This document shows positions 1 to 64,000 of a stretch of DNA of 64,000 nucleotides, piece by piece. Under the pieces are notes generated by a model. It made no database searches. It was not told the origin of the DNA and saw nothing but the letters and a program-made list of their open reading frames with translations. Origin of the DNA: Arthrobacter sp. NEB 688 (GTDB lineage Bacteria > Actinomycetota > Actinomycetes > Actinomycetales > Dermatophilaceae). Numbering within the stretch: position 1 is the first letter of the stretch; the number at the start of each line of letters is the position of its first letter. The stretch is taken from assembly GCF_013201035.1 (NCBI RefSeq), contig NZ_CP053707.1:1550001-1614000 (forward strand). The letters run 5' to 3'. A program made the position numbers and the translations under genes.

Positions 1-1
1 G

Positions 2-1159
<1,158 letters not shown>

Positions 1160-1176
1160 CGCCCCACCCGCACCAC

Positions 1177-1250
1177 CACTGGTTGCGCATCCGCCGCCTC
1201 GGGAGGCCCGTCCGAGCCCCTCGCAGGTGGCGGATGCGCAATTAGTCGGG
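1177..1250. repeat. 74-base palindromic intergenic element, copy A
   Basis: This element fills the gap between the convergent subtilase and VWA genes. A perfect 13-base inverted repeat, TTGCGCATCCGCC (1183-1195) and GGCGGATGCGCAA (1229-1241), flanks a 33-base GC-rich loop. The ends CACTGGTTGCG and CGCAATTAGTCGGG recur almost unchanged in a second 74-base element at 49374-49447, whose stem sequence differs. It lies 11 bases beyond the stop codon of the minus-strand VWA gene. It could be a bidirectional terminator or a member of a dispersed repeat family. Confidence 0.7.
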
Positions 1251-1261
1251 TCAGGACGCGG

Positions 1262-3286
1262 TCAGCCGGCCCAGAAGCCGCGGCCCCCGAAGAGGTCGCG
1301 GTAGGAGCCGAAGGCCGCCTGCCCGGGCGCGCGCCCGTCGAGGTAGGACCCGACGACCGCTGCCCCGAGGTCCCCGAGCTCCGGCGCGACGACCCGCCCG
1401 CGCGCCCGCCGGGCCATCGAGTCGACGAAGCGGGCCAGGCCCGGGTCGTCGCCGAGGCGGAAGAACGTCACCTGCGCCCCGAGCCGCGCCGAGGCGTCGA
1501 GCTCGCGGACGGCCAGCGCCAAGGTACGCGGATGCGGCGGGTAGTCGAAGAACACGCCGCCGCCGGGCTCGAGGTGCGACGTCGGCTCGCCGTCCGTCAC
1601 GATGAGCAGCACCGGCTGGGCGTCGGGGTGCTTGCGGAAGTGCCGGTTCGCGAGCAGCAGCGCGTGGTGGAGGTTCGTGCCCTTGTCCCACTCGGCGTCG
1701 AGGCCGGTCAGCGTCTCGATGTCCATCGTCCGTGCGTGCCGGGCGAACGCGACGAGCTGGAGGTCGTCGCCGCGGAAGCGGGTCGAGACGAGCTGGTGCA
1801 GCGCGAGCGCGGTGCGCTTCATCGGCACCCAGCGGCCGTCCATCGCCATGGAGAACGAGGTGTCGACGAGCAGCGCCACCGCGGCCCGGGTGCGGGCCTC
1901 GGTCTCGGTCACCTCGACGTCGCGGATGTCCAGGCGCATCCCCTGCGCCGGGTCGCCGCCCTCGCCGACGACGCGGGTGATGGCGTTGGTCATCGTGCGG
2001 GTGGTGTCCCAGGGCTCGGTGTCACCGAACTCCCACGCCCGCGTCCCACCGCTCTGCTCGCCGGCGGCCCCGGCCTGGCGGGTGTCGCGCTGGCCGCCGC
2101 GGCTCGACAGCCGACCGGCGACGTCGCGCAGGAGGGACTTGCCGAGCTCGCGCATCGCCTTGGGGGACAGGCGGAGCGACCCGTCGGAGGAGCGGGTGAG
2201 CATCCCGCTGTCGCGCAGCGCCCGCTCGAGGTCGGCGAGCGCGCGGGCGTCGACGGCGGCGTCCTGCCCGAGGTGACGCGCGAGGGCGTCGAGGTCGACG
2301 TCGTCCATCCGCGACCCCGGCCCGGACTGCGACAGCTGCTCGGAGAGCGCGTCGAGCTGCGCGAGGTCCTGGAGCACGCCGGTGCCGTCACCGAGCCCGA
2401 GCCCCTGCTCGCCGTCGAACCGCTCGGAGCCGCCCCAGTCCTCGCCGGGGCGCAGGCCCTGCAGCAGGCCGTCGAGGCGCGAGAGCTGGTCCATGAGTCC
2501 CGGTGAGCCGAAGGCCTGCTGGGACAGCTGCATGAGCTCGGCGCGCTGCTCGGGCGACATCGAGGCCATCATCCGCTGGGCCGCGGCGGCCCGGGCGGCG
2601 AGGGCGTCGACGAGCTCCTCGACGGTCTCCGGCTGCTCGGGGAAGAAGTCGCCGTGCTTGTCCATGAAGTCCCGGAACTGCTGCGAGGTGTCGTCGCCGC
2701 GGGCGTGCGCCTCGAGCAGGTCGCCGAGGTCGCGGACCATCTCCTCGACGGCGGCGCGGTCCTCGTCGCTCGCGTTCTCGAGGGCCTGCTTCATCCCGGC
2801 GAAGCGCTGGTCGAGCAGCTCGCGGCCCAGCAGGTCCTTGATCTCCTCGTACTTCTGCCGCCCCTCGGACGAGCGCCACGCATAGTCCGACAGCTCGCTC
2901 ACCGCGGCCGCCGGTGTGGGGGAGAGGTTCTCGATGCGCATCTCGGCGAAGCGCGCGTCGTCGTCGAGGTCGCGGGCCAGCTGCTTGCGCTCGGCGAGCA
3001 CCGCCTCGTCGAGCAGCCGGCGCACCTCCTCGAGGGTGCCGTCGAGGTTGTGGCGCTGGAGCAGCTCGCGCCGCCGCTCGGCCACCCGGCGGGCCAGCTC
3101 GTCGAGCCCGGGGTGGTCGCGGGTGCCCTGGCGCAGCAGCTCGCGCATCGCGCGCTCGGGCGAGTAGCCGGCCATGACGTCCTCGCCGATGGCGTCGAGC
3201 GCCTCGCGCAGGTCGACCGGCGGGGCCAGCGGGTCGCCGCCCCCGTACCGGGTGAAGCGCGAGCGCCTCGACCCCCGGTCAGCCAT
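1262..3286 (-). CDS. VWA-domain protein, partner of the upstream MoxR-type ATPase
   Basis: 674 residues. A long helical, Arg/Glu/Asp-rich N-terminal half precedes a von Willebrand A domain with a MIDAS motif DTSFS starting at Asp475 and a later TDGEPT loop. In MoxR/VWA and chelatase-type pairs the VWA protein binds a metal ion and couples the AAA+ ATPase to a substrate. Length and architecture match Rv0959 of M. tuberculosis (recalled, not searched). The start ATG lies inside the end of the ATPase gene (ATGGCTGA, 8-base overlap), which implies translational coupling. A role as a real magnesium chelatase is unlikely, since no bacteriochlorophyll genes are visible. The substrate is unknown. Confidence 0.85.
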   Translation of the reverse strand: MADRGSRRSRFTRYGGGDPLAPPVDLREALDAIGEDVMAGYSPERAMRELLRQGTRDHPGLDELARRVAERRRELLQRHNLDGTLEEVRRLLDEAVLAERKQLARDLDDDARFAEMRIENLSPTPAAAVSELSDYAWRSSEGRQKYEEIKDLLGRELLDQRFAGMKQALENASDEDRAAVEEMVRDLGDLLEAHARGDDTSQQFRDFMDKHGDFFPEQPETVEELVDALAARAAAAQRMMASMSPEQRAELMQLSQQAFGSPGLMDQLSRLDGLLQGLRPGEDWGGSERFDGEQGLGLGDGTGVLQDLAQLDALSEQLSQSGPGSRMDDVDLDALARHLGQDAAVDARALADLERALRDSGMLTRSSDGSLRLSPKAMRELGKSLLRDVAGRLSSRGGQRDTRQAGAAGEQSGGTRAWEFGDTEPWDTTRTMTNAITRVVGEGGDPAQGMRLDIRDVEVTETEARTRAAVALLVDTSFSMAMDGRWVPMKRTALALHQLVSTRFRGDDLQLVAFARHARTMDIETLTGLDAEWDKGTNLHHALLLANRHFRKHPDAQPVLLIVTDGEPTSHLEPGGGVFFDYPPHPRTLALAVRELDASARLGAQVTFFRLGDDPGLARFVDSMARRARGRVVAPELGDLGAAVVGSYLDGRAPGQAAFGSYRDLFGGRGFWAG

Positions 3287-4667
3287 AGACGGTCTCCGCC
3301 CCGTCGCTGTCCTTGCCGATGCGCCGGGCGAGGTAGAGGCCCTCGAGCGCGAGCTCCATCGCGCTGGCGCGCTCGCCCTCGGTCGTCGCGTCCAGGCGCT
3401 CGGCGACCTTGTCGTAGACGTCGGACTCGCCGAGCACGGGCAGGGCGTCGAGGAAGGTCCGGGCGGTCACCTGCTCGCCGGTCGCGACCATGGCGCCCTC
3501 CTCGATGGCCTCGACGAGCAGGGCGAGGTCGATGCCGCCGAGCCGGCGCCGGGCCGTCTCGGCGGTCGCGGTGCGCAGCAGGTGACCGAGCACCTCGCGC
3601 TCGCGCCCCTCCTCGCCGGTCTCGAGCTCGACCTTGCCGCGCAGGACCTCGAGCGCGGCCTCGAGGTCGACGACGCGGGCCACGGCCTCGTCCTCGCCCT
3701 GCGAGGTCGCGCGGTGCAGCGCGGCGGCGGCGACGGTCTCGGTGGCCGCGATGGCGAAGCGCGCCGAGACGCCGGAGCGCTGGTCGACCGAGCTCGACCC
3801 CCGCAGGCCGCGCGTGAAGCGGGCGACGATCTCGACGAGGAAGTCCGGGACCTGCGCGACGAGCGTCGCCTCCTGGCGGATGACGGCGACCTCGTCGTCG
3901 ACCTCGCGCGGGTAGTGCGTGCGGATCTCGGCGCCGAAGCGGTCCTTGAGCGGGGTGATGATCCGCCCGCGGTTGGTGTAGTCCTCGGGGTTGGCGCTCG
4001 CGACGACGAGGACGTCGAGCGGCAGCCGCAGGACGTACCCGCGGATCTGGATGTCGCGCTCCTCCATGACGTTGAGCATCGCGACCTGGATGCGCTCGGC
4101 GAGGTCGGGCAGCTCGTTGATGGCGACGACCCCGCGGTGGCTGCGCGGGATGAGGCCGAAGTGGATCGTCTCGGGGTCGCCGAGCCGACGGCCCTCGGCG
4201 ACGCGCATCGGGTCGACGTCGCCGATGAGGTCGGCCACGCTCGTGTCGGGGGTCGCGAGCTTCTCGGCGTAGCGCTCGTCGCGGTGGCGCCACGCGACGG
4301 GCAGGGCGTCGCCGAGCTCGGCGGCCCGGCGCCGCGACTCGACGGTGATCGGCTCGTAGGGGTGCTCGCCCAGCTCGGAGCCCTCGATGACCGGCGTCCA
4401 CTCGTCGAGGAGCCCGACGATGCTGCGCAGCAGGCGGGTCTTGCCCTGCCCGCGCTCGCCGAGCAGGACGATGTCGTGGCCGGCGAGCAGCGCCCGCTCC
4501 AGCCGGGGGATGACCGTCGTCCCGAAGCCGTGCATCCCCGGCCACGGGTCGCGGCCCTCGCGCAGGGCGGCGAGGAGGTTCTCGCGGATCTCGACGTGCA
4601 CGCCGCGGGCCGTGTGGCCCGACGCGCGCAGCTCGCCGACGGTGCTGACGGCCGGTGGGGCGCTCAT
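3279..4667 (-). CDS. MoxR/magnesium-chelatase-like AAA+ ATPase
   Basis: 462 residues. Walker A is GERGQGKT at about residues 70-77. The Walker B region reads GVVAINELPDL, so Asn-Glu replaces the usual Asp-Glu. The following AERIQVAMLNVMEERDIQIRG fits the chelatase/MoxR family. It resembles Rv0958, which is likewise paired with a VWA protein; here the VWA gene overlaps the 3' end by 8 bases. A GTG at 4670 directly precedes the chosen ATG and is an alternative start. The pair probably acts as a chaperone-like complex that remodels or metallates a protein. A strong terminator (4695-4735) separates it from yajQ, so it needs its own promoter, which I could not place. Confidence 0.86.
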   Translation of the reverse strand: MSAPPAVSTVGELRASGHTARGVHVEIRENLLAALREGRDPWPGMHGFGTTVIPRLERALLAGHDIVLLGERGQGKTRLLRSIVGLLDEWTPVIEGSELGEHPYEPITVESRRRAAELGDALPVAWRHRDERYAEKLATPDTSVADLIGDVDPMRVAEGRRLGDPETIHFGLIPRSHRGVVAINELPDLAERIQVAMLNVMEERDIQIRGYVLRLPLDVLVVASANPEDYTNRGRIITPLKDRFGAEIRTHYPREVDDEVAVIRQEATLVAQVPDFLVEIVARFTRGLRGSSSVDQRSGVSARFAIAATETVAAAALHRATSQGEDEAVARVVDLEAALEVLRGKVELETGEEGREREVLGHLLRTATAETARRRLGGIDLALLVEAIEEGAMVATGEQVTARTFLDALPVLGESDVYDKVAERLDATTEGERASAMELALEGLYLARRIGKDSDGAETVYG

Positions 4668-4694
4668 CACCTCACGCTACGTCAGCATCGCCGA

Positions 4695-4735
4695 CGACGG
4701 GAGCCCCGGGCCGAGGTGGCCCGGGGCTCCCGTCG
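4695..4735 (-). terminator. intrinsic-type terminator hairpin of yajQ
   Basis: An 18-base-pair perfect stem with a 5-base loop (left arm 4695-4712, right arm 4718-4735; core GACGGGAGCCCCGGGCC) starts 11 bases after the yajQ stop codon. It has no clear T-tract, which is common in high-GC actinobacteria. Confidence 0.8.
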
Positions 4736-4746
4736 AGGGCCGCGGG

Positions 4747-5241
4747 TCAGCGGCGGTTGGTGTAGCTGAGCGCGACGTCGAGGTCGGCCTCGGTGAGCAG
4801 GCGCTGGACGGCCTGGAGGTCGTCGCGGGACTTGCTCGTGACGCGCACCTCGTCGCCCTGGATCTGCGTCTTGACGCTCTTGGGCCCCTCGTCGCGGATC
4901 ATCTTCGTGATCTTCTTGGCGTTCTCGGAGGTCAGGCCCTCCTTGAGCGCGACGTCGAGCTTGTACTCCTTGCCCGACAGGCGCGGCCCGGCCTCGGGGA
5001 TGTCGAGGTGCTTGAGCGAGACGCCACGCTTGACCAGCCACGTCTCGACGACGTCGAGCACCGCCTTGCAGCGGTCCTCGCTGTTGGCCTCCATCTTGAT
5101 GACGTCGCCGGAGAGCTCGACGCTCGCGCCGACCCCCTTGAAGTCGTACCGGTTGGCGATCTCCTTGGCCGCGGTGTTGACGGCGTTCGCGATCTCCTGG
5201 CGGTCGAACTTGCTGACGATGTCGAAGCTGCTGTCGGCCAT
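4747..5241 (-). CDS. YajQ family cyclic-di-GMP-binding protein
   Basis: 164 residues, the usual YajQ length. The N-terminus [20 protein letters not shown] and the YDFKG block are diagnostic, and the C-terminus ends [10 protein letters not shown]. Members of this family bind nucleotides; some bind cyclic di-GMP and act as transcription cofactors. The start at 5241 was chosen because AGGAGGG lies just upstream and the family motif begins here. An in-frame opening continues upstream but would run through the tRNA-Tyr gene. It is monocistronic, with a strong terminator behind it. Confidence 0.93.
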
Positions 5242-5263
5242 CGAGGGGCCCTCCTGGGGTCGA

Positions 5264-5294
5264 TTGGGTTGGCTCGGGTGCGGCTTGCTATCCT
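5264..5294 (+). promoter_or_regulatory. possible tRNA-Tyr promoter with extended -10
   Basis: TTGGGT (5264-5269) and TATCCT (5289-5294) are spaced 19 bases apart. The -10 is preceded by TGC, giving an extended -10. Transcription would begin about 7 bases before the mature tRNA. The spacing is long, so this is tentative. Confidence 0.35.
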
Positions 5295-5307
5295 TCCATG
5301 CGCACCA

Positions 5308-5391
5308 GGCAGGTTGCCCGAGCGGCCAATGGGAGCGGACTGTAAATCCGTCGCGAAAGCTTCGAAGGTTCGAATCCTTCACCTGCCACCA
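5308..5391 (+). tRNA. tRNA-Tyr (anticodon GTA)
   Basis: 84 bases including an encoded CCA. Acceptor arms GGCAGGT and ACCTGCC pair perfectly. The anticodon loop is CTGTAAA and a long variable arm follows, as in class II tRNA-Tyr. The T arm GAAGG/CCTTC encloses TTCGAAT. A terminator hairpin follows at 5402. Confidence 0.97.
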
Positions 5392-5401
5392 GTGCTCATG
5401 A

Positions 5402-5433
5402 GGCCCGGTCCCGGCACCTGCCGGGGCCGGGCC
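5402..5433 (+). terminator. terminator hairpin after tRNA-Tyr
   Basis: The left arm GGCCCGGTCCCGGC (5402-5415) and right arm GCCGGGGCCGGGCC (5420-5433) form a 14-base stem with one T-G wobble and the loop ACCT, 10 bases after the tRNA. Confidence 0.75.
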
Positions 5434-5479
5434 CTCGTCGTCCCGGCGGCGGGTCCGCGACGGCCCTAGGCTGCGGCGC

Positions 5480-6709
5480 ATGAGCGAGACCACGCCCACC
5501 GCCACGGCGGGCACCGACCCCCACATCCTCGACCCCGCCCACCGCACCGACCGCCGGCGCACCGTCGCCGTCGTCGGTGTGCTGCTCGGCGTCGCGGTGC
5601 TCGGCTTCGTCCTGTGGCGCGGCAGCTCGATGGTCTTCTACGTCGTCATGAGCTGGTTCGTCGCGCTCGCGATGGAGCCGGCCGTCGCGCGCCTCACCCG
5701 CTGGATGCCGCGCGCCGCCGCCACCGCCACGGTGATGCTCACGGCGCTGGTCGCCCTCGGGGCGTTCCTCTATCTCTTCGGCAGCCTCCTCGTCGACCAG
5801 CTGACCGCGCTCGTCTCGGCCGTGCCGGGCATCGCCTCGGACGTCCTCGAGCAGCTGAACCGGGCCACCGGGTCGCAGTACACCTACGACGACCTCCTCG
5901 AGCAGGCCGGCATCTCGCCCTCGGACCTCAGCGGCTACGCCCAGAACGTCGCCTTCGGCGTCTTCGGGTTCCTCACCGCGCTGCTCGGGGCGTTCTTCGG
6001 CGTCTTCGTCGTCGCCTTCCTCGTCTTCTACATCTCCGCGGGGATGCCCCGCCTGCGGCTCTGGCTCGCCGGCCGGATGAACCCGCGCGTCCAGGTGCCG
6101 TTCCTCACCGCGTGGGACCTCGCGAAGGTCAAGGTCGGCAACTACATCGCCGCCCGCGTCGTCCTCGCCTCGCTCAACGCGCTCGCGAGCAGCGTCGCCT
6201 TCTTCCTCCTCGACCTGCCGTACTGGCTGCCGCTGGCCCTGTGGACCGGTCTCGTCGCGCAGTTCATCCCGAACATCGGCACCTACGTGTCGATCGCGCT
6301 CGCGGTCGTCGTCGGCCTCACCTCGCCCGACCCCTGGCTCGGGGTGTGGGTGCTCGTCTGGGGCATCGCCTACCAGCAGGTCGAGAACCTCACCATCGAG
6401 CCGCGGATCTCGGCCCGGGCGGTCGACGTCCATCCCGCCGTGTCGTTCGGGGCGGCGCTGCTCGGGGCGCAGCTCTTCGGGCTGTCCGGGGCGCTCATGG
6501 GCGTCCCGCTCGCGGCGACGGCGATGGCGATGCTCGAGATCTACCAGCGCCGCTACGAGATCACGCCGGCCACCGAGGAGCGGGTCGCCGCTCTCGTCGC
6601 GCCGCGCGTCGACCCGGAGGAGGACGAGCCCGAGCTCCCCGCGCTGGAGGAGGCGCGCCGGGCCGCCGAGGAGCACGCGGCCGCCGAGGACCACCCCACT
6701 CCCCGCTGA
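5480..6709 (+). CDS. AI-2E family transporter (permease)
   Basis: 409 residues with about eight hydrophobic segments in the AI-2E/TqsA/YhhT pattern: two near residues 30-60, one at about 80-110, an amphipathic middle region, then a cluster ending with the conserved [13 protein letters not shown] loop. The C-terminus is a charged Glu/Ala-rich tail ([20 protein letters not shown]). The family includes autoinducer-2 exporters and Na+/H+ antiporters, so the name does not establish the substrate. The gene stands alone, followed by a hairpin and a convergent gene. Confidence 0.9.
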
Positions 6710-6713
6710 GACG

Positions 6714-6734
6714 GCCCACCACCCGTCGGTGGGC
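6714..6734. terminator. short hairpin between convergent genes
   Basis: GCCCACC (6714-6720) and GGTGGGC (6728-6734) pair around a 7-base loop, directly after the permease stop codon and before the end of the convergent surface-protein gene. Confidence 0.5.
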
Positions 6735-6739
6735 GCGCG

Positions 6740-8302
6740 TCAGTGCGCGCGGTGGTGGTGGCGCCGGCGCGAGAGGGCCAGGAGGGCGGCGCCCCCCGCG
6801 AGCAGGGCCACGCCGAGCACCAGCGGCGCCGTCGGGTCCGTGCCCGTCGCCGCGAGCACCGGACCGGACGCCGCGGGCGGCGGGGTCGTCGGGGCCGTGG
6901 TCGCTCCCGCGGTGGGGGACCCGGTCGACGACGCCGGGGCGGACGCGGTCGCCGTCGCCGTGACCGTGGGGGTCGGGGTGGCGGTGGGGGTGGCGGTCGC
7001 CGTCCCGGTCGGGGTGGGAGTGGGCGACGGCGCCGCCCCGAGCACGACGGGGTCGAGCGCGAGGCCGTCGCAGCCGAGGGTGACGCCGACCGGCCCGGGA
7101 GCGGTGTAGCCCTCGGGGGCGTCGACCGCGACGGAGAGGTCGCCGACCGGCAGCGCGTCGAGCGACCACGCGCCGTCGGTGCCCGTCGTGTCGCGGGCGA
7201 GCTCGGTCGTGCCGTCGAGGACGCGGACGAGCGCCCCGGGCAGCGGGTCGCCGGTGGCGTCCACGACGGTGCCGGAGACCGGGCGGAGCGAGCGGAGCGC
7301 GGTCGTGCGGTCGGCGACGTCGCCGCCCGAGAGGTCCAGGACGCTCGTCGCGAGGTCGTCGACCGCTGCGGTGGCCGACGGCACGACCCGCAGCCGCCAG
7401 TCGTCGGTGCCGAGGAGGCCGCCCAGCGACCAGGTGCCGTCCGCCCCGGTCGTGTCGGACGCCGCGACCGAGTCGTCGGGCCGCAGGGCCTCGACGCGCA
7501 CCCCGTCACGGTCGGAGGTGCAGGGCGCCGTGACGGAGCCGGAGGCCGCCTGCTCGGCGGTCGCCAGCCACAGCTGGTAGGTCGGGAAGCCCTGCTTCCA
7601 CGTCGAGGTGATGCTGAGCGACCGCACCGGCACGGTGGGCGACAGCCACCCGGCCGCACCGGTCGTGTCGCAGCGCTCGCCGACGGACGGGCAGAGCGGG
7701 TCGGCGAGCGTCACCGACGTGCCGCCGGTCGTCGCCGTGGGGACGGCGTAGGGGGCGGTGAGCCCGGAGCAGGCCGACGCGCGCGGGCTCGCGTCGCACG
7801 CGCTGAACGTCGGCACCAGGCCGAGCTCGGCCCCCGTCAGCGCCGCGCCGTCGGCGTCGGTCCCGGTGACGACGAGGGTCTCGGCGTCGACGTCACCGAG
7901 CGCGACGCCCCAGCCGCCGACGGGCGTCGGGGAGCCGAAGGTCAGCGTCGTCGTCGAGGGCGACCGGGCGTTGTCGGCGGCCGGGCGGAGGGACAGGTAC
8001 TCGCGGTCCTGGCTCGACCCGAAGCGCGCACCGAAGGACGACGACGCCGGCAGCCACGACGTGGCGCCGCCGAACACCTGCGCGGTGGCCCGCGACGTGG
8101 AGGCGAGCGACACCGTGGGGAACCCGGTCGCGAGGCCGGTGGCGCTCGCGGTGTAGGCGCCCCCCGAGCCGCCGAGCGTCCAGTCGGGGTAGCCGTCGCC
8201 CGGCGCCGCATCGGCCGACGCGACGCCCGTGCCGAGCGCGAGCACGCCCGCCGCTGCCACCACCCAGAACCGTCGGGCGCCGCCCGTCCCACCCTGTCGC
8301 AT
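6740..8302 (-). CDS. Secreted surface protein with LAXTG sortase signal
   Basis: 520 residues. A Sec signal peptide (RRFWVVAAAGVLALGTGVASADA) leads into an unrecognised N-terminal domain of about 200 residues. This is followed by two transthyretin/SdrD-like repeats (DTTGADGTWSLGG and DTTGTDGAWSLDA), a Pro/Thr/Ala-rich stalk, and LAATG at residues 483-487. After LAATG come a hydrophobic helix and the tail SRRRHHHRAH. LAXTG is the motif used by class E sortases of high-GC actinobacteria. The protein is probably linked covalently to peptidoglycan and may act in adhesion; its ligand is unknown. No sortase gene is in the window. The start ATG at 8302 places the signal peptide at the N-terminus; the longer open frame upstream is a shadow of the carboxylase gene. 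Confidence 0.85.
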   Translation of the reverse strand: MRQGGTGGARRFWVVAAAGVLALGTGVASADAAPGDGYPDWTLGGSGGAYTASATGLATGFPTVSLASTSRATAQVFGGATSWLPASSSFGARFGSSQDREYLSLRPAADNARSPSTTTLTFGSPTPVGGWGVALGDVDAETLVVTGTDADGAALTGAELGLVPTFSACDASPRASACSGLTAPYAVPTATTGGTSVTLADPLCPSVGERCDTTGAAGWLSPTVPVRSLSITSTWKQGFPTYQLWLATAEQAASGSVTAPCTSDRDGVRVEALRPDDSVAASDTTGADGTWSLGGLLGTDDWRLRVVPSATAAVDDLATSVLDLSGGDVADRTTALRSLRPVSGTVVDATGDPLPGALVRVLDGTTELARDTTGTDGAWSLDALPVGDLSVAVDAPEGYTAPGPVGVTLGCDGLALDPVVLGAAPSPTPTPTGTATATPTATPTPTVTATATASAPASSTGSPTAGATTAPTTPPPAASGPVLAATGTDPTAPLVLGVALLAGGAALLALSRRRHHHRAH

Positions 8303-8372
8303 GTCAGCACCGTAGGGGCGGGGGACCGTCCGGCGCGCGCCGAGGGACCGACACCGATACTCGCCGTCCATT

Positions 8373-8382
8373 ACTCGCGAGT
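8373..8382. promoter_or_regulatory. possible operator palindrome upstream of the carboxylase
   Basis: ACTCGCGAGT is a perfect 10-base palindrome 28 bases before the carboxylase start. A half-site TACTCGC occurs at 8358-8364 and again at 8372-8378. A TetR-family lipid regulator is conceivable but unproven. Confidence 0.35.
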
Positions 8383-8410
8383 CACCGCAGGCAGGTGGCA
8401 GGCTCGGCGC

Positions 8411-11400
8411 ATGTTCTCGCGGATCGCCGTCGTCAACCGTGGAGAGTCCGCGATGCGGCTCGTGCACGCCGTCCGCGACCTCAACGCCGAGCTCCCGCCC
8501 GGCGCACCGCGCACCGAGGTCGTCGCGCTGCACACCGAGGCCGAGCGCACGGCGATGTTCGTCCGCGAGAGCGACGTCGCGTACGACCTCGGCCCGGCCT
8601 CGAGCCGGCCCTACCTCGACCACGCGCGGCTGGCGACGGCGCTGCGCGAGACGCGGGCCGACGCCGTCTGGGTCGGCTGGGGCTTCGTCGCCGAGGACCC
8701 GGCCTTCGCCGAGCTCTGCCGCGAGCTCGGGGTCACGTTCATCGGGCCGAGCCCGGAGGCGATGCGCCAGCTCGGCGACAAGATCGGCTCCAAGCTCATC
8801 GCCGAGGAGGTCGGCGTCCCCGTCGCGCCCTGGAGCCGGGGCGGCGTCGACACCCTCGAGGAGGCCGTGGCCGCCGCGGGCCGCATCGGCTACCCCCTGA
8901 TGCTCAAGGCGACCGCCGGCGGTGGCGGCCGGGGCATCCGCAAGGTCACGACCGACGCCGAGCTCGAGGACGCCTACCAGCGCACCCGTGACGAGGCCGA
9001 GCGCGCGTTCGGCTCGGGCGTCGTCTTCCTCGAGAAGCTCGTCACCGGAGCGCGGCACGTCGAGGTCCAGGTCATCGCCGACGGGCAGGGCACCGCGTGG
9101 GCGATCGGCGTGCGCGACTGCTCCGTCCAGCGCCGCAACCAGAAGGTCATCGAGGAGTCCGCGTCGCCGCTGCTCGACGCCGACCAGGTCGCCGAGCTCA
9201 AGTCCTCCGCCGAGCGCCTCGCGGTGCGCGTCGGCTACGCCGGCGCCGGCACCGTCGAGTTCCTCTACCACCCGGGCGAGCGCTTCTTCGCGTTCCTCGA
9301 GGTCAACACCCGCCTCCAGGTCGAGCACCCGATCACCGAGGTCGTCACCCGCACCGACCTCGTGCGCCTGCAGATCCACGTCGCCGAGGGCGGCCGGCTC
9401 GAGGGCGAGCGGCCCGAGGAGCTCGGCCACGCCGTCGAGGCCCGGCTCAACGCCGAGGACCCCGACCGCGACTTCGCGCCGGCGCCCGGGCGCATCGTCC
9501 ACCTCGAGCTCCCCGCCGGTCCCGGCATCCGTGTCGACACCGGTGTGGCGGAGGGCGACTCGATCCCCGCCGACTTCGACTCGATGATCGCCAAGATCAT
9601 CGCGTACGGCCAGGACCGCGAGCAGGCCCTGGCCCGGTTGCGGCGCGCGATGCGCGACACGACCGTCGTCATCGAGGGCGGCGCCACGAACAAGTCCTTC
9701 ATCCTCGACCTGCTCGACCAGCCCGAGGTCGTCGACGGCAGCGCCGACACCGGATGGATCGACCGGGTGCGCGGCGAGGGCCGCCTCGTGACGACCGAGC
9801 ACTCCGGGGTGGCGCTCGTCGCCGCGGGCATCGAGGCCTACCTCGACGCCGAGGCCATCGAGCGGGCGCGCCTGCTGGAGACCGCCCGTGGTGGCCGTCC
9901 GCAGGTCCAGCACGACGTCGGCCGGGCCGTCGACCTCAAGCTGCGCGGCACCGTCTACAAGGTGACCGTCCTGCGCACCGGCCCCTCGCGCTACCGGGCC
10001 ACCGTCGCCGACGCGGCGGGCGAGCACACGGTCGACGCCGAGCTCGAGCGCCTCGGCGACTACGCCAGCCGGCTGCGCGTCGGTGACCGCCTGCACCGCC
10101 TCGTCACCGCGGCGCACGGCCCCGTCCAGCTCGTCGAGGTCGACGGCGTCACGCACCGGGTCAGCCGGGACGAGGGTGGCGTGCTGCGTTCTCCCGCACC
10201 GGCCCTCGTGGTGGCGACCCCGGTCGCCGTGGGCGACGAGGTCGCGGCCGGCGCGCCCGTCCTCGTCCTCGAGTCGATGAAGATGGAGACCGTTCTACCG
10301 GCGCCGTTCGCGGCCCGCGTCAAGGAGCTGCTCGTCGCGACGGGCAGCCAGGTCGAGACGGGTGCGCCGATGGTCCGCCTCGAACCGACGGGCGACGCCG
10401 AGGAGGCCGTCGCCGACAGCGGTGCGGTCGTCGACCTCGACCTGCCCGAGATCGGCACCGACGGCGACGCCCGCCGCCGCGCCGACCGCAGCCGGGCCGA
10501 CCTCTCGGCGATGCTCCTCGGCTACGACCTCGACGCCGCCCACCAGGGTCGGGCGCTCGAGGGGTACCTCGCCGCGCGCGACGAGCTCGCGGCCACCGGC
10601 GAGGGCGTCGTGCGCGACGAGATCGACCTGCTCACGGTGTTCGCCGACCTGGCCGAGCTCGCCCGCAACCGGCCCGTCGGCCAGGAGGCGCACGTCGAGA
10701 ACCGCGTGCACAGCCCGCGCGAGCACTTCCGGACCTTCCTGCAGACCCTCGACCCCGAGCGCGGCGGCCTGCCGGCCGACTTCGTCTCCCGCCTCGAGCG
10801 CGTCCTGCGCCACCACGAGGTCGAGGGGCTCGACCGCACGCCGCAGCTCGAGGGCGCCGTCTTCCGGATCTTCCTCTCGCAGCAGCGTTCTGCGCCCGAG
10901 GTCGCGATGGCCACGTCCATCCTCCAGCGCTGGCTCGGCGAGCCCCAGCCCGAGGGGGAGGCCGGCCAGGCCGCGCACGACCTCCTCGACCGGCTCGTCG
11001 TCGCGACCCAGCTGCGCTTCCCGGTCGTCGGCGACCTCGCCCGCAGCGTGCGCTTCCGCTGGTTCGACCAGCCGCTCGTCGACGAGGACCGCCGCAGCGT
11101 CCTCGGCTCGGTCGGCGCCGGGCTCGAGGAGATCGACGCGATGGCCCCCGGGCCCGAGCGCACCGCCCGCGTCGACGCGCTGGCCGACATCCCGGAACGC
11201 ATCGTCCGCTTCCTCGGCGAGCGGCTGCGGGCCGGGGTGCCCGAGCGCGAGCCGATGCTCGAGGTCCTCGTCAAGCGGCACTACCGCGAGCACGCCCTCA
11301 GCGGGCTGACCGAGCGCGCCGAGGAGGGCCGCTCGGTCGCGGTCGCGGACTACCGCCTCGACGACACCGACACCCACCTCGTGAGCACCGTCGGCACCGT

Positions 11401-13936
11401 CGACGAGCTGACCGCCGGGTCGGGCCTCGCGACCCTGCTCGAGCGGCTCGTGGCCGACCGGGCGCCGGGGCGGGACGCGGTCGTCGACCTCTACGTCCAC
11501 TGGCCCGCGCCGCCCGCCGACCCCGAGGCGGCCTCGGCCGAGCTCGCGGAGCGCGTCGGAGCGATGGCCTTCGCGCACGCCTGCCGGCGCGTGGCCGTCG
11601 GGGTCGTCACCGACGACGGGCGCGAGGTCGGCTACTTCACCTTCCGCGCCCAGCCCGACGGCACCCTCGTCGAGGACGACCCCGTGCGCGGGGTCCACCC
11701 GATGGTCGGCCGGCGGCTCAACGTCTGGCGCCTGCGCGACTTCGCGCTGACCCGCCTCGACGCTCCGGAGGACGTCCTCCTCCTGCACGCGGTCGCGAAG
11801 GAGAACCCGCAGGACCAGCGCCTCGTGGCGCTCGCCCAGGTCCGCCAGCTCGTCGTCGTCCGCGACGAGTCGGGCAGGGTCACCGCGCTGCCGCACGTCG
11901 AGCGCGCCCTGGCCAACTGCCTCGAGGCGGTCCGCCGCGCCCGCACGACGCTCGGCGGTGGCGCCCGCCTGGACATGAACCACGTGTGGCTGCACATCTG
12001 GCCGCCGGTCGAGGGCGACCTCGACCAGCTGACCGCCCTCCAGGGCAAGGTCGCCCCGATGACGGCCGGCGCGGGCATCGAGGAGGTCCGCATCGAGGGC
12101 TCCATCGGGGCCGAGCGCGGTCACTCGGTGCCGATCTGCGCGCGGTTCACCTACCAGCCGGGCTCCGGTGTGGCGTTCACGGTCGAGCAGCCGCCGACCG
12201 AGCGGCTGCGCCCGCTGGACTCCTACGCCGAGAAGGTCGTCCGCGCCCGGCGCCGCGGCCTCGTCTACCCGTACGAGCTCGTCTCGATGATCGCCGGCGG
12301 TGGTGGCGAGGCCGTCGAGTACGACCTCGACGACTCCGGCGCCCTCGTGCCGGTCGACCGCCCCTACGGGCAGAACACGGCCGGGATGATCTGCGGCGTC
12401 GTCACGACGCCCACCCCGCTGCACCCCGAGGGCGTCACCCGCGTCCTGCTCTGCGGCGACCCCCTGCGCGCGCTCGGTGCCGTCGCCGAGCCGGAGTGCC
12501 GGCGGGTCATCGCCGCGCTCGACCTCGCGGAGGAGCGGGGGCTGCCCGTCGAGTGGTTCGCCCTCTCGGCCGGCGCCCGCATCTCGATGGACTCCGGCAC
12601 CGAGAACATGGACTGGGTCGCCAAGGCGCTCAAGCGGATCATCGAGTTCACCCAGGCCGGCGGCGAGGTCAACGTCGTCGTCGCGGGCATCAACGTCGGG
12701 GCGCAGCCGTACTGGAACGCCGAGGCGACGATGCTCATGCACACCAAGGGCATCCTCGTCATGACGCCGGACTCGGCCATGGTGCTGACCGGCAAGCAGT
12801 CGCTCGACTTCTCCGGAGGCGTCAGCGCCGAGGACAACTTCGGCATCGGCGGCTACGACCGCGTCATGGGCCCCAACGGGCAGGCGCAGTACTGGGCCAA
12901 GGACCTCGTCGACGCCTACGGAGTGCTTCTCGCGCACTACGACTCGACGTGGACGGCTCCGGGGGAGGCCGGCCCGCGCCGGGCCCGCACGACCGACCCG
13001 CTCGAGCGCGACGTCACGGTCTACCCGCACGTCATGGAGGGCAGCGACTTCACGAGCGTCGGCGACATCTTCTCGTCGGCGACGAACCCGGACCGCAAGA
13101 AGGCGTTCGACATCCGCACCGTGATGCGCGCCGTCGCCGACCAGGACCACGACACGCTCGAGCGCTGGGCCGGGATGGCCGACGCCGAGACCGCGGTCGT
13201 GTTCGACGCCCGCATCGGCGGGATCCCGGTGGCGCTGCTGGGCATCGAGTCGCGCACGGTGGCCCGTCGCGGGTTCCCGCCCACCGACGGCCCCGACACC
13301 TACACCGCCGGCACGCTGTTCCCGCGCTCGTCGAAGAAGGCGGCCCGGGCCATCAACGCGGCGTCGGGCAACCGGCCGCTCGTCGTCCTCGCCAACCTGT
13401 CGGGCTTCGACGGGTCGCCCGAGTCGATGCGCGGGATGCAGCTCGAGTACGGCGCCGAGATCGGTCGGGCCATCGTCAACTTCGAGGGCCCCATCGTCTT
13501 CGTCGTCGTGTCGCGGTACCACGGAGGCGCGTTCGTCGTGTTCTCCAAGGCGCTCAACCCGCGGATGACGGTGCTCGCGGTCGAGGGGTCGTTCGCCTCG
13601 GTCATCGGCGGCGCCCCGGCGGCGGCCGTCGTGTTCGCCCGCGACGTCGACGCCCGGACCGCCGCGGACCCGCGGGTCGCGGACCTCGAGGCGCGGGTGC
13701 GCGAGGCGTCCGCCACCGAGCGGCCGCTGCTGGCCAGCGAGCTCGCGACGGTCCGGCAGGCGGTGCGCTCCGAGATGCTCGGCAAGGTCGCGTCCGAGTT
13801 CGACCGCGTCCACGACATCCACCGCGCGGTCGAGGTCGGGTCGGTCGACGCCGTCATCGCGGCGCGCGACCTGCGCCCGCGCATCGTCGCCGCCCTCGAG
13901 GCCGAGCTCGCGCCGGGCGAGGTCCCGACCGTCTGA
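8411..13936 (+). CDS. Single-chain acyl-CoA carboxylase (BC-BCCP-central-CT)
   Basis: 1841 residues. Biotin carboxylase occupies about residues 1-450, with the Gly-rich loop TAGGGGRGIRKV. The biotin-carrier domain has ESMKMET, with biotinyl Lys624. A middle region at about 680-1230 includes LDMNHVWLHIWPPV, which resembles the central domain of eukaryotic acetyl-CoA carboxylase. The carboxyltransferase runs from about 1300 to 1800 (GQNTAGMICGVV, ARISMDSGTENMDW, LSGFDGSPESMRGM). The enzyme carboxylates a short- or long-chain acyl-CoA using ATP and bicarbonate. Most actinobacteria use separate AccA and AccD chains, so this is an additional enzyme. Related single-chain carboxylases (LCC, YCC) are known from actinobacteria and Deinococcus. 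The ATG at 8411 directly precedes the conserved MFSRIAVVNRGE start. Confidence 0.93.
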   Translation: MFSRIAVVNRGESAMRLVHAVRDLNAELPPGAPRTEVVALHTEAERTAMFVRESDVAYDLGPASSRPYLDHARLATALRETRADAVWVGWGFVAEDPAFAELCRELGVTFIGPSPEAMRQLGDKIGSKLIAEEVGVPVAPWSRGGVDTLEEAVAAAGRIGYPLMLKATAGGGGRGIRKVTTDAELEDAYQRTRDEAERAFGSGVVFLEKLVTGARHVEVQVIADGQGTAWAIGVRDCSVQRRNQKVIEESASPLLDADQVAELKSSAERLAVRVGYAGAGTVEFLYHPGERFFAFLEVNTRLQVEHPITEVVTRTDLVRLQIHVAEGGRLEGERPEELGHAVEARLNAEDPDRDFAPAPGRIVHLELPAGPGIRVDTGVAEGDSIPADFDSMIAKIIAYGQDREQALARLRRAMRDTTVVIEGGATNKSFILDLLDQPEVVDGSADTGWIDRVRGEGRLVTTEHSGVALVAAGIEAYLDAEAIERARLLETARGGRPQVQHDVGRAVDLKLRGTVYKVTVLRTGPSRYRATVADAAGEHTVDAELERLGDYASRLRVGDRLHRLVTAAHGPVQLVEVDGVTHRVSRDEGGVLRSPAPALVVATPVAVGDEVAAGAPVLVLESMKMETVLPAPFAARVKELLVATGSQVETGAPMVRLEPTGDAEEAVADSGAVVDLDLPEIGTDGDARRRADRSRADLSAMLLGYDLDAAHQGRALEGYLAARDELAATGEGVVRDEIDLLTVFADLAELARNRPVGQEAHVENRVHSPREHFRTFLQTLDPERGGLPADFVSRLERVLRHHEVEGLDRTPQLEGAVFRIFLSQQRSAPEVAMATSILQRWLGEPQPEGEAGQAAHDLLDRLVVATQLRFPVVGDLARSVRFRWFDQPLVDEDRRSVLGSVGAGLEEIDAMAPGPERTARVDALADIPERIVRFLGERLRAGVPEREPMLEVLVKRHYREHALSGLTERAEEGRSVAVADYRLDDTDTHLVSTVGTVDELTAGSGLATLLERLVADRAPGRDAVVDLYVHWPAPPADPEAASAELAERVGAMAFAHACRRVAVGVVTDDGREVGYFTFRAQPDGTLVEDDPVRGVHPMVGRRLNVWRLRDFALTRLDAPEDVLLLHAVAKENPQDQRLVALAQVRQLVVVRDESGRVTALPHVERALANCLEAVRRARTTLGGGARLDMNHVWLHIWPPVEGDLDQLTALQGKVAPMTAGAGIEEVRIEGSIGAERGHSVPICARFTYQPGSGVAFTVEQPPTERLRPLDSYAEKVVRARRRGLVYPYELVSMIAGGGGEAVEYDLDDSGALVPVDRPYGQNTAGMICGVVTTPTPLHPEGVTRVLLCGDPLRALGAVAEPECRRVIAALDLAEERGLPVEWFALSAGARISMDSGTENMDWVAKALKRIIEFTQAGGEVNVVVAGINVGAQPYWNAEATMLMHTKGILVMTPDSAMVLTGKQSLDFSGGVSAEDNFGIGGYDRVMGPNGQAQYWAKDLVDAYGVLLAHYDSTWTAPGEAGPRRARTTDPLERDVTVYPHVMEGSDFTSVGDIFSSATNPDRKKAFDIRTVMRAVADQDHDTLERWAGMADAETAVVFDARIGGIPVALLGIESRTVARRGFPPTDGPDTYTAGTLFPRSSKKAARAINAASGNRPLVVLANLSGFDGSPESMRGMQLEYGAEIGRAIVNFEGPIVFVVVSRYHGGAFVVFSKALNPRMTVLAVEGSFASVIGGAPAAAVVFARDVDARTAADPRVADLEARVREASATERPLLASELATVRQAVRSEMLGKVASEFDRVHDIHRAVEVGSVDAVIAARDLRPRIVAALEAELAPGEVPTV

Positions 13937-13945
13937 CGTCGGTGG

Positions 13946-13978
13946 GCTTCCGCGCTGTCACCGGGACGGCGCGGAAGC
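13946..13978 (+). terminator. hairpin after the carboxylase gene
   Basis: GCTTCCGCGC (13946-13955) and GCGCGGAAGC (13969-13978) form a perfect 10-base stem with a 13-base loop, 9 bases after the stop codon. Confidence 0.6.
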
Positions 13979-14140
13979 TCATCGCTGACGTGGATGCGTC
14001 CGCGTCACGAGGGAGCGACCGCGTCATCACCGCGACGACGGGGTTGCTCGGCGTCGGCGTCGGCGTCGACGGGGATGTGTTGAGAGCGCCTGTAGGGGAA
14101 TGGATTTCGATGTCCACAGGTGGCTTCGGATGCTTGTTCG

Positions 14141-14156
14141 TCGAACGGGTGTTCGG
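14141..14156 (+). promoter_or_regulatory. LexA (SOS) box upstream of the DUF222/HNH gene
   Basis: TCGAACGGGTGTTCGG matches the actinobacterial SOS consensus TCGAAC-N4-GTTCGA at all but the last base. It ends 11 bases before the ATG. The surrounding 60 bases are AT-richer than the rest of the window, as expected for a promoter. This predicts DNA-damage induction of the HNH gene. Confidence 0.8.
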
Positions 14157-14167
14157 TAGGATGAGGC

Positions 14168-15610
14168 ATGGACACCGAGACCCTCTCCCGCCGCGTGACG
14201 GCGCTGCGCGAGGAGTGCGCGCGGCTGGGTCGTGAGCTGGTGGAGGGCGGTCACCGGCTGTCCGCGGAGGAGGCGTTCGCGCTCGCCGGCGAGCTGCAGG
14301 GACTCGTCAATGCGGCCGAGGGGGCGACGGCCGTGGCTGGTGCGTGGGGTGCTCGGGTGGAGACGACGGTGCGGTCGGGCTTGTGGGAGCGGGTGCACCC
14401 GCTGGGGTTCGTCGACGCGATGGCCGCGACGCGGATGAGCCTGGCGACCGGGCTCACGGAAGGTCTCGCGGGTCGCAAGGCCGCGCTGGGTGCGGCCGTG
14501 GGTGAGCGGTTCCCGCTGGTGCGTGACCTGCTGGTCGAGGGGGCCGTCGCGGTCGCGGCCGTGCAGAAGATCGTCGACGCGTGCGCGGGTCTGGACGTGG
14601 AGGCGTGCCTGCGCGTGGACGCCGAGCTGGCGCCCCGCCTGGCGCGGATGGACCCGGCCCGCGTTGCCGGCGAGGCCCGCCGGGTGGCGACCCGGGTCGC
14701 GGCCGAGCAGGTCGCGGCGCACGTGGCGCTGCGCAGGCGCGGGCGGTGCGTGGAGGTCCGCCCCGGGGAGGACGGCCTGACCGACTGGTTCGCGTCCCTG
14801 CCGACGGCCACGTCGAGCGCGATGTGGGCGGCGGTCGAAGCGCTGGCCGGGGACTATCGCGCGGTCGACGACGCCCTGTCCGTGCCGCAGTCCCGCGCGG
14901 ACGCCCTGACCGACCTGGTGCTGCGCAACGTGACGGTGTCCGCGCAGGTGACTCTCGGGGTGCCGGTGGTGACCGACCGGCCTGCGCCGGAGCCGGTGGC
15001 GGGGACGAGGTTCCGGGTGGACTGGGACGACGACGAGACCCTCGTCGACGCGACGACGGGTGAGATCGTCCGCTACGGCGACCTGGACCCTCAGTCGCGG
15101 GAGGAGCTGTCGTGGCTGGAGGAGCTCGACGACGACCCCAGCGACCGCACCTTCGCCCTGGCCGAGGTCACGCCCGGGTACGCCGTGTCCGGCACCCAGC
15201 TCCCCGGCCTGGGGTGGGTGGAGCCCGCGACGCTGGCCAACCTGCTGAGGCTGTTGCCGGTCGAGGTGGCCCGGGCCGTGCTCGAGGCCGACACCGGCAC
15301 CCTCGCCTGCCTCACCACCGCGGCGTACCGGCCACCCAAGGCGATCGCCGAGTTCGTGAAGACCCGCGACGGGACCTGCCGGATGTGGGGCTGCACCCGC
15401 CCGGCTGAACGCTGCGACCTCGACCACGTCCGACCCTGGCCCAGTGGCGACACGTCACCGGGCAACCTCGCCGCGCTCTGCCGACGACACCACCGCCTCA
15501 AGCAGCAGGACCGCTGGCGACCGACCATCGCCCGGGACGGCACCGTCACCTGGCACGGACCCGACGGCACCACCCGCACCACCGCACCCGCCCACCGCCT
15601 CACCGGCTGA
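14168..15610 (+). CDS. DUF222 (13E12-type) HNH endonuclease-like protein
   Basis: 480 residues. The N-terminal DUF222 region (about 20-330) is Ala/Arg/Val-rich and helical. The C-terminal HNH domain (about 400-450) carries CRMWGC, the DHVRPW block and CRRHHRLKQQ, giving the Cys4/His pattern and the HNH residues. Proteins of this architecture are the 13E12-repeat family, multicopy in mycobacteria and other actinobacteria and in part LexA-regulated there. Nuclease activity is inferred from the HNH motif only. The SOS box 11 bases upstream supports a DNA-damage role. Codon use is slightly less GC-extreme near the start than in the neighbours, so mobility cannot be excluded. The gene converges on the YcaQ gene with 23 bases between stops. 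Confidence 0.88.
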   Translation: MDTETLSRRVTALREECARLGRELVEGGHRLSAEEAFALAGELQGLVNAAEGATAVAGAWGARVETTVRSGLWERVHPLGFVDAMAATRMSLATGLTEGLAGRKAALGAAVGERFPLVRDLLVEGAVAVAAVQKIVDACAGLDVEACLRVDAELAPRLARMDPARVAGEARRVATRVAAEQVAAHVALRRRGRCVEVRPGEDGLTDWFASLPTATSSAMWAAVEALAGDYRAVDDALSVPQSRADALTDLVLRNVTVSAQVTLGVPVVTDRPAPEPVAGTRFRVDWDDDETLVDATTGEIVRYGDLDPQSREELSWLEELDDDPSDRTFALAEVTPGYAVSGTQLPGLGWVEPATLANLLRLLPVEVARAVLEADTGTLACLTTAAYRPPKAIAEFVKTRDGTCRMWGCTRPAERCDLDHVRPWPSGDTSPGNLAALCRRHHRLKQQDRWRPTIARDGTVTWHGPDGTTRTTAPAHRLTG

Positions 15611-15633
15611 GGCGTCGCTCGAGGTCGTCCATG

Positions 15634-16755
15634 TCAGTCGTCGGCGCTCGACCAGCCGGACGGAAGCATCAGCTCGACCTCGAGCAGTCCTGCGAGGGAG
15701 CGCAGCTCGCGCTCGACCCCACCGCGCATCGCTCCAGTGGGCTCCTCGTCCCAGTGCACGGCGGCGACGCGGAGCACCCCGGCGCCGGCGTCACGGTGCG
15801 CGTCGACCTTGCCGACGAGCCGGTCACCGTGGAGCACCGGCAGCGCGAAGTAGCCCCAGCGCCGCGAGGCCGCCGGCTTGTACATCTCGAGCTGGTAGTC
15901 GAACTCGAACAGCTCGGCCATCCGCTTGCGGTCGAAGACGAGGCGGTCCAGCGGCGAGAGCAGCGCCGTCCGCCCCGAGAACCCGCCCTCGAGCGCGGCC
16001 GGGTCGACCCGCCAGCGCCCGCGCACCCCCTCGACGACCGCCTCGACCCCGGCCTCCCCGACGTGGTTGGGCTCGCCGGGCGGGAAGGTCACGCGGGCCC
16101 GCGCGATGCCGAGGGCCGCCAGCCGCCGCCGGTCGCGCTCGCGCTCCGCCTCCTCGAACGGGACGGTGGGGCCGTCCGGGTGCACCCGCGGGGCGAGGTC
16201 CCAGGTGCGCTCCCGGTTCTCGCGGGACGACACCGCCACCTCGCCGCGCTGCTCCATGAGGTCGAGCATCCGCTGGACGTTCTTGCTGTTGGTCCACCCG
16301 GACGAGCGCCACGGCACGACGCAGGTGTCGGGGATCTCGCGCGCGGGCAACGGTCCCTCGGAGCGCAGGAGGGTGAGGATCGCGTCGCGGCACGCCCGGT
16401 TCGCCTCGACCCACGCCTCGAGCTCGCGCCGCCACGCGCTGAGCGGCTCGACGCCGGGCCACGCCGCCATCTGGGCGCGGAACAGGGCGATGTCCTCGGC
16501 GGGGCGCAGGTACCCGAGGTGCTCCACGATCGCCCGGGACTCCAGGAGGTCGTCGAGGACGTCGGGGGAGTACGCCGACCCGAGCCGGCTCCACAGGACG
16601 AGGTCGGCGTTCGGGGCGACGTGCGCCGTGAGGTCCATCTGGACCAGGCCGAGGTGGCGCACGACGGCGAGGGCGTCGACGGGCCGGTCCCGGATCAGCA
16701 GCTGCGCCCGCACGGCCGCCCGCCGGGCGTCGCGGCGGCTGAGCTCGAGCACCAT
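15634..16755 (-). CDS. YcaQ/AlkX-type winged-helix DNA glycosylase
   Basis: 373 residues, typical for the HTH_42/YcaQ family. LGLVQMDLTAHVAPNADLVLWSR contains the QxD catalytic motif (Gln39, Asp41) seen in YcaQ, as opposed to QxQ in AlkZ. The C-terminal block SPLDRLVFDRKRMAELFEFDYQLEMYKP is also diagnostic. Characterised members unhook interstrand crosslinks or excise alkylated bases. The start ATG at 16755 gives the expected N-terminus; the longer open frame is antisense to the next gene. It is divergent from the MocA-like gene and convergent with the SOS-boxed HNH gene, so two DNA-damage genes sit side by side. Confidence 0.9.
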   Translation of the reverse strand: MVLELSRRDARRAAVRAQLLIRDRPVDALAVVRHLGLVQMDLTAHVAPNADLVLWSRLGSAYSPDVLDDLLESRAIVEHLGYLRPAEDIALFRAQMAAWPGVEPLSAWRRELEAWVEANRACRDAILTLLRSEGPLPAREIPDTCVVPWRSSGWTNSKNVQRMLDLMEQRGEVAVSSRENRERTWDLAPRVHPDGPTVPFEEAERERDRRRLAALGIARARVTFPPGEPNHVGEAGVEAVVEGVRGRWRVDPAALEGGFSGRTALLSPLDRLVFDRKRMAELFEFDYQLEMYKPAASRRWGYFALPVLHGDRLVGKVDAHRDAGAGVLRVAAVHWDEEPTGAMRGGVERELRSLAGLLEVELMLPSGWSSADD

Positions 16756-16845
16756 GCCGTCGAACCTAACCGCCCATCCGGACGACCGCCGTCCGGATGC
16801 CGCCGACACCGACCGCGCCGGGCCGTGGGTGGCAGGCTGGCGCCC

Positions 16846-17451
16846 GTGACCACCGTCGGGCTCCTCCTCGCCGCGGGCGCCGGGCGCCGGATGGGCGGCC
16901 CCAAGGCCCTCGTCCGCCCGGCCGACGACGCCCCCACCCTCCTCGAGGCGACCCTCGACCGGCTGCTCCACGCCGGGCTCGAGCAGGTCGTCGTCGTCCT
17001 CGGCGCCTCGGCCGAGCAGGCCCGACCCCTCGCCGAGGTCGCCGGAGCCGCCGTCGTCGTCGCCGACGACTGGGAGGAGGGGATGGGCGCCTCGCTGCGC
17101 GCCGGGCTGCGACACCTCGACGCCACCGCGGCGCCGGAGGTCCACGCGGCCGTCGTCACCCTCGTCGACCTGCCGGACGTCGGCACCCGCGTCTACCGGC
17201 GGGTGCTGTCCGCGACCCGGGGCGCCGGCCCGGAGGTCCTCCTGCGCGCCACCTACGACGGCACGGCCGGCCACCCCGTCGTCCTCGGGCGCGCCCACTG
17301 GGCCGCCGTGGCCGACACCGCGCGCGGCGACCGCGGCGCCCGGGACCACCTCGCGGCCCACCCGCCCACCTCGGTCGAGTGCGGCGACCTCGCGAGCGGC
17401 ACCGACGCCGACACCCCCGACGCCCTGCGCGCGCACCGCCACGCGCCATGA
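16846..17451 (+). CDS. MocA/MobA-like molybdenum-cofactor nucleotidyltransferase
   Basis: 201 residues. The N-terminus VGLLLAAGAGRRMGGPKAL is the nucleotidyltransferase signature, and VTLVDLPDVG holds the metal-binding Asp. Family members transfer CMP or GMP to molybdopterin. Next to a molybdenum hydroxylase, MocA-type cytidylyl transfer is most likely, because xanthine-oxidase-family enzymes use the cytosine dinucleotide cofactor. The GTG start is chosen because the motif begins six residues later. The gene opens the cox-like operon and ends 7 bases before the next start. Confidence 0.85.
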   Translation: MTTVGLLLAAGAGRRMGGPKALVRPADDAPTLLEATLDRLLHAGLEQVVVVLGASAEQARPLAEVAGAAVVVADDWEEGMGASLRAGLRHLDATAAPEVHAAVVTLVDLPDVGTRVYRRVLSATRGAGPEVLLRATYDGTAGHPVVLGRAHWAAVADTARGDRGARDHLAAHPPTSVECGDLASGTDADTPDALRAHRHAP

Positions 17452-17458
17452 TGGCCGG

Positions 17459-17833
17459 GTGAGCGAGCGGAGACGGTGGCCGGCGAGCGTCTACGACCAC
17501 GGCACCGACCCCGACGCCCGCTTCTCCCTCGCCAACGAGCGCACCTTCCTCGCCTGGGCCCGCACGGCGCTGGCCCTGCTCGCCGGGTCCGCCGCGCTCG
17601 ACGCCCTCGACCTGCCACTGCAGGACACCGTGCAGTCGGTGCTCGCGGCGCTCCTGGCCCTTGCGGGGATGGTCACCGCCGTCACCGCGTGGCGCACGTG
17701 GGCCCGCACCGAGCGGGCGATGCGCGAGGGGACGCCGCTGCCCGGCAACCCGACGATGGTCGTGGTCGTCGCGACGATCGGGGCGGTCGGGCTCGTCCTC
17801 GCCGTCGCGAGCGTGCTCCGGGGCCTCGGGTGA
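17459..17833 (+). CDS. DUF202 (YidH-type) membrane protein
   Basis: 124 residues. FSLANERTFLAWARTALALLAG is the DUF202 signature, followed by three hydrophobic helices (about 38-55, 60-80 and 98-118). Function is unknown for the family. The GTG start has the next gene overlapping its stop (GTGA). Its position between MocA and CoxD/CoxE genes suggests a link to the hydroxylase, but that is context only. Confidence 0.85.
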   Translation: MSERRRWPASVYDHGTDPDARFSLANERTFLAWARTALALLAGSAALDALDLPLQDTVQSVLAALLALAGMVTAVTAWRTWARTERAMREGTPLPGNPTMVVVVATIGAVGLVLAVASVLRGLG

Positions 17834-18168
17834 CCGAGCAGGTCGTCCGCGACCCCGGCATGCAGCAGGAGCGCACGACGCTCGCCTGGCGCCGGACCGG
17901 CCTGGCGCTGCTCGTCGGCACGCTGACCGTCGGCCGGCTCACCCTCGACTCGCTCGGCGGGGCGGTCGTGCTGCCCACGGTGCTCATCGCCGCCCTCGCC
18001 GCGTACGTCGTCGTCGCGACGCTGCGCCAGCGCCGCCTGGGCACGGGCCACCCGGCCGACCCGCGCCTGTCGGTGCTGCGCGACGGACGCCTCGTCGCGG
18101 CCGTCGCCACCGTCGTCACCGCCCTCGCGCTCGGCGAGCTCCTCGCGGCGCTCGTCGACCTCGTGTGA
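17830..18168 (+). CDS. second DUF202 membrane protein
   Basis: 112 residues beginning at GTG within GTGA, a 4-base overlap with the preceding DUF202 gene. MQQERTTLAWRRTGLALLVG is again the DUF202 signature, with three helices. The two proteins are similar in plan but not in detail and may form a heteromeric pair in the membrane. No substrate is known. Confidence 0.83.
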   Translation: MTEQVVRDPGMQQERTTLAWRRTGLALLVGTLTVGRLTLDSLGGAVVLPTVLIAALAAYVVVATLRQRRLGTGHPADPRLSVLRDGRLVAAVATVVTALALGELLAALVDLV

Positions 18169-18212
18169 GCGTCGTCCTTCCACGGGGGCCGGTCGTGGGT
18201 GATGCTGTGGCC

Positions 18213-19103
18213 ATGGACCCCCGGACGACGTTCGACTCGGCCGCCGACCTCGCGAGCGCGCTGGGCGGTGTCGGCTACCTCAGCGACGACGCGCTCTCGA
18301 CGGTCACGTGGCTCTCGCTGCGGCTCGGCCGCCCCCTGCTCATGGAGGGCGAGCCCGGCACCGGCAAGACCGCTCTCGCGGAGGCGCTGGCCGAGACGAT
18401 GGACCTGCCGCTCATCCGGCTGCAGTGCTACGAGGGCATCGACGCCAGCCAGGCCCTCTACGACTGGGACTTCCCGCGCCAGATCCTCCACGTGCGCGCG
18501 CTCGAGGCGGTCGAGGGCGGCGCGAAGGACGTGCGCGAGCTCGAGGCCGACCTCTTCGACGAGCGCTTCCTCCTCGCGCGCCCGGTCCTCCAGGCGCTGC
18601 GCGACGCGCCGGCCGTCCTCCTCGTCGACGAGGTCGACCGCGCCGACGACGAGTTCGAGGCCTTCCTGCTCGAGGTGCTCTCGACGTGGCAGGTGACCAT
18701 CCCCGAGCTCGGGCCGATCCGGGCGGCGACGCCCCCGGTCGTCGTCCTCACCTCCAACCGCACCCGCGAGCTCCACGACGCGCTCAAGCGCCGCTGCCTC
18801 TACCACTGGCTCGAGCACCCCGGCATCGAGCGCGAGCTGGCGATCGTCCGCACCCGGGCCCCCGAGGTGCCCGAAGCCCTTGCGGCGCAGGTCGTCCGGG
18901 CCGTGCACGCCATCCGCGACGACCGCGAGATGCTCAAGCCGCCCGGCGTCGCCGAGACCCTCGACTGGGCCCGGGCGCTCTACGAGCTCGGCACCCGGAC
19001 CCTCGACACCGAGACCGCGGCGGCCACCCTCGGGGTCGCGGTCAAGTACCGCGAGGACGCCGAGCGGGTGAAGCGCGCCCTCGACGTCATGCTCACCCCG
19101 TGA
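18213..19103 (+). CDS. MoxR-family AAA+ ATPase (CoxD-like)
   Basis: 296 residues. Walker A is GEPGTGKT, followed by the MoxR block RLQCYEGIDASQALYDWDFPRQ; Walker B is LLVDEVDRADDEFEAFLLEVLS, and a sensor region TSNRTRELHDALKRRC follows. CoxD in CO-oxidising bacteria is an ATPase needed to insert sulfur and copper into the hydroxylase active site; this homologue probably matures the coxSLM product here. The ATG at 18213 is chosen; in-frame GTGs at 18207 and 18195 are alternatives. The VWA partner follows 19 bases later. Confidence 0.9.
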   Translation: MDPRTTFDSAADLASALGGVGYLSDDALSTVTWLSLRLGRPLLMEGEPGTGKTALAEALAETMDLPLIRLQCYEGIDASQALYDWDFPRQILHVRALEAVEGGAKDVRELEADLFDERFLLARPVLQALRDAPAVLLVDEVDRADDEFEAFLLEVLSTWQVTIPELGPIRAATPPVVVLTSNRTRELHDALKRRCLYHWLEHPGIERELAIVRTRAPEVPEALAAQVVRAVHAIRDDREMLKPPGVAETLDWARALYELGTRTLDTETAAATLGVAVKYREDAERVKRALDVMLTP

Positions 19104-19122
19104 CGCCGCGCCCGCCCCGCCG

Positions 19123-20259
19123 ATGACCGTCGCCCAGCACCGCCTCGACGCCGCCGAGCTCGTCCGCAGCCCGGAGGAGGTCCTCGTCGGGTTCGCCCGG
19201 ACGCTGCGCGCCGCCGGCGTCCACGTGACGGCCGACCGCGAGCGCACCTACCTCGAGGCCGTCGCGGCCGTCGGGCTCGAGGACCCGGCGGCGGTCTACC
19301 ACGCCGGCCGCGCGACCCTCTGCGCGTCGCCGGCCGACCTCGAGCGCCACGACCTCGTCTTCGCGGAGTGGTTCGGCGGCACCCGCGCCGGCACCAAGCC
19401 CCGCGACCCCCTGAGTCGGCTGATCCCCCGCGCGTCCCTCGGCGCCGAGGAGCCCGGGCCCGGCGAGGGCCGGGACGAGCCCGACGACGTCCACGCCCAG
19501 GCCTCGGCCACCGAGATCCTGCGCCGCAAGGACGTGACGACCCTCAGCCGCCGCGAGCGCGAGGAGCTGGCCCGCCTCTTCGGCCGCCTCCGCCCGCGCG
19601 CGCCCCGCCGGCGTGCCCACCGCTGGGAGGACGCGCCCCGCGGGGCCGTCGACGCCCGGCGCACGCTGCGCGCGATGCTCCGGCGGATGGGGGAGCCGGG
19701 CGAGGTCGCGTGGCGCCGGCGCGGCAGCCGACCCCGCCGGGTCGTCCTCCTCCTCGACGTCTCCGGGTCGATGAGCGCCTACGCCGACTCGCTCGTGCGC
19801 CTGTGCCACACCTACTGCGTCTCCGAGGCGCCGACCGAGGTCTTCACGCTCGGGACCCGCCTCACCCACATCACCCGCGCGCTGACCCAGCGCGACGCCG
19901 ACCGGGCCATCGTCGCGGCGGGCGAGGCGATCCCGGACTGGTCCGGCGGCACCCGGCTGGCCGAGGGCCTCAAGGTCTTCCTCGACCGCTGGGGCCGGCG
20001 GGGGATGGCCCGTGGCGCGGTGGTCGTCGTCTTCAGCGACGGCTGGGAGCGCGACGCCCCGGAGGCCCTCGGCGAGCAGGTGCGCCGGCTCCACGCGGTC
20101 GCCCACCGGGTCGTCTGGGTCAACCCGCACCGGGGCAGGGCCGGGTACGAACCGGTCCAGGGGGGCATCATGGCGGTGCTGCCGCACGTCGACGACTTCG
20201 TCGCCGGGCACTCGATGGCGGCGTTCGAGGAGCTGACGGAGGTGGTCGCGCGTGCGTGA
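19123..20259 (+). CDS. VWA-domain CoxE family protein
   Basis: 378 residues. The MIDAS motif is in LLLDVSGSMSAYADSLVRL, with later VFSDGWERDAPEAL completing the metal site. The N-terminal part is Arg-rich and helical (LSRREREELARLFGRLRPRAPRRR). CoxE works with CoxD in maturing molybdenum hydroxylases. It overlaps the XdhC-family gene by 8 bases, so translation is probably coupled. Confidence 0.9.
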   Translation: MTVAQHRLDAAELVRSPEEVLVGFARTLRAAGVHVTADRERTYLEAVAAVGLEDPAAVYHAGRATLCASPADLERHDLVFAEWFGGTRAGTKPRDPLSRLIPRASLGAEEPGPGEGRDEPDDVHAQASATEILRRKDVTTLSRREREELARLFGRLRPRAPRRRAHRWEDAPRGAVDARRTLRAMLRRMGEPGEVAWRRRGSRPRRVVLLLDVSGSMSAYADSLVRLCHTYCVSEAPTEVFTLGTRLTHITRALTQRDADRAIVAAGEAIPDWSGGTRLAEGLKVFLDRWGRRGMARGAVVVVFSDGWERDAPEALGEQVRRLHAVAHRVVWVNPHRGRAGYEPVQGGIMAVLPHVDDFVAGHSMAAFEELTEVVARA

Positions 20260-21418
20260 CGTGCTGGACGAGCTGATGACCTGGTGGCGGGCCGGGGAGA
20301 CCGTCGGCGTGGGCACCGTCGTCGCGACGTTCCGCTCGGCGCCGCGGCCGGCCGGGGCCTCGATGCTGCTCGGCCCGGGCGGCGAGGCCGTCGGGTCGGT
20401 GTCGGGCGGCTGCGTCGAGGGCGCGGTCTACGAGCTGTCGAAGGAGGTCGTCGACGGCGGCACGCCCGTGCTCCAGCGCTACGGCGTCTCCGACGACGAC
20501 GCGTTCGCCGTCGGCCTGACCTGCGGCGGCATCCTCGACGTCTTCGTCGAGCCGGTGTCGCAGCGGACCTTCCCCGAGCTCGGCGCCGTGGCCGACGACG
20601 TCGCCGCGGGGCGGCCGGTCGCCGTCGCCACGGTCATCGACCACCCCGACCCCGCGTGGCTGGGCCGCCGGCTCGTCGTGCGGCCCGAGGACGCCGACGT
20701 GCCGGTCGTCGGCGAGATCGGTTCCCCGCGGGCCGACTCCGCCGTCGCCGACGACGCCCGCGGCCTGCTCGCGTCCGGGCGCACCGAGACCCTCACCTAC
20801 GGCCCCGACGGGGAGCGCCGCGGCGAGGGGATGCGGGTGTTCGTCAACGCCTTCGCGCCGCGCCCGCGGATGCTCGTCTTCGGCGCCATCGACTTCGCGG
20901 CCGCCGTCGCGCACGTCGGCAGCTTCCTCGGCTACCGCGTGACGGTCTGCGACGCCCGGCCGGTCTTCGCGACCCGTACCCGCTTCCCGGCCGCCGACGA
21001 GGTCGTCGTCGAGTGGCCGCACAAGTACCTCGCGGCGGAGCAGGAGGCGGGCGCCATCGACGGCCGCACCGTCGTCTGCGTGCTGACCCACGACCCGAAG
21101 TTCGACGTGCCCGTCCTCGAGCAGGCGCTGCGGCTGCCGGAGGTCGCCTACATCGGGGCGATGGGCAGCCGGCGCACCCACGAGGACCGGCTCGAGCGGC
21201 TGCGCGAGGCCGGGGTGACCGAGGACGAGATCGCCCGGCTGTCCAGCCCCATCGGCCTCGACCTCGGCGCTCGCACACCGGAGGAGACGGCGGTGTCCAT
21301 CGCCGCCGAGATCGTCGCGCTCCAGTGGGGCGGGGGTGGGAAGCGGCTGCAGGAGGTCGGCGGCCCCATCCACCACCACGGCGACGGGCTCCACGAAGCC
21401 GCACCTGCGCCCGCCTGA
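20252..21418 (+). CDS. XdhC/CoxI family cofactor-maturation protein
   Basis: 388 residues. The N-terminal XdhC_CoxI domain has GSVSGGCVEGAVYE and LTCGGILDVFVEP. The C-terminal Rossmann domain runs from about 200 (MLVFGAIDFAAAVAHVGSFLG) and includes YIGAMGSRRTHEDRLERL. XdhC binds the molybdenum cofactor, protects its sulfurated form and hands it to the apoenzyme. The GTG start at 20252 overlaps coxE. A 208-base gap with a hairpin follows, so the structural genes probably have their own promoter. Confidence 0.92.
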   Translation: MRDVLDELMTWWRAGETVGVGTVVATFRSAPRPAGASMLLGPGGEAVGSVSGGCVEGAVYELSKEVVDGGTPVLQRYGVSDDDAFAVGLTCGGILDVFVEPVSQRTFPELGAVADDVAAGRPVAVATVIDHPDPAWLGRRLVVRPEDADVPVVGEIGSPRADSAVADDARGLLASGRTETLTYGPDGERRGEGMRVFVNAFAPRPRMLVFGAIDFAAAVAHVGSFLGYRVTVCDARPVFATRTRFPAADEVVVEWPHKYLAAEQEAGAIDGRTVVCVLTHDPKFDVPVLEQALRLPEVAYIGAMGSRRTHEDRLERLREAGVTEDEIARLSSPIGLDLGARTPEETAVSIAAEIVALQWGGGGKRLQEVGGPIHHHGDGLHEAAPAPA

Positions 21419-21503
21419 GCGCTTTCCGGCCGCATCGGCGGCAGTGGCCGTGGCCTCGCGGTGAGTCCGTTGTGGCGCAAGCCGATTCGGCGCGCCCTCG
21501 AAC

Positions 21504-21520
21504 CTTTCCTCGGGGGAAAG
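21504..21520 (+). terminator. small hairpin upstream of coxS
   Basis: CTTTCC (21504-21509) and GGAAAG (21515-21520) form a 6-base stem with a 5-base loop in the xdhC-coxS gap. It is weak and may be an attenuator rather than a terminator. Confidence 0.3.
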
Positions 21521-21560
21521 CCCGGCGCACCCGTCCGGTCGGTGGGTTCGTCCATACCCC

Positions 21561-21589
21561 TTGCCGACCGACGATGGGTGAAGCAAGAT
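21561..21589 (+). promoter_or_regulatory. candidate coxS promoter
   Basis: TTGCCG (21561-21566) and CAAGAT (21584-21589) have the ideal 17-base spacing, and the ribosome site GAAGGAG precedes the ATG at 21627. No other good pair is visible in the gap. Confidence 0.4.
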
Positions 21590-21626
21590 CACGAGCACGA
21601 TCACGGATCCACTCGCGAAGGAGTCA

Positions 21627-22111
<485 letters not shown>

Positions 22112-22112
<1 letters not shown>

Positions 22113-24592
22113 TGACCGCCGTCGACGACCGCCCGACCGCCGAGGTCGGCAAGGACCGCCGCCGCAAGGAGGACCAGCGCCTCATCACCGGCCGCACGAA
22201 GTGGACCGACAACATCCAGCTGCCCGGGATGCTGCACCTCGCGATGGTCCGCAGCCCCTTCGCCCACGCGAAGATCGTCTCGATCGGCACGGACGAGGCC
22301 AGGGCCGCCCCCGGCGTCCACGCGGTCTTCACCGGCGCCGACCTCGCCGACAGCCAGGGCGTCAACATCAACGCCTGGCCGATCACCCCGGACCAGGTCA
22401 CCCCGACCCACCTCCCCGTCCCGAGCGAGCGCGTCGCGCACACCGGCGAGATCGTCGCCGTCGTCGTCGCGCGCAGCGCCGCCCTGGCCCGTGACGCCGC
22501 CGAGCTCGTCGACGTCGACTACGAGGAGCTGCCCGCCGTCCTCGACCTCAAGGAGGCGATCAAGGACGAGGTCCTCGCGCACCCCGACGCCGGGACGAAC
22601 AAGTCGGCCTTCTGGCAGCTGGACTCCAAGGCCGCCGGCACCGGCGGCGACGTCGAGGAGGCCATCGCCAAGGCGCGCCAGGACGGCATCGTCATCGAGC
22701 GCGAGTACCGCCAGCAGCGCCTCGTGCCGGCCTTCATGGAGCCGCGCTCGACGGTCGTCGACCCGACGGGCGAGCAGGTCGTCATCTGGTCCGCGACGCA
22801 GGTGCCGCACATCCTGCGCTTCGCGATCGCCGCGACGATGGGCATTCCCGAGTCCAAGGTCCGCGTCATCGCCCCCGACGTGGGCGGCGGCTTCGGCGGC
22901 AAGCTCCAGACGACGCCGGAGGAGTTCGCGACGATCGCCATCGCGCGCAAGCTCGGCAAGCCGTGCAAGTACACCGAGACCCGCAGCGAGACGATGGTCT
23001 CGGCCCACCACGGCCGCGACCAGTGGCAGAAGATGACCCTCGCCGCCGAGAAGGACGGCACGGTCACCGCGCTCAAGGTCGACCTCCTGGCCGACCTCGG
23101 CGCCTACGTCGCGATCGTCGGCGGCGGCGTCCCCGTCCTCGGGGCGTGGATGTTCAACAGCATCTACAAGTTCCCCGCGTACCAGTTCAACTGCCAGACG
23201 GTGCTGACCAACAAGACCTGGGTCGACGCCTACCGCGGCGCCGGGCGGCCCGAGGCCACCTACGCCATCGAGCGGATCATGGACGAGCTCGCGGCGGAGG
23301 TCGGGGTCGACCCGATCGCCATCCGCGAGAAGAACTGGATCACGCACGACGAGTTCCCGTTCACCACCGTCGCCGGCATGACCTACGACTCCGGCAACTA
23401 CGAGGCCGCGACCGAGAAGGCCCTCGAGCTCTTCGGCTACGACGAGCTGCGCGCGGAGCAGAAGCGCCGCCGCGAGTCCGGTGACACCGTCCAGCTCGGC
23501 CTCGGCGTCTCGACCTTCACCGAGATGTGCGGCCTGGCCCCCTCCCGCGTCCTCGGCTCGCTGAGCTACGGCGCCGGCGGCTGGGAGAGCGCGAGCATCC
23601 GGATGCTCGCCACCGGCACCGTCGAGGTCGTCTCGGGTGCCACGCCGCACGGCCAGGGCCACGAGACGGCGTGGAGCCAGATCGTCGCCGACCGCCTCGG
23701 CATCCCGTTCGAGAACGTCGAGGTCCTCCACGGCGACACCCAGATCGCGCCGAAGGGCCTGGACACCTACGGGTCCCGCTCGCTCGTCGTCGGCGGCGAG
23801 GCGCTCGTGCGGGCCGCCGACAAGGTCATCGAGAAGGCGAAGCCGATCGCGGCCCACCTGCTCGAGGCCAGCGTCGACGACCTCGAGTTCGAGGGCGGGC
23901 AGTTCACGGTCAAGGGCACCGACAAGGGCATCGGCATCACCGACATCGCCCTCGCGACCTTCGCGGCGCACAACCTGCCCGACGGCGTGGAGCCGAGCAT
24001 CGACGCCGACGCCACGTTCGACCCGGTCAACTTCTCCTTCCCGCACGGCACGCACCTGTGCGCCATGGAGGTCGACACCGAGACCGGGCAGAGCACGATG
24101 CGCAAGTACGTCTGCGTCGACGACATCGGGACGATCATCAACCCGCTCATCGTCGAGGGGCAGATCCACGGCGGCCTCGTCCAGGGCATCGCGCAGGCCC
24201 TCTGGGAGGGCGCGGAGTACGACGAGCAGGGCACCCTGGTGTCCGGGTCGTTCGTCGACTACACGCTCCCGACCGCGGCCGACACGATCAACTACATCAG
24301 CGAGCACACGGTCTCGCCGTCGACGACGAACACGCTCGGCACCAAGGGCGTCGGCGAGGCGGGCACCATCGCCTCGACCCCGGCGGTCGTCAACGCCATC
24401 GTCGACGCGCTGCGGCCGATGGGCATCGACGACATCCAGATGCCGTGCACGCCCGAGCGGGTGTGGAAGGCGATCCGGACCGCGGGCGCCCAGCAGGACA
24501 AGGCCACCACGGCCGACGCCCAGGCCCACTTCGGTGAGGGTGCGCCCAACCAGGACCCGGCAGCCGGCACGACGGACGGAGCAGCGCAGTGA
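22112..24592 (+). CDS. coxL: Molybdenum-binding large subunit, form II CO-dehydrogenase-like
   Basis: 826 residues. Typical xanthine-oxidase-family blocks are present: GGGFGGK around 265-271, AYRGAGR at 373-379 and the catalytic Glu749 in GVGEAG. Bona fide form I CO dehydrogenases have AYRCSFR, with the copper-binding Cys, at the loop where this protein has AYRGAGR. The Mo-Cu centre for CO is therefore absent. The enzyme more likely hydroxylates an organic substrate (aldehyde or N-heterocycle). It forms an (SLM)2 complex in the cytoplasm or at the membrane. The symbol is used at family level only. Confidence 0.93.
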
Positions 24593-25437
24593 TCCCCGCA
24601 TCCTTCGACTACCTCGCCCCGACGAGCGTCGACGAGGCCCTCGCGGCGCTCGCCGAGCACGGCGACGACGCCAAGGTCCTCGCCGGCGGGCAGTCGCTCC
24701 TGCCGATCCTGCGGATGCGGCTCAACGCCCCCGAGACGGTCGTCGACCTCGGCCGCATCGAGGCGCTGCGCGGCATCCGGGACGGCGGCGACCACATCGC
24801 CATCGGCTCGATGACGGCCTACAGCGACATCCTGGCCAGCGATCTCGTGCGCGAGCACGCGGCGCTGCTGGCGAAGGCGGTCGAGACCGTCGCCGACCCG
24901 CAGATCCGCCACCGCGGCACGGTCGGCGGGGCGGTCGTGCACGCCGACCCGGCGGGCGACGTCGGGGCGCCGATCCTCGCGCTCGACGCGACGATGGTCA
25001 TCGCCGGCTCCGGCGGCGAGCGCACCGTGCCCGCGACCGAGTTCTTCCGCGACCTCTTCGAGACCGCGGTCGAGGAGGGCGAGCTGCTCACCGAGATCCG
25101 CATCCCGAAGCACACCGGCTGGGGCGCGTCGTACGAGAAGTTCGTGCGCGTGGCCCACCAGTGGTCGATCGTCGCGGTCGCGGCGACGGTGCGGGTCGAG
25201 GGCGGGAGCATCGCCGAGGCGAAGGTGGGCCTGACGAACATGGGCAACACGCCCCTGCGCGCCGGTGCCGTCGAGCAGGCGCTCGTCGGCTCGTCCGCCT
25301 CCGGCCTGGCCGACGCCTGCGGCGCCGCCGCCGAGGGCACCAACCCGCCGAGCGACCTCAACGGCGACGCCGACTACCGGCGCCACCTCGCCACGGTCCT
25401 CACCCGACGGGCCGTCCAGAAGGCCATGGAGGGCTGA
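24589..25437 (+). CDS. coxM: FAD-binding medium subunit of the molybdenum hydroxylase
   Basis: 282 residues. The FAD-binding motifs VLAGGQSLLPILRMRL (about 30-45) and TVGGAVVHADPAGD (about 106-119) are both present. This subunit delivers electrons from the iron-sulfur clusters to quinone or another acceptor. The GTG start overlaps the coxL stop (GTGA), so translation is coupled. coxG follows after 7 bases. Confidence 0.94.
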   Translation: MIPASFDYLAPTSVDEALAALAEHGDDAKVLAGGQSLLPILRMRLNAPETVVDLGRIEALRGIRDGGDHIAIGSMTAYSDILASDLVREHAALLAKAVETVADPQIRHRGTVGGAVVHADPAGDVGAPILALDATMVIAGSGGERTVPATEFFRDLFETAVEEGELLTEIRIPKHTGWGASYEKFVRVAHQWSIVAVAATVRVEGGSIAEAKVGLTNMGNTPLRAGAVEQALVGSSASGLADACGAAAEGTNPPSDLNGDADYRRHLATVLTRRAVQKAMEG

Positions 25438-25444
25438 TCACCGC

Positions 25445-26218
25445 ATGGAGCTGACGCACGACTTCACCGTCCCCGCCGACGTCGACACGACGTGGGCCAC
25501 GTTCATGGACCTCGAGCGGGTCGGCGGCTGCTTCCCGGGCGCCACCGTCACCGAGGTCTCGGAGGAGGGGTTCGCGGGGACGGTGAAGGTCAAGCTGGGC
25601 CCGATCGCCCTCCAGTACGCGGGCACCGGCCGCTTCGTCGAGAAGGACGACGCGGCCAAGCGCGCGGTCATCGAGGCCAAGGGCAAGGACAAGCGCGGCA
25701 ACGGCACGGCCGGGGCCACGGTCCGGATCCAGCTCGCCCCGGACGGCACCGGCACCCGCGTCGAGGTCGTCACCGACCTCGCGGTCACGGGCAAGCCGGC
25801 GCAGTTCGGTCGCGGTGTCATGCAGGACGTCTCGGACAAGCTGCTCGGGCAGTTCGTCGGGTGCATCGAGGGCGTGCTCGGGGAGGCCCCGGCCGCCGGG
25901 GCCGCCCCGGCGGGTGCCGACGACACCGCCGCCCCGGCCGCGGACGCGAGCGCCGCCGCCGCCGCGGGGGCCGCCGAGTCGGCCGAGGCGCCGCCGTCGA
26001 GCCACGAGCCCGCGGCGCCCGCCGCCGCGGCGTCCGCCGCTCCCGCCGCGGCCACGCCGAGCCCGGCTCCCCGCCCGGCCCCGCGCCCGACGCCCCGGGA
26101 CGACGACGTCATCGACCTCGGCTCGACGGTGCTGCCGGTCCTCGTCAGGACCTATGCGCCCTACGTCGTCGTCGGGGTCATCGGCCTCGTCGTCGGGTGG
26201 CTCATCGGCAACCGCTGA
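25445..26218 (+). CDS. coxG: CoxG-type SRPBCC protein with C-terminal membrane anchor
   Basis: 257 residues in three parts. The first is an SRPBCC lipid-binding domain (1-145; MELTHDFTVPADVDTTW, LERVGGCFPGA). A disordered Ala/Pro-rich linker of about 70 residues follows, and a single membrane helix near the end is APYVVVGVIGLVVGWLIG. CoxG recruits the hydroxylase to the membrane and is reported to carry quinone to form I CO dehydrogenase. The tail anchor and flexible linker here fit that tethering role. It is the last gene of the operon. Confidence 0.9.
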   Translation: MELTHDFTVPADVDTTWATFMDLERVGGCFPGATVTEVSEEGFAGTVKVKLGPIALQYAGTGRFVEKDDAAKRAVIEAKGKDKRGNGTAGATVRIQLAPDGTGTRVEVVTDLAVTGKPAQFGRGVMQDVSDKLLGQFVGCIEGVLGEAPAAGAAPAGADDTAAPAADASAAAAAGAAESAEAPPSSHEPAAPAAAASAAPAAATPSPAPRPAPRPTPRDDDVIDLGSTVLPVLVRTYAPYVVVGVIGLVVGWLIGNR

Positions 26219-26244
26219 GGTCCTCGCCGACCGTCACCGGCCAC

Positions 26245-26258
26245 TACCCCCGGGGGTA
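26245..26258. promoter_or_regulatory. CsoR/CstR-like operator palindrome
   Basis: TACCCCCGGGGGTA is a perfect 14-base palindrome of the kind bound by CsoR-family copper or persulfide sensors. TATGAT (26259-26264) follows at once as a likely -10, so bound repressor would block the promoter. The regulator gene is not in the window. Confidence 0.65.
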
Positions 26259-26271
26259 TATGATCCTCCGC

Positions 26272-27963
26272 ATGAGGAAGATCGTCGTCATCGGGGGAGT
26301 GGCCGGCGGCATGTCCGCGGCCACCCGTCTGCGCCGCCTCGACGAGGAGGCGTCCATCACCGTCGTGGAGCGCAGCGGGCACGTCTCGTTCGCGAACTGC
26401 GGCCTGCCCTACCGCCTGGGCGGGGTCATCGAGGAGCGCTCGGCCCTGCTGCTGCAGACGCCGGAGTCGCTCGCGGCCCGCTTCGCCCTCGACGTGCGCG
26501 TGCGCCACGAGGCGCGCGCGATCGACCGGGCGAACCGCCGCGTCACCGTGCGCGACCTCGCGAGCGGCGAGGACGTCGAGCTCGAGTACGACGCCCTCGT
26601 GCTCTCGCCGGGCGCCCGCCCCGTGCGGCCGCCGCTGCCGGGCATCGAGGTCGCGCACACCCTGCGCGACGTCGAGGACCTCGACGCGCTCGTGGCGTCC
26701 GCGCGGGGGGCCCGTGAGGCCGTCGTCGTCGGCGGCGGGTTCATCGGGGTCGAGGTCGCCGAGAACCTCGTCCACCGCGGCATCGGCGTGACGCTCGTCG
26801 AGGCCACCGGCCAGGTGATGGCCCCGCTCGACCCCGAGATGGTCGAGCCGGTCCACGCGGCGATGCGCGCCGCCGGCGTCCGGCTCGTGCTCGGGACCTC
26901 CGTCGAGCGCATCGAGCCGGGCGAGCGCCACGTCGTGCACCTCTCCGACGGGCAGGCGGTGCCGGCCGGGCTCGTCGTCGCCGCCATCGGCGTGCGCCCC
27001 GAGACCTCGCTCGCCGCGGCCGCGGGCCTCGCCCTCGGTGAGCGCGGCGGCATCCTCGTCGACGACTCGCTGCGCACCTCCGACCCGGCGATCTTCGCCG
27101 TCGGCGACGCCGTCGAGAAGCGCGACGGGCTCGACTCCTCCGCCGTCCTCGTGCCCCTGGCCAACACCGCCAACCGGCAGGGCCGCATCGTCGCCGACGT
27201 CGTCGTGGGGCGCCCCGGCGCCGACCGGCCGGTCCTCGGCACCGCCATCGTCGGCGTGTTCGGCGTCGCGGCGGCGAGCGTCGGCTGGAACGAGAAGCGG
27301 CTGCGCGCCGCGGGTCGCCCGCACCGCGTCCTGCACACCCACCCCGGCTCGCACGCCGGCTACTACCCGGGGTCCGAGACGATGGCCCTCAAGCTGCTCG
27401 TCGACCCGCTGACCGACGAGATCCTCGGCGCGCAGGGCGTCGGGCGCGACGGGGTCGACAAGCGCATCGACGTCATCGCGACGGCGATGACCGGCCGGCT
27501 GACCGCCGCCGACCTCGCCGACCTCGAGCTCGCCTACGCCCCGCAGTTCGGCTCGGCCAAGGACCCGGTCAACATGCTCGGCTGGGTCGACCGCGCCGTC
27601 GCCGACGGTGACGTCGAGACGCTGCAGTGGCACGAGCTCGACGCCGCGCTCGCGGCCGGGGCGACGCTGCTCGACGTCCGCACCGCCGCGGAGCACGCGG
27701 CCCGCCCGGTGCCCGGGGCGCTCAACGTCCCGGTCGACGAGCTGCGCTCGCGCCTCGGTGAGCTGCCGTCGGGGCCGCTCGTCGTGCACTGCGAGGTCGG
27801 GCTGCGCGGCTACGTCGCCGCCCGGCTGCTCACGCAGCACGGGCGCGAGGTGCGCAACCTCGACGGCGGGTACCGCACGTGGGCGGCCGGCACGGCGTCG
27901 CAGCGCGCGACGGCCGCCGCCGGCGGAATGGGGCCGGGGACGGCGTCGTTGCTCCGGGCATGA
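26272..27963 (+). CDS. CoA-disulfide reductase-like flavoprotein fused to rhodanese
   Basis: 563 residues. The N-terminal FAD site is VVIGGVAGGMSAATRLRR, with redox Cys43 in SFANCGLPY; an NAD-binding site VVVGGGFIGVEVAENL and a dimerisation domain follow. A C-terminal rhodanese domain (about 460-545) has Cys507 in HCEVGLRGY. Such fusions reduce CoA persulfide or polysulfide and handle sulfane sulfur. The start at 26272 puts the ATG about 7 bases after the -10 TATGAT, implying a leaderless mRNA; ATG 26260 is an alternative that would extend the protein by four residues. The CstR-like operator fits sulfide or persulfide induction. Confidence 0.9.
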   Translation: MRKIVVIGGVAGGMSAATRLRRLDEEASITVVERSGHVSFANCGLPYRLGGVIEERSALLLQTPESLAARFALDVRVRHEARAIDRANRRVTVRDLASGEDVELEYDALVLSPGARPVRPPLPGIEVAHTLRDVEDLDALVASARGAREAVVVGGGFIGVEVAENLVHRGIGVTLVEATGQVMAPLDPEMVEPVHAAMRAAGVRLVLGTSVERIEPGERHVVHLSDGQAVPAGLVVAAIGVRPETSLAAAAGLALGERGGILVDDSLRTSDPAIFAVGDAVEKRDGLDSSAVLVPLANTANRQGRIVADVVVGRPGADRPVLGTAIVGVFGVAAASVGWNEKRLRAAGRPHRVLHTHPGSHAGYYPGSETMALKLLVDPLTDEILGAQGVGRDGVDKRIDVIATAMTGRLTAADLADLELAYAPQFGSAKDPVNMLGWVDRAVADGDVETLQWHELDAALAAGATLLDVRTAAEHAARPVPGALNVPVDELRSRLGELPSGPLVVHCEVGLRGYVAARLLTQHGREVRNLDGGYRTWAAGTASQRATAAAGGMGPGTASLLRA

Positions 27964-28643
27964 GCACCATCGGACTCGTCGGAGCGGGACACATCGGCAG
28001 CACCCTCGCGCGGCTGGCGGTCGACGCCGGGCACGACGTCGTCATCAGCAACTCGCGCGGGCCGGAGACGCTGCGCGAGCTCGTCGAGGAGCTCGGGCCC
28101 CGCGCCCGCGCCGCGACCCCGCAGGAGGCGGCGCGCGCCGCCGACCTCGCCGTCGTCACCGTGCCGCTCAAGGCGCTGCGCGACCTCCCGGCGCAGGAGC
28201 TCGCCGGCACGGTCGTCATGGACACGATCAACTACTACCCGGAGCGCGACGGCCACATCGCCGCCCTCGACGACGAGAGCACCACGACGAGCGAGCTCGT
28301 CCAGGAGCACCTCGCGGACAGCCGGGTCGTCAAGGTCTTCAACAACATCACCTCCGGCGCGCTCGGCGAGCTGGCCCGGTCGGCCGGGTCGCCCGACCGC
28401 TCGGCGCTCGCCATCGCCGGGGACGACGCGGACGCCAAGGCCGCCGTCACCGCCTTCCTCGACTCGATCGGCTACGACGCCCTCGACCTCGGGCCGCTCG
28501 CCGAGGGCTGGCGCACCCAGCGGGACACCGCGGCCTACGGGCTGCCGTACGCCGACGGGGACGACTGGTCGCGCCCGGTGCCGGCGGACGCCGCCCGGCT
28601 CGGCGAGCGCGTGGCCGCCGCCCGCCGCTACCGCGACATGTGA
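27960..28643 (+). CDS. NAD(P)-binding F420-dependent-oxidoreductase-like reductase
   Basis: 227 residues. The Rossmann motif GLVGAGHIGSTLARLAVDAGH is at the N-terminus; DTINYYPERDG and KVFNNITSGAL are typical of the NADPH:F420 oxidoreductase-like family. The family reduces F420 or related substrates with NAD(P)H, but many members are uncharacterised. It starts in the ATGA overlap with the flavoprotein gene and so belongs to the same operon. A sulfur-linked role is inferred from context only. Confidence 0.82.
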   Translation: MSTIGLVGAGHIGSTLARLAVDAGHDVVISNSRGPETLRELVEELGPRARAATPQEAARAADLAVVTVPLKALRDLPAQELAGTVVMDTINYYPERDGHIAALDDESTTTSELVQEHLADSRVVKVFNNITSGALGELARSAGSPDRSALAIAGDDADAKAAVTAFLDSIGYDALDLGPLAEGWRTQRDTAAYGLPYADGDDWSRPVPADAARLGERVAAARRYRDM

Positions 28644-28738
28644 GCCGCCGGGGAGTCCTCCCCATGGCGACCGGAGGGGTCGGGGCGCTTCGATGGGCGC
28701 GCGGCGCGCACCCGGCGCGCCCCACCCGGGAGGAACCC

Positions 28739-29191
28739 ATGACCATCACCCGTCGCCTCGTCGCGACCCTCGCCGCCACGTCCGCGCTCGTCCTCACGGC
28801 GGCCGCCGGAGCCCAGGCCGCCGGCTACGAGTACGACGTCGCGCAGCTCAAGACCGTCCCCAGCGTCCTCACGTGCAACAAGACGGTGGACGAGGGCTAC
28901 GGCAAGGGCTGCTACGACGCCTCCGGCGACATCTTCTGGGTCTGGGACCAGCAGTCGGACGCCCAGTCCGTCGCCGTCATCTGGAGCGCGGCCGGGCGTC
29001 AGGGCATCTGCCGCCACACCGGTGGCGCCAGCGGCACCGACTACTGGAACAAGCGGCAGTGCAACAAGGACCTGCCCGAGGGCCACGTCGTCACCTTCCG
29101 CATCGGCCGCTGCGACGAGCGACCGGGCGTGACGTGCAAGGACGCGGCCGACTACACGAACAAGTCGGCCTCGGTCAGCACCGGCACCTGA
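28739..29191 (+). CDS. Small secreted cysteine-rich protein, unknown function
   Basis: 150 residues. A Sec signal peptide (ITRRLVATLAATSALVLTAAAGAQA) is followed by about 120 residues with six cysteines (LTCNK, GCYD, ICRHT, QCNK, RCDER, TCKD), enough for three disulfides, and many aromatic residues (FWVWDQQ). I do not recognise the family. The ribosome site GGGAGG is 7 bases before the ATG. It is monocistronic, with a strong terminator, suggesting independent and possibly high expression of an extracellular protein. Confidence 0.8.
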   Translation: MTITRRLVATLAATSALVLTAAAGAQAAGYEYDVAQLKTVPSVLTCNKTVDEGYGKGCYDASGDIFWVWDQQSDAQSVAVIWSAAGRQGICRHTGGASGTDYWNKRQCNKDLPEGHVVTFRIGRCDERPGVTCKDAADYTNKSASVSTGT

Positions 29192-29207
29192 CCCGACCGG
29201 AGCGCGA

Positions 29208-29243
29208 CGGCCCCACCACCGGCAGCACCCGGCGGTGGGGCCG
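29208..29243 (+). terminator. terminator of the small secreted protein gene
   Basis: The arms 29208-29222 and 29229-29243 form a 15-base stem with one mismatch around the loop CAGCAC, starting 16 bases after the stop codon. Confidence 0.8.
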
Positions 29244-29326
29244 CCGTCCGTCCCCACCCGCTCCTTCACAGGATCTCCACACGTCACGCGGGCGGCCTGC
29301 ACCCCGGTGTCCCTAGTCTCGTCGGC

Positions 29327-30025
29327 ATGAGCGAGGGGAGCAGCGGGGCGCAGGTCGTCCTCGTCGTCGAGGACGAGCCGACCATCCGGCAGGCGGTCGC
29401 CGACCGGCTGCGCGCCGAGGGGTTCGGGGTCGTCACGGCCGCCGACGGTCCCGCCGCCGTCGCCGCCTTCGAGGAGCACGAGCCCGACGCGGTCCTCCTC
29501 GACGTCATGCTCCCGGGCTTCGACGGGCTCGAGGTCTGCCGGCGCATCCAGGCCCTGCGCCCCGTGCCCGTCCTCATGCTCACCGCACGCGACGACGAGA
29601 CCGACCTGCTCGTCGGGCTCGGGGTGGGCGCCGACGACTACGTGACCAAGCCGTTCTCGATGCGCGAGGTCGTCGCCCGGCTGCGGGCGCTGCTGCGCCG
29701 CGTCGAGCGGGCCGAGCAGCTCGCCCGCTCCACCGGCCGCCTGGACCTCGCGGGCCTCGTCGTCGACCCCGCGACCCGCCGGGTCGAGGCCGACGGCGCC
29801 GAGGTGCACCTCACGCCGCTCGAGTTCGACCTCCTGTGCGCGCTCGCCGCGGTGCCCGGTGTCGTGCGGGCCCGCGAGGACCTGATGCGCGAGGTGTGGG
29901 GATGGGGCGACGCCTCGGGCACCCGCACCCTCGACAGCCACGTCAAGGCCCTGCGCGCGAAGATCGGCGCCGACCGGGTGCGCACCGTCCACGGGGTCGG
30001 CTACGCCCTCGAGGTGCCGCGGTGA
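29327..30025 (+). CDS. OmpR-family response regulator
   Basis: 232 residues. The receiver domain has the acidic pair Glu15/Asp16, phospho-acceptor Asp59 (LLDVMLPGFDG) and Lys in TKPFSM. A C-terminal winged helix (about 135-230) carries TPLEFDLLCALAAVPG and RTVHGVGYALEV. It is phosphorylated by a sensor kinase and binds promoter DNA. The kinase gene starts in the GTGA overlap, so the two form a cognate pair. Confidence 0.95.
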   Translation: MSEGSSGAQVVLVVEDEPTIRQAVADRLRAEGFGVVTAADGPAAVAAFEEHEPDAVLLDVMLPGFDGLEVCRRIQALRPVPVLMLTARDDETDLLVGLGVGADDYVTKPFSMREVVARLRALLRRVERAEQLARSTGRLDLAGLVVDPATRRVEADGAEVHLTPLEFDLLCALAAVPGVVRAREDLMREVWGWGDASGTRTLDSHVKALRAKIGADRVRTVHGVGYALEVPR

Positions 30026-32649
30026 CCGGCGAGGGGCCGCTCGACGGGGTCACCTCGATCAAGCTCAAGCTCGGCGTCCTCGTCGGCGCGAGCGTCCTCG
30101 CCGGGGTGCTCGTGGCCGCCATCGGCAGCGGCGCGGGCGTCCCCTGGTGGACGAGCCTGCCGGTGACCGCCGGCGCGGCCGTCGCGGTGACGCAGTGGTT
30201 GGCGCGGGGGATGACCTCGCCGCTGCGCGCGATGACCGAGGCCGCCCGGCGGATGGCGGCGGGCGACTACGGCCAGCGCGTCGTCACCACGTCCTCCGAC
30301 GAGGTCGGCGAGCTGGCCCGTGCCTTCAACGCGATGGCCGCCGACCTCGCCGGCGCCGACCTCGAGCGGCGGCGGCTCGTCGCCACCGTGTCGCACGAGC
30401 TGCGCACCCCGCTGACCGCCCAGCGCGCCCTGCTCGAGAACCTCGTCGACGGCGTCACCGCGCCGGACCGCGCGACCCTCGAGGCCGCGCTCGCCCAGGC
30501 CGAGCGGCTGTCGGCCCTCGTCGGCGACCTGCTCGACCTCTCGCGGGTCGACGCCGGGGTGGCGCCGCTCGCCCTCGGACCGGTCCGGGTCGAGGAGCTG
30601 CTCGCCGGCGCGGTCGGCGAGGCGGGCGTCGCCGCGCGCACCGTTGGCGTCCACCACCGCGTCGTGCCGGCCGACCTCACGGTCACCGGGGACCCCGCGC
30701 GGCTCGCGCAGCTCGTCGTCAACCTCGTCGACAACGCGGTGCGGCACAGCCCGGCCGGGGGCGAGGTCCGCCTCGAGGCGCGGGTCGAGAACGCCGGGCG
30801 CTGGGTGCTCGAGGTCCGCGACGACGGGCCCGGCATCACCGCCGCGGACGCCGATCGCGTCTTCGAGCGCTTCGGCACCGGCTCCGACGCCGCCGGTGGC
30901 ACCGGCCTCGGCCTGGCCATCGTCCGGTGGGTCTGCGAGCTGCACGGGGGGCGGGTCGAGGTCGTGCCGACGCCCGAGGGGGCCACCGGCGCCATGCTCC
31001 GCGTCACCCTCCCCACGGCCCCCTCGTCCCAGCGTCCCTCGCACGTCCGCGAGGAGCTCGCCGCCGCCGTCCCGCCCAGCCCCCCGGAGCCCGCCATGAC
31101 CGCGACCCCCGCGACCCCCGCGACCCGCACCACCCCCGCGCCCGTCCCGTACGGCGGCGGCGCCGGGCCCGTCGACGGCGCCGTGGCGCGGCTGTGGCCC
31201 GAGCCCGACCGTCGGCCGCGGGTCGGGGTCGTGGCCGCCGCGCTCGGCATCGGGCTCGTCGGGGCGCTCACCTGGGTCGACCGGGGCATCGGCCTCGCGA
31301 CCTCCCTCGTCATGCTGGCGACCGGGGCGCTCATGTGGGTCGTGGCCCGCCACCGCCGCGACCCGTGGACGGTCGCCGGCGGGGTCGCCGCCGCCCTCCT
31401 CGCGCTCGTCCCGACGCTGCGCGACGCCGGCGGGGTCGTCGTCCTCTCGGTGCTCGCGGGGGTGGCGGTCGCGGCCGCGGCGCTGACCCGGGCGCACGGG
31501 TTCCTCGCGATCGTCGCGAGCTGGGCGGCGTGGCCGCTCTCGGCGCTGCGCGGGCTGCCGCTCCTCGGCCGGACCCTCTCGGCGACCAGCCGGGTCGGGG
31601 TGCTCTGGCCGGTCGTGCGCACCGTCGCGGTCTCGGCGCTCGTCCTCGTCGTCTTCGGCGGGCTGTTCGCCACCGGGGACGCGGTGTTCGGCTCGTGGGC
31701 CTCGGCGCTCGTGCCGGACCTCGGGTGGGACTCCATCGTCGTGCGGGGCTTCACCTTCGTGCTCGTCTCCGGCGTGGCCCTGACCGGTGCCTACCTCGCG
31801 CTCAACCCGCCGCAGGTCGACACCGTCGTGCTGCCCGAGCGCCGCCGCTCGCGCCCGGTGTGGGAGTGGGCGGTTCCCGTCGGTCTCGTCCTCGCGCTGT
31901 TCGTCGGCTTCCTCGTGGCCCAGGCCACCGCGCTCTTCGGCGGGGACGCCTACCTGCGCCGGACCACCGGCCTCACGCACGCCGAGTACGTGCACCAGGG
32001 GTTCGGCCAGCTGACCGCCGCGACCGCGCTCACCGTCCTCGTCATCACCGCGACGCTGCGGGTGGCCTCCCGCGGGTCGGTCCGCGACCGGCTGGTCCTG
32101 CGTGGGCTGCTCGGGGGCCTCGCGCTCGCGACGCTCGCCGTCGTCGCGTCGGCGCTCTCGCGGATGGCCCTCTACCAGGACGCGTTCGGCTACACCGTGC
32201 TGCGCGTCTTCGTCGACGGCTTCGAGCTGTGGCTCGGCACCGTGGTCGTGCTCCTGCTCGTCGGGGTGCTGCGGCTGTCGTGGCGCTGGGTGCCGCGGGC
32301 GGTGCTCGTGACGGGCGCGGTCTTCACCCTCGGCTTCGCGGCGATGAACCCGGACGCCTGGGTCGCGCACCGCAACATCGACCGCTACGAGGCAGGCCGC
32401 ACCCTCGACGCCCTCTACCTCTCCGGCCTCTCGGCCGACGCCGCCCCGGTCATCGCCGAGCGCCTGCCGCGCGACGTCGCGGACTGCGTCCTCCAGCGCC
32501 CGTACTCGAGCGGGACGGGCAGCCTGGGCACCGACGACGACTGGCTGGGCTGGAACCTCGGCCGGGCCCGGGCGGCGGACGTGGCCCGTGACTTCACGCC
32601 GCAGCCGGCCGGCTGCGACGCGGTGCTGACCGACACCCTTCGCCGCTGA
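30022..32649 (+). CDS. Sensor histidine kinase fused to a DUF4173 membrane domain
   Basis: 875 residues. Two membrane helices (about 18-36, 43-60) and a HAMP domain precede the HisKA domain with His125 (ATVSHELRTPL). The ATPase domain has NLVDNAVRH, DDGPGI and GTGLGLAI, and ends at about 335. After a Pro/Thr-rich linker, a polytopic domain of about 480 residues with around ten helices and the block TGLTHAEYVHQGFGQLTAAT identifies DUF4173. An internal ATG at 31096 sits behind CCGGAG, so a separate DUF4173 protein could also be made. A kinase continuing into DUF4173 is unusual; the membrane part may add a sensory or effector function. It is coupled to the response regulator by a 4-base overlap. 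Confidence 0.88.
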   Translation: MTGEGPLDGVTSIKLKLGVLVGASVLAGVLVAAIGSGAGVPWWTSLPVTAGAAVAVTQWLARGMTSPLRAMTEAARRMAAGDYGQRVVTTSSDEVGELARAFNAMAADLAGADLERRRLVATVSHELRTPLTAQRALLENLVDGVTAPDRATLEAALAQAERLSALVGDLLDLSRVDAGVAPLALGPVRVEELLAGAVGEAGVAARTVGVHHRVVPADLTVTGDPARLAQLVVNLVDNAVRHSPAGGEVRLEARVENAGRWVLEVRDDGPGITAADADRVFERFGTGSDAAGGTGLGLAIVRWVCELHGGRVEVVPTPEGATGAMLRVTLPTAPSSQRPSHVREELAAAVPPSPPEPAMTATPATPATRTTPAPVPYGGGAGPVDGAVARLWPEPDRRPRVGVVAAALGIGLVGALTWVDRGIGLATSLVMLATGALMWVVARHRRDPWTVAGGVAAALLALVPTLRDAGGVVVLSVLAGVAVAAAALTRAHGFLAIVASWAAWPLSALRGLPLLGRTLSATSRVGVLWPVVRTVAVSALVLVVFGGLFATGDAVFGSWASALVPDLGWDSIVVRGFTFVLVSGVALTGAYLALNPPQVDTVVLPERRRSRPVWEWAVPVGLVLALFVGFLVAQATALFGGDAYLRRTTGLTHAEYVHQGFGQLTAATALTVLVITATLRVASRGSVRDRLVLRGLLGGLALATLAVVASALSRMALYQDAFGYTVLRVFVDGFELWLGTVVVLLLVGVLRLSWRWVPRAVLVTGAVFTLGFAAMNPDAWVAHRNIDRYEAGRTLDALYLSGLSADAAPVIAERLPRDVADCVLQRPYSSGTGSLGTDDDWLGWNLGRARAADVARDFTPQPAGCDAVLTDTLRR

Positions 32650-32670
32650 CCGCAGCCCGCCCTCGGACCC

Positions 32671-34125
32671 TCAGCGCTGCGGCTGCGGGAAGGCCGCCGG
32701 GCTGCGCCGCCCGTCGCGGCCCACCGACCGGACACCGAAGACGACGTTGTCCTTGGAGAGGTCGATGCGGATCGTGCTCGCGCGGCCGGCGTCGATGACG
32801 TGCGTCCAGTCGGGTTCCGTCGTCGGCCGCCACACGACCTCGTGCCCGGCCGCCCCCGGCGTCGGCGCCCAGTGCAGGACCGTGTCGTTCGTCAGCTCGG
32901 TCGTCTCCACGGTGACACCCGTCGGGGTGCCCGGGGCCGTCGCGAGCGACCACAGCGTCGCCGCATTGACCCGCGCGACCCCGGCGACGTAGCGCGGGTC
33001 GCAGAACTCCGGCAGGTCGCCGATCCGGCGCCCGTCCTCGACGCGCACGTCCTGGTGCTGGTGGTCGTAGTCCTCGTTCGGCTCGGTGAACCGGGCGGCG
33101 GGGAACCCGCGCTCGAGGAAGGGGATGTGGTCGCCGCCGCGCAGGTAGCGGTCGCGCCGGTAGATCACGCGCACGTCCATCCCGGTGACGTCGCGGTGCG
33201 CGACGTCGGTGACGAACCGGGCGAGCTGCCGTGCGGGGGAGTCGTTCTCGCCGCCGACCGAGCGGCGCACCGCGGCCTCCTCGGGGGTCTCGTCGCTCGG
33301 GACGCCCTCGGCGAACAGCCGCAGGCTGCGGGGGTCGCGGGTGCCGTCGTCGGCGGTCGGGCTGCCGACGATGTCGTTGGTGAACATCGCCTGCACGTCG
33401 GTGCCGGCGGCGCGGAAGGACTCGGCGAGGTACGTCGACCCGTAGAGGCCCTGCTCCTCGCCCGCGACCGCCGCGAAGACGATGGTGGCGGCCGGCCGGT
33501 GCCTCGCCATGACCCGCGCCATCTCGAGCACGACCGCGACACCCGAGGCGTCGTCGTCCGCGCCGGGGGCGTCGCTCGTGGCGTCCATGACGTCGGTGAC
33601 CCGCGAGTCGTAGTGCCCCGAGACGACGTAGACCCGCTCGGGCTCGCTCGAGCCGCGCAGGGTCGCGACGACGTTGGTGATGCGCGTGGCCGTCGGGATG
33701 CGGCTGGCCGGCTGCTGGACGTAGGACTGCTTCGCGACCGTCATCCGGCCGCCCGAGGCCCGGGCGGAGCGGGACAGCTCGTCGAACAGCCAGTCGCGGG
33801 CCGCGCCGATGCCGCGGCGCGGGTCGTCCTGCGACGAGAGGGTGTGCCGGGTGCCGAACGACACCAGCCGCCGGATCGTCGCGTCGATGCGCTCCGGGTC
33901 GATCTCGCGCAGCATCCGGCGCAGCTCGTCGGTGGGCCGCTGGGCGCGCAGGGGACGGCCCGGGCCGTCGGGCCAGTCCTGCGTGGACGAGCCGTGCCCG
34001 CCCGACGAGGCGGCGGCCGCGGCCGGGCCGGCGACCGCGGAGGCGCCGAGGGCGCCCCCGGCGGCGACGGTGCCGGCGATGAGGGTGCGGCGCGAGGCGG
34101 AGGGGGACCGAGGGGTGGAGGTCAT
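32671..34125 (-). CDS. Secreted M28 family zinc peptidase
   Basis: 484 residues. The N-terminus [25 protein letters not shown] looks like a twin-arginine (SRRTLI) signal. The M28 metal site includes His171 (SGHYDSR), the Asp190-192 cluster (PGADDDASG), Glu223/Glu224 ([10 protein letters not shown]) and a later GGDHIPF. The last 90 residues form a fibronectin-like domain ([21 protein letters not shown]). The enzyme would be an extracellular aminopeptidase. It is convergent with the kinase gene and divergent from aroQ. Confidence 0.9.
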
Positions 34126-34184
34126 CCCTCCATCAGACGTCGGGACCCGGTGGGCCGCAACCGGGGCGTGGGATGCTGCGGCCC

Positions 34185-34622
34185 ATGGACGCCCGCACCG
34201 TGCTCGTGCTCAACGGCCCGAACCTCAACCTGCTCGGCGAGCGCGAGCCCGCCGTGTACGGCCACGAGACCCTCGCCGACGTCGAGCGCCTCTGCCACGA
34301 GGCGGCCGCCCGCCACGGCCTGACCGTCGACTTCCGGCAGTCCAACCACGAGGGCACGCTCGTCGACTGGGTGCAGGAGGGGCGGGCCGGCATCGCCGGG
34401 ATGGTCGTCAACGCCGCGGGGTACACGCACACCTCCGTCGCCCTGCGCGACGCCCTCGCGGCCTGCCGGGTGCCCCGCGTCGAGGTGCACATCAGCGACA
34501 TCCATGCCCGCGAGGAGTTCCGGCACTTCTCCTACCTCGCCGACGTCTGCGACCACCACGTCATCGGGCACGGCGTCGCCGGCTACGCCGAGGCGGTCGA
34601 CTGGCTGGCCGCCCGGTCGTGA
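34185..34622 (+). CDS. aroQ: type II 3-dehydroquinate dehydratase
   Basis: 145 residues, the normal size. [18 protein letters not shown] holds the flexible-loop Arg and the catalytic Tyr, and [26 protein letters not shown] and [16 protein letters not shown] complete the active site. It converts 3-dehydroquinate to 3-dehydroshikimate in the shikimate pathway. The ATG at 34185 is preferred over 34173, which would add only four residues. It is isolated from other aro genes. Confidence 0.96.
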
Positions 34623-34634
34623 CTTCCGGGTAGG

Positions 34635-34652
34635 TAGTTGGACGTCCTACTA
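34635..34652. promoter_or_regulatory. operator-like palindrome upstream of icmF
   Basis: TAGTTGGACGTCCTACTA is an 18-base near-perfect palindrome (8 of 9 pairs) centred on GGACGTCC, 43 bases before the icmF ATG. TACTAT within it could serve as a -10. TetR-family control of acyl-CoA metabolism is a reasonable guess. Confidence 0.55.
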
Positions 34653-34695
34653 TCTCGGGAGAACGCCACCCGGCGACCCCGGAAGGACCCACCCC

Positions 34696-37600
34696 ATGGC
34701 AGCGCAGCCGAGCGAGGGACTCCACGTCCCGACGCACCCCGTCCGCATCGTCACCGCCTCGAGCCTGTTCGACGGGCACGACGCGTCGATCAACATCATG
34801 CGGCGGATCATGCAGGGCCAGGGGGCAGAGGTCGTCCACCTCGGGCACAACCGCTCGGTCCGCGAGGTCGTCGACGCCGCGCTCGACGAGGACGCGCAGG
34901 GCATCGCGGTCAGCTCCTACCAGGGCGGGCACGTCGAGTACTTCGAGTACCTCGTCGAGCTGCTGCGCGAGGCCGGCGCCGGCCACGTCCAGGTCGTCGG
35001 CGGCGGGGGTGGCGTCATCGTCCCCCGCGAGATCGAGCGCCTGCGCGCCGCCGGGGTGACGATCTTCAGCCCCGAGGACGGCCAGCGGCTCGGCCTGCCC
35101 GGGATGGTCAACCAGGTCGTCGCCGCCTGCGACCGCGACCTCTGGGACCTCGCCCCGACCACCGTCGAGGCGGTGCTCTCCGGCGAGCGCTCGGCCGTCG
35201 CCCGCGCCATCAGCGGCGCCGAGAGCGGCCACCTCGACGACGCCTTCCGCGCCGAGCTCCGGCGCGCCGCCGCGGCCCGCACCGTGCCGGTCCTCGGCAT
35301 CACGGGCACCGGCGGCTCCGGCAAGTCCAGCCTCACCGACGAGCTCGTGCGCCGCCTGCGCACCGACCAGCAGGACAAGCTGCGCATCGCCTGCGTCGCC
35401 GTCGACCCCACCCGTCGTCGCGGCGGCGGGGCGCTGCTCGGCGACCGCATCCGGATGAACAGCCTCGACGGCGACCGCGTCTACTTCCGCTCGCTCGCGA
35501 CGCGTGGCCACCGCGAGGTGCCCGAGGCGCTCGAGGACGTCCTCACGGTGCTCAAGGCCGCCGGCTACGACCTCGTCGTCGTCGAGACCCCCGGCATCGG
35601 CCAGGGCGACGCCGCCATCACGTCGTACGCCGACGTCAACCTCTACGTCATGACGCCCGAGTTCGGCGCCGCGAGCCAGCTCGAGAAGATCGACATGCTC
35701 GACCTCGCCCACGTCGTCGCCGTCAACAAGTTCGAGCGACGTGGCGCCCTCGACGCCCTGCGCGACGTCGGCCGCCAGATGGTCCGCAACCGCGAGGCCT
35801 TCGGCAAGCGCCCCGAGGACATGCCGGTGTTCGGCACCTCGGCCGCGACGTTCAACGACGACGGCGTCACCGCGCTCTACCAGGAGCTGCGCGCGCAGCT
35901 GGCCGCGAAGGGCCTCACCGTCGACGAGGGCGCCCTCGCACCGGTCGACGTGCGCCACTCGACGATGCTGCGCCAGGTCGTGCCGCCGCAGCGGGTGCGC
36001 TACCTCGCCGAGATCGCCGAGACCGTCCGCGGCTTCCACGACGACACCGAGCGGTGGGCCGACGCCGCCCGTCGCGTCCAGCGCCTCGGCGACGCCCGCG
36101 CCGCGCTCGCGGCCGCCGGCAAGGACACCGCCGACCTCGACGCCCTCCTCGACGACGCGCGTGACGCCCTGCCCGCCGAGGCCCGCAAGGCCCTCGAGCA
36201 GTGGCCGTCCGTCGTCGAGGCGTACTCGGGCGACGAGCAGGTCGTCACGGTGCGCGACAGGGAGATCCACACCAAGCTGACGCGGGAGACGCTGTCCGGC
36301 AACGTCGTCCGGCGGGTCAGCCTGCCGCGCCACGCCGACGACGGCGACCTGCTGACCTTCCTGCGCCGCGAGAACCTGCCCGGCCGGTTCCCCTTCACCG
36401 CGGGCGTCTTCCCCTTCAAGCGCGACAACGAGGACCCCGCCCGGATGTTCGCCGGCGAGGGCGACCCGTTCCGCACCAACCGCCGCTTCAAGCTCCTCTC
36501 CGAGGGGCAGCCGGCGACCCGACTGTCGACCGCGTTCGACTCCGTCACGCTCTACGGGCGCGACCCCGACCGGCGCCCCGACATCTACGGCAAGGTCGGC
36601 ACCTCCGGCGTCTCCGTCGCGACGCTCGACGACATGAAGGCGCTCTACGACGGCTTCGACCTCACCTCGCCGACGACGAGCGTCTCGATGACGATCAACG
36701 GCCCGGCGCCGACCATCCTCGCGTTCTTCCTCAACACCGCGATGGACCGCGAGGTCGAGAAGTGGGTGCAGGAGAACGGTCGTGAGCCGAGCGAGGACGA
36801 GCGCCACGCCGTGCGCGCCCGGGCGCTGGCCACGGTCCGCGGCACGGTGCAGGCCGACATCCTCAAGGAGGACCAGGGCCAGAACACCTGCCTGTTCTCC
36901 ACCGAGTTCTCGCTGCGGATGATGGCCGACATCCAGGAGTGGTTCATCGAGAACCAGGTCCGCAACTTCTACTCGGTCTCGATCAGCGGGTACCACATCG
37001 CCGAGGCCGGGGCGAACCCCATCAGCCAGCTCGCGTTCACCCTCGCCAACGGCTTCACCTACGTCGAGGCCTACCTCGCGCGCGGCATGGCCATCGACGA
37101 CTTCGCGCCCAACCTGTCGTTCTTCTTCAGCAACGGGATGGACCCGGAGTACACCGTCATCGGCCGCGTCGCCCGCCGCATCTGGGCGGTGGCGATGCGC
37201 GAGAAGTACGGCGCCAACGAGCGCAGCCAGAAGCTCAAGTACCACGTCCAGACGAGCGGCCGCTCCCTCCACGCGCAGGAGATGGACTTCAACGACATCC
37301 GCACCACGCTCCAGGCGCTGACCGCGATCTACGACAACGCGAACAGCCTGCACACCAACGCCTACGACGAGGCCGTCACGACCCCGTCGGAGGAGTCGGT
37401 GCGCCGGGCCCTGGCCATCCAGCTCGTCATCAACCGCGAGTGGGGCCTGGCGATGAACGAGAACCCGCTCCAGGGCTCGTTCGTCGTCGACGAGCTGACC
37501 GACCTCGTCGAGGCCGCCGTGCTCGCCGAGTTCGACCGCATCTCCGAGCGCGGCGGCGTGCTCGGTGCGATGGAGACCGGCTACCAGCGCGGGCGCATCC

Positions 37601-37938
37601 AGGACGAGTCGATGCTCTACGAGCACCGCAAGCACGACGGCTCGCTGCCGATCGTCGGCGTCAACACCTTCGTGCGGCCCGAGGCCGACGTCTCGCCCAA
37701 GGAGGTCGTGCTCGCGCGCGCCACCGAGGACGAGAAGGAGGGACAGCTGGCCCGCGTCGAGTCCTTCCGCGCCGACCACCGCGAGGAGGCCGAGGTGGCG
37801 CTCGCGCGCCTCAAGGCCGCGGCGACGAGCGGCGAGAACGTCTTCGCGGTGCTCGTCGAGGCCGCGCGCGTCTGCTCGCTCCAGCAGGTGACCGAGGCGT
37901 TCTTCGAGGTGGGCGGCCAGTACCGCCGCAACGTCTGA
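34696..37938 (+). CDS. icmF: Fused isobutyryl-CoA mutase/G-protein chaperone IcmF
   Basis: 1080 residues, matching IcmF. The N-terminal cobalamin domain has DGHDASINIMRR with axial-ligand His28. A MeaI-type GTPase has its P-loop GTGGSGKSS at 204-212 and a GTP-specificity region VNKFERRGALDAL. The C-terminal TIM-barrel mutase spans about 560-1080, with SVSISGYHIAEAGANP. It interconverts isobutyryl-CoA and butyryl-CoA (some members use isovaleryl-CoA) and repairs its own cofactor by GTP hydrolysis. It could link valine catabolism to fatty-acid precursors. The ribosome site GGAAGGA is 8 bases before the start, with a palindromic operator further upstream. Confidence 0.95.
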   Translation: MAAQPSEGLHVPTHPVRIVTASSLFDGHDASINIMRRIMQGQGAEVVHLGHNRSVREVVDAALDEDAQGIAVSSYQGGHVEYFEYLVELLREAGAGHVQVVGGGGGVIVPREIERLRAAGVTIFSPEDGQRLGLPGMVNQVVAACDRDLWDLAPTTVEAVLSGERSAVARAISGAESGHLDDAFRAELRRAAAARTVPVLGITGTGGSGKSSLTDELVRRLRTDQQDKLRIACVAVDPTRRRGGGALLGDRIRMNSLDGDRVYFRSLATRGHREVPEALEDVLTVLKAAGYDLVVVETPGIGQGDAAITSYADVNLYVMTPEFGAASQLEKIDMLDLAHVVAVNKFERRGALDALRDVGRQMVRNREAFGKRPEDMPVFGTSAATFNDDGVTALYQELRAQLAAKGLTVDEGALAPVDVRHSTMLRQVVPPQRVRYLAEIAETVRGFHDDTERWADAARRVQRLGDARAALAAAGKDTADLDALLDDARDALPAEARKALEQWPSVVEAYSGDEQVVTVRDREIHTKLTRETLSGNVVRRVSLPRHADDGDLLTFLRRENLPGRFPFTAGVFPFKRDNEDPARMFAGEGDPFRTNRRFKLLSEGQPATRLSTAFDSVTLYGRDPDRRPDIYGKVGTSGVSVATLDDMKALYDGFDLTSPTTSVSMTINGPAPTILAFFLNTAMDREVEKWVQENGREPSEDERHAVRARALATVRGTVQADILKEDQGQNTCLFSTEFSLRMMADIQEWFIENQVRNFYSVSISGYHIAEAGANPISQLAFTLANGFTYVEAYLARGMAIDDFAPNLSFFFSNGMDPEYTVIGRVARRIWAVAMREKYGANERSQKLKYHVQTSGRSLHAQEMDFNDIRTTLQALTAIYDNANSLHTNAYDEAVTTPSEESVRRALAIQLVINREWGLAMNENPLQGSFVVDELTDLVEAAVLAEFDRISERGGVLGAMETGYQRGRIQDESMLYEHRKHDGSLPIVGVNTFVRPEADVSPKEVVLARATEDEKEGQLARVESFRADHREEAEVALARLKAAATSGENVFAVLVEAARVCSLQQVTEAFFEVGGQYRRNV

Positions 37939-37945
37939 CGCGCGC

Positions 37946-38533
37946 TCAGGCGCCGAGGTGGTGGCGCACGACCCGTCGCCGCAGGGTGGGGGAGGCGTGC
38001 ACCTCGTACCCGGCCTCGAGGAAGACCTGGAGCACGCCCACGGACGCCTCGTCCCAGATGACGGTCTTGCCCGGCGGCGGCTCGGTCGGGTAGCCCTCGA
38101 GCAGGCGGGCGCCGACCTGCCGGCCGTACTCGACCGTGGCGGCGGCCAGCTCGTACACGAGGCCCTGCCGGCGGTGGCCCTTGGCCACGACGAAGCAGGT
38201 GACGGACCAGATGCCCTCGGCGTCGGGGTCCATCCGCATCCACGGTGCCTTGCGCGACCAGATGCGGGGGTAGTTCTCGCGGGGCTCGACGGCGACCCAG
38301 CCGGCCGGCTCGCCGTCGACGTACCCGACGAGCCCCGAGGTGGGTCCGTCGGTGCCGCAGCCGGTCTGTGCGACGAGCGCCGCCTCGCGCTCCTCCTGCG
38401 TGCTGTCGCGCCAGATCCACCCCGGCACCTTGAGGGCCTGGCAGCGGCAGCGGCGTGCGCCACCGGCGCCGAGGACCGCCTCGACGTCCTCGGGCGTCGC
38501 CTCGTTGGCCGGGAGCCACGTGAACGCGGGCAT
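37946..38533 (-). CDS. GNAT family N-acetyltransferase
   Basis: 195 residues. The acetyl-CoA site is CFVVAKGHRRQGLVYELAAA, matching the Arg-x-x-Gly pattern. The N-terminal CRCQALKVPGW with adjacent cysteines is typical of a GNAT subfamily of unknown substrate in actinobacteria. The ATG at 38533 starts the PAFTWLPANEATPEDVEAVLG region. It is convergent with icmF, with 7 bases between stops, and divergent from the ABC transporter. Confidence 0.87.
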   Translation of the reverse strand: MPAFTWLPANEATPEDVEAVLGAGGARRCRCQALKVPGWIWRDSTQEEREAALVAQTGCGTDGPTSGLVGYVDGEPAGWVAVEPRENYPRIWSRKAPWMRMDPDAEGIWSVTCFVVAKGHRRQGLVYELAAATVEYGRQVGARLLEGYPTEPPPGKTVIWDEASVGVLQVFLEAGYEVHASPTLRRRVVRHHLGA

Positions 38534-38621
38534 GCCGCGAGCGTAGTGACGGGAGCGACCGGGTGGGGCGCGGCCGAAAACCCGGGTGCCGGGTGTCGGC
38601 GGCACGACGTAGTTTTCTCGG

Positions 38622-41600
38622 GTGGGGACGACGACCGCGACACCGCTCACGCCGACGCTCGCGCCGGCGGGTGATGCCGTCGTGCCCGCCGAGCGCACGC
38701 TGCGCCTCGGGCGGCTGCGCGGCTGGCCGACCGGTCTCGCGCTCGTCGCCTCCGCGACCGGCGCGCTGGGCCGCACGCTCGGCACCGTCGTCGCCGGCCT
38801 GCTCGCGGCCAACCCCTCGACCCGCCTCGTCGGGATGCTCGCCCTCTGCGTCGTCGGCGCGGCCGTCCTCGACACCGCCGGCCGCACGGTCTGGGCCGGG
38901 GTCGTCGACCGCGCCGAGGGGCGGCTGCGCGACGACCTCGTCGCCGCCGCGCTGGCCCAGCCGCTGCCCGACCTCGGCGAGCAGGCGGTCGGCGAGATCC
39001 TCGACCGGGTCGACGCCGACACCCACGACGTCGGCGCGATGCTGCGGCGCCAGGTCTGGGACGCGCTGAGGACCGTCTTCGCCGCCGTGCCGATGTGGGT
39101 CGTCGCCGGGCTCACCTGGTGGCCCGCGTGGGTGCTGTTCCCGCTGACGGCGACCGCGGCCGTGCTCCTCGTGCGCCGCCTCCTCCCGGAGATCGCCGCG
39201 CGCAAGCTCGACGAGGAGATCGCCTGGACCGACCACGCCGCCGCGCTCGAGGAGGGCGTGACCGCCCGCGACGACCTGCGCACGAGCCTCGGCCAGGCCC
39301 ACGTCGTCGCCCGGCTCGCGCGGCTCTCGTCGGTCGTCCACGCGCGGTTCGCCCGGGTCATCGACCTCCAGGCCCGGGTGACCCGTCGCACCGGCGTCCT
39401 CCTCTACGGGATGCTCGCCGGCACGAGCGTCGCCGGGGTCGCCCTCGTCGCCGGCGGCGGGCTGTCCGTCGCCCGGCTCGTCACGCTCTTCCTCGTCACG
39501 AGCACGTTCGTCGGCCAGGTCGACCAGATGGCCCGCCACCTCCCCGAGCTCCAGGCCGGGCTCGGGGCGGTGACGCGGCTGCGCCAGCTCCTCGGGGCGT
39601 CGCCGGAGCCGACCGGTGGCCTCCCCGTGCCGGCCGGCCCCCTCGAGCTCGAGTTCCGGGACCTGCACTTCGGGTACGCCCAGGGCGACTTCGCGCTGCG
39701 CGACGTCGACCTGACGGTGCCCGGCGGTCGCACCTGCGCGCTCGTCGGGCGCACCGGGTCGGGCAAGTCGACCCTCGCCTCGCTCGTCTCGCGCGCGGTC
39801 GAGCCCGAGCCCGGCACGGTGCTCCTCGGCGGCGTCGACGTCCTCGACCTCGACCTGCAGCAACTGCGGGCGGCGGTCGGCGTCGTCACCCAGCGCACCG
39901 AGGTCCTCGCCGGCACCCTCGCCGAGAACATCACCCTCTTCGCCGACCTGCCGCGCGCCCGGGTCGAGGCCGCCGTCGGCCAGCTCGGGCTCGACCGGTG
40001 GGTCGCCGGCCTGCCCGACGGCCTCGACACCCTCCTCGGGCCGGGCGGCACGTCGCTGTCCGCGGGGGAGGAGCAGCTCGTCGCCTTCGCCCGCCTGCTC
40101 GTGCGCGACGTGTCCGTCGTCGTCCTCGACGAGGCGACGGCCCGGATGGACCCGCTGACCGAGGCCCTCGTCGTCCGGGCGGCCGACCGCCTGCTCACCG
40201 GCCGCACGGGCATCCTCGTGGCGCACCGGCTCTCGACGACCCGGCGGGCCGAGCGCGTCGCCGTGCTCGACCACGGCCGTGTCGTCCAGCAGGGCCCGCG
40301 CGCCGAGCTGGCCCGGGTCCCCGGGCCGTTCCGCACGCTGCTCGAGGCGAGCGGCGACGACCTCGCACCCGTCCCCAGCGAGCCCGCGCCGAGCGCGGTC
40401 GAGCCCGGCGCCACCGCCGTGGCCGGGGCCCGCCGGGCCGGCCCCGCCCCGGACCTGCCCGACCCCGGGCACGGGCCCTCGCTGACCCGTGGCATCCTCT
40501 CGGCGCTGCTCGTGCGCCCGTGGTGGGGCGTCTGGCCGGCCCTGCTCTTCCTCGTCTCCGCGCTCGGCGGCGCCTTCGGGGCGGCCACCGGCTTCGTCTG
40601 GGGGCGCCTCGTCGAGCGGCTGCAGGCCGACGCCGCGTGGGACACCACGACCGTCGTGCTCACGGGCCTGACGGCGGCCTCGGTCCTGTTCGCCCCCTTC
40701 GTGCTCGTCGCGGCGATGCGGCGCTACCCGCGCTGGTGGATCGAGGTCATGCTCCGGGTGCGGATGTCGGTGCTGCTCGGGCAGACCCGCCAGCACCGGC
40801 TCGAGCGCACGCCGGCCGGCGAGGTCGTCGCCCGCTCGATGGACGCCGACCGCTACGCCCTGTACGCCGACCGCTGGGTCGACTTCCTCAACGGCCTCGG
40901 GATCGTCGTCGTCACCGCCCTGCTCGGGGGCAGCCTGCTCGCGGGCGGGGTGCTGCTCGTCGTCCTCCTCGGGGCGGCCCTCGCCTCGGCGGTCGGTCGG
41001 CCGATCGCCGGTCGCTCGGCCACCGAGTCCTCCCGGGCCCGGGCGCGCTTCGGCCGGGCCGTCGTCTCGGTGCTGGAGTCCGCGCGCACGGTCAAGCTCG
41101 CGGCCGCGACCCCCTCGGCCCACCGACACCTGCGCCGCGTCGACGCCGGCCGGGTGCGCGCGGCCGTCTTCGAGCACCGCGTCCAGGCCGTCCTCGACGG
41201 CGTGCCCATCGTCATGGTGCAGTGCGGCGTCGTCGCCGCCTGGGGCACCTACGTGCTCGGCGGGTGGTCGCTCGCCACCGCGATCCTCGTCGCCGGGGCG
41301 GTCAACGGCTTCGACTGGTTCGGCCGGGTCGCCGGCGCCGTCGTCACCGAGGCCCCGGGCACCCGCTCGTGGCAGCAGGCGACGAGCCGCCTCGCCGGGG
41401 GCGTCGACCTCGTCCGGCTGCCGACCGGCGTCGACCTCGTCGCCGGCACGGCGCCGGCCGCCCCGGTCCCCGGGCGCGTGCCGCTGCAGGAGCTGCGGCT
41501 GCACGGCGTCGGCGCCGTCCACGACGACGGCACCCGCGGCGTCGAGGGCGTCGACCTCACGGTGCGCTCCGGCGAGCTCGTCCTCCTCCTCGGCCAGGTC

Positions 41601-42164
41601 GGCTCCGGCAAGTCGAGCCTGATCTCCGCCCTCGCCGGGCTGCTCGAGCACACCGGCTCGATCACCTGGAACGGCGTCGAGGTCGAGGACGCCGAGGTCT
41701 TCCTGCGGCCGGGGCAGGTCGCCCACGTGGCGCAGGTGCCCCGGGTGCTCTCCGGGTCGTTCGCCGACAACGTCGCGCTCGGGCACGGTCGCTCGCTCGA
41801 GGGCGCCATCGCCGACGCCCGGCTCGGCGACGACGTCCGCGAGGCCGGGGGCCACGACGCCCTCGTCGGGCACCGCGGGGTCCGGCTCTCCGGCGGGCAG
41901 GTGCAGCGCCTCGCCCTCGCGCGGGCGCTCGCGGCCGAGACCGAGCTCCTCCTCGCCGACGACGTCTCGAGCGCCCTCGACGCGGCGACCGAGGTCGAGC
42001 TGTGGACCGCGCTGCGGGCGCGCCGCACGACCGTCGTCGGCGCCACCTCGAAGCGCGCCGCGCTCGCCGAGGCCGACCGCGTGCTCGTCCTCGTCGACGG
42101 GCGGGTCGCGGCGACGGGTCCGTGGCGCGAGCTGTCCGGGGCGTGGGGCCATCTCGCCGGATGA
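38622..42164 (+). CDS. Fused tandem ABC exporter (TMD-NBD-TMD-NBD)
   Basis: 1180 residues carrying two complete half-transporters. NBD1 has Walker A GRTGSGKST at 376-384, signature LSAGEEQ, Walker B VVVLDEA and the H-loop AHRLST. NBD2 has Walker A GQVGSGKSS at 991-999, signature LSGGQVQ, Walker B LLLADDVSSALD with Asp replacing the catalytic Glu, and GATSKRAA where the H-loop His should be. Only one ATP site (NBD1 core with the NBD2 signature) is therefore intact, as in many heteromeric exporters. The layout resembles Rv0194 of M. tuberculosis, a multidrug exporter. The GTG start at 38622 is preferred. A perfect terminator follows. Confidence 0.92.
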   Translation: MGTTTATPLTPTLAPAGDAVVPAERTLRLGRLRGWPTGLALVASATGALGRTLGTVVAGLLAANPSTRLVGMLALCVVGAAVLDTAGRTVWAGVVDRAEGRLRDDLVAAALAQPLPDLGEQAVGEILDRVDADTHDVGAMLRRQVWDALRTVFAAVPMWVVAGLTWWPAWVLFPLTATAAVLLVRRLLPEIAARKLDEEIAWTDHAAALEEGVTARDDLRTSLGQAHVVARLARLSSVVHARFARVIDLQARVTRRTGVLLYGMLAGTSVAGVALVAGGGLSVARLVTLFLVTSTFVGQVDQMARHLPELQAGLGAVTRLRQLLGASPEPTGGLPVPAGPLELEFRDLHFGYAQGDFALRDVDLTVPGGRTCALVGRTGSGKSTLASLVSRAVEPEPGTVLLGGVDVLDLDLQQLRAAVGVVTQRTEVLAGTLAENITLFADLPRARVEAAVGQLGLDRWVAGLPDGLDTLLGPGGTSLSAGEEQLVAFARLLVRDVSVVVLDEATARMDPLTEALVVRAADRLLTGRTGILVAHRLSTTRRAERVAVLDHGRVVQQGPRAELARVPGPFRTLLEASGDDLAPVPSEPAPSAVEPGATAVAGARRAGPAPDLPDPGHGPSLTRGILSALLVRPWWGVWPALLFLVSALGGAFGAATGFVWGRLVERLQADAAWDTTTVVLTGLTAASVLFAPFVLVAAMRRYPRWWIEVMLRVRMSVLLGQTRQHRLERTPAGEVVARSMDADRYALYADRWVDFLNGLGIVVVTALLGGSLLAGGVLLVVLLGAALASAVGRPIAGRSATESSRARARFGRAVVSVLESARTVKLAAATPSAHRHLRRVDAGRVRAAVFEHRVQAVLDGVPIVMVQCGVVAAWGTYVLGGWSLATAILVAGAVNGFDWFGRVAGAVVTEAPGTRSWQQATSRLAGGVDLVRLPTGVDLVAGTAPAAPVPGRVPLQELRLHGVGAVHDDGTRGVEGVDLTVRSGELVLLLGQVGSGKSSLISALAGLLEHTGSITWNGVEVEDAEVFLRPGQVAHVAQVPRVLSGSFADNVALGHGRSLEGAIADARLGDDVREAGGHDALVGHRGVRLSGGQVQRLALARALAAETELLLADDVSSALDAATEVELWTALRARRTTVVGATSKRAALAEADRVLVLVDGRVAATGPWRELSGAWGHLAG

Positions 42165-42166
42165 CG

Positions 42167-42203
42167 CCGCGGGGCCGGCCGGGGGTCCCGGCCGGCCCCG
42201 CGG
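42167..42203. terminator. bidirectional terminator, perfect 17-base stem
   Basis: CCGCGGGGCCGGCCGGG (42167-42183) and its exact complement (42187-42203) surround a 3-base loop, 3 bases after the ABC gene stop and 8 before the convergent GH76 stop. Confidence 0.88.
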
Positions 42204-42210
42204 GTCGCGC

Positions 42211-43461
42211 TCAGTACAGGTGCGACCAGTCCTTCGGCGACCACGCCAGCACGGCGAACAGCTGGACGACCGCCGCCTGCTCGATCATCTGCGTCGAGTC
42301 TCCGCCGAACCGGAAGACCCCGGTCGCGGGGTCGCGGCGGGTGCGCCACACGCGGTCGGCGTAGGCGGCCAGGTCGTCGGCGGCCCGGCGCTCGCCCGTC
42401 ACCGAGGCCAGCAGCAGGAGGTTCTTGAAGTAGATGGAGTTGAAGAACACCGGCTGGGTGTCCAGGCGCGTCAGGCCCGGCTGCTGCGGGTCCGGCTGCG
42501 CGTAGAAGCGCCGCGCGGCGTCGGCGACGCGGCACGCCTCCCGCAGGTAACGCCGTTCCCCGGTCACGAGGTGGAGCAGCGTGTCGACCCCGACCGGCAC
42601 GCCCTGGTTGTAGCTCCAGACCGTCTTCTCCACCGTGCCGGCGAGGTCGAGGTGGTCGTGGTAGAGCCCGGCCTGCGCGCCGTCGCGGATCTGCAGGTGC
42701 TCGTTGGTCCAGGCGTACGTCCGCCGCGCCCAGTCGAGGTAGCGGCGCTCGCGGGTCAGCTGGAACAGCCGCAGCCCGAGCTGGGCGCCGGGCATGTTCG
42801 ACACCGTGTTGCGGTCCTGGCTCCACGGCGCCTGCGTCCAGAAGACACCCCCGGGCGCCGGGTGCGAGGGGTCGTCGTCCCAGCCCGAGACGACGAGCTC
42901 GAAGATCATCCGGGCGTCGCGGACGGCCGCGGGGTCGCGGTGCATGAGGTGGCGCTGGACGTCGATGAGCCCCACCCACTCGTTGTCGTCGTAGAAGAAG
43001 TCGCCGCCGCCACCCCACGGAGCCGTCGGGGCCGAGGCGTACCCGGGCAGGCCGGTCGAGCCGGCCTCGCTGAAGTAGCGGCGCTGGCCGGTGCGGCGCT
43101 CGGCGAGGTCGTCGAGGTAGCGACGGCCGGTGGCGCCGGGCAGGCCGGTGAGGTCGAGGGTCGCCCCGTGCGCCTGCGAGAACGGCCACTCGTAGGAGTA
43201 GGTCGGGTCCTCGGGCGCCGGGGGCCAGTGCTCGAGGTAGAGCCGGCTGCCGTCGCGCACGGCGAAGTGCCGCTGGAGGGCCGCGTAGGCGTCCTCGGCG
43301 CGGGCGGCCCACTGCCCGCGCCCGGTCGCCGGGCCGGGGCGGGAGGGGGCCGCGGAGGCGGTCGTCCCCGTCGCGCCGAGGGCGCCGAGGGCGAGGGCCG
43401 CCCCGCCGACGGTGCGGCGGGTGAGGCGGGTCGTGGGGCTGGTCGCGCGGTGGGTCGACAT
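42211..43461 (-). CDS. Secreted GH76 family alpha-1,6-mannanase-like glycoside hydrolase
   Basis: 416 residues. A twin-arginine signal (RLTRRTVGGAALALGALGATG) precedes an alpha/alpha-barrel domain. The GH76 catalytic Asp pair is Asp158-Asp159 in FFYDDNEWVGL, and ETVSNMPGAQLGLRL-type and VEKTVWSYNQGVPVG blocks follow. GH76 enzymes cut alpha-1,6-mannan of fungal walls or actinobacterial lipomannan, so it may serve in feeding or in remodelling of the organism's own glycans. The ATG at 43461 places the signal at the N-terminus. It ends at the shared terminator. Confidence 0.88.
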   Translation of the reverse strand: MSTHRATSPTTRLTRRTVGGAALALGALGATGTTASAAPSRPGPATGRGQWAARAEDAYAALQRHFAVRDGSRLYLEHWPPAPEDPTYSYEWPFSQAHGATLDLTGLPGATGRRYLDDLAERRTGQRRYFSEAGSTGLPGYASAPTAPWGGGGDFFYDDNEWVGLIDVQRHLMHRDPAAVRDARMIFELVVSGWDDDPSHPAPGGVFWTQAPWSQDRNTVSNMPGAQLGLRLFQLTRERRYLDWARRTYAWTNEHLQIRDGAQAGLYHDHLDLAGTVEKTVWSYNQGVPVGVDTLLHLVTGERRYLREACRVADAARRFYAQPDPQQPGLTRLDTQPVFFNSIYFKNLLLLASVTGERRAADDLAAYADRVWRTRRDPATGVFRFGGDSTQMIEQAAVVQLFAVLAWSPKDWSHLY

Positions 43462-43558
43462 CGTCGTCGGGTCTCCTCGGCCGGTGGCGTGGACCCGCCA
43501 GGACGCTACGGACGACCCCGACGGGCGTCGACGCGGGAGCCGACCCTGTCCGATCGGG

Positions 43559-44356
43559 TCAGGCCAACCGGTCACGCAGCCACGCGATGTCGGCGCGCTG
43601 CCCCTCGACCCCGCCGGGGGTCTCGACGACGACCGGCGCCGCGGCCTCGCGCACGACGTGGGCGATGTCGGCGGCCTCGATGTGCCCCGAGCCGAGGTTG
43701 GTGTGGCGGTCGGCGCCGGAGTCGAACTCGTCGCGGCTGTCGTTGCAGTGCACGAGGTCGATGCGCCCGGTGATCGCCCGGACCTTCGCGGCGACGTCGG
43801 CGAGGTCGTTGCCCCCGGCGTGTGCGTGGCAGGTGTCGAGGCAGAAGCCGACGGTGTCGCCGCCCTCGGCGCGCCCGATGGCCTCCCAGAGGCGTGCGAC
43901 CGCCTCGAGCCGCCGGGCCATCGCGTTGTCCCCGCCGGCCGTGTTCTCGATGAGGAGCCGCACGGGCATCTCGAGGCCGTCGATGCACTTGCGCCAGTTG
44001 TCGAAGCCCTTCGCGGCGTCCTCGTCCTTGCCGAGGTGGCCCCCGTGGACGACGACGCCCTTGGCGCCGATCTCGGCGGCGGCGTGCAGGTGCTGCTGGA
44101 GCAGCTTGCGCCCGGGGATGCGGATGCGGTTGTTCGTCGAGGCGACGTTGATCGGGTAGGGCGCGTGGACGTAGAGGTCGACGCCCGCGGCCTCGGCCGC
44201 CGCCCGCAGCGCCTCGGCGCCCCCGGCGTGCTCGACCACAGGGCCCTTGTAGCTCTGCGGGTCGCCGAGGAAGAGCTGGCTGAGCGTGGCGCCCCGGGCG
44301 ACGGCCTCCGCCACCGGGTCGGCCTGGTCGACGTGTCCTCCGATGCGCAGCTCCAT
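43559..44356 (-). CDS. nfo: Endonuclease IV (AP endonuclease)
   Basis: 265 residues. The zinc ligands of the TIM barrel appear in order: VHAPYPIN, VVHGGHLG, IENTAGGDNA, FCLDTCHAHAGG, LVHCNDSRDEFDSG, DRHTNLGSGHI and VVVETPGG. It cleaves the backbone 5' of abasic sites in base-excision repair. The ATG at 44356 begins MELRIGGHVDQADP, the usual N-terminus. It is divergent from the SDR gene and close behind GH76, without an obvious operon partner. Confidence 0.93.
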   Translation of the reverse strand: MELRIGGHVDQADPVAEAVARGATLSQLFLGDPQSYKGPVVEHAGGAEALRAAAEAAGVDLYVHAPYPINVASTNNRIRIPGRKLLQQHLHAAAEIGAKGVVVHGGHLGKDEDAAKGFDNWRKCIDGLEMPVRLLIENTAGGDNAMARRLEAVARLWEAIGRAEGGDTVGFCLDTCHAHAGGNDLADVAAKVRAITGRIDLVHCNDSRDEFDSGADRHTNLGSGHIEAADIAHVVREAAAPVVVETPGGVEGQRADIAWLRDRLA

Positions 44357-44434
44357 GCGCCCACCGTACGACCGGCCACCGACCGCCCGTCGCCCGATCC
44401 CGGCGGGCGGCCCGGGGCAGGGCAGGATGGCGCC

Positions 44435-45196
44435 ATGCAGATCGCTGACACCACCGCCCTGGTCACCGGCGGCGCCTCCGGCCTCGGCGCGGCCACCGCC
44501 GCCGCCCTCGCCGGTCGCGGCGCCCGCGTGGTCGCCCTCGACCTCCCCGACGCCTGCGAGAACGCCCCGGCCGTCGACGGCGTCGAGTACGTCCCCACCG
44601 ACGTCACCTCCGAGGCCGACGTCCGCGCCGCCGTCGCGGTCGCGGCCGGCGACGCCGACCGCCCGCTGCGCGTCGTCGTCAACTGCGCCGGCATCGGTCC
44701 GTCGGCCCGCATCCTCGGCCGCAAGGGCACGCACTCGATCGACCTCTACCGCAAGGTCGTCGAGGTCAACCTCCTCGGCACCTTCGTGGTCCTCACCGTC
44801 GCCGCCGAGGCGATGGCCGCCACCGAGCCGGACGCCGACGGCCAGCGCGGCGTCGTCGTCAACACGGCGAGCATCGCCGCCTACGACGGGCAGGTCGGCC
44901 AGGCCGCGTACAGCTCGAGCAAGGGCGGCATCGTCGGCCTCACGCTGCCGGCGGCCCGCGACCTCGCGCAGCACGGCATCCGGGTCATGACCATTGCCCC
45001 GGGCATCGTCGAGACGCCGATGCTCGCCACCGTCTCCGACGAGTTCCGCGCCGGCCTCGCCGCCGGGGTGCCGTTCCCGCAGCGCCTCGCGCGACCGGAG
45101 GAGTACGCGCAGCTCGCCGTCTCGATCGTCGAGCACGACTACCTCAACGGCGAGGTCATCCGGATGGACGGCGCGCTGCGGATGGCGCCGCGCTGA
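44435..45196 (+). CDS. Short-chain dehydrogenase (3-hydroxyacyl-CoA dehydrogenase-like)
   Basis: 253 residues. TGGASGLG is at residues 11-18, NCAGIGPSARI carries the NAG motif, and the catalytic Tyr159/Lys163 are in AAYSSSKGG. TIAPGIVETPML follows as in HSD10-type 3-hydroxyacyl-CoA dehydrogenases. It would oxidise 3-hydroxyacyl-CoA or a related alcohol with NAD+. Weak ribosome site GGCAGGA. The next gene starts 3 bases after its stop. Confidence 0.88.
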   Translation: MQIADTTALVTGGASGLGAATAAALAGRGARVVALDLPDACENAPAVDGVEYVPTDVTSEADVRAAVAVAAGDADRPLRVVVNCAGIGPSARILGRKGTHSIDLYRKVVEVNLLGTFVVLTVAAEAMAATEPDADGQRGVVVNTASIAAYDGQVGQAAYSSSKGGIVGLTLPAARDLAQHGIRVMTIAPGIVETPMLATVSDEFRAGLAAGVPFPQRLARPEEYAQLAVSIVEHDYLNGEVIRMDGALRMAPR

Positions 45197-45198
45197 CC

Positions 45199-45969
45199 GT
45201 GCCGGCCACCCGCGCGCCCCTGCGCGACGACCTCGGCGCGCCGGTGCCCCTCGCGGGCCCGGCGCGCCGCGTCGTCTCGCTCGTCCCCTCGCTCACCGAG
45301 GCGCTCGCCGCCACCTGCCCCGACCGGCTCGTCGGGGCGACGGACTGGTGCACCCACCCGGCCGACCTCGACGTCGGCCGCGTGCGGGGCACCAAGAACC
45401 CCGACCTCGCCGCCGTCGCCGCCCTGGCGCCCGACCTGGTCGTGGCGAACAAGGAGGAGAACCGCGAGCTCGACGTGCGCCGGATGCGCGAGCGGGGGCT
45501 GGCGGTCTGGGTGACCGACATCGAGACCGTGCCGCAGTCGCTGGCCTCGATGGCGCGCCTGCTCACCGAGGCGCTGGAGGTGCCCGAGCCCGGGTGGCTG
45601 GGGGAGGCGCGCGCCGCGTGGGCGGGCCCCGTGCCGGCGGCCACGGCGCGCGTCGTCGTCCCCGTCTGGCGCGACCCGTGGATGGTCGTCGGCCGGCCGA
45701 CGTTCACCGCCGACCTCCTCGCGCGCTGCGGGTACGAGGTCGTCGGGGGAGCGGCGGGGACCGGCCGCTACCCGAGCGCGGACGTCGCCGCGCTCGACGA
45801 CCCCGCGCTCGCGGACCTCGTCCTGCTGCCCGACGAGCCCTACGAGTTCACGTCGCTCGACGGGCCCGAGGCGTTCGGTCGGGTGCCCACCCGGCTGGTG
45901 TCCGGGCGGCTCCTCACCTGGTACGGACCGGCTCTCGTGGAGGCCCGGATTTCGCTCGACCGAGAGTGA
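45199..45969 (+). CDS. BtuF-like helical-backbone metal/cobalamin receptor without signal peptide
   Basis: 256 residues. RVVSLVPSLTEALAAT, LVGATDWCTHPADL, NPDLAAVAALAPDLVVANKEEN and the long backbone helix define the type III periplasmic binding fold. There is no signal peptide or lipobox with the GTG start at 45199, and no in-frame upstream start creates one. Cytosolic members of this clade exist and their function is unclear. No ABC transporter genes adjoin. The gene lies 3 bases after the SDR gene and 50 bases before tRNA-Thr. Confidence 0.82.
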   Translation: MPATRAPLRDDLGAPVPLAGPARRVVSLVPSLTEALAATCPDRLVGATDWCTHPADLDVGRVRGTKNPDLAAVAALAPDLVVANKEENRELDVRRMRERGLAVWVTDIETVPQSLASMARLLTEALEVPEPGWLGEARAAWAGPVPAATARVVVPVWRDPWMVVGRPTFTADLLARCGYEVVGGAAGTGRYPSADVAALDDPALADLVLLPDEPYEFTSLDGPEAFGRVPTRLVSGRLLTWYGPALVEARISLDRE

Positions 45970-46019
45970 CCGTGTAGTGTCTCCGTCGCGCTCCAGAGCG
46001 GTTTTCGGCTGGTGCGCAC

Positions 46020-46092
46020 GCCCCCTTAGCTCAGTCGGCAGAGCGTTTCCATGGTAAGGAAAAGGTCGTCGGTTCGATTCCGACAGGGGGCT
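46020..46092 (+). tRNA. tRNA-Thr (anticodon GGT)
   Basis: 73 bases. The acceptor stem is GCCCCCT/AGGGGGC and the anticodon loop ATGGTAA sits between TTTCC and GGAAA. CCA is not encoded. The order tRNA-Thr, tRNA-Met, rpmG is conserved in actinobacteria. Confidence 0.96.
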
Positions 46093-46144
46093 CTGGTCCG
46101 GCCGGAGTCCGGCTCCCCGAGAAGGACTCCTGGTCGTTCCCCCT

Positions 46145-46218
46145 GGCGGGGTAGCTCAGCTGGTTAGAGCGCACGACTCATAATCGTGAGGTCGCGGGAT
46201 CGAGCCCCGCTCCCGCTA
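46145..46218 (+). tRNA. tRNA-Met (anticodon CAT, elongator)
   Basis: 74 bases. Acceptor arms GGCGGGG/TCCCGCT have two G-T pairs; the anticodon loop is CTCATAA between CACGA and TCGTG. The terminal G-T differs from initiator tRNA. A CAT-reading tRNA-Ile2 is formally possible, but the conserved synteny supports elongator Met. Confidence 0.92.
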
Positions 46219-46347
46219 CCGAGGTCGCGATTTCCGTGTCACCCCACGGACCGCGTACCCTGTTGTGCTTGGTGCTGCGCGCGGTCGAGATCCGCGCCGA
46301 GGCGCCACCCCAGATCCACACTTCGTTCCCGAGAGCAGGTTGCTTCC

Positions 46348-46515
46348 ATGGCCAAGGCCACCGACGTCCGCCCCAAGATCACGCTGGCGTGCACGGAGTG
46401 CAAGGAGCGCAACTACATCACCAAGAAGAACCGGCGCAACGACCCCGACCGGCTCGAGCTGGCCAAGTTCTGCCCGCGCTGCAAGAAGCACACCGCGCAC
46501 CGCGAGACCCGCTGA
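46348..46515 (+). CDS. rpmG: 50S ribosomal protein L33, zinc form
   Basis: 55 residues. CTEC and CPRC are the two zinc-binding CxxC pairs, so this is the zinc-containing C+ form. A zinc-free paralogue is often induced under zinc limitation in actinobacteria; none is in this window. It is followed by a strong terminator and then hadA. Confidence 0.97.
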
Positions 46516-46547
46516 CGCCGGCGCGTCACCGACGCGCCCGCAGCCGA

Positions 46548-46584
46548 CGAGGCCGCCCGCACCCCCAGGGTGCGGGCGGCCTCG
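46548..46584 (+). terminator. rpmG terminator
   Basis: A perfect 17-base stem, CGAGGCCGCCCGCACCC (46548-46564) with its complement at 46568-46584, around the loop CCA, 32 bases after the rpmG stop. Confidence 0.85.
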
Positions 46585-46621
46585 CGTCGTCCCCGGGGCG
46601 CCCGCCCCTAGAGTGGGCGGC

Positions 46622-47071
46622 ATGGCCGTTAACCCCGACTTCGTCGGACGCACCTACCCGCCGAGCGGGCCCTACCCCGTCGACGCCGCCCTCATCGCCG
46701 CGTTCGCCGCGGCCGTGGGCTCGAGCGACCCGGTCCACACCGACCCCGAGGCCGCCCGCGCGGCCGGGTACGCCGACGTGGTCGCGCCGCCGACGATGGC
46801 CGTGCGCTTCGCACAGGCCTCGGACCGCGCCTACGTCGCCGACCCGGAGGCCGGCATCGACTACAGCCGGGTCGTCCACGGCGAGCAGCGGTTCGTCCAC
46901 CACCGCCCGATCACGGCCGGCGACGAGGTCGTCGGCACCCTGACCGTCGACGCCGTCCGCCAGGCCGGCGGCCACTCGATGGTCACCACCCGGACCGAGC
47001 TCGCGACGACCGGCGGCGAGGCGCTCGCGACGTGCACCTCGACCATCGTCGTCCGGGGAGGGGAGGACTGA
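46622..47071 (+). CDS. hadA: FAS1-like dehydratase-domain protein (HadA-type)
   Basis: 149 residues. FVGRTYPPSGPYPVDAALIAAFAAAVGSSDPVHTD and VVHGEQRFVHHRPITAGDEV match the UPF0336/HadA family. HadA is the stabilising, catalytically poor subunit that pairs with HadB in (R)-3-hydroxyacyl-thioester dehydration. In mycobacteria HadAB acts in FAS-II; with no other mycolate genes visible here, a fatty-acid or acyl-CoA hydratase role is more cautious. TGATG couples it to hadB. Confidence 0.9.
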   Translation: MAVNPDFVGRTYPPSGPYPVDAALIAAFAAAVGSSDPVHTDPEAARAAGYADVVAPPTMAVRFAQASDRAYVADPEAGIDYSRVVHGEQRFVHHRPITAGDEVVGTLTVDAVRQAGGHSMVTTRTELATTGGEALATCTSTIVVRGGED

Positions 47072-47493
47072 TGGCCGTCCGCACGCTGGAGTCCGTCGCC
47101 GTCGGCGACACCGTCGGGCCGGTCACCGTCCCGGTCGGCCGCGAGACGCTCGTCGCCTACGCGAACGCCTCGGGGGACCAGAACCCCATCCACCAGGACG
47201 AGTCCTTCGCGCGCTCCGTCGGCCTCCCCGACGTCATCGCCCACGGGATGTGGACGATGGGCGCCGCCGGCACGGTCGTCTCCGAGTGGGCCGGCGACGC
47301 CGGTCGCGTCGTCGAGTACGGCACGCGCTTCACCAAGCCCGTCGTCGTGCCGGCCACGGGGGCCGAGCTCGTCGTCCAGGGCGTCGTCAAGGCGCTCGAC
47401 CCCGAGACCCGCCGGGCGACGGTCGAGCTGACCGCCACGAGCGAGGGCCAGAAGGTCCTCGGCCGGTGCATCGCCGTGGTCCGCCTCGACTGA
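47071..47493 (+). CDS. hadB: MaoC-like (R)-hydratase (HadB-type)
   Basis: 140 residues. The hydratase-2 motif is complete: DQNPIHQDESFARSVGLPDVIAHGMW holds the catalytic Asp and His. It dehydrates or hydrates (3R)-hydroxyacyl thioesters. The start overlaps the hadA stop, and its own stop overlaps murB (TGATG), giving a tight hadA-hadB-murB operon. Confidence 0.92.
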   Translation: MAVRTLESVAVGDTVGPVTVPVGRETLVAYANASGDQNPIHQDESFARSVGLPDVIAHGMWTMGAAGTVVSEWAGDAGRVVEYGTRFTKPVVVPATGAELVVQGVVKALDPETRRATVELTATSEGQKVLGRCIAVVRLD

Positions 47494-48563
47494 TGCGCGA
47501 GCTGCACGACGAGCCCCTCGCGGGCCACACGACCATGCGCGTCGGCGGCCCGGCGGCGCGGATGGTCGTCGCGGAGACCACGGACGAGCTCGTCGACGCC
47601 GTGCGCGAGGTCGACGACGCCGACGAGCCGCTGCTCGTGCTCGGGGGCGGGTCCAACCTCGTCCTCCCGGACGAGGGCTTTGCCGGCACGGTCGTGCTCG
47701 TCGCGACGACGGGGGTCGAGGTCGACTCGGAGGACTCCTGCGGTGGCGCCAACGTCGTCGTCGCGGCCGGTGAGCCGTGGGACCCGTTCGTCGAGCGCGC
47801 CGTGGCCGAGGGCTGGTCGGGCGTCGAGGCGCTCTCCGGCATCCCCGGCTCGACCGGCGCGACGCCGGTGCAGAACGTCGGTGCGTACGGCCAGGAGGTC
47901 TCCCAGACGATCGCCCGGGTGCGGGTCTGGGACCGCCTCGAGGAGCGCGTCCGGACGATGATGTCGCTCGACTGCCGGTTCACCTACCGCCACTCGCTCT
48001 TCAAGGGCACCGACCGCTACGTCGTCCTCGACGTCATGTTCCAGCTCGTGCTCGCCGACCTGTCCGGGCCGGTGCGCTACGCCGACCTCGCGACCCAGCT
48101 GGGGGTCGAGGTCGGGGCCCGCGTCCCGCTGGCCGACGCCCGGGAGGCCGTGCTCGCGCAGCGACGCCGGCGCGGGATGGTCCTCGACGCGGACGACCAC
48201 GACACCTGGTCGTGCGGCTCGTTCTTCACCAACCCGGTGCTCACGGCGGACGAGTTCGCCTCCCTCGAGGCCCGCGTCGCGCAGCGGCTCGGTGACGACG
48301 CGGTGCCCCCGCGCTTCCCCGAGGCCGGCGGTGCGGTCAAGACCTCGGCCGCCTGGCTCATCGAGCGGGCAGGCTTCGGCAAGGGCTACGCGATGCCCGG
48401 GCCGGCCGCGCTGTCGACCAAGCACACGCTCGCGGTGACCAACCGCGGCGGCGCCCGGGCGGCCGACGTCGTGGCGCTGGCCCGCGAGGTGCGCGACGGC
48501 GTGCAGGACGCGTTCGGGGTGACGCTCGTCAACGAGCCGGTCCTCCTCGGCCAGACCCTCTGA
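47493..48563 (+). CDS. murB: UDP-N-acetylenolpyruvoylglucosamine reductase
   Basis: 356 residues. FAD-binding blocks THTTMRVGG-like (HTTMRVGGPA), LGGGSNLVLPDEGF, SGIPGSTGATPVQNVGAYGQEV and FTYRHSLFKG are present; SCGSFFTNPV carries the proton-donor Ser region. It reduces the enolpyruvyl ether to UDP-MurNAc in peptidoglycan synthesis. It is translationally coupled to hadB. Confidence 0.95.
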   Translation: MRELHDEPLAGHTTMRVGGPAARMVVAETTDELVDAVREVDDADEPLLVLGGGSNLVLPDEGFAGTVVLVATTGVEVDSEDSCGGANVVVAAGEPWDPFVERAVAEGWSGVEALSGIPGSTGATPVQNVGAYGQEVSQTIARVRVWDRLEERVRTMMSLDCRFTYRHSLFKGTDRYVVLDVMFQLVLADLSGPVRYADLATQLGVEVGARVPLADAREAVLAQRRRRGMVLDADDHDTWSCGSFFTNPVLTADEFASLEARVAQRLGDDAVPPRFPEAGGAVKTSAAWLIERAGFGKGYAMPGPAALSTKHTLAVTNRGGARAADVVALAREVRDGVQDAFGVTLVNEPVLLGQTL

Positions 48564-48710
48564 CGCACCGGGACCCCCACCCACATTCACACGTCCCGAC
48601 CCGGCCACGGCGTGACCGGCGCGCCGGACCCCCTGACGCACCGGCACCGGCACCGGCACCGGCACCTCACGTCCCGACCCGGCCATGGCCTGACCGGCGT
48701 CCGGGACGGT
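48560..48710. repeat. imperfect tandem duplication with CCGGCA microsatellite
   Basis: Unit 1 (48560-48632) and unit 2 (48633-48710) both open with CTGACGCACCGG and share a 32-base block starting CACGTCCCGACCCGGCCA (48590 and 48668). Unit 2 contains four copies of CCGGCA (48641-48664), which changes the period. Each unit ends in a small CCGG-based hairpin, so the pair may act as the murB terminator. Confidence 0.7.
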
Positions 48711-48724
48711 GCTGCCGTGGGGAG

Positions 48725-49162
48725 TCACGCGCTGAGCGCCGGGGGCTCGTCGGTGGTGGCAGGGCTGTTGCTCCCGTCCGTCGGGTCGCGGCTGCCGGGT
48801 CGCCCGAGCGCGAGCAGCTCGGCGGGCGGCCAACGCGTGGGCGCCACGGGCACCGCCAGGGCGACCGGCGGCGTGTCGGGGTCGGGTTCCGGGTGGCCCC
48901 GGTGACAGAGCGCGAGGCGGTACTCCGTGGGCCCGAGGGCAGCGACCACGTCGGTGAGCCGGAGGTCACCGGCGTCGGTCTCGAGCCGTGCGACGTGGCT
49001 CGTCGACCATCCGCGATGTCGAGCGTAGGCGCGCTGCCCGAGGCCCAGCCCGCGGCGGTGGGTCCGCAGCGCCACGCCGACCTCGTGGGCCACCGTGAGG
49101 GCCACCCGCGCCGCATGCAGCTCGCGGGCGACGGTGGGGGAGGTGAGGGGAAGGAGTCTCAT
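48725..49162 (-). CDS. Xre-type helix-turn-helix DNA-binding protein
   Basis: 145 residues. The helix-turn-helix is LRTHRRGLGLGQRAYARHRGWSTSHVARLETDAG, with the typical Ser-Thr-Ser-His-Val recognition helix. A Pro/Ala-rich tail of about 50 residues follows. The start at 49162 is preferred; an upstream ATG at 49237 would add 25 Arg-rich residues of low plausibility. It stands alone between murB (convergent) and a 299-base gap. Targets are unknown. Confidence 0.65.
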   Translation of the reverse strand: MRLLPLTSPTVARELHAARVALTVAHEVGVALRTHRRGLGLGQRAYARHRGWSTSHVARLETDAGDLRLTDVVAALGPTEYRLALCHRGHPEPDPDTPPVALAVPVAPTRWPPAELLALGRPGSRDPTDGSNSPATTDEPPALSA

Positions 49163-49311
49163 GCCGGGAGCCTCACCCCGTTCCGCCACCGGCCGACAGA
49201 CCCCTCGCGCGGACTGTGGACGACGGCGCGCCGGCATCCCCCCTGTGGACGACCACGGACGCGAGCCTCCGCTGTCGTGATGACGCAGATCGTCCGGAGT
49301 CCAAGGACATC

Positions 49312-49360
49312 GGGTCGAGGTGAAAGGGGACCCGCTGGTGGTCGGGTTTCACCTCGACCC
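49312..49360. repeat. perfect 14-base inverted repeat in the Xre-add gap
   Basis: GGGTCGAGGTGAAA (49312-49325) and TTTCACCTCGACCC (49347-49360) pair exactly around a 21-base loop. It lies 13 bases before the 74-base element at 49374. Confidence 0.7.
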
Positions 49361-49373
49361 CGCCCTCAATCTG

Positions 49374-49447
49374 CACTTGTTGCGAGCTCCGCCGCTCGAC
49401 ACACCCTGGAACAGCGCGTCGAGCGGTCGAACTCGCAATCAGTCGGG
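49374..49447. repeat. 74-base palindromic intergenic element, copy B
   Basis: TTGCGAG (49380-49386) plus CCGCTCGAC (49392-49400) pair with GTCGAGCGG (49418-49426) plus CTCGCAA (49432-49438). The ends CACTTGTTGCG and CGCAATCAGTCGGG match copy A at 1177-1250 in 23 of 25 positions, and the lengths are identical. It sits 14 bases beyond the stop of the minus-strand adenosine deaminase gene. Confidence 0.7.
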
Positions 49448-49461
49448 CTGTGACGACCTGC

Positions 49462-50547
49462 TCAGGTCAGCCAGGCCTCGATGTCGGCCTCGGCCTCCGC
49501 GCGCACCGACGCCGGCGCCCGGCTGGCCGCCAGCGACGAGCGGGCCAGCCCGGCCAGCTCGGCGTCGGACAGCCCGTGCACGGAGCGCGCGGTCTCGTAC
49601 TGCTCCACCAGGCGTGAGCCGAAGATCAGCGGGTCGTCCGCGCCGAGCGCCACGACCGCCCCCGCGGACAGCAGCCGGCGCAGCGGCACGTCCGCCGCCA
49701 CGTCGTAGACCCCCAGCGCCACGTTCGACCCCGGGCACACCTCGAGCGCCACCCCGGCCTCGACGACCCGCTCCAGCACCCGCGGGTCCTCCACCGAGCG
49801 CACGCCGTGGCCGATGCGGTCCGGCAGCGCCGCGTCCAGCGTCGCCGCCACCGCCTCGGCCCCGAGCAGCTCACCGGCGTGCGGCACCGACGCCAGCCCC
49901 GCGTCCCGCGCGATGCGGAACGCCGCCGCGAACTCCGCCGTGTCGCCCCGGCGCTCGTCGTTCGACAGCCCGAAGCCGACGACGGCCCCCGGGCCGCTCC
50001 CCGCGTTGCGCGCCGCCAGCCGGGCCAGCGTGCGCGCCTCGAGCGGGTGCCGCATCCGGGACGCCGCCACGACGACCCCGACCTGCGCCGCCCCCGGCTC
50101 GCGCGAGACCGAAGCCGCCTCGTCGAGGACGATCTCCAGCGCCGGCGTGATGCCCCCGACGAACGGCGCGTACGACGTCGGGTCGACCTGGATCTCGAGC
50201 CACCGCGAGCCCTCGGCGCCGTCGTCGAGCGCCGCCTCGCGGACGATGCGCCGCATGTCCTCCTCGCCGCGCACGCAGGCCCGCGCGACGTCGTACAGGC
50301 GCTGGAAGCGGAACCAGCCGCGCTCGTCGGCGGCGTCGAAGAGCGGGGGGTAGTCGTGCGTCAGCGTCGCGGGCAGCCGCATCCCGTGGGCGGCCGCCAT
50401 CTCGCGCACCGTCGTGACGCGCATCGAGCCGGTGAAGTGCAGGTGCAGGTGCGCCTTCGGCAGGGTCGCGAGCGGCCGCGCCCCCGAGGGGACGCGGCCG
50501 TCCTCACGACGCACCGCCGGGGTGCTCCCGGCCGGTGCCTCGCTCAC
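49462..50547 (-). CDS. add: Adenosine deaminase family protein
   Basis: 361 residues. Metal ligands His35 and His37 are in KAHLHLHFTGSM; HAGE, DRIGHGVRSVED and GADDPLIF provide the rest of the site. It deaminates adenosine or a relative (6-aminodeoxyfutalosine deaminases share this fold). The Thr usually seen in NTDDP is Ala here (GADDP). It overlaps the upstream DUF5709 gene by 4 bases (ATGA). Copy B of the palindromic element follows its stop. Confidence 0.88.
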   Translation of the reverse strand: MSEAPAGSTPAVRREDGRVPSGARPLATLPKAHLHLHFTGSMRVTTVREMAAAHGMRLPATLTHDYPPLFDAADERGWFRFQRLYDVARACVRGEEDMRRIVREAALDDGAEGSRWLEIQVDPTSYAPFVGGITPALEIVLDEAASVSREPGAAQVGVVVAASRMRHPLEARTLARLAARNAGSGPGAVVGFGLSNDERRGDTAEFAAAFRIARDAGLASVPHAGELLGAEAVAATLDAALPDRIGHGVRSVEDPRVLERVVEAGVALEVCPGSNVALGVYDVAADVPLRRLLSAGAVVALGADDPLIFGSRLVEQYETARSVHGLSDAELAGLARSSLAASRAPASVRAEAEADIEAWLT

Positions 50548-51044
50548 TCCTCCGAGGTCTCCTCGTCGACGACGTGCATCGCCGCCTCCTCCGCGGAGGC
50601 CGCGGCGCCGTCGATGCCGACGTCGTCACCCACGAGGTCCTTCTCGTCGTCCTCGGCCAGGCCCTCGTCGGGGGCCACGAGCCGGCCGGCGCGCTCGTCG
50701 CCGACCTCGCCGTCGCCGAGCCAGTCGTCCTCGGCGTCGATGGCGTCGGGGTCGTCGCCGCCGACGCGGTCGACGTCGAGGCCGGACTCGTTGTCGGGGG
50801 CGCCGTAGGCCGACGTGGGGTCCGGCACCTCCTGGTGGATGCGCTCCTCGATCGTCTCGTCACGGCTCTGCTCCTCGGCGGTCACACCGTGGGCGAGGGA
50901 GCCGTGCAGCTTCTCGGGCGGGGAGTAGCCGCGGTCCAGCGGGTCCACGGCCCCGTCGAGGGTGTCCTCGGGCTGGAGCTGGTCCTCGTCGTCGAGGGAG
51001 TAGCTCCCGAGGTCGTCGGTCACGTTCTCCGGCTGGTCGCTCAT
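50544..51044 (-). CDS. DUF5709 acidic protein
   Basis: 166 residues, strongly acidic and without a membrane segment. SLDDEDQLQPEDTLDG, LDRGYSPPEKLHGSLAHGVTAEEQ and EERIHQEVPDPTSAYG are the conserved family blocks. Function is unknown. It starts 4 bases after the aminotransferase stop and overlaps add, so the three form one minus-strand operon. Confidence 0.85.
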   Translation of the reverse strand: MSDQPENVTDDLGSYSLDDEDQLQPEDTLDGAVDPLDRGYSPPEKLHGSLAHGVTAEEQSRDETIEERIHQEVPDPTSAYGAPDNESGLDVDRVGGDDPDAIDAEDDWLGDGEVGDERAGRLVAPDEGLAEDDEKDLVGDDVGIDGAAASAEEAAMHVVDEETSEE

Positions 51045-51048
51045 CGCC

Positions 51049-52350
51049 TCAGCCTACGTCGGCGAGCCGCTGCTCGGCGGCGGCGAGGGCGACGCACGTC
51101 GCGACCCCGGCCATCGCCGTGCGCACCTCGTCGAGCGACGGGAACGACGGTGCGAGACGGATGTTCCGGTCGCGCGGGTCCTTGCCGTAGGGGAAGGACG
51201 CCCCGGCCGGGGTGAGCGCGATGCCGGCCTCCTTCGCGAGCTGCACGACGCGCGACGCGCACCCGTCCGGCACGTCGAGGTTGACGAAGTAGCCACCGCG
51301 CGGGGTGCTCCACTCGGCGATGCCGAGCCCCGCGAGCCCGTCCGCGAGGGCCTCGCCGACGGCCGCGAACTTCGGCGCGAGGATGTCGCGGTGCTTCGCC
51401 ATGTGCGCGCGCACGCCGTCGGCCGAGCCGAAGAACTGCACGTGGCGCAGGTGGTTGACCTTGTCCGGCCCGATGGACGCGAACTTCAGGTGCGACAGGT
51501 ACCAGGCGACGGTCTCGCGCGACCCGGCGAGGAAGGCGACGCCCGCCCCCGCGAAGGTGATCTTGCTCGTCGACGCGAAGACGATCGGGCGGTGCGGGTT
51601 CCCCGCGGCGGAGGCGAGAGAGAGGATGTCCGCCGACTTCGCCTCGTCGCTCGTCAGGTGGTGCAGCGCGTAGGCGTTGTCCCAGAACAGGCGGAAGTCG
51701 GGGGCGGCGGTGGGCATCGACGCCAGACGGGCCGCGACCTCCTGGGTCACGACCGAGCCGGCCGGGTTGGCGTAGGTGGGCACGATCCACAGGCCCTTGA
51801 CGCTCGGGTCGTCCTTGACGAGCGCCTCGACGGCGGCGACGTCCGGGCCGTCCTCGAGCATCGGGACGGTGACCATCTCGATGCCGTAGTGCTCGAGCAT
51901 CGTGTAGTGCCGGTCGTAGCCGGGCACCGGGCAGATGAAGGTGACCTTCTCCTCGTCCTTCCACGGCCGCGGCGAGCCGAGGCCGCCGTGCAGCAGGTGG
52001 TCGACGAGGACCTCGTGCATCATCGTCAGGCTCGCGTTGCCGCCCGCGACGACCTGGTCGGCGTCGACGCCGAGGAGCTCGGCGAACATCGAGCGCAGCT
52101 CGGGCAGCCCCTCGAGCCCGCCGTAGTTGCGCACGTCGGTGCCCGCCGCGTCGCGGTGACCCTCGGGGAGGGTGAGGAGGCGCTCGGCGAGGTCGAGCTG
52201 CTCGGGGCTGGGCTTGCCCCGCGTGAGGTCGAGGGAGAGCCCACGCTCGCGCAGGGCCGTGTAGGCGGCGCGCTGCTCGTCGGCGAACGCGCGCAGCTCC
52301 TCGGGGGAGCGCTCGGCGAGGGGGGTGCGGGAGGCGGCTGAGGTGCTCAC
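51049..52350 (-). CDS. PLP-dependent aspartate aminotransferase (Rv3722c type)
   Basis: 433 residues. VRNYGGLEGLPELRSMFAELLGV, PWKDEEKVTFICPVPGYDRH, WIVPTYANPAGSVVT, FWDNAYALHHL and FASTSKITFAGAGVAF (PLP Lys in STSK) mark the MocR-like aminotransferase family containing the mycobacterial aspartate aminotransferase Rv3722c. It would move amino groups between glutamate/2-oxoglutarate and aspartate/oxaloacetate. The GTG start at 52350 is chosen because the upstream extension is Pro/Arg-rich and not conserved-looking. Confidence 0.87.
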   Translation of the reverse strand: MSTSAASRTPLAERSPEELRAFADEQRAAYTALRERGLSLDLTRGKPSPEQLDLAERLLTLPEGHRDAAGTDVRNYGGLEGLPELRSMFAELLGVDADQVVAGGNASLTMMHEVLVDHLLHGGLGSPRPWKDEEKVTFICPVPGYDRHYTMLEHYGIEMVTVPMLEDGPDVAAVEALVKDDPSVKGLWIVPTYANPAGSVVTQEVAARLASMPTAAPDFRLFWDNAYALHHLTSDEAKSADILSLASAAGNPHRPIVFASTSKITFAGAGVAFLAGSRETVAWYLSHLKFASIGPDKVNHLRHVQFFGSADGVRAHMAKHRDILAPKFAAVGEALADGLAGLGIAEWSTPRGGYFVNLDVPDGCASRVVQLAKEAGIALTPAGASFPYGKDPRDRNIRLAPSFPSLDEVRTAMAGVATCVALAAAEQRLADVG

Positions 52351-52476
52351 CCGGCCATCGTCCCAGAACGTCCGCGCGGGCGGGGAGCGCTCCCCATGGC
52401 GTGGGACGCGGGCCCCTGCGAGGGTCGTCGGAGGGGGCCGACGAGCGGTGCCCCGCACAGCGAGAGGAAGTCACAC

Positions 52477-53349
52477 ATGCGTTCCACACGGGGGATGAAG
52501 GCCCGGCTGACCGTCACGGCGGTCGCGGCGGCGGTCGTGGCCGGGGGAGGCCTCGCGACGACGGTGACGACGGCCGCACCGGCCGAGGCCGCGACGGGCT
52601 CGATCCGCGTCATCACGCACAACGTGGCCAAGAAGCCCGAGGCGCTCCAGAAGGTCCTCGCGCTGGCCGACAGCGCCAAGTCGCCCGGTCCGGAGGTCGT
52701 GTTCCTCCAAGAGGTCTGCCAGAGCATGCTGAAGCAGCTCGACGGGAAGGGGCCCAGGGAGTTCCACATCCGGCGGACGAACCAGGGCGACTGCTCGGAT
52801 GGTGTGATCGGCGAGGTGGTCATGCTCAACCAGCGCGGCGCCAAGGGTCAGGGCAACTCGGTCACCCTCCTCGAGGAGCCCGACAAGGGTCAGTCCTACG
52901 GGCTCGCGTGCCTGAACTTCACCTACAGGAAGAAGTCGACGCGGGCGTGCTCCACCCATCTGCCCTCCGGTCGTGAGGCCGACCGTGCAGCGCTCCGGTT
53001 GACGATGACGCGCGCGATCAAGGACAAGGCGCGGCTGTGGAACGCGCAGAACCCGGTCCTCGTGGGCGGAGACTTCAACAGCCTGCCGACGGACCGGGAG
53101 ATGGCCCAGATGTACGCGCTCGGCACCAAGGCCCGGGGCGACTTCGTCGAGCTGAACCAGACGGCCGGCACGGGGAACGAGGCGCGCGCCGGACTGTTCA
53201 CCATCGGACGGGTGAAGAAGAACACCGACCGCAAGTACGACTACGTGTTCTCGTGGGCTGCGAAGACGGCGCGCCAGGGCGGCAGCGTGAAGACCCAGTT
53301 CACCCCGTCGAACCACCGCATGATGTACGGCGCCTTCCCCCTGCGCTGA
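52477..53349 (+). CDS. Secreted endonuclease/exonuclease/phosphatase family protein
   Basis: 290 residues. A Sec signal peptide ends around TTAAPAEAA, followed by the EEP fold: ITHNVAKKP, the metal Glu in VVFLQEVCQ, GGDFNSLPTD and SNHRMMYGAF. The last motif has Asn where SDH is usual. It could be an extracellular DNase or phosphodiesterase. Four cysteines (C in QEVCQ, GDCSDG, LACLNF, RACSTH) may form disulfides. The ribosome site AGAGGAAG is about 8 bases before the ATG at 52477. Confidence 0.85.
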   Translation: MRSTRGMKARLTVTAVAAAVVAGGGLATTVTTAAPAEAATGSIRVITHNVAKKPEALQKVLALADSAKSPGPEVVFLQEVCQSMLKQLDGKGPREFHIRRTNQGDCSDGVIGEVVMLNQRGAKGQGNSVTLLEEPDKGQSYGLACLNFTYRKKSTRACSTHLPSGREADRAALRLTMTRAIKDKARLWNAQNPVLVGGDFNSLPTDREMAQMYALGTKARGDFVELNQTAGTGNEARAGLFTIGRVKKNTDRKYDYVFSWAAKTARQGGSVKTQFTPSNHRMMYGAFPLR

Positions 53350-53376
53350 CCTCGCGTCCGGCCGGTGGGGTGACCT

Positions 53377-53408
53377 CCGGCCCCGGGGCGGGTTCGCGCC
53401 GGGGCCGG
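53377..53408 (+). terminator. hairpin after the EEP nuclease gene
   Basis: Arms 53377-53390 and 53395-53408 form a 14-base stem with one mismatch around GGTT. Confidence 0.65.
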
Positions 53409-53505
53409 GGCGTCACGTATGCTGTCCGTTCGGTGTGACCACCATGTCGGCGTGCCCGTCAGAAGGTCGCACCACCCCGGGCCCGCCACCCAACGGCGGT
53501 CCCAC

Positions 53506-53578
53506 AGGGCAGTGGCTCAATTGGTAGAGCACCGGTCTCCAAAACCGGCGGTTGGGGGTTCGAGTCCCTCCTGCCCTG
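53506..53578 (+). tRNA. tRNA-Trp (anticodon CCA)
   Basis: 73 bases. The acceptor stem AGGGCAG/CTGCCCT is perfect and the anticodon loop is CTCCAAA between CCGGT and ACCGG. No CCA is encoded. It precedes secE-nusG as in most actinobacteria. Confidence 0.97.
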
Positions 53579-53694
53579 CGTCGCACGTGTGGTACGTCCA
53601 CGATCTGCGGCCCGGCGTCGTCCGGGTCCCCTTTCACGGTCGTGCCGCGCCGTAGGCATCCGCAACCGACCAGCTCGACGTGAAGAGGCAAGTC

Positions 53695-53961
53695 GTGACC
53701 GACCTGGGCCAGACCGAGGCCGGCTCCCGCCCCGCCAAGGGCCGTGAGCGCGGCGGCAACCCCGTCTCGCGGCTGTTCCGCGCCATCGGGCTGTTCGTCG
53801 GCCAGATCCTCGACGAGCTCCGCAAGGTCGTCCGGCCCACCCGGAACGAGCTCTGGAACTACACGCTCGTCGTCATCGTGTTCGTCACGGTGATGATGGC
53901 GATCGTGTCCGGGCTCGACCTCGGCTTCAGCAAGCTCGTCGGCCTGGTCCTCGGCTCCTGA
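53695..53961 (+). CDS. secE: Preprotein translocase subunit SecE
   Basis: 88 residues. A charged N-terminus leads to [42 protein letters not shown], the single-helix SecE core. The GTG at 53695 is preferred because GAAGAGG lies 6 bases upstream; a GTG at 53680 has no ribosome site. SecE clamps the SecY channel. nusG follows after 58 bases. Confidence 0.94.
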
Positions 53962-54019
53962 CGCGCGCCTCCGCGCGCACCCGCCCCCGGCACCCGCCAG
54001 ACGAAGGAAGAGGTCACCC

Positions 54020-54928
54020 GTGTCCGACCAGTGGACCGACACCCCCCAGCAGGGGTCCGACGACACCGCAGAGGTTCCCGTCGACGACACCCCCGTGCAG
54101 GAGGTCGACGCCGCCGCGGCCGAGTCCTTCGACGCCGCCCGCGAGGCCGGCACCGACGACGACGGTGACACCACCGCCGACGAGGTCGCCGACGACGCGA
54201 CCGCGGACGACACCACCGACGAGGCGCCCGACGCCGACGCCGATGCCGACGTCGAGGACGACGAGCCGGCCACCCCCGTCGACGAGGACGGCGACGTCCT
54301 CGACGCCGTCGACCCGGTCAAGGCGTTCAAGGACGACCTCGCCTCGAAGTTCGGCGACTGGTACGTCGTGCACTCCTACGCGGGCTACGAGAACCGCGTC
54401 AAGGCCAACCTCGAGAACCGCACCCAGTCCCTCAACATGGAGGACTACATCTTCGAGGTGCAGGTCCCGATGGAAGAGGTCACCGAGATCAAGAGCGGGC
54501 AGCGCAAGCTCGTCCGCCGCGTCCGGATGCCCGGCTACGTCCTCGTCCGGATGGACCTCACCGACGAGTCGTGGGGCGCCGTGCGGCACACGCCGGGCGT
54601 CACCGGCTTCGTCGGCAACGCGCACCAGCCGGTGCCGCTGACCCTCGACGAGGTCTTCACGATGCTCAAGCCGGCCGACCTCGAGACGCCCGCCGCCGCG
54701 GCCGCGTCCGGTGGCTCCGCCTCCTCCTCCGGCTCCTCCTCGGGCGACGCGACCGTCGTCGACTTCGAGGTCGGCGAGTCGGTCACCGTCATGGACGGCC
54801 CCTTCGAGACGCTGCCGGCGACGATCTCCGAGATCAACGCCGACACCCAGAAGCTCAAGGTGCTCGTCTCGATCTTCGGCCGGGAGACCCCGGTCGAGCT
54901 CTCCTTCGGCCAGGTCGCCAAGATCTGA
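54020..54928 (+). CDS. nusG: Transcription termination/antitermination factor NusG
   Basis: 302 residues. An acidic Asp/Glu/Ala/Thr-rich extension covers about residues 1-105. The NGN domain follows ([50 protein letters not shown]). A Gly/Ser linker (about 225-250) and the KOW domain ([25 protein letters not shown]) complete it. The ribosome site GGAAGAGG precedes the GTG. NusG binds RNA polymerase and couples it to Rho or ribosomes. The long acidic extension is common in actinobacteria. Confidence 0.96.
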
Positions 54929-55016
54929 CCGGAGGCCCCTTTCGCGGGGGACCCGCGGACACTGCAAAGGGGTCATCGCCCACGGCGTCGGCCCACACCA
55001 CCGAAGAAGGACAGAC

Positions 55017-55448
55017 ATGCCCCCCAAGAAGAAGGTCTCCGGGTACATCAACCTGCAGATCCAGGCCGGTGCCGCCACCCCGGCGCCCCCGGTCGGCCCC
55101 GCGCTCGGTCAGCACGGCGTCAACATCATGGAGTTCGTCAAGGCGTACAACGCGGCGACCGAGCACCAGCGCGGCAGCATCATCCCCGTCGTCATCACGG
55201 TCTACGAAGACCGCTCGTTCACCTTCATCACGAAGACCCCGCCGGCCTCGGAGCTCATCAAGAAGGCCGCCGGCGTCCAGAAGGGCTCGGGCGAGCCGCA
55301 CAAGACCAAGGCCGGCAAGCTCACCAAGGACCAGCTCCGTGAGATCGCCGAGACCAAGATGCCCGACCTCAACGCCAACGACGTCGACGCCGCGATGAAG
55401 ATCATCGCCGGCACCGCCCGTCAGATGGGCATCGAGACCGAGCTCTGA
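55017..55448 (+). CDS. rplK: 50S ribosomal protein L11
   Basis: 143 residues, normal length. [34 protein letters not shown] is the rRNA and thiostrepton-region N-domain, and [25 protein letters not shown] the C-domain. It binds the GTPase centre of 23S rRNA. The ribosome site GAAGAAGGA precedes the ATG. Confidence 0.98.
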
Positions 55449-55525
55449 GCCCGGTCCCACCCCCTGTGGCAGGGCCTGCGCTGGCCCGACGACCACGACT
55501 CCACCACCACTCCCAGGAGCAGCAC

Positions 55526-56242
55526 ATGAAGCGCAGCAAGGCCTACAACGCCGCGACCGAGAAGATCGACGCGGACACCCTGTACAGCCCGCTGGAGGCC
55601 GTCCGCCTCGCCAAGGACGTCGCGTCCGCCAAGTACGACGAGACCGTCGAGGTGGCCTTCCGCCTCGGGGTCGACCCGCGCAAGGCCGACCAGATGGTCC
55701 GCGGCACGGTCAACCTCCCGCACGGCACGGGCAAGACCGCCCGCGTCCTCGTCTTCGCCAACGGCGACAAGGCCGAGGCGGCCACCGCGGCCGGCGCCGA
55801 CTACGTCGGCTCCGACGACCTCCTCGAGAAGGTGGCCGGCGGCTGGCTCGACTTCGACGCCGTCGTCGCGACGCCCGACCTCATGGGCAAGGTCGGCCGG
55901 CTCGGCAAGGTCCTCGGCCCGCGCGGTCTCATGCCGAACCCGAAGACCGGCACGGTCACGATGGACACGGCCAAGGCCGTGACCGACATCAAGGGCGGCA
56001 AGATCGAGTTCCGCGTCGACAAGCACGCCAACCTCCACTTCATCATCGGCAAGGCGTCCTTCGACGAGAAGGCCCTCGTCGAGAACTACGCCACCGCCCT
56101 GGAGGAGGTGCTGCGCCTCAAGCCGGCCAGCTCCAAGGGCCGCTACATCTCGAAGGCCACGCTGTCGACGACGATGGGCCCGGGCATCCCGCTCGACTCC
56201 AGCAAGACCCGCAACCTCCTCGAGGAGCAGGCCGACGCCTGA
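55526..56242 (+). CDS. rplA: 50S ribosomal protein L1
   Basis: 238 residues. [24 protein letters not shown] is the L1 signature. L1 forms the mobile stalk and in many bacteria represses its own rplK-rplA mRNA. It is followed by a 21-base-pair terminator, ending the rplKA transcript. Confidence 0.98.
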
Positions 56243-56254
56243 GCGGTCCCTCAC

Positions 56255-56300
56255 CACGACGGAGCCCGTCGCCCCCACCGGGGCGGCGGGCTCCGTCGTG
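56255..56300 (+). terminator. rplKA terminator
   Basis: A 21-base stem (56255-56275 with 56280-56300), one G-T pair and loop CACC, 12 bases after the rplA stop. It is the longest hairpin in the window. Confidence 0.9.
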
Positions 56301-56446
56301 CGACCGGGGGGTGGCCGGGCGGTCGCGAAGTGGTCACGAACCCGGAACCGGTGCGGTGGCCGCGTCGTCGGAGACGTACGCTGGCAAGAACCCGGACGGC
56401 CCCCACGGGCCCTCCGTCCACGACGACCCATCGGGGGAAGCACCGT

Positions 56447-57268
56447 ATGAAGCGCACCGTCCTGTCCGCCCTGGTCCTGTCCGGGGCCCTCGCCCTCGGC
56501 GCCTGCGGCTCGAGCACGACCGAGACCTCCACCGGGGCCGCGTCGTCCGCCGCCGCCGTGCAGGAGAGCAAGGCACCCACCGCGAAGGTCGGCGACACGG
56601 TCGAGCTGAAGACCCTCGCCGAGCAGAGCGCGGCCGCCGTCCAGGCGAAGAAGACCGCCCACATGTCGATGTCGACCGGCACCGAGGGGACCATCGAGGC
56701 CGACCTCGACTACAGCGGCTCCTCCCCGAAGATGGCGATGGACCTGACCGAGTCCGGCCAGTCCTTCAAGGTCGTGTACATCGACAAGGTCATGTACATG
56801 GGCGGCGAGGAGTTCAAGCAGATGTCCGGCGGCAAGCAGTGGATCAAGATCGACCCGCAGGGCAAGGACTCCATGTCGCAGATGATGGGGCCGATGCTCC
56901 AGCAGATGGAGTCGGCGATGGCCAACCCCACCGAGCAGCTCAAGGACGTCGACGGCGTCAAGGGCACCGTGACCAAGGTCCAGGACGGCGTGACGACCTA
57001 CGAGGTCAAGCTGACCAAGGACCAGCTCGCGCAGATGGTCAAGAAGCAGGCGGCCGGCATCCCCGGGGTCACCGAGGAGGCGCTCAAGCAGATGCCCGAC
57101 GGCGTCTCCTACGAGATGTCCTTCGACGCCGAGGGCCTGCCGCAGACGGTCACGACCGACCTGGCCGGCCAGAAGCTCGTCATGACCTACTCCAAGTGGG
57201 GCGAGCCCGTCACCGTCCAGGCCCCGCCGGCGAGCGAGGTCGGCACCTTCGAGCTGCCGACGAGCTGA
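56447..57268 (+). CDS. LppX/LprG-like or DUF6612-type lipoprotein
   Basis: 273 residues. The lipobox LALGAC with Cys20 follows a short signal peptide; a Ser/Thr/Ala linker leads to a Met-rich beta-sheet domain (AAVQAKKTAHMSMSTGTEG, MAMDLTESGQSFKVVYIDKVMYMGGEEF, QLVMTYSKWGEPV-like end). The fold resembles mycobacterial LppX/LprG lipid carriers. It is cell-surface attached and may bind lipid. It lies between two ribosomal-protein operons, with its own terminator. Confidence 0.8.
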   Translation: MKRTVLSALVLSGALALGACGSSTTETSTGAASSAAAVQESKAPTAKVGDTVELKTLAEQSAAAVQAKKTAHMSMSTGTEGTIEADLDYSGSSPKMAMDLTESGQSFKVVYIDKVMYMGGEEFKQMSGGKQWIKIDPQGKDSMSQMMGPMLQQMESAMANPTEQLKDVDGVKGTVTKVQDGVTTYEVKLTKDQLAQMVKKQAAGIPGVTEEALKQMPDGVSYEMSFDAEGLPQTVTTDLAGQKLVMTYSKWGEPVTVQAPPASEVGTFELPTS

Positions 57269-57295
57269 CCACTCGACCGCACCACGCACCATGCG

Positions 57296-57329
57296 CCGCG
57301 GCGCCCCGGGACCTCCCGGGGCGCCGCGG
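57296..57329 (+). terminator. terminator of the lipoprotein gene
   Basis: A perfect 15-base stem (57296-57310 with 57315-57329) and loop ACCT. Confidence 0.82.
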
Positions 57330-57362
57330 GCGCGTCCGGGCCACGCGCGCCGCGACGGCGAT

Positions 57363-57391
57363 TTGGGGCACGGGGCCGCGTCCCGTACGCT
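57363..57391 (+). promoter_or_regulatory. rplJL promoter
   Basis: TTGGGG (57363-57368) and TACGCT (57386-57391) are 17 bases apart, placing the start near 57398, just before the L10 leader. The same -10, TACGCT, occurs upstream of the lipoprotein gene at 56377. Confidence 0.6.
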
Positions 57392-57397
57392 GGTCCA

Positions 57398-57590
57398 CGA
57401 CCAAAGACCGCCGGTCGTCGCGTGCACCCGCACGTGACCGAAGGATCCACCGCGAGTGGGCGACCAGCGCAGGCTGCGAAGTACCGGAACGTCACGACCC
57501 GTCGTGCGCCCCGAGCCCCGTGCCCTGTGCCGGGGCTCGTTCTCGTCCCGGGCCCTTCCCGTCGGTCCGACCCGACGGAAGGAGGCCCGA
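57398..57590 (+). ncRNA. ribosomal protein L10 leader
   Basis: About 190 bases of structured leader upstream of rplJ. It contains GACCAAAGACCGCCGGTCG, then GCGCAGGCTGCGAAG, which resemble the L10-binding kink-turn region known in actinobacteria. A terminator-like hairpin CGAGCCCCG/CGGGGCTCG (57512-57520, 57531-57539) with a T-rich tail follows. L10(L12)4 binding would lower rplJL expression. Confidence 0.72.
57512..57539 (+). terminator. attenuator hairpin in the L10 leader
   Basis: A perfect 9-base stem followed by TTCTCGT, the only hairpin in the window with a T-rich tail. It is a likely regulated attenuator. Confidence 0.6.
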
Positions 57591-58208
57591 ATGTCACGTC
57601 CCGACAAGGCCGCGGCGATCGCCGAGCTCTCGGAGAAGTTCCAGAGCAGCAACGCCGCCGTCCTCACGGAGTACCGGGGACTCTCGGTGAAGCAGATCAC
57701 CGACCTGCGCAACACCCTGCGTGGCAACGCGACCTACGCCGTGGTCAAGAACACGCTGACCCAGCTCGCCGCCAAGGACGCCGGGGTGACCGCGTTCGAC
57801 GGTCAGCTCGTCGGTCCGTCCGCCATCGCCTTCGTCGAGGGCGACCCGGTGGAGGCTGCGAAGGGTCTGCGCGACTTCGCCAAGGCCAACCCCCTCCTGG
57901 TGATCAAGGCCGGCGTGCTCGAGGGCAAGACCCTCTCCGCCGAGGAGATCACCAAGCTCGCGGACCTCGAGTCCCGCGAGGTGCTCCTCGCCAAGCTGGC
58001 CGGCGCCATGAACGCGTCGCTCAGCCAGGCCGTCTACCTCTTCGCCGCTCCGCTCTCGAAGGCCGCTCGCACGGTCGACGCGCTGCGGGCCAAGGTCGAG
58101 ACCGAGGGCCCGGTGGACACCGCCGCCGCCCCGGCCGAGGCCGAGGAGACCCCCGCCGAGGCTGACGCCCCGGCCACCGACGTCGCCGAGGGTGGCGACG
58201 AGAGCTGA
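57591..58208 (+). CDS. rplJ: 50S ribosomal protein L10
   Basis: 205 residues. [21 protein letters not shown] and [17 protein letters not shown] are typical; the C-terminal helix binds L7/L12 dimers. An Ala/Glu/Pro-rich tail of about 35 residues is common in actinobacteria. The ribosome site GGAAGGAGG is optimal. The structured leader upstream provides autogenous control. Confidence 0.98.
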
Positions 58209-58276
58209 CCCTCACGGGCCCGCTCACCACACAATCCGCCACTCACGGCACAGTGCATCAACGAAAGGACGCCATC

Positions 58277-58663
58277 ATGGCCAAGCTCAGCACCGACGAG
58301 CTCCTTGACGCCTTCAAGGAGATGACCCTGATCGAGCTCTCCGAGTTCGTCAAGGAGTTCGAGGACACCTTCAACGTCACCGCCGCCGCGCCCGTCGCGG
58401 TCGCCGGTGCCGCCGCCCCCGCCGCCGGCGAGGCCGAGGCCCCCGCCGAGCAGGACGAGTTCGACGTCGTCCTCGAGGCTGCCGGCGACAAGAAGATCGC
58501 CGTCATCAAGGAGGTCCGCGCGCTGACCTCCCTCGGTCTCAAGGAGGCCAAGGACCTCGTCGACGGCGCCCCGAAGCCCGTCCTCGAGAAGGTCGACAAG
58601 GCCGCGGCCGAGAAGGCCAAGGAGCAGCTCGAGGGCGCCGGCGCCACCGTCACCCTCAAGTGA
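58277..58663 (+). CDS. rplL: 50S ribosomal protein L7/L12
   Basis: 128 residues. The N-terminal dimerisation part ([22 protein letters not shown]), an Ala-rich hinge and the C-domain ([31 protein letters not shown]) are all present. It recruits translation factors. The gap of 68 bases after rplJ fits cotranscription. Confidence 0.98.
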
Positions 58664-58667
58664 GCCC

Positions 58668-58683
58668 GTCCCCGTGAGGGGAC
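58668..58683 (+). terminator. first small hairpin after rplL
   Basis: GTCCCC and GGGGAC pair around GTGA. It precedes the main terminator. Confidence 0.4.
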
Positions 58684-58693
58684 TCGCTTCGCA

Positions 58694-58731
58694 CCAGCGG
58701 GGCCCGACCGTTCGCGGTCGGGCCCCGCTGG
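58694..58731 (+). terminator. main rplJL terminator
   Basis: A perfect 17-base stem, CCAGCGGGGCCCGACCG (58694-58710) with its complement at 58715-58731, closed by the stable tetraloop TTCG. Confidence 0.88.
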
Positions 58732-58945
58732 CGTCCCCGGACCCATCCGGTCGGGGGGAGGGCTCCGAACCCGTCTCCGTGGCCGGGTCCGGGCGTGCGA
58801 ACGGGCATTCGTCCACCTGAGAAAACCCATAGGTCCTCAACGTGTCGTCACCCGACCGCTCGTGGTCTGATGGTCCGGCGCCGGGGGCCTACCACTGGGT
58901 AACTTCGGCGCGCACGCACCGGAGCGCACACGACGAAGGGTCGAC

Positions 58946-59917
58946 ATGGGTGTCGAGATCGCGGTGAGCGGCCTGACCAAGAGGTTCGGGAGCCAGCTCA
59001 TCTGGGACGACGTGACCCTCACCCTCCCCGCCGGCGAGATCTCCGTCCTCCTCGGCCCCTCGGGCACCGGCAAGTCGGTCTTCCTCAAGACCCTCGTCGG
59101 GCTCATCCGCCCCGACCGGGGCTCGATCGTCATCGACGGCCGCGACGTCGTGCAGCTGCGCGGCGACGACCTCTACGAGGTCCGCAAGCTCTTCGGCGTG
59201 CTCTTCCAGGACGGCGCGCTCTTCGGCTCGATGAGCCTGTTCGACAACGTCGCCTTCCCGCTGCGCGAGCACACGCGCAAGAGCGAGAAGGAGGTCGCCG
59301 CGGTCGTCCGCGAGAAGATGGAGCTCGTCGGGCTCGCGGGCGCCGAGGAGAAGCTGCCCGGCGAGATCTCCGGCGGGATGAGGAAGCGCGCCGGCCTGGC
59401 CCGCGCCCTCGTGCTCGACCCGCAGATCCTCCTCATCGACGAGCCGGACTCCGGCCTGGACCCCGTCCGCACGAGCTACATCAACCAGCTCTTCGTCGAC
59501 CTCAACGCGCAGATCGACGCGACCTTCCTCATCGTCACGCACGACATCAACACCGCCCGGACGGTGCCGGACAACATCGGCCTGCTCTACCACAAGCACC
59601 TCGCGATGTTCGGGCCGCGGGAGATGCTCCTGTCCTCCGAGGAGCCGGTGGTCCGTCAGTTCCTCAACGCCCAGACCGTCGGCCCGATCGGGATGTCCGA
59701 GGAGAAGGACGCCGACGAGCTCGCGGCCGAGTCCGGCCAGGAGCTCCCGCCGCTGCCGCCGATCCCGCTCCAGCTGCCGACGAGCGACGGGGCGCCGCGC
59801 CGGGCCGAGCGGACGGCGGGGGAGTGGTGCACGGCGAACGGCGTCACCCCGCCCCCCGGCAGCTTCGCCTCGACGACGGCCGGCATCGTCGGCGTGCGCA
59901 CGGGAGCGCAGGCGTGA
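58946..59917 (+). CDS. Mce-transport ATPase (MceG/Mkl-like)
   Basis: 323 residues. Walker A is GPSGTGKS at 37-44, the signature ISGGMRKRAGLARAL and Walker B ILLIDEPDSGLDPV. The GMRKR form of the signature is typical of MlaF/MceG ATPases. It powers lipid or sterol uptake with YrbE permeases. A Pro-rich C-terminal tail of about 70 residues is extra. In M. tuberculosis mceG (mkl) also lies near rplJL, but there the permeases are elsewhere; here they follow directly (GTGA overlap). I see no convincing promoter in the 214 bases between the rplL terminator and this gene. Confidence 0.92.
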   Translation: MGVEIAVSGLTKRFGSQLIWDDVTLTLPAGEISVLLGPSGTGKSVFLKTLVGLIRPDRGSIVIDGRDVVQLRGDDLYEVRKLFGVLFQDGALFGSMSLFDNVAFPLREHTRKSEKEVAAVVREKMELVGLAGAEEKLPGEISGGMRKRAGLARALVLDPQILLIDEPDSGLDPVRTSYINQLFVDLNAQIDATFLIVTHDINTARTVPDNIGLLYHKHLAMFGPREMLLSSEEPVVRQFLNAQTVGPIGMSEEKDADELAAESGQELPPLPPIPLQLPTSDGAPRRAERTAGEWCTANGVTPPPGSFASTTAGIVGVRTGAQA

Positions 59918-60681
59918 GCGTCGTGACCGGCGGCCTGCGCCAGGCCGGCTCGTTCTTCGGGATGTGCCTCGACGTCGCGAGGGCGCTGCCCAAGCGGCCC
60001 TTCCAGCTCAAGGAGCTCATCCAGCAGGCGTGGTTCGTCGCCTCGGTGACCATCGTCCCGACGGCGCTGGTGTCCATCCCGTTCGGCGCGGTCATCGCCC
60101 TCCAGCTCGGCACCCTGACCCGGCAGCTGGGGGCCCAGTCGTTCACCGGCGCCGCCTCGGTCCTCGCGGTCGTGCGCGAGGCCTCGCCGCTGGTCACCGC
60201 GCTCCTCGTCGCCGGCGCGGGCGGCTCGGCCATCTGCGCCGACCTCGGCTCGCGCAAGATCCGCGAGGAGGTCGACGCGATGGAGGTGCTCGGCATCTCA
60301 CCGATCCAGCGCCTCGTCGTGCCCCGGGTCCTCGCGACGATGATCGTCGCCGCGCTGCTCAACGGCCTCGTCTCGGTCGTCGGCGTCGCCGGCGGCTACG
60401 TCTTCAACGTCATGGTCCAGGGCGGGACGCCCGGCGCCTACGTCGCCTCGTTCACCGCCCTCGCGCAGACCGCCGACCTCGTGACCGCCGAGGTCAAGGC
60501 GCTGCTCTTCGGGATGCTCGCCGCGCTCGTCGCCTCGTACAAGGGGCTGACCGCCGGCGGCGGCCCGAAGGGTGTCGGCGACGCGGTCAACCAGGCCGTC
60601 GTCATCACCTTCATGCTCCTGTTCGTCGTCAACTTCGTCATCAGCGCGGTGTACTTCCAAGTCGTCCCCCAGAAGATCTGA
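59914..60681 (+). CDS. YrbE/MlaE family permease A
   Basis: 255 residues, five or six membrane helices. The MlaE block VREASPLVTALLVAGAGGSAICADLGSRKIREEVDAMEVLGI is the ATPase-coupling and lipid-path region. It pairs with the second permease to form the membrane core of the Mce importer. The GTG start overlaps the ATPase stop. Confidence 0.93.
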   Translation: MSVVTGGLRQAGSFFGMCLDVARALPKRPFQLKELIQQAWFVASVTIVPTALVSIPFGAVIALQLGTLTRQLGAQSFTGAASVLAVVREASPLVTALLVAGAGGSAICADLGSRKIREEVDAMEVLGISPIQRLVVPRVLATMIVAALLNGLVSVVGVAGGYVFNVMVQGGTPGAYVASFTALAQTADLVTAEVKALLFGMLAALVASYKGLTAGGGPKGVGDAVNQAVVITFMLLFVVNFVISAVYFQVVPQKI

Positions 60682-60686
60682 CGCCG

Positions 60687-61514
60687 ATGTCCCGCCTGCC
60701 CTCCCTCACGCGCGCCCCGCTGCGGCTCCTCGACGAGCTGAGCGCCCAGATGCGCTTCTACGTGCAGTCCGTCGGGTGGGTGCCGCGCACCCTGCGGCGC
60801 TACCGGCGCGAGGTCGTCCGCCTGCTCGCCGAGGTCTCGCTCGGCACCGGCGCCCTCAGCGTCATCGGCGGCACCGTGGGCGTGCTGACCTTCCTCGCCT
60901 TCTTCACCGGCAGCCAGGTCGGCCTCCAGGGCTACAGCTCGCTCGACCAGCTCGGCACCGGCGCGTTCGCCGGCTTCGTCTCGGCCTACCTCAACACCCG
61001 CGAGATCGCGCCGCTGGTGGCCGGCCTGGCCCTCGCGGCGACCGTCGGCTGTGGCTTCACCGCGCAGCTCGGGGCGATGCGGATCAGCGAGGAGGTCGAC
61101 GCCCTCGAGGTCATGGGCATCCCGAGCCTGCCCTTCCTCGTGACGACCCGGATGATCGCCGGCTTCGTCGCGGTCATCCCCCTCTACGTCCTCGGGCTGC
61201 TCTCGTCGTACGCGGCGACCCGCTTCATCGTCACCGACTACTTCGGGCAGTCCAAGGGCACCTACGACCACTACTTCCACCTGTTCCTGCCGCCCGGCGA
61301 CATCCTCTGGTCCTTCGCCAAGGTGCTCGTGTTCGCCGTCGTCATCATCGGCATCCACTGCTACTACGGCTACACCGCGAGCGGCGGGCCGGCCGGGGTC
61401 GGCGTCGCGGTCGGCCGGGCGGTGCGCACCTCGATCGTCGCCGTCAACGTCATCGACTTCTTCCTCAGCCTCGCGATCTGGGGCGCGACGACGACGGTGA
61501 GGATCGCCGGATGA
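60687..61514 (+). CDS. YrbE/MlaE family permease B
   Basis: 275 residues. The coupling block AALVAGLALAATVGCGFTAQLGAMRISEEVDALEVMGI-like (REIAPLVAGLALAATVGCGF) marks it as the YrbEB partner. Five bases separate it from permease A; its stop overlaps the first mce gene (ATGA). Confidence 0.93.
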   Translation: MSRLPSLTRAPLRLLDELSAQMRFYVQSVGWVPRTLRRYRREVVRLLAEVSLGTGALSVIGGTVGVLTFLAFFTGSQVGLQGYSSLDQLGTGAFAGFVSAYLNTREIAPLVAGLALAATVGCGFTAQLGAMRISEEVDALEVMGIPSLPFLVTTRMIAGFVAVIPLYVLGLLSSYAATRFIVTDYFGQSKGTYDHYFHLFLPPGDILWSFAKVLVFAVVIIGIHCYYGYTASGGPAGVGVAVGRAVRTSIVAVNVIDFFLSLAIWGATTTVRIAG

Positions 61515-62809
61515 GCGGTGGGTTCCTCGCGGGGCTGCGGGAGCGGGCGTACGGCGTCGCGTTCCTGCTCGTCGCCGTGCTCGGCGTCGCGGCGTCCGTC
61601 GCCACCTTCGAGAAGGTCTTCACGCAGGTCGTCACCGTCACGCTGCGCACCGACCGGATCGGGAGCCAGCTCCAGGAGGCCGCCGACGTCAAGATCCGCG
61701 GCGTCGTCGTCGGCGAGGTGCGCTCCATCTCCTCGAGCCCGCAGGGCGCGACGCTCACGCTGGCGCTCGACCCCGCCGCCACCGACCTCGTCCCGGCCTC
61801 GGTCAGCGCCCGGCTGCTGCCCAAGACCCTCTTCGGCGAGCGCTTCGTCGACCTCGTCGCGCCGCAGGGCGACCCCGGCCGGGCGATCCGCGAGGGCGAC
61901 GTCATCCCGCAGGACCGGACCAGCGTCGCCATCGAGCTCGAGCGGGTCTTCGAGGAGCTGCTGCCGCTGCTGCGCACGGTCCGGCCGGAGAAGCTGGCGG
62001 CGACGCTCAACGCGCTCGCGACCGCCCTCGACGGCCGGGGGACGAAGCTCGGCGAGAACCTCGTCCTCGTCAACCGCTACTTCACCGAGCTCAACCCGAG
62101 CCTGCCCCTGGTCCAGGAGGACATCAGCGGCCTGGCCGACCTCGCGAGCACGTACGCCGAGGCCGCTCCCGACCTGCTGCGCGCCGCGAACGCGCTGCGC
62201 ACGACGAACACGACCATCGTCGAGAAGCAGGACCAGCTCACGGGCTTCCTCGCGGGGACGGCCGGTTTCGCCAACACGACCGCCGCCTTCCTCGAGCAGA
62301 ACGAGGACCGGATCATCCAGGTCGGCCGGGTGCAGCGTCCGACGCTGGAGGTCCTCGCCAAGCACGCGCCCGTCTACCCCTGTCTCGCACGGGGGCTGGT
62401 CAACTGGATCCCGCGAGCCGAGGGCATCTTCGCCGGCGGCCAGTTCCACATCACCCTCGAGACGCCGCCGCAGCGCAGCGCCTACCGCCCCGGCCAGGAG
62501 CCGGCGTGGCAGGACGACCGCGGGCCCACCTGCCGCGGCCTCCCCTCGCCCGGCGGCAGCCAGAAGAACCCGCGCGGGTCGGTGACCTTCGCCGACGGCA
62601 CGGGCGGCGCCGCCGGCTCGTCGGTGCCCTCGGCGCTGCTCGCGCCCGGGGCGGTCGCCGTCGGCAACGTCGACTCCGGCCTGGCCGGGACCCGGGCCGA
62701 GCAGGAGGTCGTCGCCATCGCGCTGGCCTCCGAGGGGCACGGCGAGCCCTCGGCGCTGACCACCCTCCTCGCCGGCCCGATGCTGCGGGGGGCGGTGGTC
62801 GACCAGTGA
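61511..62809 (+). CDS. MCE family protein, first of the cluster
   Basis: 432 residues. An N-terminal membrane helix (GVAFLLVAVLGVAASVATF) is followed by an MCE domain (VTLRTDRIGSQLQEAADVKIRGVVVGEVRSI) and a helical region (about 150-320) that builds the needle-like tunnel in Mce complexes. The C-terminal part is Gly/Ser/Pro-rich. It functions outside the membrane in lipid binding and transfer. The start overlaps permease B and its stop overlaps the next mce gene. Confidence 0.92.
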   Translation: MSGGFLAGLRERAYGVAFLLVAVLGVAASVATFEKVFTQVVTVTLRTDRIGSQLQEAADVKIRGVVVGEVRSISSSPQGATLTLALDPAATDLVPASVSARLLPKTLFGERFVDLVAPQGDPGRAIREGDVIPQDRTSVAIELERVFEELLPLLRTVRPEKLAATLNALATALDGRGTKLGENLVLVNRYFTELNPSLPLVQEDISGLADLASTYAEAAPDLLRAANALRTTNTTIVEKQDQLTGFLAGTAGFANTTAAFLEQNEDRIIQVGRVQRPTLEVLAKHAPVYPCLARGLVNWIPRAEGIFAGGQFHITLETPPQRSAYRPGQEPAWQDDRGPTCRGLPSPGGSQKNPRGSVTFADGTGGAAGSSVPSALLAPGAVAVGNVDSGLAGTRAEQEVVAIALASEGHGEPSALTTLLAGPMLRGAVVDQ

Positions 62810-63837
62810 GGACCGGCCCCAGCCTCGTCAAGCTCGTCGCGTTCGTCGTCGTCACCGTGCTCGCCACGGGTGTCCTCGCGGCGACCATCGCCAACGTCCT
62901 GCCCGGCGACAAGGCCACCTACCGCGCCGTCTTCACCGACGTCACCGGCCTGAACAGCGGCCAGGACGTCCGGATCGCCGGCGTGCGCGTCGGCACCGTC
63001 CAGGACATCCGGGTCGCGAAGGACCGGGTGAGCGCCGAGGTGACCTTCGAGGTGCTGCGCAGCTCGACCCTCACGCAGGGCACGGCGGCGACCATCAAGT
63101 ACCGCAACCTCGTCGGCGAGCGCTACGTCGCGCTGACCCAGGAGCCGGGCGACGCCACGCCGCTGCCCGAGGGCGGCACGATCCCGCTGGGGCGCACGCA
63201 CCCCGCGCTCGACCTCACGGTGCTCTTCAACGGCTTCAAGCCGCTGTTCGCCGCACTGTCGCCGCAGGACGTCAACGAGCTGTCCGCGCAGGTCATCTCC
63301 GTCCTCCAGGGCGAGGGTGGCGACGTCAACAGCCTCCTCGGGCAGACCGCGTCGCTCACGCAGGCGCTCGCCGACCGCGACGCCGTCATCGGCCGGACGA
63401 TCGACAACCTCAACACCGTGCTCGGGACGGTGGAGTCCAACGACACCGCCTTCGCCGACCTCCTGACGCAGCTCCAGCGGTTCGTCTCCGGGCTGGCGCA
63501 GGACCGCAAGGCCATCGGCGACTCGCTGACGAACATCAACGCGCTGACCGGTGACACCGCGAGCCTGCTGCAGGCCGCCCGTCCGGACCTCAAGAGCGAC
63601 ATCGCGAACCTCGGCGACCTCGCGGGGACGCTGAACGAGCCGCAGAACACCCAGGAGTTCGAGCGCTTCATCGCGCAGGCGCCGACGAAGATCTCGACCA
63701 TCACCCGGACGGCGACCTACGGCTCGTGGTTCAACTTCTACCTCTGCCGCTTCGACGTGCAGAACCTCCTGCTGCCCACCGGCAAGACGCCCGGCGGGCT
63801 GGGCTACGACGTCGCGGCGGCGAGGTGCCGGTCGTGA
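62806..63837 (+). CDS. MCE family protein, second of the cluster
   Basis: 343 residues. Membrane helix LVKLVAFVVVTVLATGVLAATIA, then MCE domain YRAVFTDVTGLNSGQDVRIAGVRVGTVQDI with the NLVGERYVAL block. A helical region with regularly spaced Leu/Ile follows (about 150-310). The GTG start lies in the 4-base overlap with the previous gene. Confidence 0.93.
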   Translation: MRTGPSLVKLVAFVVVTVLATGVLAATIANVLPGDKATYRAVFTDVTGLNSGQDVRIAGVRVGTVQDIRVAKDRVSAEVTFEVLRSSTLTQGTAATIKYRNLVGERYVALTQEPGDATPLPEGGTIPLGRTHPALDLTVLFNGFKPLFAALSPQDVNELSAQVISVLQGEGGDVNSLLGQTASLTQALADRDAVIGRTIDNLNTVLGTVESNDTAFADLLTQLQRFVSGLAQDRKAIGDSLTNINALTGDTASLLQAARPDLKSDIANLGDLAGTLNEPQNTQEFERFIAQAPTKISTITRTATYGSWFNFYLCRFDVQNLLLPTGKTPGGLGYDVAAARCRS

Positions 63838-64000
63838 GGGCGCTCCGGCTGCCGAGCCTGCCCCGCCTGCCCTCCCGCCGGGCGCGGGCCGGTCGGCCTC
63901 CGCGCGACCGCAACACGCTGCGGCTCGGCATCGCGGGCATCGCGGCGATGGTCGTGCTCATGGTGCTCGCGTTCAACGCCTCGAGCCTGCCCTTCATCGG
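63834..64000 (+). CDS. MCE family protein, third of the cluster, 3' end outside window
   Basis: 55 codons visible from the GTG in the GTGA overlap. An Arg/Pro-rich start (RALRLPSLPRLPSRRARAGRPP) precedes a membrane helix LGIAGIAAMVVLMVLAFNAS. The MCE domain itself lies beyond the window. The assignment rests on the helix and the operon position. Confidence 0.8.
   Translation, partial: MRALRLPSLPRLPSRRARAGRPPRDRNTLRLGIAGIAAMVVLMVLAFNASSLPFI

Follow-up and report, generated by a model that had tools for sequence, protein, structure and literature searches.

Two intergenic elements of equal length, copies A and B, lie in the 64,000-nucleotide stretch of actinobacterial DNA analysed here (the window, positions 1,550,001-1,614,000 of a 4,077,299-bp contig; the genome is called G000 below), and they raise the question of what kind of sequence would keep its ends, change its stem and sit just behind genes. 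The original prediction had given both copies 74 bases and matching ends, had placed them 11-14 bases past the stop codon of a minus-strand gene, and had read their differing yet paired inner stems as the mark of a dispersed structured family, whether terminator, REP-like element or processing site. Length, places, ends and distances were all borne out (Table 1), and so was the pairing: against 200 dinucleotide shuffles, copies A and B reach z-scores of -6.1/-6.4 and -4.0/-5.4 on the two strands. Their stems are two types that recur in the genome, copy B having the commoner, GAGYTCCGCCGCTCGAC-like one and copy A a rarer one with ATCCGCC that is found at eight other places. The gap that holds copy A is convergent, because a plus-strand subtilase stop at 1159, 17 nt away, faces the minus-strand stop at 1262, 11 nt away; the subtilase orthologue in genomes G005 and G010 likewise has an element with the same feet and another stem past its stop codon. 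Within the window, A and B are the only matches to model R2 with E<0.05, and three more have E values of 0.07-0.83.

Table 1. Features of the window around copies A and B.
Feature	Position	Strand	Description
Copy A	1177..1250	.	Core ACT..AGT 1178-1246 (69 nt); second stem type GCATCCGCCGCCTCG; covariance-model match 1172-1252
Copy A left foot	1178..1186	+	ACT-GG-TTGC
Copy A right foot	1238..1246	-	Reads GCAA-TT-AGT on the plus strand
Copy B	49374..49447	.	Core 49375-49443 (69 nt); common stem type GAGCTCCGCCGCTCGAC; covariance-model match 49369-49449
Subtilase-family (S8) gene	119..1159	+	Pfam PF00082, E 1.2e-45; ends 17 nt before copy A
VWA-domain gene	1262..3286	-	Pfam PF13519, E 9.6e-8; ends 11 nt from copy A; convergent partner
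Adenosine deaminase family gene	49462..50547	-	Pfam PF00962, E 1.2e-82; ends 14 nt from copy B

Another dispersed palindrome, GGGTCGAGGTGAAA..TTTCACCTCGACCC, occupies 49312-49360, directly ahead of copy B. It is found again in G000, G003, G005 and G010, where tandem arrangements with a period near 64 are frequent, and is present also in the part of the chromosome from which the 69-nt family is absent. Near the orthologue of copy B lies a further palindrome, CTCTCGGTTG..CAACCGAGAG, repeated in G005 (L166) and in variant form in G010 (L165).

Copy number and anatomy of the repeat

The two-ended pattern ACTNGTTGCG..CGCAAYNAGT has 18 matches at 16 places in the 4.08-Mb genome and none in the reversed control. 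Single ends, searched in the window with two to three mismatches allowed, are not in excess (53 against 70 expected and 48 against 65 expected); the excess over chance belongs to the two-ended arrangement, not to single ends. A covariance model, R1, built from the 16 pattern-found places gave 95 matches with E<=0.006 at no fewer than 49 places, two weaker matches having been dropped, and 49 is a lower bound because 150 of 15,566 first-look candidates were scored. The covariance-model search that had been proposed for the genome and its relatives was thus positive on both counts, with at least 49 places here and matches in 21 of 149 family genomes, and the dispersed structured family exists. 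The 10-mer TTGCGAGTTC occurs 50 times in the genome and never in the reversed control; since 48 of these occurrences lie inside mapped copies and two elsewhere, neither truncated halves nor longer forms of the common stem type were seen genome-wide.

The repeat is a near-palindrome of the form CCC-S-ACT-NN-TTGC-stem-loop-stem-GCAA-NN-AGT-S-GGG. Among the 49 places, the foot ACTNNTTGC is exact in 43 and GCAANNAGT in 42; both are exact in 37, of which 36 have a core of 69 nt, and the remaining 12 places differ by one or a few bases. A wider set of 85 Phycicoccus elements (42 from G000, 30 from G003, seven from G005 and three each from G002 and G010) was extracted by a loose foot pattern plus pairing, and their core measures 69 nt in 82, 70 nt in two and 68 nt in one. 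Because this extraction required ACT..TT in one arm and A[AG]..AG in the opposite arm, only the GC of TTGC/GCAA tests the feet freely, and it departs once among the 82 elements of 69 nt. In the same 82, NN is almost always TC, GA, TG, GG, CA or TA and is complementary between arms in 27, against 25.7+-3.9 expected for independent arms, and so is not paired more often than chance would give. A reading of NN as a target-site duplication was set aside, equal dinucleotides on both sides showing no clear excess in the table as read by eye. The base S before ACT is G in at least one arm of 84 of the 85 elements.

The inner stem behaves differently. At stem positions 11-14 and 17-20 of the 82 elements, 95-100% are paired against 64-99% in shuffled controls, and at positions 15-16 68-71%; in 23 sequences chosen for diversity (two of genus g17), 92.5% of cells pair, against 75.1% when shuffled and 32-47% when the partner is slid, with a covariation score of 0.444 against 0.143 shuffled. 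From pairing, covariation and foot counts together, the stem is kept, or copied, as a palindrome and the feet as sequence. Conserved feet with an NN unpaired beyond chance suggest that the feet are recognised by sequence.

Other repeats accompany the family. Local repeats of ~190-335 bp carry the 69-nt element at G000 54452-55030, 505283-505556, 924139-924670 and 1467780-1468080 and in part also hold other palindromes, and between tandem 69-nt elements lies a palindrome-like GGCAACACGC..GCGTGTTGCC or GGGTTGCC (L006 1622-1665, L002 1620-1665). Another hairpin family, again with fixed ends and variable stems, has similar outer arms, CGCGAACGTGTGTGAA, and differing inner stems at G000 1474, 421577, 873288, 1088416 and 3261053 (L092, L094, L096, L097 and L209), several of them in convergent gaps, and a recurrent palindrome GGCTACACCGCAG..CTGCGGTGTAGCC is found at G000 670078, 874304 and 3118468.

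Position at gene ends

By the gene calls of a simple codon-score caller, 48 of the 49 places fall into 35 intergenic regions, 22 convergent, 12 codirectional and one divergent; the sole exception, 286535, overlaps a weak predicted gene. The two outcomes that would have told against the predicted family, namely an absence of further copies and a remnant of an ordinary gene, were therefore not what was found, and a coding origin was rejected. Convergent gaps make up 22 of the 35 occupied regions, against 33 of 250 sampled gaps of at least 60 bp, the window's own included (p 1e-11); the gap of copy B was called convergent over 898 bp and a minus-strand ORF at 48725-49237 may intervene, so that 21 of 35 is perhaps truer. 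In codirectional gaps, the element lies within 40 nt of a stop codon in 10 of 12.

Hairpins in general show the same preference. Strong ones, with z<-3 against mononucleotide shuffles, occupy 0.82 of 11 and 0.67 of 15 convergent gaps that lack the family, 0.17 of 52 and 0.15 of 81 codirectional gaps, and 0.04 of 24 and 0.02 of 50 divergent gaps. The family fills a niche in which G000 keeps hairpins, since family-free convergent gaps usually hold other strong hairpins and divergent gaps seldom do. The hairpin is GC-rich and lies past a stop codon, as in a terminator of the U-tract type, but the U-tract is missing: the T fraction in the 12 nt past AGT is 0.120 against a background of 0.126, and a T-run of four or more is absent at all 98 sides of the 49 places.

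In this respect the elements resemble the U-lacking structured 3' ends, or I-shaped terminators, of Streptomyces, which likewise place a stable GC-rich hairpin with little U past the stop codon (parts of PMC8269248 and PMC12207403). Of 535 highly structured 3' ends mapped for S. clavuligerus, 353 were classed as lacking U and read as possible I-shaped terminators or Rho-dependent ends (PMC8269248). The difference is that shared sequence feet are found in the present family and none are described in the parts of PMC8269248 and PMC12207403 covered here. Copies A and B could be ordinary bidirectional terminators of a high-GC actinobacterium, locally duplicated and kept by selection, with feet that reflect shared ancestry only. 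Convergent gaps, the other hairpins in the same niche and the frequency of U-poor structured ends in the Streptomyces Term-seq data (353 of 535, in the same part of PMC8269248) all agree with this, yet we consider it unlikely; the NN inside the foot, unpaired beyond chance, already speaks against it.

Shared sites and their stems in related genomes

P. jejuensis NRRL B-24460 and P. sonneratiae MQZ13P-5 account for 17 of the 18 stretches that the common-stem two-ended pattern matched in named genome contigs; the remaining one, in a Kiritimatiellia MAG, was taken as chance. Model R1 matched six of 12 genomes of the genus (Phycicoccus), and its matches in G021, G026 and G042 (L047, L048 and L049) were rejected as other palindromes without these feet. 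Model R2 at E<=0.001 matched at least 21 of 149 family genomes in at least seven of 53 genera: five Phycicoccus genomes, nine of genus g17 with at least 14-31 matches each under a ceiling of 31 scored candidates per genome, two of g65, and five genomes with at least 1-4 matches. Absence from this family-wide search is no proof, as it missed G011, whose loci match R2 directly. In other genera, exact ACTNNTTGC and GCAANNAGT feet surround other stems in 18 of 23 loci and are lacking in five, a conservation that is partly selection by the model, since R2 models the feet. Such elements occur in no fewer than two genera besides Phycicoccus, g17 and g65, and feet kept there around an entirely different stem count against ordinary terminators. 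The 18 cores measure 50-73 nt, and a length of 69 nt is a Phycicoccus trait. By eye, many of these loci lie within ~20 nt of an apparent stop codon.

Phage records held no match of copy A and plasmid records none of one common-type element, and a phage or plasmid origin was rejected on these searches; the hairpin that two viral contigs share, although it fits a similar pattern, is unrelated. At gathering score, Rfam returned only four tRNAs for the window, and six element loci at E<=1 gave only matches below the gathering score. Judging by listings, and with few subscription papers covered, no description of this hairpin family was found in the literature.

Closer relatives allow loci to be compared one by one. 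In P. jejuensis (G003), 25 of 27 tested matches can be placed at G000 element loci by one flank or both, and so can all seven matches of G005; three further G003 copies (L236-L238) match no such locus. For 12 G003/G000 pairs, including two that are mis-registered (505379 and 518133), identity is 84.6 at the same locus against 80.6 across loci (0 of 5000 permutations). Because same-locus identity exceeds cross-locus identity, the copies of these two genomes are related by vertical descent. Two G005 pairs show no same-locus excess, the number being too small.

Genome G010 gives a different picture. One element from each fetched region was tested, 17 in all; 11 of them correspond to G000 element loci and six do not, three of the 11 mappings being loose (by one flank beside a duplicated site, by a distant right flank, and one base out of register). 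At the 11 shared sites, same-locus identity is 66.8 against 67.4 across loci (p 0.79), and the feet are 84.4% identical. The inner stem is 28.6% identical at the same locus, against 80.4% between loci within G010 and 61.5% within G000, where there are two types. At these sites the stem follows the genome and not the locus, a further point against ordinary terminators. Among 18 G010 copies, TTGC is followed by CCAGAACCCA in 12 and by variants in six, one of which is the ATCCGCC type of G000. In G002, five of 11 elements map to G000 element loci and six do not, and stems differ between copies. The foot-adjacent segment there (L317-L327) varies from copy to copy and mostly pairs, the G010 set being more homogeneous.

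Single loci illustrate these relations. At 1,152,584, the same pair of stop codons encloses an element in G000, G003 and G005, with stem type 1, and in G010, with CCCAGAACCCACC. At the copy-A locus, G000 has GCATCCGCC, G005 and G010 have CCCGGAACCC and CCCAGAACCC, P. jejuensis has an unrelated perfect hairpin in the gap instead, and G006 has another. At 924 kb, G000 and G003 carry type 1, G005 and G010 the AACCC type and G011 a GACTTTTCAGGC..GCCTGAAAAGTC hairpin, with none or other hairpins, by eye, in the other seven genomes. At 598 kb, type 1 is accompanied by a second hairpin in G000 and G003, and G002 has its own stem; G005, G010 and G009 have only another hairpin, and in the remaining six genomes inspection by eye showed no obvious large one. 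G005 is mixed, with type 1 at six shared places and the AACCC type elsewhere.

Mechanism, rivals and meaning

The gene-end position favours a role at mRNA 3' ends, which would fit the terminator or processing site of the original prediction, and the conserved feet with lineage-specific stems favour a REP-like element that is propagated or homogenised; U-tract, REP tag and Y1 transposase are all missing. With a probability of about 0.52, copies A and B belong to a REP-like family of bidirectional hairpins at mRNA 3' ends, present in Phycicoccus and some related genera, with feet that a putative factor probably recognises and stems homogenised within the lineage. The 3'-end role is read from position, and the homogenising agent is likewise a putative one. 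Transcribed from either side, the hairpin would act as the mRNA 3' end, as a terminator without a U-tract or as a barrier to 3'-5' exonucleases for Rho-terminated transcripts, and this function would keep a hairpin at its site. The feet would be recognised as sequence by a trans-acting activity or would serve as homology for gene conversion, and the foot-acting activity would spread copies and overwrite old stems with the current one, leading to concerted evolution at fixed sites. Selection for hairpins at gene ends, combined with foot recognition, would account for stems that pair whatever their sequence, for the constancy of the feet, for sites common to several genomes and for stems that go with the genome. 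Gene conversion could do without a dedicated enzyme; it would have only feet of ~10 bp to work over, and we consider it unlikely. Homogenisation is probably not continuous, because G000 and G003 copies keep a memory of their locus (84.6 against 80.6).

Some observations run counter to this reading, among them the missing T-runs, the absence of a mobilising gene from the searches for a Y1 transposase in G000 and beside three clusters, the locus memory of the G000 and G003 copies, and the core lengths of 50-73 nt in other genera. Stems differ between copies in G002, and six of 18 G010 copies depart from the commonest stem, which tells against stem homogeneity; turnover of sites, with six of 17 G010 and six of 11 G002 elements off G000 loci, tells against replacement in place. 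Because sites turn over, independent insertion into favoured gaps is a possible source of the G010 pattern as well. In its full form, this alternative would make the family a transposable element of MITE or REP type, with terminal inverted repeats CCCSACTNNTTGC, inserted independently into 3' ends in each lineage by a putative transposase. Inverted feet, dispersed copies, clusters, a patchy presence in the genus (six of 12 genomes by R1) and unshared sites, to which the three P. jejuensis copies L236-L238 belong, all suit it, as does the G at S of one foot in 84 of 85 copies, which makes the two ends non-equivalent. We hold it to be rather unlikely: 25 of 27 P. jejuensis matches and 11 of 17 G010 copies stand at G000 sites, half-elements and longer elements of the common stem type are lacking (48 of 50 TTGCGAGTTC occurrences fall in mapped copies), G000 has no Y1 transposase, and no target duplication was recognised in the flanks by eye. 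The elements do share with MITEs a short length, dispersal and terminal inverted repeats; unlike MITEs, they have no parent element with the ends of the common stem type in the genome, and the whole element is near-palindromic. Inverted repeats shared with an autonomous transposon were likewise not found, the search with TTGCGAGTTC (48 of 50 in mapped elements) bearing on the common stem type only.

The nearest described relatives are REPs. In the parts of the papers drawn on here, REPs carry a GTAG or CGTC tag and measure 20-50 nt (PMC3733652, PMC8266576), lie between unidirectional and convergent ORFs and switch class at orthologous RAYT genes, the so-called orthoswitch (PMC3686654); those of E. 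coli need a mismatch bulge in the stem (PMC3733652, PMC8266576, PMC3686654), and tagged bacterial REPs are described predominantly from Proteobacteria, many being tied to a RAYT (PMC3733652). The present family has many dispersed intergenic palindromes near gene 3' ends and, like REPs and REPINs with a RAYT as described in those parts (PMC3733652, PMC8266576, PMC3686654), lies mostly downstream of genes and joins a conserved motif to a variable palindrome. Unlike REPs, it has no GTAG tag, no Y1 transposase in G000 and, in Phycicoccus, a core of 69 nt in place of 20-50; what is conserved in it is a foot, mostly paired, at each end, and stem differences are seen at scattered shared sites instead of being limited to the surroundings of a transposase gene. 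Within 19 nt around 98 feet, GTAG occurs 0 times, CTAC once, CGTC 14 and GACG eight times, which does not amount to a tag. The Y1 (RAYT-type) transposase PF01797 has no match in G000, with control matches in five of 14 genomes, and a RAYT-driven REP was rejected on this ground. Since the tag and transposase tests failed, the family is REP-like in place and form and not a REP member. The six genes beside three clusters included no mobiliser: two encode c-di-GMP enzymes, three others a cupin, a transporter subunit and a peptidase M50B, and the sixth has no match.

DNA uptake sequences of Neisseriaceae also occur in terminators, where they form inverted pairs behind genes and come in dialects that differ between lineages. 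The present family shares the inverted pairs, their place and the lineage-specific variants. It differs in that the inner stem is the lineage-specific part and the outer foot is shared, and in that the 10-mer TTGCGAGTTC occurs only twice outside mapped palindromes.

All 49 places lie in one 2.2-Mb arc, from 3.507 Mb through 0 to 1.599 Mb, with dnaA inside it at 0.838 Mb; the remaining 1.9 Mb (47%) has no found places, though it holds convergent gaps with other hairpins. By hand calculation, the chance that 35 random points on a circle all fall within some 53% arc is ~2e-8. In G010, a single contig of 4,071,256 bp, the 18 examined places occupy 1.913 Mb through 0 to 0.127 Mb, the same arc by synteny, which is no independent replicate because the G010 sites are largely orthologous. 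With a limit of E<0.1, local sampling with R2 found nothing in the empty arc (420 kb) and nothing either in nine 20-kb stretches of the occupied arc outside the window, where ~3 regions were expected, and GC skew gave no signal for the terminus. Nucleoid-occlusion sites avoid the terminus region, and the arcs of both genomes would agree with chromosome-organising sites whose feet bind a nucleoid or division-site protein; this is very unlikely, as a DNA-binding site needs neither a variable paired stem nor a 3'-end position, the G010 sites are largely orthologous and the R2 sampling, empty in both arcs, lends it no support.

The preferred reading of REP-like 3'-end hairpins has a stricter form, which we regard as rather improbable, in which a dedicated enzyme would recognise the inverted feet CCCSACTNNTTGC of fixed 3'-end hairpins and replace the interior with the lineage's current stem. 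Were such rewriting true, sites would be inherited vertically while the stem would spread horizontally inside the genome, within the origin-containing part of the chromosome. Here an actinobacterial genome with no Y1 transposase carries hairpins at gene ends, many of them at positions common to several species, whose stems change although site and feet are retained. The family offers a natural experiment on the spread and concerted evolution of non-coding hairpins, and its foot is a defined sequence with which the responsible protein could be fished out.
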